IMG/VR virus record: IMGVR_UViG_3300025674_000502
Coordinates: 1-20,626 of that record
Length of the DNA: 20,626 nt
Origin: a virus
Direction: 5' to 3' (one strand)
Shown piece by piece: positions 1-20,626 of the stretch. The first letter of the stretch is position 1; the number at the start of each line of letters is the position of its first letter. Made by a program: the position numbers and the translations under genes. The notes under the pieces are model-generated. The model did not search any database. It saw only the letters and a list, made by a program, of their open reading frames with translations, and was not told the DNA's origin.

Positions 1-248
1 ATAACTGATTTAAATGCATCATCATCATGTATAAATTCTTTTCTAAGATCTAGTTTTATATTATTAATTATATAATTATATATAGATTTAATTTTTTCTA
101 AAGTAACATAATCACTTCTATGCTGAGCTTGTTTTCCTTTGGAATTATACTTATCATTTCTATCAGTATGAGCTTTAGTATATTTCTTAAAATTTTCTAC
201 TTGTTCTTTTTTATTTATTCTATAATTTATTTTCATACCAGTTCTCAT
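1..248 (-). CDS. Partial lysine-rich protein of unknown function (C-terminus beyond the left edge)
   Basis: Reading the minus strand from an ATG at 246-248, the frame stays open for about 82 codons and leaves the window, so the C-terminus is missing. The start reads MRTGMKINYRINKKEQ; a second in-frame ATG at 234-236 is an alternative start. The visible part is rich in Lys, Asn, Tyr and Ile, is probably helical and soluble, and contains an Asp-Arg-Asn-Asp-Lys-Tyr stretch followed by a Lys/Gln/His-rich segment. I see no signal peptide, membrane segment or family motif that I recognise. It lies 15 nt downstream of the LamG protein gene, in the same direction, so it is probably the next gene of the same late operon. 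There is no convincing Shine-Dalgarno sequence before either ATG. The function is unknown. Confidence 0.6.
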   Translation of the reverse strand, partial: MRTGMKINYRINKKEQVENFKKYTKAHTDRNDKYNSKGKQAQHRSDYVTLEKIKSIYNYIINNIKLDLRKEFIHDDDAFKSV

Positions 249-263
249 TATATATATAAAATA

Positions 264-1595
264 TTAAGCTATATTAATTTCATTACAAACAACATTTGAA
301 GGAATGCTAGTTATGAAGTTTTCAAATATTTCAGCTTCAGTTAAAGGCCTATTAAATATTCTAGTTAAACCAATAACTCCTGTTAAACCATTACTACTTT
401 CATCTTTATTAATTCCTATAAGTCCATATGCATTTGCAGGAACTGAGAATTCTGGTATTGCAGTAAAACTACCGGAAACAGTTTCTTGTATACCTGTTAA
501 TAGTGTTGGTTCTCCATTAACAAATAATCTAGTCCCAGATGTTGAACCTGTAGTAGCATCAACAGTAGCTGCTAAATGTACCCATCTAGATATTCTTGCA
601 TCTGCAGAACCTGCATTTTGTGCTACTGCAGTTAAAGTTCCAGCTGTAACTGAACCGTTATCGTTTGAAAATATAAAAGATCCTTCTCTTACTCCAATAG
701 ACCCCATAGTATCAGTTCCATCAGTAATGCTGATAATATCAGTGTTACCAGAAGCAAATAACTTAACATGGGTCATTAAAGTAAATCCACTAGTTGTTTC
801 ATCTCTTGTACTAAATAAATCTGATGGTATTGTTTTTATATGTGTGTTACCATCAATTCTAAAACCACCTTCTATAGGACCATATGTATGTCCAGTGACA
901 GTTCCACTTACACTGTTATCACCAGCGAAACTAGCCATATCTCCAGCACCCTTACCTATTATATTAGCTGTTATAGAGTTACCAGACCAATCATATACAC
1001 CAGTTAACCCACTAGTTGTAAATGTGTCTCCAGAACCTTCCATCGCATTATAATAATATTGCAATACTAAACTTTGTCCAGTAGTTCCATTCGGAGGTAT
1101 TGTTTCAGCTCTTGGTCGTACACCCAACCCTATATAATTGTATGTTTCAGCACTTGTACTTAAATTATTAGCTTGAATATCTGTTGTTAATAAACCGTTA
1201 TCTTCAACAACAACATCAATATCATTATTAATATTAGATATTAGTGATATTGTATATTCTCTTCCCTCACCAGTAGTAGAGTTTATTGTTAAATCACTTC
1301 CCTCTGGAGGAACTACACTTCTCGCTCTTATTCTTCTACTTCCGGTTAAAGAAGTTAATCCAAAACCATCTCCAAAAGTCAATTTTAGATATCCGTCTTT
1401 ATCTTCTTCATTAGTAATTATGCCAGTGATATCAGCGCTTTCGTTTTCTGAACGTCTTACTCTATAAACAGATATGAACTTACCACCAGTTAAAGAGTCA
1501 TTATTAATTAAGGTTATAAAAGGTTGGTAATCATAACTGCCAGCATTAGTGTTAAACCTTACTAATGTTTTTAATGTAAAATTTTTAGCTTCCAT
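264..1595 (-). CDS. LamG-domain virion structural protein (443 aa), probable distal adhesin
   Basis: This is a 443-residue protein whose C-terminal half (about residues 180-430) reads as a concanavalin-A-like LamG domain. It has an opening 'YYNAMEGSG...YDWSGN' segment, a central 'FTLMTHVKLF' strand, the 'WVHLAATVD' motif near residue 338, 'RLFVNGEP', and a closing 'GLTRIFNRPLTEAEI' strand. The N-terminal 170 residues are beta-rich and not recognised. They contain a basic 'RRIRARSVV' stretch and are probably the attachment part. LamG folds in phage structural proteins usually bind glycans, so a receptor-binding or head/tail decoration role is inferred. The gene follows the 541-residue LamG protein by 2 nt. 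The ATG at 1593-1595 has only a weak upstream AAGTGA, so translation may be coupled. A 249-codon frame on the opposite strand (304-1053) is an antisense shadow. Confidence 0.8.
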   Translation of the reverse strand: MEAKNFTLKTLVRFNTNAGSYDYQPFITLINNDSLTGGKFISVYRVRRSENESADITGIITNEEDKDGYLKLTFGDGFGLTSLTGSRRIRARSVVPPEGSDLTINSTTGEGREYTISLISNINNDIDVVVEDNGLLTTDIQANNLSTSAETYNYIGLGVRPRAETIPPNGTTGQSLVLQYYYNAMEGSGDTFTTSGLTGVYDWSGNSITANIIGKGAGDMASFAGDNSVSGTVTGHTYGPIEGGFRIDGNTHIKTIPSDLFSTRDETTSGFTLMTHVKLFASGNTDIISITDGTDTMGSIGVREGSFIFSNDNGSVTAGTLTAVAQNAGSADARISRWVHLAATVDATTGSTSGTRLFVNGEPTLLTGIQETVSGSFTAIPEFSVPANAYGLIGINKDESSNGLTGVIGLTRIFNRPLTEAEIFENFITSIPSNVVCNEINIA

Positions 1596-1597
1596 AA

Positions 1598-3223
1598 TTA
1601 ATCACTTATTTCCCAATAAATTTGTCCACTTTTTCTAACATCATCTGGAGCAACAAAAGCCGGTGGATGAGTTCCTTCTGATAACATCAAGGCGTCGATA
1701 TTCCATTCTGCAGGACCACTTAACGATTGAACTGTAATCCTACCAGTTATACTTGTTTCATTTGCGTCAGCAGAAGCTGTATTCCTTATAATGACTGGAT
1801 CCCATTTAAATTTTTCTGTAGTCGCTGTTACAGCCGCTGAGTTACTTAAATGTCCTAAAGTAAATACAACTCTTGCAGACGTAGATCCCGATGTGTTTAA
1901 CAATCTTAATTGACAAACATAATCATTATTATCAAATAAAAACTCACTACAATAATCTATATCGTGTATTGCTCCTTCATCAGCTGCAAACGTGCGAACT
2001 CTAACACCAGATGTACCAGTCCATATTTGTTTATCATCAACAGCTACACTTTCATTACCTGTTGAAGCAGTCCATTCATTATCTGCCTCTACAATAAGAT
2101 TTTGAACACCTTCCTCAAAAGTTAATGTAGTGTTTAAGTTATCCAACACTAATAAACCACCATTATCTGGTGTCCCTGTTCTTAATAATGGAAAGGCACT
2201 AGCTCCACCAAATATACCATGTTGTTCATCAGAGAAATCTGTAGCACCTTCAAAAAATATAGGTGTTGCGTTATGTTCATTATTTGTGCTATCAACAACT
2301 GAATCGGGAACTGAGGCAAATATTTGAAAAGCAGATATAGATTCAAATCTCCACCAACCCACACAGTAGTCTGCAGATGGAGAACATTCAATAAACATTC
2401 TACTTAGAGGATCAGCTTGATCGGTGTATAATCCAATACTAGTTAATGAAGCCAATTCATTAATAGCGTTATCACTAGCTGTTATTGACCACAAACGCAT
2501 TTCATCTAACTTACCTTTAAAATTAATAGAACTTTCTCTTACTGGTAATGGTGAACCTGTAGATGGAAGAGCTAAACTAGGGTTACCCCATAAATCTAAA
2601 TTTGCGACAGTTTCAGATCTTTCTAAAACACCGTCAACATATATACTTAAAAGTCCTGTGTTAAAAGGGTCACCAGATGTATACATAGTCACAATGTGTT
2701 TCCAAGTATTTGTAGATATTGGACCTGATGATGTTAGACTTAAGGCTATATTTGTATCATAAGCAAATTGGAAATCTAAATACCAAGCGGAACTACTATC
2801 TCCTTCTGGGTCTGTATAAACTAATCTGTTTGAATATATACCATCATAACCAACTGTTGTAACAAATTCATTTCTTTGTATAGTTGCATCAAACCACTCT
2901 AACACCTCTCCTGCAAGTGGAGATGGTGTTTCTATCTTCATCCATGTTTCAAACATTATACCACTAGCTGCAGCAGCTGCGTTGCTCACAGAGTCTAATA
3001 GGAACTCTGTACCAAGTCCTTCAGAAGTAGGTAGTAACATTCTTTCACCCACACCCTCAAACTCTATAGATTGTTTTGAACCTGTCAAATTACCATTCCA
3101 CAAGCCTGTAACGCCATTAGTTGGAGTATCAGTTAAATCAATAGTATCTGGGTCTTCTATCGCTCTAGATAAAACATATTGAAATGTTCCATCAGCCTCT
3201 GGTTCTATAAATCTAAATGCCAT
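1598..3223 (-). CDS. LamG-domain virion structural protein with C-terminal carbohydrate-module-like domain (541 aa)
   Basis: This protein opens MAFRFIEPEADGTFQY. Residues of roughly 50-260 form a LamG-like domain, with 'IMFETWMKIETP', 'NTWKHIVTMY' near residue 172, 'LSIYVDGVLERS' and 'FKGKLDEMRLW' near 235. A second domain, about 360-525, has a jelly-roll-like strand pattern ending 'WNIDALMLSEGTHPPAF', reminiscent of carbohydrate-binding modules that end in W-x-I/L-D. That assignment is from memory and weaker than the LamG call. Several cysteines (around 280-290 and 425-435) are unusual for this region, but no disulfide claim can be made. The gene starts 8 nt after the 299-residue paralogue, with an AGGATAAG ribosome-binding site before the ATG. 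A role as an adhesin or tail-fibre-associated protein is inferred from the domains and neighbours. Confidence 0.8.
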   Translation of the reverse strand: MAFRFIEPEADGTFQYVLSRAIEDPDTIDLTDTPTNGVTGLWNGNLTGSKQSIEFEGVGERMLLPTSEGLGTEFLLDSVSNAAAAASGIMFETWMKIETPSPLAGEVLEWFDATIQRNEFVTTVGYDGIYSNRLVYTDPEGDSSSAWYLDFQFAYDTNIALSLTSSGPISTNTWKHIVTMYTSGDPFNTGLLSIYVDGVLERSETVANLDLWGNPSLALPSTGSPLPVRESSINFKGKLDEMRLWSITASDNAINELASLTSIGLYTDQADPLSRMFIECSPSADYCVGWWRFESISAFQIFASVPDSVVDSTNNEHNATPIFFEGATDFSDEQHGIFGGASAFPLLRTGTPDNGGLLVLDNLNTTLTFEEGVQNLIVEADNEWTASTGNESVAVDDKQIWTGTSGVRVRTFAADEGAIHDIDYCSEFLFDNNDYVCQLRLLNTSGSTSARVVFTLGHLSNSAAVTATTEKFKWDPVIIRNTASADANETSITGRITVQSLSGPAEWNIDALMLSEGTHPPAFVAPDDVRKSGQIYWEISD

Positions 3224-3231
3224 ATCTTATC

Positions 3232-4131
3232 CTATATATCTATTGAAACTCTAAGTGTTATTGGTAAATCTGTTGGTTTTTTAAGTGGTTTAGTTAATTT
3301 AGCTATTGCAAGTAGTTCATTATCATCATTATATAAACCAACTGAAGTTATAAATGGAGAAAAATCATATCCAGATAATGTCAAATCTTCCCATATAGTA
3401 AATGAATTTGTTTCTGAGGTTAATGATGATTTTGTGTATAAATTATCAAAACCTTGAGCTAAACTTGATGATGAAAGACTAGCTGTAGATGCAGCGGTAT
3501 GATTTAAACTAAAATTCAATTCATTTGGTTGACACTTACAAAAAACATTAAAATTTGTATGCTGCATTCTTGTTTTAAAAGATACAGATGTTATTGATGT
3601 TGCAATTTCTCTATAATCAGAAGATGTTACAACTAAAAGTCCTTCATCTAAAAAAACAGTTCCTAACTTATCACCATTACTACTCCTAACCAAATTACCA
3701 TATTCATCAGAATAATATTCATCAGCGATACTATTACCACTAAAGTTTAATCCAGTAGCTGTAGCTGTTAAACTACCGCTTAAAACACCAATATCAAAAG
3801 TATTTTTTTTAAGAGCGAATATTCCTAATGCATTACCTGTTGTTGCAGTCAAAGATTTATCATAACCTCTATTAACCATTATTCTTCTAACAACATTCCA
3901 ATATGCAGAGTTACTTCCATTATAAGAAGCAGTCATTGCACATACTGAATCATTAGGCGAACTAACTATATTGTGATCGTTTATACCTTTAATTTCTGGG
4001 CAAATTATATTATCAATAATTTTTAATTTTGAAGTTTCAAAATTAGTTATTATTTGATCAGCTAAATCAATAGAAACATAGCCGCCTTCTACACTTTTAT
4101 CTACTTTAATAGGTACTGTAGGATTACTCAT
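3232..4131 (-). CDS. Virion structural protein, short member of the three-gene paralogous family (299 aa)
   Basis: This is one of three consecutive related proteins. It shares with them a middle segment 'LSGSLTA' (about 117-123), a 'GTVFLDEGLLVV' strand (157-168) and a C-terminal motif 'FITSVGLYNDDNELLAIAK' (260-278). That motif is followed by exactly 21 residues to the end, as in the other two. The motif resembles the 'E-V/I-G-L-F/Y-D-x-D-G-x-L-I/L-A-I/V-A' signature of phage tail-collar fibre domains, though here it is C-terminal rather than N-terminal. The N-terminus (1-110) is unlike the other two and contains Cys44 and Cys64. Another pair, 'CKC', lies further on. Start: ATG at 4129-4131 after TAGGAAA. 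Stop: TAG. The preceding 770-residue gene ends 8 nt upstream. A tail or baseplate-peripheral structural role is inferred. Confidence 0.75.
   Translation of the reverse strand: MSNPTVPIKVDKSVEGGYVSIDLADQIITNFETSKLKIIDNIICPEIKGINDHNIVSSPNDSVCAMTASYNGSNSAYWNVVRRIMVNRGYDKSLTATTGNALGIFALKKNTFDIGVLSGSLTATATGLNFSGNSIADEYYSDEYGNLVRSSNGDKLGTVFLDEGLLVVTSSDYREIATSITSVSFKTRMQHTNFNVFCKCQPNELNFSLNHTAASTASLSSSSLAQGFDNLYTKSSLTSETNSFTIWEDLTLSGYDFSPFITSVGLYNDDNELLAIAKLTKPLKKPTDLPITLRVSIDI
3313..3356 (-). repeat. 44-bp direct repeat, copy 1 (299-residue paralogue)
   Basis: These 44 bases are identical, in the same orientation, to 6538-6581. They encode residues 259-273 of the 299-residue protein, within the motif FITSVGLYNDDNELLAIAK. 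Flanking DNA quickly diverges. Confidence 0.95.
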
Positions 4132-4139
4132 TTTATTTC

Positions 4140-6452
4140 CTAAAAATCAAGTTTAATTTGTGTTTCTAATCTTATACTATTATCTTTTTTAATTGGCCTT
4201 GATAATTTACCAATAGCTAGTAAATCACCATTATAATTATACATACCAACAGTGGTTATAAATGATGTCGGAGAATCAAATATATTTTCTTGAGTCTCTG
4301 GGTTTTTTCCTGTTTGGTTGTTAGTTATATTAAATTCATTACCTTCTGCAACTGCGTTTAACAAAAGCCTTCCTTTGTTGCTAACAGCATTCCACCTTAT
4401 TCTTTCTATATTAAAAGATGTGTTTTCTGGATCTGTAACATTAAATCCAAATTGATTACCACTAGTTGGCCAAGTAAAATTAATTAAAGTGTTTGGATCA
4501 TCAGCATCAAAAACAATTTCAGAGGTATCATAAAATAAAATCCCTATTCTTTTAATATCACCTTGAACACCTAATCTAAAAATTCTGGCTTGGTTTAAAT
4601 CATTAGCTAATGGTTTCTTTAACTGGGGTTGATCAGAATATAAGAATGTTCTATCTATAGAACTAGCAGATAAATCAGTGAAAACATTACCACTACTACC
4701 CAATGTTAAATCTTTAAAATCGTAAAGATTAATTAACCCATTACCAACAACATATCCAGTGCTAGAAGATAAATTACCAGTTGGATCATTAGTCATAGAA
4801 GCAGTATCACCAGTGAGTCCACCGGCTATATCCGCAGCAGTAATAGAGTTTAAATTATTAAAATTCCACCAAGCCACAATATTAGCACCACTAGTTGAGG
4901 TTAATGATGAACTATAAAAATTATTAAATGTTTCACCTAAAGGATTACTACTTAATATAGTAGTACCATCTGGTGAAGGAATTAGATTATTTATATTTTC
5001 TTTATAATTAGATGTTGAATCTCTAAGTCTATGATTCCAAATTCTTAAATGTTGTATTTGCCCATCATATAATCCTTCTAAATAAAAATCGTTTTCATCA
5101 ACTAATTCGCCAATATCACCATTTCTATCATTATCAATTCTATTAAAATTAGATGCACCTATATATATATTATTTCCACTAGGTCCATCCAAAACATCTG
5201 TGCTTCTTAATCTTTGTTTTCTAATAGGTATTCTTTGTTCTAACATATTTGCTTGAACAACCGGACCATTTGAACTATCAGATCCTTGTAATCTTGGTAT
5301 TACTTGTTCTTTATTTAATAATTTATATCCATCAATATAACCCATAACAAGACCAGAACCATTCTCCGCAGTTCCTATATTAGTGCCGTTACCCAATTCA
5401 TAAATAGACCATGTAACTACTATATGATGAAACTTCCCATCAAATAAATTAATACCAACATCTTCCGGTATAAAAAGTCCAGAAGCTTGTATATGTTCAT
5501 TTGCAAAATCTTCGTTAAAATTAGACTCAGTTCTACTTGAATATGTATTTGTATTGTCTGGATAAGTCATAGTATTTCTTATATAAAAACGAAATGCATT
5601 TTTCTGACCATCTGGAGATTTTGTTAATTCTAATTTTAAGAATTTATCTCTTGTTTTAGATTCATTAGTATTGGCTAATCTTCTAAATAATATTGTAGAA
5701 GATTCTTTATAAGGCCTTATAATAGCCTCCACAGTTATACCATCAACAATATTATCTAAACTATCACCAGCATGATAGGTACTCCTATTCATAGGTATGC
5801 CAAAAAAACTTTTTCTACTTTGTTGTGTTGCGTTTTTTAAATCAAGTGCAGCGGTAAAACCACTCACATTAGTATCAGTAAAATCAGCTAACCCACTTAC
5901 ACCATTAGTATATCCAGTTACAGCTCCTCTTATACCTCTATTTATTTCTATTTTCATACTAGTTGGTTTAACACCATCATAACTTATATCTTTTCTCAAA
6001 GATATTAGTCTTAATGTTGATATATCAACACTGGTTGATGAACTTCTTAAAGCTGTGATAGATGGGTTGTAATCGTTATCTTCTCTATACAAATAACCTT
6101 GAATGTGATCAAATATTCTTTGTTGCTGTTGAGTGTTGATTGTACCTTCAGATGTTGTATAAACTTGATCAGCACTACTACTATAAACACCAGTAATTAT
6201 ATCTGCAGAAAGAGATTGACCTAAAAGAGGTATTGATGTAAAATCAAACTTATATTTTATTTCTTTTTTATCTAATAAACCGAAATCAGATTGTTCATCG
6301 CCTACTAATGTTCCAATCTTGCCAAGCGTTCTTATGCCAGTTAAGAATGATACACTATTTGAAATAGCACTATCTTCTGATAATGTTAAATTTACTTGAC
6401 CATCTACACTGTATGGTTGTATGTTACCTTCATCAAAAGCTTTAAATGCCAT
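4140..6452 (-). CDS. LamG-bearing large member of the paralogous structural family (770 aa)
   Basis: This looks like a family member of about 290 residues split by a large insertion. Residues 1-170 resemble the N-terminal half of the 289-residue neighbour ('RIFDHIQGYLY' versus 'AFRHISHYYF', then a strand ending near 'SMKIEINRG'). Residues 620-770 match the shared C-terminal half ('GILFYDTSEIVF' at 637-648 and 'FITTVGMYNYNGDLLAIGK' at 732-750, 21 residues from the end). In between lies a LamG-like domain (about 235-480) with 'ITVEAIIRPYKESSTILF', 'KFHHIVVTW' near 340, 'MGYIDGYKLL', 'NIYIGAS' and 'GQIQHLRIWNHRLRD'. A linker with 'NIVAWWNFNN' follows. The start ATG at 6450-6452 lies 4 nt after the previous stop without a clear ribosome-binding site, suggesting translational coupling. 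A receptor-recognition role is inferred. Confidence 0.82.
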   Translation of the reverse strand: MAFKAFDEGNIQPYSVDGQVNLTLSEDSAISNSVSFLTGIRTLGKIGTLVGDEQSDFGLLDKKEIKYKFDFTSIPLLGQSLSADIITGVYSSSADQVYTTSEGTINTQQQQRIFDHIQGYLYREDNDYNPSITALRSSSTSVDISTLRLISLRKDISYDGVKPTSMKIEINRGIRGAVTGYTNGVSGLADFTDTNVSGFTAALDLKNATQQSRKSFFGIPMNRSTYHAGDSLDNIVDGITVEAIIRPYKESSTILFRRLANTNESKTRDKFLKLELTKSPDGQKNAFRFYIRNTMTYPDNTNTYSSRTESNFNEDFANEHIQASGLFIPEDVGINLFDGKFHHIVVTWSIYELGNGTNIGTAENGSGLVMGYIDGYKLLNKEQVIPRLQGSDSSNGPVVQANMLEQRIPIRKQRLRSTDVLDGPSGNNIYIGASNFNRIDNDRNGDIGELVDENDFYLEGLYDGQIQHLRIWNHRLRDSTSNYKENINNLIPSPDGTTILSSNPLGETFNNFYSSSLTSTSGANIVAWWNFNNLNSITAADIAGGLTGDTASMTNDPTGNLSSSTGYVVGNGLINLYDFKDLTLGSSGNVFTDLSASSIDRTFLYSDQPQLKKPLANDLNQARIFRLGVQGDIKRIGILFYDTSEIVFDADDPNTLINFTWPTSGNQFGFNVTDPENTSFNIERIRWNAVSNKGRLLLNAVAEGNEFNITNNQTGKNPETQENIFDSPTSFITTVGMYNYNGDLLAIGKLSRPIKKDNSIRLETQIKLDF

Positions 6453-6456
6453 GGTC

Positions 6457-7326
6457 TTAGTATTGTAGTCTTACAGAAAATGTTTTTTCATTTTCAAATG
6501 TTTTCTTTACTGGTGGAGAAACTTTTGCGATAGCTAATAGTTCATTATCATCATTATATAAACCAACTGAAGTTATAAATGTTGTTGGGTTTGAAGTCAA
6601 TGAACCAGTAATACTTCCTAAAGTTTGATCCTTAAGAGAAGTTATATTATTAGTATAATTAAACTCTTTATTTAAAGCTCTACAGAAGAAAGAAGTTCTC
6701 TTAATTTTATTAATTGTTTTAAAACTCAAACTATTAATAGCTATTTTTTCAGCAGTAGCTCCGGTTCCAAAAGTAAAACCAGAAACAGAGTCAGTTAAGA
6801 AGTTAGTTCCTGTGTCTCCTCCATGAAATATTAAAGTACCTGTATCATAAAATATTGTACCTACAATATTTGTTTCATCATTCTTTTCTACTAAATCACC
6901 TCGTCTTCCGATGCTCTTATTGATAATATCTTCTGGTATATCAATAAAAGTTAATTCACTTACAACATCAAAAGACATAACAGCTGTAACACTACCACTT
7001 AAAATAGTATCATCTGTTGTAGTTCTTCCAATTTGTATGGCTCTAAATATGTTTGTAGTATTACTATTATCTTGAGCTATAGGTATAGAACTATCCGCTG
7101 AAGAAGAAAAGTAATAATGAGAAATATGCCTAAATGCCGAACTTAATGGTGTAGTTGTTATTGTTCCTTGAGAGTTAACAAGAAAACTAGTAGAACTAGC
7201 TTCGGACACAAAAGAAAAAATATTTCTTGCTGTAGCTCCTGTAGGTGAGTCTATAACATAATTTGTTCTATACTCTACCTCACTATTTGAAATATCTTGA
7301 TCTAAATTAAAAGAATTAAGTGACAT
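6457..7326 (-). CDS. Virion structural protein, minimal member of the paralogous family (289 aa)
   Basis: This protein contains the complete family architecture without an insertion. The N-terminal half has 'AFRHISHYYFSSS' (64-76) and 'ILSGSVTAVMSF' (108-119). It continues with 'GTIFYDTGTLIF' (156-167), a 'SLSFKT' strand, 'SFFCRALNKEFNY', and the C-terminal motif 'FITSVGLYNDDNELLAIAK' (250-268) placed 21 residues before the end. It shares 44 identical bases with the 299-residue paralogue over that motif. The closing motif resembles tail-collar fibre domains, but I cannot place the whole protein in a named family. The start ATG at 7324-7326 follows AAGGAA at good spacing. The preceding tail-collar-like gene ends 10 nt upstream. 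It is probably an anchor or adaptor for distal tail proteins (inference). Confidence 0.75.
   Translation of the reverse strand: MSLNSFNLDQDISNSEVEYRTNYVIDSPTGATARNIFSFVSEASSTSFLVNSQGTITTTPLSSAFRHISHYYFSSSADSSIPIAQDNSNTTNIFRAIQIGRTTTDDTILSGSVTAVMSFDVVSELTFIDIPEDIINKSIGRRGDLVEKNDETNIVGTIFYDTGTLIFHGGDTGTNFLTDSVSGFTFGTGATAEKIAINSLSFKTINKIKRTSFFCRALNKEFNYTNNITSLKDQTLGSITGSLTSNPTTFITSVGLYNDDNELLAIAKVSPPVKKTFENEKTFSVRLQY
6538..6581 (-). repeat. 44-bp direct repeat, copy 2 (289-residue paralogue)
   Basis: These bases are identical to 3313-3356 and encode residues 249-263 of the 289-residue protein in the same frame. The 770-residue paralogue between them has only a diverged version of this stretch. 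Confidence 0.95.
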
Positions 7327-7336
7327 ATTTTTTCCT

Positions 7337-7906
7337 TTATGTGGTTGCTGTAGAACTTACTGTTAAAGTAAACTCTTTTCGTGCGCCTGTATTAATACCA
7401 ATAATATCAACAATAGTTGTTCCACTAGCACCACCAGCGTTAGAACCAGTTCTTAAGGTAAAAGTACCTATACCATTTTCATCAGGAATAGCTGTTATAT
7501 TTTCCAAAACAGCTATTGTTGTATCTCTAACCGTAGCACTATATCCCTGTGAATCAACACCATTATCAGTACTAACCTGCACGAAAACATCATTACCAAA
7601 GTCAGTTGTTGCTATTGTTGGTTCTAATGTTAACGTTGATATTTTTAAAGTACCCTCTGGTAGAGTAACTAATCTACTTAGTAATGCCACTTCATCATTA
7701 GAAATTGGTTCTAATACAGGTAAGTTGATAATATCTTGTTCTGGATTAATTGTATTAGTAACGTCAAAAAGTTGGTAGTTTATTTCGTCATCACCAAATG
7801 CAAATTTTGTAATTTGAAAACTACCATCATTTTTTGCAAGTAATTCTCTACCCTTTTGAGTAAGAATTGCGTCGATGACCGCTGTTGAAGAATCAAGAAA
7901 TGCCAA
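7337..7906 (-). CDS. Tail-collar-like virion structural protein (189 aa), TTG start
   Basis: The protein begins MAFLDSSTAVIDAILTQKG, followed by 'RELLAKNDGSFQITKFAFGDDEINY'-type sequence (residues 20-44). This is the pattern 'ILT-x-x-G-x-x-x-L...I-x-x-F-A-x-G-D-D' seen in tail-collar fibre N-terminal domains and, as I recall, in a common structural protein of marine T4-like phages. The second half is Thr/Ser-rich and beta-like, with two strand pairs ending 'EFTLTVSSTATT'. The start is TTG (7904-7906), chosen because it gives the conserved MAFLD start and has a strong AGGAG seven bases upstream, with no nearby in-frame ATG. A 64-nt gap, long for this window, precedes it. The gene opens the adhesin block and is probably an adaptor between baseplate and fibres (inference). 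Confidence 0.72.
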   Translation of the reverse strand: MAFLDSSTAVIDAILTQKGRELLAKNDGSFQITKFAFGDDEINYQLFDVTNTINPEQDIINLPVLEPISNDEVALLSRLVTLPEGTLKISTLTLEPTIATTDFGNDVFVQVSTDNGVDSQGYSATVRDTTIAVLENITAIPDENGIGTFTLRTGSNAGGASGTTIVDIIGINTGARKEFTLTVSSTATT

Positions 7907-7970
7907 TTTATCACTCCTGTTTAATGTTTTTTATATATAAACTTAATAATTTTTATTCATATAGTAAATA
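7907..7970 (-). promoter_or_regulatory. AT-rich gap before the tail-collar-like gene
   Basis: This 64-nt gap is the longest between genes in the window. It holds a 12-bp AT palindrome (7930-7941, TTTATATATAAA) and ends in AGGAG before a TTG start. No exact late-promoter octamer TATAAATA is present; TATATATAAA and GAATAAAA are only approximate matches. It may contain a promoter or a processing site that separates the baseplate block from the fibre block, but the evidence is weak. Confidence 0.3.
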
Positions 7971-8636
7971 TCAAGAAGAAGTTGTTTTTCTACTATTTCT
8001 TTTTGCACGAGGCTTTTTGATCACTTCTTCCTTAACTTCCTCTACAACTTCTTCCTTAACTTCCTCTACAACTTCTTCCTTAACTTCCTCTACAGGAGAT
8101 GCAGGATTTTCAGATGGAACTACTTCTGTTATATTAGGTTGAACACGAGCTGTTTTTATATCATGCACAACCTCAAAATTATCATCTTCTGTTCTTCTAA
8201 TTATTAATTCAAGACTCATAAATCTATTACCTGGTTGTGATATCGCGTTAACAATATGGTTAATATTAACTTTTTCACTATGATCAAAGTAAAGAATATT
8301 TATACTTCTTAGAGATTGACCCGTACCATTTCTTCTTGTTATAAACTCTTCTAAATTATCATCTTCTGTTACTGTTATGTTTTTTATAGCGTTTAATCTC
8401 TTATGTTCTCTAACACTTTGTGTGTATTTATCTATTGAGTGTTCCATAGCATAAACCCTAGAAACAACTTTGCTAAGTTCCATACTCAAAATACCAGTTG
8501 CAGCTCCAACTTCTAAAATATTAGAAGTAGATAAATCGCCTTTTCTTTCTTTTAAAAGAGCTATCAACTCATCTATTTTTTCATATGAGATATGTTGATA
8601 ATTTCCATTATGTTTATAATAATCGTAAAAATTCAT
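7971..8636 (-). CDS. SAM-dependent methyltransferase-like protein with acidic repeat tail (221 aa)
   Basis: Residues of about 38-145 resemble a class I (Rossmann-fold) methyltransferase. There is a glycine-rich motif I 'NILEVGAATGIL' (39-50), an acidic residue ending strand 2 (Glu65 in 'VYAMEH'), 'TEDD' (90-93), and a motif-IV-like strand 'INILYFDHS' (112-120). The order and spacing recall FkbM-type enzymes. The C-terminus (182-205) is three perfect copies of VEEVKEEV encoded by a 24-bp repeat, then a basic tail 'KKPRAKRNSRKTTSS'. The substrate is unknown. Its place between the wedge gene and the fibre genes suggests modification of a virion protein or a structural adaptor role, but a nucleic-acid or small-molecule target is not excluded. 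Start: ATG at 8634-8636 after AGGAG. Stop: TGA. Whether it is catalytically active cannot be told from sequence alone. Confidence 0.7.
   Translation of the reverse strand: MNFYDYYKHNGNYQHISYEKIDELIALLKERKGDLSTSNILEVGAATGILSMELSKVVSRVYAMEHSIDKYTQSVREHKRLNAIKNITVTEDDNLEEFITRRNGTGQSLRSINILYFDHSEKVNINHIVNAISQPGNRFMSLELIIRRTEDDNFEVVHDIKTARVQPNITEVVPSENPASPVEEVKEEVVEEVKEEVVEEVKEEVIKKPRAKRNSRKTTSS
8023..8094 (-). repeat. Three perfect tandem copies of a 24-bp unit inside the methyltransferase-like gene
   Basis: The copies 8023-8046, 8047-8070 and 8071-8094 are identical. They are in frame and encode VEEVKEEV three times. Because the unit is a multiple of three, copy number can change without a frameshift. 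The identity of the copies implies recent expansion. Confidence 0.95.
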
Positions 8637-8648
8637 TTTTCACTCCTT

Positions 8649-11600
8649 TTATGTTCTAACTTTTTCTACACCTTGTTGTGTTATTTGTCTGATAAAATCA
8701 GTATCTCTATTAACATCTGAATTTATACCAACTCTAAAAACATATGTTAAATCGTTAAATAAGTTTGTTACCTTGATAGGAACAATACCAATACTTCCAG
8801 ATATACTATCATCTACTATATTTTGTGTAATACCATTTGGAATATCAACAGCACTTAAAGAAGTAACAACGTCTGCAAGTGTTAGTTTAAATTGTATTTC
8901 ATCTTTAGCTAAAGGTATTGAAATTCCTATATCCTTTTCTTTTATTATTCTACCTTCACCAGCATCTATATCTCCAACTTCTGCAATAAATAAATTAGTT
9001 CCATCCGCGGATGCAGGAAATTCAAACTTTAAAGAATTAGAATCAGTTTTGAAAGCCTTACCATTAACAATTAATTTTATTCTTCCACTTATAAAACCCT
9101 TTGAAGAAGTCGCGCTTTCAATTGGTGATATTATAAGTTGGTCTAATGTTATATCAACTTCACTTTGTTCTGGACTTGCTGGAGAAGTTTTAACAGGAAA
9201 AAATCTACCAAATCTAGTAGGTGAAAAAGTTGGAAAATTAACACTGCTATTTTTTGTAACATTAGGTAAAAGTGATTCTTCGTTTATTTCACTTTGTAGA
9301 GAATCTTGCACAGCATTCTCTCTATATTGATAACCTTGAAATGTAGCTGTTGTTGCTGCGCTAGCTGTTAAATCAACATAATTACCAGATGTTGAATCAT
9401 TAATAGCTAAATCACCCGGTGTATATTTATTACTTATTTTTAATTCAAAGTTATTTTGTTCTACTATATTAGGAATAGCGTTATATGCAGATGAACCTTC
9501 ATCCAAAGAAAAAACATTACCATCTGCAGTTAAACTATCTTCTGTAAAAACATCTAATTTATTAAACCTATAACCAAAAACTCTTCTCATTTTACTGCGT
9601 TCTAGTATATGAGGTTCAATAAATATACCTTCTGATAATATATTTGTTCTAGCTGGTATGAATTGTTTTACAAAACTAAATAACCCTCCAAAAGTATCAT
9701 TAAAATTACCCAAAGCTTTTATGAAGGTGTTAGTATCAGAAATACCATATGTGTTACCAGATGTTCCTGTAGATGAATCATCACTTACATAAGATGTAGA
9801 TAGCCCCCACATTGAACTTATTTCATGCCACTTAATAACAAAATCACTTGTATATTTTTTTGCTGTATGATCTTCTGTATTACCCATTAAGTCATATAAG
9901 TTAATATCACTTATATAATTTCTTATTTCATCACTTATAACACCTATTGGATTTAATGATAAACTTATATACCCTATGTCTTTTTGATAGCTACTTACAT
10001 CATCTTGTCTTATTCTATCATTATCAACACCTAATCCTGCAGGATAGTAATTTATTATCTTTTTAACATCTGAAAATACTTTGTAATTTTTATTTGTTAA
10101 ACTAAAACCAACTGGTGTGGCTGTTGTACCAGCAGTTGCAGAGTTAACTATAAAATTATATTGTCCTTTAAGTATTATGTTTTCTTTTAATTTATAATGA
10201 GATTGTAAATTACCATAAGTTACAGGTGTAGATGCATTTTTAGAGTTTTCTATAGATACAGACTCAAAGTTTTTCGTATGTTCTTTTAAATCATCATCTA
10301 ATAATGCAGCATCCCAAGTTCTAACCTCACTTATATAACCATTAAAATTAGATGGAGATGGAAAGAAAGTAGATCCTCCAACAGTACCACCTGTCGAATC
10401 ATAACTCTCAGCTCCAACTGTAGGATCATTGTAACTATTTTCAGAAACAACAACAATATCATTACCACCTGTTGGAGAACCCGACAAAGCCATAACATAA
10501 ACACTTAATGTATCACCACTTCTTGAAGCAGAAACATTAACAAAACTGTTTTGTTGTGCCATATAAGAAGATATTGACGATTTAGGTGTTGTTGTTGTAA
10601 CAGTTGGAGTTGTTACAGAACTAAAAGTAGCTTGACCTTCATTATTAATTTTTAATGAATATAATGGGTGTTCTATAATTGTATTTTCAGTTCCAGATGT
10701 TAACGAAACTCTTGATTCGATAGTAAAATCTTGAGATGCTGCAAAATCAAAAGATAATGAACTACCAGTTGTAGAATTAACTGTTGTAGCAACATAAACT
10801 GTTCCATCTGAGTATAAACAAGGAACATCAACCTCTTCCTCATTCCTAACCAACACAGGGCCACTAAAAAGAGAATATTCGTTAGCTTTTATGAATTTTC
10901 TATCTACACCATAAAGTCTACTTATAGATTCAACAGCTTCTCTTGTACCTTTTGTTTTTAATATATGAGATACATTATTTAATATCCTCTTCCAAACTTC
11001 ATAAGTAATTTGTTTTGATGTATATCCACCAGAGGCAGAATTAACCAAACTTCTGGATATATCAATATTACTTGCGGAATCAAACAATTCTATACCAAAT
11101 TCCCTAGCTAAAACAGGTAAAAATTGATTTGGAACTCTTTTATAGTCATCATAAGATATTGTTCTATTGTAAGGCATATAATCAATAAACAATCTTAATT
11201 CATCAAGTTGTTCCGCAAAAGCAGCTAAAGTTCTACTTAAAACTTCATCGTCATCACCAAGAAACAATACTTCGGGTAAAAGATTATCAAGTTGTTGATA
11301 CCTAGCAACCTCTCTTTCACCACTAATTCCAAACACATCAGTAATACCTCTAACAGCCGTTCCAGATGTATCAATAAAACTAGCAGTTCCAGATTGAGTT
11401 TCAAAATACTCTAATCCTAATTCTTCATATCTATTAATTCTATCTGTTAAAGAAGAAACAATTGTAGATTGTGGACTTTGTATATTATTACTTGAATCTC
11501 TTACAATATGTATTAATGATACTTGTTCACCTTGAGGGTTAGTAGCTGCAGCGGTAATAGAATACTTCTTTGTATCACTTATATCATTTTTACTTAACTC

Positions 11601-11915
11601 TTCTAACAACCATAAATCAAAACCATCAGATTCTTTTATATACTTGTCAACAGCATAAACATCAGCTGGACCTAAAGAACCTACAGAAGCGCCTGCTAAA
11701 CCTATGGGGTATTCTGTTCTTATTCTACTGAGTGCAGCAGAATATCTTTTAGATCCATTACCAAAAAACATATGTTGTGATAATTCACTATAATCAACTA
11801 ATGGTCTTGTTTGTTCACTCTTAGCTGTTAAAGATAAAGCAGCCAGATCTGCAGATGTGCTACCTGCAGCAGATAAAGACTGCAGTAAACTTTCTATTGT
11901 GATACCTTCTGCCAT
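8649..11915 (-). CDS. Large baseplate wedge protein, tail-protein-I / gp7-like, with LamG domain (1088 aa)
   Basis: Residues of about 205-345 resemble phage tail protein I (P2 gpI type). They run 'LDNLLPEVLF', 'LSRTLAAFAEQLDELRLFID', 'FLPVLAREFGIELFD', then 'VWKRILNNVSHILKTKGTRE' with 'AVESISRLYGV'; the last is the conserved 'KGT-x-x-x-(I/V)-x-x-x-(L/I)-x-x-(L/Y)-G' hallmark. A LamG-like domain follows (about 370-560: 'FTIESRVSLTSG', 'NSFVNVSASRSGDTLSVYV', 'FNGYISEVRTWDAALLDDDL'). The C-terminal third is beta-rich and ends in Ig-like strands. T4 gp7, the wedge protein that pairs with gp6, has a similar size (about 1030 residues from memory). Position downstream of gp6 fits a gp7/gpI role. Start: ATG at 11913-11915 with AGAGAA upstream. 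The LamG part makes it unusual for a wedge protein. Confidence 0.8.
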   Translation of the reverse strand: MAEGITIESLLQSLSAAGSTSADLAALSLTAKSEQTRPLVDYSELSQHMFFGNGSKRYSAALSRIRTEYPIGLAGASVGSLGPADVYAVDKYIKESDGFDLWLLEELSKNDISDTKKYSITAAATNPQGEQVSLIHIVRDSSNNIQSPQSTIVSSLTDRINRYEELGLEYFETQSGTASFIDTSGTAVRGITDVFGISGEREVARYQQLDNLLPEVLFLGDDDEVLSRTLAAFAEQLDELRLFIDYMPYNRTISYDDYKRVPNQFLPVLAREFGIELFDSASNIDISRSLVNSASGGYTSKQITYEVWKRILNNVSHILKTKGTREAVESISRLYGVDRKFIKANEYSLFSGPVLVRNEEEVDVPCLYSDGTVYVATTVNSTTGSSLSFDFAASQDFTIESRVSLTSGTENTIIEHPLYSLKINNEGQATFSSVTTPTVTTTTPKSSISSYMAQQNSFVNVSASRSGDTLSVYVMALSGSPTGGNDIVVVSENSYNDPTVGAESYDSTGGTVGGSTFFPSPSNFNGYISEVRTWDAALLDDDLKEHTKNFESVSIENSKNASTPVTYGNLQSHYKLKENIILKGQYNFIVNSATAGTTATPVGFSLTNKNYKVFSDVKKIINYYPAGLGVDNDRIRQDDVSSYQKDIGYISLSLNPIGVISDEIRNYISDINLYDLMGNTEDHTAKKYTSDFVIKWHEISSMWGLSTSYVSDDSSTGTSGNTYGISDTNTFIKALGNFNDTFGGLFSFVKQFIPARTNILSEGIFIEPHILERSKMRRVFGYRFNKLDVFTEDSLTADGNVFSLDEGSSAYNAIPNIVEQNNFELKISNKYTPGDLAINDSTSGNYVDLTASAATTATFQGYQYRENAVQDSLQSEINEESLLPNVTKNSSVNFPTFSPTRFGRFFPVKTSPASPEQSEVDITLDQLIISPIESATSSKGFISGRIKLIVNGKAFKTDSNSLKFEFPASADGTNLFIAEVGDIDAGEGRIIKEKDIGISIPLAKDEIQFKLTLADVVTSLSAVDIPNGITQNIVDDSISGSIGIVPIKVTNLFNDLTYVFRVGINSDVNRDTDFIRQITQQGVEKVRT

Positions 11916-11929
11916 TTATTTGTTCTCTT

Positions 11930-13393
11930 TTATTTTACGAAAAAATTCCATTTTTCTGGTTCGTCATAAACTATCTTTTCGCCTCTAACATTTAATTTTA
12001 AAACTATTTTATATTCAATATCTGGATATAAGTTATTAGTGTTCAATTCAAAGAAATTTCCTCTTTCATCATATGATAAATCAGTTTCTTGAACTTCTAC
12101 CATATCAGTAGACTTTTCTCTTATTTCAAATGTTGAGTTTTTAGCTATAAAACTATCAATAGCTGTGCTAGAACCAGTTAATGTTGTAAGAATAGTTCCC
12201 TTATCTCTAATAAAAACTCTAATATTAACAATACTTCCTAAGTCATATTCATACTTAGCGTTCATTAAATTAACTTGATAGTTTGATGTATTAAGGTAAG
12301 AGTTGTTACCTACAGAAGATTTAGCGTTAAAATTAAATGTGTTAGTTATCTCAAACCCAGCTGCTGTAACAGCCCAACTGTCAGTAAACACATCAGTTGC
12401 ACTTGTTGCGATATTCACGCCAGTTAGCGTTTCATCTAAATGATTCTTAGCTGTTCCTATATCAAGGAAATAAATACCTTTAGATAATCTAGCAGCAGTT
12501 AATGAACTTGGTTCTATAGCAACCCCATCAGCACTTAGTGTAACATATCCGGGAAACTTACCTGTTCCATCTAAATCCTCTAATACTCCATCATTATAAT
12601 TATAGAAAAATAAATTAGCTGAACTAGAATAATTAACACTCTTTCTATCGTCTTTTATAGCTCCTGGCCATTCTAACTGAAGATAAGGTCTTCTTCTACT
12701 ATTAGTCTCTCTACCATAAAACTTCTTAGTAAAAAAACTAACACCCGTAACTGAAGTAGGAGCACCGGCAGCCGTAGCTTCAGCGTCTGTTTGAGCTTCT
12801 TGAAAATCAGACATTCTAAGTAAAAATCCATAATTACCACTTGAACCATCTAAATATTCTTTAAACCAATCTGTTACATTTAGTTTTAAATCCTCTTCCC
12901 CTGTAGAGAAATACATTGAAGCTGAGTTAGAGTCATAATTGCCATCATCACTACCTAAATAAGCTTCACCACCGGTGCCTGCATTTAAATCTGTCCAAAG
13001 ATTAACATTATCTGCATAAAATGCATTAGCAAATCCTGTGTGTGAATAACTATCATTATCTAAACCTGTACCTTCAATCCAATTAGCAGTTAATGGAAAA
13101 GCCCATATATCAAAATTTGATGCCTGTGTATCACCATGTGGAGCATTAAACATATAAATATAAGCACTAACTGTTCCATCTGTTCTTGGATCTGGATATA
13201 TTTTAGTGTTTTTTATACCCTCTTCAACATCAGTAAGTGAGAAACGAACTAACGCTCTTGCTAATTCTTTTTTATTTGAATTATAATCAAATTTATTCCA
13301 TATCTCTATTATAGGAGAAAGTCCAAAATTAGCTGCAGTAGAGGATTCTGTAATCCAAGTATCTTGATCAGCATATGATCTTATTTTTGACAT
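11930..13393 (-). CDS. DNRLRE-domain-like virion structural protein (487 aa)
   Basis: The N-terminal half (about 1-245) matches the DNRLRE/CBM96 pattern. It begins 'SYADQDTWITESSTAANFG', then a paired strand 'IIEIWNKFDYN', 'ALVRFSLTDVEEG', 'SAYIYMFNA', 'FDIWAFPLTANWIEGTG', 'LKLNVTDWFKEYLDGSSGNY', and a closing 'RRRPYLQLEW'. DNRLRE domains are beta-sandwich modules found in secreted and phage structural proteins. They may bind carbohydrate, though that is not established here. The C-terminal half is beta-rich with no family I recognise and ends 'DEPEKWNFFVK'. The gene overlaps the HNH nuclease gene by 13 nt. Its ATG (13391-13393) is preceded by GAGAAGAA. Located between gp6-like and gpI/gp7-like wedge genes, it is probably a baseplate or tail-peripheral component (inference). 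Confidence 0.78.
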   Translation of the reverse strand: MSKIRSYADQDTWITESSTAANFGLSPIIEIWNKFDYNSNKKELARALVRFSLTDVEEGIKNTKIYPDPRTDGTVSAYIYMFNAPHGDTQASNFDIWAFPLTANWIEGTGLDNDSYSHTGFANAFYADNVNLWTDLNAGTGGEAYLGSDDGNYDSNSASMYFSTGEEDLKLNVTDWFKEYLDGSSGNYGFLLRMSDFQEAQTDAEATAAGAPTSVTGVSFFTKKFYGRETNSRRRPYLQLEWPGAIKDDRKSVNYSSSANLFFYNYNDGVLEDLDGTGKFPGYVTLSADGVAIEPSSLTAARLSKGIYFLDIGTAKNHLDETLTGVNIATSATDVFTDSWAVTAAGFEITNTFNFNAKSSVGNNSYLNTSNYQVNLMNAKYEYDLGSIVNIRVFIRDKGTILTTLTGSSTAIDSFIAKNSTFEIREKSTDMVEVQETDLSYDERGNFFELNTNNLYPDIEYKIVLKLNVRGEKIVYDEPEKWNFFVK

Positions 13394-13650
13394 ATTTCTT
13401 CTCTAAATTCATAATTAAGTTTTAAACTATATCCGTAATCATCCCAACCTTTTATTAATAAATATCCGTTATGAACCATTCTATGATGATTTGGACATAA
13501 CCACACTCTATTTAACCCATAATCAGAACCACCTTCTGATTTATGTATTATATGGTGATTATCCACAGCTTTTGACTCACCACATATTTCACATCTTTTA
13601 CATGCTTTGGAAAACTTTTGGTTTATTGGTAATCTTTTTCTTCTACTCAT
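13381..13650 (-). CDS. Small free-standing HNH endonuclease (89 aa)
   Basis: This is a compact HNH nuclease. It has a zinc-knuckle Cys20-x2-Cys23, the catalytic 'DNHH' (30-33), an Asn at 47 in 'GLNRVWLCPNHH', Cys52/His55 as the second metal pair, and His56 and His60. A basic N-terminus 'MSRRKRLPINQK' would favour DNA contact. No LAGLIDADG, GIY-YIG or DNA-binding repeat (NUMOD) is visible. HNH nucleases cut DNA by metal-dependent hydrolysis, and free-standing ones in phages often act as homing endonucleases. The gene is wedged between gp6-like and DNRLRE genes. It shares TAATG with the gp6 stop upstream and overlaps the next gene by 13 nt, so it depends on the structural operon's transcript. 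An origin as an inserted mobile gene is likely but unproven. Confidence 0.88.
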   Translation of the reverse strand: MSRRKRLPINQKFSKACKRCEICGESKAVDNHHIIHKSEGGSDYGLNRVWLCPNHHRMVHNGYLLIKGWDDYGYSLKLNYEFREEICQK

Positions 13651-15464
13651 TAAGCTATCTTACCTACTATATCTTTATCTGGAAACTTAACCTGCCATAT
13701 AACATCGGGTGGAAAACTTAGTATACCATTTCTTGTATTAGCCTTAATGTTAAAAACAAAATCAGAATAATTAGAATCAGTAGAAGAGTTTATATTAGTA
13801 AAAGCAAAATCAATTACAGATCTAACAGTTGATAATGATTGAATCCTTGAAACAAAATCAGCTATAACTAAGTTATCATTAAAATTAGTTGTGTTTGTTC
13901 TTAATAAATCTTTCATCAATAATAAAGAATCAAGTAAAGCTTGATTGGGTGTTATGTTAGCAGCGGGAACAACACCAAAGTTAACGCCTATATTAACAAT
14001 TCTAGGATCACTTATTCTAACATTATCTGAAAAAGATTTAAATTTTTTAATGTATTTTTCCACATTATTTTTTAACACACCATTAGCTTCTGTTATAAAA
14101 CCATTTGAATCAATAGCTGCAATAATTATTTCAACGCCAGATATATTATTTGGATCTTTTCTTGCAAAAGATCTATACACACTACCAAAAGAAGAAGGCA
14201 TTGATAAGACTCTCACTTGATAGTCTTGTATCGTAACAGCTCTATTTTGAGCATTAAAGAAAGACAACGCATTTTGTTTTATTGATGTAATACTTTCTGG
14301 TTCTTTACCACCTGTAGCTTGTTCTAAATTATTTACAGAAATTGTTTGTAAAACTGTTTGTGCTAATTTATTATTTGTGTTTAATATGGTTGGGTTTTTA
14401 AAACTTATAATTCTATTAGATAAATTTGTTAAAGTATTTCTACCAACGTTTGAATCAATACCACCACCCACTCTATAGTTTACAGTAAGAACTGTGTTTT
14501 TAGGAGCAACTCCAAGTGTTTTAGTATTCAAAAAATTAGAGGAATCTACTAAAGCAGGTGTAAAGCCAGATGGGGAACCTCTTAAAGAAGGAGGTAAAAC
14601 AAAATCATCGGGGTTAGGTATTATTTCAGAATCTTCTAAGCTAGAGTCACCAGAGCCAAAAACAACACAAGTTCTATTGCCACTTTTCTTTTCAACAATA
14701 AATCTTCTTGGAACTCTTTTGAGTCTTAAAACATAGGGCACATCATCGTTAGTTGTATTATCAGTATTTTCATCACCATAAAAAATAGTATTTTCAGCCA
14801 AATTGTTAACTTCATACCACTCAAAACCATCAGATGATGATACAGATACAACCTCAGTTATATTTGTATCTGGAAGTTCTAAGGTTAAGAATTCTCTTGG
14901 ATTATCAACACTATACTTAAATGTTTTTGTTATTCCAGCAGCAGCTTTTACTCCACTAACAGCATAAGTAGTAAAACCACTCTCTGGTACACTTGAACTT
15001 CTATTAATATTAGAAGAAAAGTCAACATTCTCTAACAATTCAAAATCTTGGCTTGGGACAGTGTTTGTTGTTATTCTTGATCCTTTTAATATAGAAAACA
15101 CAGATTGTGATGAAGTAGAGTTATTAAAAGTAGCTGATAAAGTAAGATCAACACTAGCTGGAATTGTAAATTTTGGTTTATAACCCAAGTTTTTAGCTAA
15201 TGAAAATATGTTTTTAGGTTCGATCGCTCTATCTATAAAACACTCATTAACTGATCTATCAATTAAAAATGATAGGTTGTCACCCAAATAAGCAATCATT
15301 TCTATCAAAGCCATACCACCAGAAGCTTCATTAAAATCTTGAAAATCATCTGGAAAATATTTCTTAGTGTATTCTATTAACTCTTTCTTATAAGAGTCAA
15401 AATCTCTTGCAAGATAATTAATCTCTCTTATTTGTTTATTTCTTTCTGAAGTAGTTTGTGTCAT
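13650..15464 (-). CDS. gp6: Baseplate wedge protein, gp6 / baseplate-J family (604 aa)
   Basis: This protein forms the wedge backbone of the contractile-tail baseplate; in T4, gp6 dimers build the inner ring. The N-terminus has the characteristic 'DYQ'-type lead and the strongly conserved 'IAYLGDNLSFLIDRSVNECF' (57-76) followed by 'LAKNLGYKPK' (about 89-98). A baseplate-J-like middle includes 'VSSSDGFEWYEV', 'RRFIVEKKSGNRTCVVFGSG' and later 'SIKQNALSFFNAQNRAVTIQ' with a following 'DYQVRVLSMP', the J-family signature. The C-terminus closes with 'FPPDVIWQVKFP' and 'DKDIVGKIA'. The length is close to T4 gp6 (660). Start: ATG at 15462-15464 behind AAGAGAA. Stop: TAATG shared with the HNH gene. 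Confidence 0.93.
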   Translation of the reverse strand: MTQTTSERNKQIREINYLARDFDSYKKELIEYTKKYFPDDFQDFNEASGGMALIEMIAYLGDNLSFLIDRSVNECFIDRAIEPKNIFSLAKNLGYKPKFTIPASVDLTLSATFNNSTSSQSVFSILKGSRITTNTVPSQDFELLENVDFSSNINRSSSVPESGFTTYAVSGVKAAAGITKTFKYSVDNPREFLTLELPDTNITEVVSVSSSDGFEWYEVNNLAENTIFYGDENTDNTTNDDVPYVLRLKRVPRRFIVEKKSGNRTCVVFGSGDSSLEDSEIIPNPDDFVLPPSLRGSPSGFTPALVDSSNFLNTKTLGVAPKNTVLTVNYRVGGGIDSNVGRNTLTNLSNRIISFKNPTILNTNNKLAQTVLQTISVNNLEQATGGKEPESITSIKQNALSFFNAQNRAVTIQDYQVRVLSMPSSFGSVYRSFARKDPNNISGVEIIIAAIDSNGFITEANGVLKNNVEKYIKKFKSFSDNVRISDPRIVNIGVNFGVVPAANITPNQALLDSLLLMKDLLRTNTTNFNDNLVIADFVSRIQSLSTVRSVIDFAFTNINSSTDSNYSDFVFNIKANTRNGILSFPPDVIWQVKFPDKDIVGKIA

Positions 15465-15474
15465 TTATTTTCTC

Positions 15475-15924
15475 TTACTCATCAGCAGTATAATAATTAC
15501 GTGTGTTTTCTTGTATTTTTAACTGTATAGCATCCTCTTGAACTGCTCTATTGTCTACTATTAATAAATAGTTCATTCGTATTAGAATTTCATTATCCCT
15601 CAATGTCCCTACAGCAGGTGGTAAATTCTCTCTATTGAAAACTTCTACATTTTGAAGTTTTACATTAGGTATCCATCTTTTTACTGCATCTCTAACCTGT
15701 TTTTCAACAAATTTCTGAAAACCACCCAAATCTATTTGTTCAAAAGCTAAAGAGATTAAACCTTTATCTAATCCTATATCTGGATTGGATAATCTCTCAC
15801 CTTTTTTAGTTAATAATAATATTTTTATATTTTCTCTAGTAGCGTCTATAGTTGTTTCATTACCTTCAAAAAAACCTTTTCTATAAGATCTTAGTGGAAA
15901 TTTTAAATTTATTGTTTTGGGCAT
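15475..15924 (-). CDS. gp25: Baseplate wedge / sheath initiator protein, gp25-like (149 aa)
   Basis: The length (149) fits the gp25/GPW family (T4 gp25 is 132). The fold is indicated by 'PLRSYRKGFFEGNETTIDAT', the strand-turn 'LLTKKGERLSNPDIGLDKGL', the conserved Phe-Glu of 'LAFEQID', an amphipathic helix 'FVEKQVRDAVKRWIP', and a final beta pair 'LIRMNYLLIVDN'. In contractile tails this protein nucleates the sheath and joins two wedge subunits. The gene sits between the gp5-like spike and gp6, exactly where W (gp25) lies between V and J in P2. Its start (ATG 15922-15924) has a weak GAGAA upstream. The protein acts only inside the assembling tail. Confidence 0.93.
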   Translation of the reverse strand: MPKTINLKFPLRSYRKGFFEGNETTIDATRENIKILLLTKKGERLSNPDIGLDKGLISLAFEQIDLGGFQKFVEKQVRDAVKRWIPNVKLQNVEVFNRENLPPAVGTLRDNEILIRMNYLLIVDNRAVQEDAIQLKIQENTRNYYTADE

Positions 15925-15933
15925 TTATATTCT

Positions 15934-17415
15934 CTAATTTATAAATTGTGTCTTACTTAAGAACTCTCTTGTTTTTGTGGTTAATGTTAAAATATCATCG
16001 CCACTCTTTCTAAATTTTTTAAATAAATCAGTTATATTATCAGAAATAAATTGAGTTCTTTGTGTTGTTGTAGGAGATGTTGTTACTCTTTTATTCCCCT
16101 CACCACCAATGGTTATTTCGTCAAACTTTATTGTTTTCTTTTTTGTTACTGTTTTTATTCTACCATTTATTAATCTTGGAGGGTTTCTTACTTTTATAGT
16201 CTGACCACCAACAAATTTAGTAACCTTCTTTGGACCTACTGGTGTATCAATAGTTTCAGTTATTGGAACACCATTAATATTAATAGTTCTTTCTCCTGCA
16301 GGAACTAATCTTGATGGTTGTCTAAAACTTTCTGTAAATGAAATTTCTTTATCTGGTAACTGTATATTAATTTCTGGTAGAACGTGCTTATGATCTAAGA
16401 ATTCTTCTAAAAATTCACTTGTTGTGTTAACAAATTCATCAATAGAATCTATAAGTTCACTTATTTTTTCATTAAGTTCTGTTTGATATTCTTCTAACTT
16501 TTCACCTAATACCTCTCTATATAGTTCTCTCTGAGAATCTTCTGAGTTGGTTATATTATAAATTTCTTCAGCTATATTAGCTATGAAATTCTTAGGTGTA
16601 GAGTCTATATTTACAGGAACATTTTGAAAACTTCCATCGGAAAACGGACCTTCTGTTCTAATTTCAACATTTGTTTTCTTTCTAATAGTCCCTATGTCTT
16701 TTAATTCACCTCTCATATGAAGAGTTTTAGTTCTTGTTTTGCCAATAGTAGCTATATTATCACTATTTTTATACTTTCTGCTTTCTAATAAACCAAGTTC
16801 TAAAACACCCAACCTACGATTACTATTAGGGTCGAAAGAGTGTCTTATAAAAGTTCCACTTCTACCCTGTTGTATTACGTCACCCAAAAAAGCTGGAATA
16901 ACATATGTGTTAAGTGCATTATTAGGTTGTAAAGAGTTTTTTGTTCTATTGAGTTGATCAACAGAAAAATCAAACCCATAACGTAAATTACTGTTAGTAT
17001 CTCTAGCATAATCTCTTGCTAAATACTTACTAACCTTACTACTATCATTTATTCTGCCAATCCAATATCCACTTGAATTAACAGAAGTATTTTCTCTAAT
17101 AACTAATATTTCTTCTCCAACCTCTGGTATGCTTATATTATGTATACTCATTAGAGGTTTATACCAACTATATAAAGCTATTGTAGGATCTTCACCAAAC
17201 GATTGTGAGTCTTCCCCTATAATAGCTGCTTTTATACTATAAGGAGGCTTTCTTAAACTATATAAAGAATCATCACTTATATCTCTATTAACATCTATAA
17301 CTATAGCTCTTTTTATTAGTTCATAATTAGCACTATTAACACCAGAAGATTGTTCAAACAAACTTCTTTGTACTATTTTACCTGTGTTAAATATATCACC
17401 TATAGCTTCAGACAT
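15934..17415 (-). CDS. gp5: Baseplate hub/spike protein, gp5-like OB-fold type without lysozyme domain (493 aa)
   Basis: The N-terminal 200 residues carry an OB-fold-like region ('GDIFNTGKIVQRSLF', 'VDVNRD', 'IPEVGEEILVIREN' at 96-109). The hallmark 'FLGDVIQQGRSGTFIRHS' (176-193) is close to the GDV-x-x-QGR-x-G-x-S-I-R motif that I recall from hub proteins of marine T4-like phages. A long coiled-coil segment (about 290-345) and a beta-rich C-terminus (about 350-470) full of short repeating strands follow; the latter could be the trimeric spike. T4 gp5 has 575 residues, including a lysozyme domain; none is visible here, so cell-wall penetration must rely on another protein or be mechanical. 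Start: ATG (17413-17415), in TAATG with the preceding stop. Stop: TAG. Confidence 0.85.
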   Translation of the reverse strand: MSEAIGDIFNTGKIVQRSLFEQSSGVNSANYELIKRAIVIDVNRDISDDSLYSLRKPPYSIKAAIIGEDSQSFGEDPTIALYSWYKPLMSIHNISIPEVGEEILVIRENTSVNSSGYWIGRINDSSKVSKYLARDYARDTNSNLRYGFDFSVDQLNRTKNSLQPNNALNTYVIPAFLGDVIQQGRSGTFIRHSFDPNSNRRLGVLELGLLESRKYKNSDNIATIGKTRTKTLHMRGELKDIGTIRKKTNVEIRTEGPFSDGSFQNVPVNIDSTPKNFIANIAEEIYNITNSEDSQRELYREVLGEKLEEYQTELNEKISELIDSIDEFVNTTSEFLEEFLDHKHVLPEINIQLPDKEISFTESFRQPSRLVPAGERTININGVPITETIDTPVGPKKVTKFVGGQTIKVRNPPRLINGRIKTVTKKKTIKFDEITIGGEGNKRVTTSPTTTQRTQFISDNITDLFKKFRKSGDDILTLTTKTREFLSKTQFIN

Positions 17416-17600
17416 TATTTATCTTCTATATTAATGTTTCTTCTTATTAACTCTTTTTTTGTTAATTCTATTTTCTTTTCTTTTTCCGCCATCATTTTTA
17501 CATAATCTTGGAAAACAATTAAACACTTATCATATGACTCAAGCATTGATATATAATTACTTATTATTTCATCATTACTTAATTCTTCAATACTTTCCAT
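17415..17600 (-). CDS. Small helical protein of unknown function (61 aa)
   Basis: This protein is almost entirely predicted helix, with charged heptads ('MAEKEKKIELTKKELIRRN'), an acidic N-terminus 'MESIEELSNDEI' and a hydrophobic middle 'CLIVFQDYVKMM'. It has no recognisable family. It is real by position: its ATG (17598-17600) and stop (17415-17417) each form TAATG joins with the late sigma gene upstream and the gp5-like gene downstream, so it is very probably co-translated. Being directly next to a late sigma factor raises the possibility of a transcription co-factor. It does not resemble T4 gp33, and no C-terminal clamp-binding motif is seen. An assembly chaperone for the hub is equally possible. 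Confidence 0.7.
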   Translation of the reverse strand: MESIEELSNDEIISNYISMLESYDKCLIVFQDYVKMMAEKEKKIELTKKELIRRNINIEDK

Positions 17601-18259
17601 TATATATCCACAAAATCCTTTTTAATAAAGCCATATATATCTTTTATCTTATTTATAGATTTTGTTATTTTTCTGCTTGGTAAATCAGTAGCTTCTCTTA
17701 TGTATACGTATAATTGTTTTTTATTACCAACATACACCTTATCATAACTATTTAATAGTTCTATTATAATACCTAAAACTTTTTTATCATCATTATTTAA
17801 GTTAGAATTACAATGTACTTGATCAATAAATTCATCTTTTAATAAATCTATAAAAAAACAATTATTTTCTTCTACAACTTTATCTTCGTAAAATCCAAGA
17901 CTTAAATCTGAGACAATTAAATCATTATTGTCTTCATCTATAAATACCCTTTTCTTATAAGAATTTGATTGTTGTATTAACCAATTCTTGACTATTGTTC
18001 CAAAATAAGAATATGATTTTTTATTTCTAGTAACATCATACTTAGCTAATTTCTCATATAAATGTGTTATAGCTTCATGTTGTATAGCGTTAAAATCATA
18101 TAAGGTTCTATTAAAATTAAATGTGTAATATATATTTTCTACTAATTGTTTAAAAGCTGGTTGAATTATTTTATAATATATAACGTGCTTATCTTCTATA
18201 TCGTCCGTCATATTAAAATTTATAATAGCTTCCTCTTCTTCTTTACCCCAATATTTCAT
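17600..18259 (-). CDS. gp55: T4 gp55-type late sigma factor (219 aa)
   Basis: This protein directs host RNA polymerase to phage late promoters. The sequence matches the gp55 sigma-region-2-like core: 'VIYYKIIQPAFKQLVENIYY', 'TFNFNRTLYDFNAIQHEAIT', 'HLYEKLAKYDVTRNKKSYSY', 'FGTIVKNWLIQQSNSYKKR' (residues about 26-104). An acidic, linker-rich C-terminal half follows. The length (219) is near T4 gp55 (185). The start is the ATG at 18257-18259 (MKYWGKEEEE): AAGGAG lies 5 nt upstream. An in-frame GTG two codons further upstream lies at the edge of that site and is too close to it. The gene is in the baseplate operon, with the hub-like gene 58 nt upstream. I do not see the terminal clamp-binding motif of T4 gp55 (S-L-D-F-L) at the C-terminus ('GFIKKDFVDI'). 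Confidence 0.85.
   Translation of the reverse strand: MKYWGKEEEEAIINFNMTDDIEDKHVIYYKIIQPAFKQLVENIYYTFNFNRTLYDFNAIQHEAITHLYEKLAKYDVTRNKKSYSYFGTIVKNWLIQQSNSYKKRVFIDEDNNDLIVSDLSLGFYEDKVVEENNCFFIDLLKDEFIDQVHCNSNLNNDDKKVLGIIIELLNSYDKVYVGNKKQLYVYIREATDLPSRKITKSINKIKDIYGFIKKDFVDI
17650..17657 (-). promoter_or_regulatory. Candidate T4-type late promoter octamer TATAAATA
   Basis: The minus strand reads TATAAATA, the T4 late promoter consensus, about 50 bases before the start of the 61-residue gene and inside the 3' end of the late sigma gene. The position would suit transcription of the 61-residue gene and the gp5-gp25-gp6 block. In DNA this AT-rich about four or five such octamers per strand are expected by chance in 20 kb, so this is only a candidate. 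Confidence 0.2.
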
Positions 18260-18317
18260 AAACACTCCTTATTTTTATACCTAAATGTTTAATAAAATAT
18301 ATTATAATATTAATCTT
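18260..18317 (-). promoter_or_regulatory. AT-only leader before the late sigma gene, with AAGGAG ribosome-binding site
   Basis: This 58-nt gap is the second longest in the window and consists almost only of A and T. Read on the minus strand it contains TATAATATAT, then GGTATAAAAATA, then AAGGAG five bases before the ATG. An imperfect AT-only inverted repeat (about 18289-18313) is too weak for a terminator call. A promoter for the late sigma gene is plausible, but no -35 element is evident. The Shine-Dalgarno sequence is what fixes the start at 18259. Confidence 0.4.
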
Positions 18318-20626
18318 TTAAAAAATTCCGAAAATTTCATTGCCCTCCGAATCATAAAAAGGACCAGCAAATGGATTACCTACACCTTTCTCAATAAACA
18401 TTTTTTGAGGAGGTTTTGTATTAGTATATCTAGCAAAAACAAGATCTATTGGGTTTGGTAATGGTTGTCCTAAACTATTAGTATCGGAAATAGTTTCACC
18501 TTCAGCTGCTGACGCCTCATCATCATTTGTTGTTGTAGATATATTTCTTAAAGTATTGTTTACTGATGATGGATTGTTTTGAAAAGGACTATGTAGTTTT
18601 AAATTCAAAACAGTAGAAAAAGAACCCGGACTTATTGTTTCCCTAATAGAATTAACCATATAAACACCACCAGTTTGTGATAGAAAATTATTAACAATAA
18701 TTGGATCTAACAAATATATTCCAGTTATACCGTGAATAGTAGCATCAATATTGAAAAGAAAATTGAGTAACAAATCTGACACAAAAGTAGTTTGGTTTGG
18801 ATTATTAATAGCTGCACTTAAAAATCCAGTAAAAATTTCTGGACTGCTTAATAGTAATGTAGTAATATCGTTGTTGATTTGATCTGTATACTCAGAACTA
18901 TCATTTGCAAAAAACTCTTCTATCTTTGATATTCTTTCATTAATATCTCCACCTTCACTAACTATAGAATCAAATAAATCTCCCTTACCTGATCTAGCAC
19001 TTGATAAAATCATTTCTAAAAAATCAACATCACCATTATTGTTATTTATTATATCTCTCAATGAAATTTGTCTTAATCCAAAACTAGTTGGCATTCTAAA
19101 AGCTGCATAAGTTAGTGGATCTATTTTAGATGCTACATTAAAAGATTCAACTAATGAATTTTTTTCTCCAAAATTCAAAGATATGGTTTTATTCTGGTTA
19201 TTATCCAAACCTTCAGTTATATAGTCGCCAGAAGAATAGCTTGATGAAATTTGTTTAACCACACCACCATAATCTTTTGATGCTATATAAACCTCATAAG
19301 CCCCATCTTTATTAGGTCTTAATCTGTACGCTAATTGTATTCTGGGTGCTGATTTCATAATACCAGAATTTGCAGAAGCTAATACATCTTTAAGTAAATT
19401 AATTACTGATGTGTTAGAAACATTTTTGTTCATTAAAAAATTATCAACTGTCTTATAATCAATAGGTAAATCAAAAGTAGTTTTTACATCATTAAATAAA
19501 TTAACACTTATTTGTTTTCCTTGTAAATCTAATGTTTTTACTTTAAAATTAAGATTTCTAATATCGTTTCTTATTTCTTCTGGCACTTTTTCATAAAAAA
19601 ACCTTAATTCTGTTCCTGCATCAGGTGTTTCATTTACCGTACTTGCTATTGCTTCTAAAACCGCACCTAAATAATAACCTACAGGAGTTTTATCTTCTTC
19701 TATAACTTTTACTTCTTCAACAGCATCACTAACATCTATATTTAATTCACCAACACCTTGTCTTGTTAAATTTGCAGTATTACTTAAATCTATATCATAA
19801 AATGTTGATTGGGTAAAATTCAAAGCATCTTGTCTTTTAACATCACCTATTTCATATTTAATGTTTTCTGACCCCCTATCATCACCGGCGCGCCCAGCAC
19901 CTATATTTTGAAACTCCTTATTTCCAAAAAGAGCTACACTTCTTGTGTTAACATCATATGAATCTATTATTTGTCTAAAATATTCTTTTTCTTCACTACT
20001 TATTATTCTTCCTTTACCGTCTGGATTCCAACTTAATAATAATTCAATATAATCATTGTTATTTAGTCTTTCTCTTCCTCTGGAGTTACCTCTTTGTCTT
20101 TGATTATAAGTGTCTCTCGGTAAAGAAAAAACCCTTTTAGATATATCGCCATCATCATCAGAATTACTTGTAACATAATTTGCCCATTCTATTATATCAA
20201 GTCTAACGTTTTCTTTCACCTCTTCAAACCATCCACTTTGAGCTGTTTCAAACTCTTCATCGAGTCCAAAATTTGATCGTATCGGATACTGTGGTAAGGG
20301 AGGGATTAATTGATTTATATTATATTTCGGATTATCAGATGCAGGCGCGCTTGTATCCCCGTTTTCTTGACCTTGATCTGGATCAGAACTATTGTTTTGA
20401 GAACTGGTTTCTTGCGCTGATAATAAAACACTTCCTCTGTTTTTTATTTTTGCTTTAAAGTTATCAATTTTATCTTCTTCTTCATTTTCAAATATAGTTT
20501 CTTTATTTAATCTATAAAAACTATCTTTATTTACAACATTATTTAAATGTTCCTGTCCATATATTACATTTTCTCTTTTAGAGTTTAAAAACTTTTCAAA
20601 TTGATTTGAAGTTATAGCTATAGGTT
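18318..20626 (-). CDS. Large virion structural protein, possible baseplate hub (at least 768 residues, N-terminus beyond the right edge)
   Basis: The frame is open from the stop at 18318-18320 all the way to the right edge, so the true N-terminus is outside the window. The GTG at 20217-20219 is an internal Val codon, not a start. Upstream of it the protein continues through 'PIAITSNQFEKFLNSKRENV', a Lys/Glu-rich helix, a Ser/Asn/Gln/Asp-rich linker (about 20334-20405), a Pro-containing stretch 'NQLIPPLPQYPIRSNFG', then 'FETAQSGWFEEVKENVRLDI'. The C-terminal region contains 'GVYMVNSIRETISPGSFSTV' followed by 'LNLKLHSPF'. This pattern resembles the 'Y-x-V-x-x-x-x-H-x-I-x-x-G-x-F-x-T-x-L-x-L' closing strand of gpD/gp27-type hubs. 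The likely role, from position before gp5, is a baseplate hub component; other structural roles are possible. Confidence 0.8.
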   Translation of the reverse strand, partial: PIAITSNQFEKFLNSKRENVIYGQEHLNNVVNKDSFYRLNKETIFENEEEDKIDNFKAKIKNRGSVLLSAQETSSQNNSSDPDQGQENGDTSAPASDNPKYNINQLIPPLPQYPIRSNFGLDEEFETAQSGWFEEVKENVRLDIIEWANYVTSNSDDDGDISKRVFSLPRDTYNQRQRGNSRGRERLNNNDYIELLLSWNPDGKGRIISSEEKEYFRQIIDSYDVNTRSVALFGNKEFQNIGAGRAGDDRGSENIKYEIGDVKRQDALNFTQSTFYDIDLSNTANLTRQGVGELNIDVSDAVEEVKVIEEDKTPVGYYLGAVLEAIASTVNETPDAGTELRFFYEKVPEEIRNDIRNLNFKVKTLDLQGKQISVNLFNDVKTTFDLPIDYKTVDNFLMNKNVSNTSVINLLKDVLASANSGIMKSAPRIQLAYRLRPNKDGAYEVYIASKDYGGVVKQISSSYSSGDYITEGLDNNQNKTISLNFGEKNSLVESFNVASKIDPLTYAAFRMPTSFGLRQISLRDIINNNNGDVDFLEMILSSARSGKGDLFDSIVSEGGDINERISKIEEFFANDSSEYTDQINNDITTLLLSSPEIFTGFLSAAINNPNQTTFVSDLLLNFLFNIDATIHGITGIYLLDPIIVNNFLSQTGGVYMVNSIRETISPGSFSTVLNLKLHSPFQNNPSSVNNTLRNISTTTNDDEASAAEGETISDTNSLGQPLPNPIDLVFARYTNTKPPQKMFIEKGVGNPFAGPFYDSEGNEIFGIF

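Follow-up and report, generated by a model that had tools for sequence, protein, structure and literature searches.

A LamG-type domain apparently inserted at a beta-hairpin of a phage scaffold protein, next to an uninserted sister copy

Two adjacent genes of a viral contig encode proteins of very different size, p770 and p289, the ends of the larger resembling the two halves of the smaller. Is p770 a version of its neighbour that was interrupted by a recognition domain, and what could such a protein do? The window analysed here is the entire virus record, 20,626 bases, and all its likely genes are on the minus strand. In reading order, it includes a gp25-like gene, a gp6-like gene, an HNH gene, the gene of a 1088-aa protein, p189, p289, p770, p299, p541 and p443, the last of which is a second LamG protein beside p541 (Table 1). 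Just upstream of the p770 cluster are found the genes of the gp25-like wedge protein (PF04965, E 7e-8), of the gp6-like wedge protein (phrog_219, E 9e-32), and of the 1088-aa protein, which has a Tail_P2_I domain. The presence of these three genes nearby places p770 among the tail genes of a contractile-type phage.

Table 1. Features of the p770 locus, and loci of relatives in which the gene is split
Feature	Window coordinates	Strand	Evidence or remark
p770, scaffold-family protein with LamG-containing insert	4140..6452	-	single ORF, 770 aa; 12 aligned complete orthologs
p770 residues 1 to ~175, scaffold N-terminal half	5928..6452	-	profile match to C0/C1 families
p770 residues ~176-600, insert of ~425 residues	4653..5927	-	HMM matches stop before and resume after
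LamG/ConA-like jelly roll, residues ~186-482 (FHHIVVTW, GYIDG, GNNIYIGAS, YDGQIQHLRIWN)	5007..5897	-	profile match to p541 family; Foldseek
Post-LamG segment with IVAWWNFNN motif, residues ~520-600	4653..4895	-	c3ins HMM matches p541 orthologs over part of the stretch
p770 residues ~601-770, scaffold C-terminal half	4143..4652	-	BLAST E 2e-14 to p289; C0 HMM 187-387
Family-defining C-terminal module, p770 residues 675-770 (NEFNxTxN ... FITTVGMYNxxxxLLAIxKLSxPIKK)	4143..4430	-	E 1e-23
p289, uninserted sister copy (C0 type), 289 aa	6457..7326	-	BLAST; tree, 95/88
p289 residues ~119-124, predicted beta-turn equivalent to the insertion point	6955..6972	-	AlphaFold strands 114-119 and 122-131; HMM junction 200/201
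p299, second uninserted paralogue (C1 type), more distant than p289	3232..4131	-	sequence comparison; tree
p189, conserved gene adjoining the p289-type gene in most family loci	7337..7906	-	ORF of ~190-235 aa, same place
p541, LamG protein	1598..3223	-	Pfam PF13385, E 3e-10
C2 loci with gene split at second hairpin site			L036, L037, L039, L050, L055, L058, L063, L065, L068, L071, L073, L079, L087
C6 loci with gene split at second hairpin site			L049, L070

Some other features of the region deserve mention. The HNH endonuclease gene is small (window 13381-13650, PF01844) and sits between the gp6-like gene and p487. The 1088-aa Tail_P2_I protein (window 8649-11915) has a LamG-like stretch at residues 390-542, with an E value of 5e-4 that is under the Pfam cut-off; by its sequence, it may be another internal insert. 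A 221-aa protein (window 7971-8636) has a weak similarity to methyltransferases and an acidic, repetitive tail (EEVKEEVVEEVKEEVVEEVKEEV).

A first reading of the locus, made from its sequence only, had proposed that both ends of p770 line up with the two halves of p289. For the C-terminal halves the relation was detected by BLAST, with 35% identity between p770 627-756 and p289 139-275 (E 2e-14). Pairwise, the N-terminal halves were found to be weakly similar (p770 60-142 against p289 12-93, E 0.02-0.05). A profile of residues 1-186 made from the p770 orthologs scored 37.5 against the uninserted C0 proteins (p289 type) and 38.6 against the C1 proteins (p299 type), above the maxima of 22.4 (C0) and 23.3 (C1) reached in 100 column permutations, and the scores of 11-12 given by the reversed profile. 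The N-terminal half, with its PGS-type strand ahead of the C-terminal module, is present in p770 according to this profile match. Larger family profiles were needed for this result, as the N-terminal homology escaped hhalign when the alignments were small and uniform. Profile and BLAST comparisons confirm the proposed relation: p770 and p289 belong to one family, and both flanks of p770 are homologous to the halves of p289, in the same order.

The flanks are also collinear. One p770 ortholog (L020) matches the C0 model from position 132 to 200, then from 201 to 387, with the insert in between, so that the positions split by the insert are adjacent in the model (200/201 junction). The p770 protein is therefore the long form, i.e. 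the short form plus an internal insert. The insert itself had been recognised from the start, with limits at about residues 172 and 620; the matches place these limits at ~176 and ~600. In the AlphaFold model of p289, of moderate quality overall (mean pLDDT 65, reaching 85-86 in blocks 111-130), the insertion point corresponds to a predicted turn between two strands. The model of p770, computed with its orthologs, had a pLDDT of 37, and below 50 for residues 1-237, leaving the flanks unusable. That the flanks of p770 fold together as one domain is supported but not proven. Using Foldseek, no PDB match below E 0.001 was found for the p289 model; among viral models, the good matches were phage proteins either uncharacterised or annotated as LamG/ConA. 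No solved structure matched the scaffold, nor did Pfam, PHROGs or PDB name or match it.

What does the insert contain? Motifs of the LamG kind can be read in its sequence (FHHIVVTW, GYIDG, IQHLRIWN), and the sequence-only reading had assigned it a LamG-like domain. The Pfam Laminin_G models found no match in p770 or in its 12 aligned orthologs. However, the insert profile scored 46.7 against the Pfam-positive p541 LamG family (null maximum 24.6), and 37.1 against the LamG inserts of the C4 proteins, another group of relatives (null maximum 22.9). A Foldseek search with the low-confidence p770 model (pLDDT 37) returned laminin LG4-5 (E 1e-3, probability 1.0), as well as NanC and related jelly rolls; because of the low confidence of the model, we count this match as supporting evidence only. 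The LamG/ConA fold of the insert, missed by Pfam and backed by profiles and structure search, is thus supported, short of proof. A DUF900 match in p770 was weak (E 0.013, below the cut-off), and was set aside as chance. The p541 protein, which has a segment similar to that of p770 after its LamG domain, is by sequence the closest relative of the insert that was detected. Local acquisition of the insert would fit, the similarity being too weak to show descent.

Scans of viral contigs yielded p770 orthologs, of which the 12 that were aligned are complete, 724-819 aa long and 42-52% identical to p770, and all 12 have kept the insert. Its counterpart is absent from p289, p299 and the other uninserted members. 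The gene order p189, p289, p770, p299, p541 is common to the orthologs, with small extra ORFs in between in some of them. On one contig (L029:7608-10738), the p770 ortholog is in two ORFs (235 and 527 aa) and the p289 ortholog is shortened, by either decay or an assembly error. In a broader scan, at least 568 relatives were confirmed, and the best 80 loci were kept. Across the loci kept from the scans, the C-terminal module of ~100 residues is found in at least 201 proteins, and it ends 10 aa or less from the C terminus in 198 of 201. Clusters of the family comprise C0 and C1, C3 for p770, plus other large forms.

Several of these large forms have inserts of their own. The C4 proteins match the C1 model up to ~154 and resume at ~155, with ~270-350 residues in between (most clearly in L052 and L100), and Laminin_G_3 was detected in 15 of the 16 C4 and C6 proteins. 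The C4 insertion site is the next hairpin (GNL/VGNIFY), ~25 residues away from the p770 site. The large inserts of the C6 and C2 proteins are at this hairpin as well. FG-GAP repeats were present in all 16 complete C2 proteins scanned, and in one case (L056) a single chain runs from the N half through the FG-GAP region to the C half. In the C2 proteins, another insert separates the NPT motif from the last strands and gives a weak dockerin-like match; near the same region, L085 has an insert with a weak DUF642 match. Finally, a protein of 1394 aa (L101) combines LamG at the GNL/VGNIFY site with another long insert beyond that hairpin; it shows 'SPDG'-type repeats that look propeller-like by eye and that Pfam does not name. 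Different insertions at one same loop had been anticipated among relatives, which the survey bears out for the most part. Other inserts do exist in the family, but most of them, LamG included, are at the next hairpin. Insertion at two hairpins is well supported; the other sites are leads.

We consider it likely that p770 is a structural protein of the tail region, made of a tandemly duplicated p289-type scaffold with a LamG insert in a beta-hairpin turn, displayed so as to bind a glycan of the host surface. A p289-type gene would have been duplicated in tandem, and one copy would have taken up, at the hairpin turn, DNA for a LamG-type jelly roll and its trailing segment. Both scaffold halves would still fold together around the insert, the scaffold anchoring p770 at or near the baseplate, probably via the conserved C-terminal module, and the LamG domain would point outward and bind the glycan; p289 and p299 would have retained the bare scaffold. 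We infer the place of p770 in the virion and, from the fold of the insert, its glycan binding. The insert might instead be structural, a spacer or a stabilising jelly roll that binds no glycan, a purely structural role being possible for jelly rolls in virions. This is a less likely reading, as unrelated folds, LamG and FG-GAP repeats, do the same job in relatives, a pattern more usual for surface recognition.

The history of the locus was examined with a tree built on the C-terminal module (109 columns only, midpoint root). The p770 (C3) clade was sister to the clade of the window's p289, with supports of 95/88. Outside of these two, 41 other C0 rows formed their own branch (99/93), and C1, C4, C6 and C9 were on the far side of a 100/95 split. 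With p770 sister to p289, and most other C0-type relatives outside, the simplest account is that a tandem duplication came first and the insertion after it. Because p289 is the closest paralogue of p770 and has no insert, and because the insert breaks one collinear fold at a hairpin, the description of p770 as an inserted member beside an uninserted sister holds. Inserted relatives are common in the family, and one could propose that the ancestor had LamG and that p289 is a deletion product. How firmly loss and insertion can be told apart is limited by the midpoint root; still, loss is improbable, since the 41 outside C0-type rows are of uninserted size or have extra sequence that is mainly N-terminal, and since the LamG-bearing C4 proteins are across the 100/95 split, on the C1 side, with their insert one hairpin further. 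Forcing all LamG-bearing forms into one clade gave an AU p value of 0.04, so that one common origin for every LamG insert is rejected by a narrow margin only, and forcing C4, C6 and C9 together was not rejected (p 0.244). LamG inserts were probably gained independently at least twice, and given these two values we claim no count beyond that.

The scaffold gene is split in most C2 loci and both C6 loci: a separate ORF just upstream, of 188-248 aa, encodes the N half, and its match stops around model position 153-169. The insert and the C half are encoded by the ORF that follows. Stop and start codons overlap or nearly touch in several split loci (ATGA in L087, L079 and L050, TAATG in L049), and across loci the identity between N-half ORFs goes down to 30%; a sequencing error as the cause of the split is therefore ruled out. 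In L038, other genes are found between the N half and the C half. In L048 (8253-11501), the N-half ORF is 1082 aa long, the N half being followed by MBG_3 and YDG repeat domains. The split halves would presumably associate after translation, and such lineages offer natural split versions of the same scaffold. They do indicate that each half is able to exist as its own chain, but that the p770 flanks are separate domains matching two parts of p289, p770 being a fusion rather than a split fold, is very improbable, since the relatives of the C0 and C1 clusters (145 proteins together, among the loci kept) have both halves joined directly in a single short chain, and since the break falls at a predicted hairpin turn rather than in a linker.

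Taken more generally, the p289 scaffold could serve for display in a large group of contractile-tailed phages, most of them uncultured, an extension that we regard as evenly balanced. Recognition domains of unrelated kinds (LamG, FG-GAP propeller, dockerin-like or DUF642-like) would have been taken up repeatedly at two or more neighbouring beta-hairpins, and probably at other loops too; some lineages would have had the gene cut at the insertion site and the halves reassembled from separate chains. The add-on domains would probably let the phage grip different bacterial surfaces. The interest of the p770 locus is that it offers, in one genome, a clear before-and-after pair for the acquisition of recognition domains by phages. 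The family, common in viral contigs yet unnamed in Pfam, PHROGs and PDB, would also mark the likely sites of swappable, host-facing parts in many uncultured phages.

Among cultured phages, HMM searches found family members in Rhodothermus phage RM378 (Rm378p128), Flavobacterium phage immuto (immuto35A_164 and _165) and Microcystis phage Mel-JY01 (WWT39513-WWT39517), all annotated as hypothetical only. In Mel-JY01 (L113:10325-19271), five members are in tandem, of 357, 352, 954, 718 and 591 aa, the last of which has a Pfam-positive LamG insert. The 954- and 718-aa members have long N-terminal extensions without Pfam match. In immuto, the family is flanked by baseplate genes on one side and, on the other, by genes with tail fibre and tail spike annotations. 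A full-text search of part of the literature returned no virion proteomics for immuto and no report of the scaffold family, and our literature search found no binding data for the family. As far as we found, the scaffold family, the pattern of neighbouring hairpins and the split forms appear new.

The principle of domain insertion is known from the evolved Dit (evoDit) proteins. In siphophages of Gram-positive bacteria, these have carbohydrate-binding modules in loops of their beta domain, and such inserts promote adsorption to saccharide-coated hosts (PMC7291167, PMC10688798). By analogy with the evoDit inserts, p770 is most likely a tail-tip scaffold displaying a swappable recognition domain. 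In both systems, one tail protein exists in an uninserted ('classical') and an inserted ('evolved') form. That the scaffold is itself a Dit protein was rejected: p289 matched nothing in PHROG, Pfam or PDB, Dit included, and the p770/p289 scaffold has no detectable sequence relation to Dit. The setting differs as well, being a contractile-type baseplate cluster (gp25, gp6), and the inserts are LamG or FG-GAP repeats rather than BppA-type modules. Moreover, the inserted and bare copies are here side by side in one genome, and two lineages have a gene split where the insertion lies. LamG/ConA-like domains (Laminin_G_3, PF13385) have been reported on tail fibres and other virion components of jumbo phages (PMC7824862). 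Compared to these phage tail lectin domains, the p770 insert would be of the same fold type, but it is too divergent for Pfam, and it is placed inside another fold.
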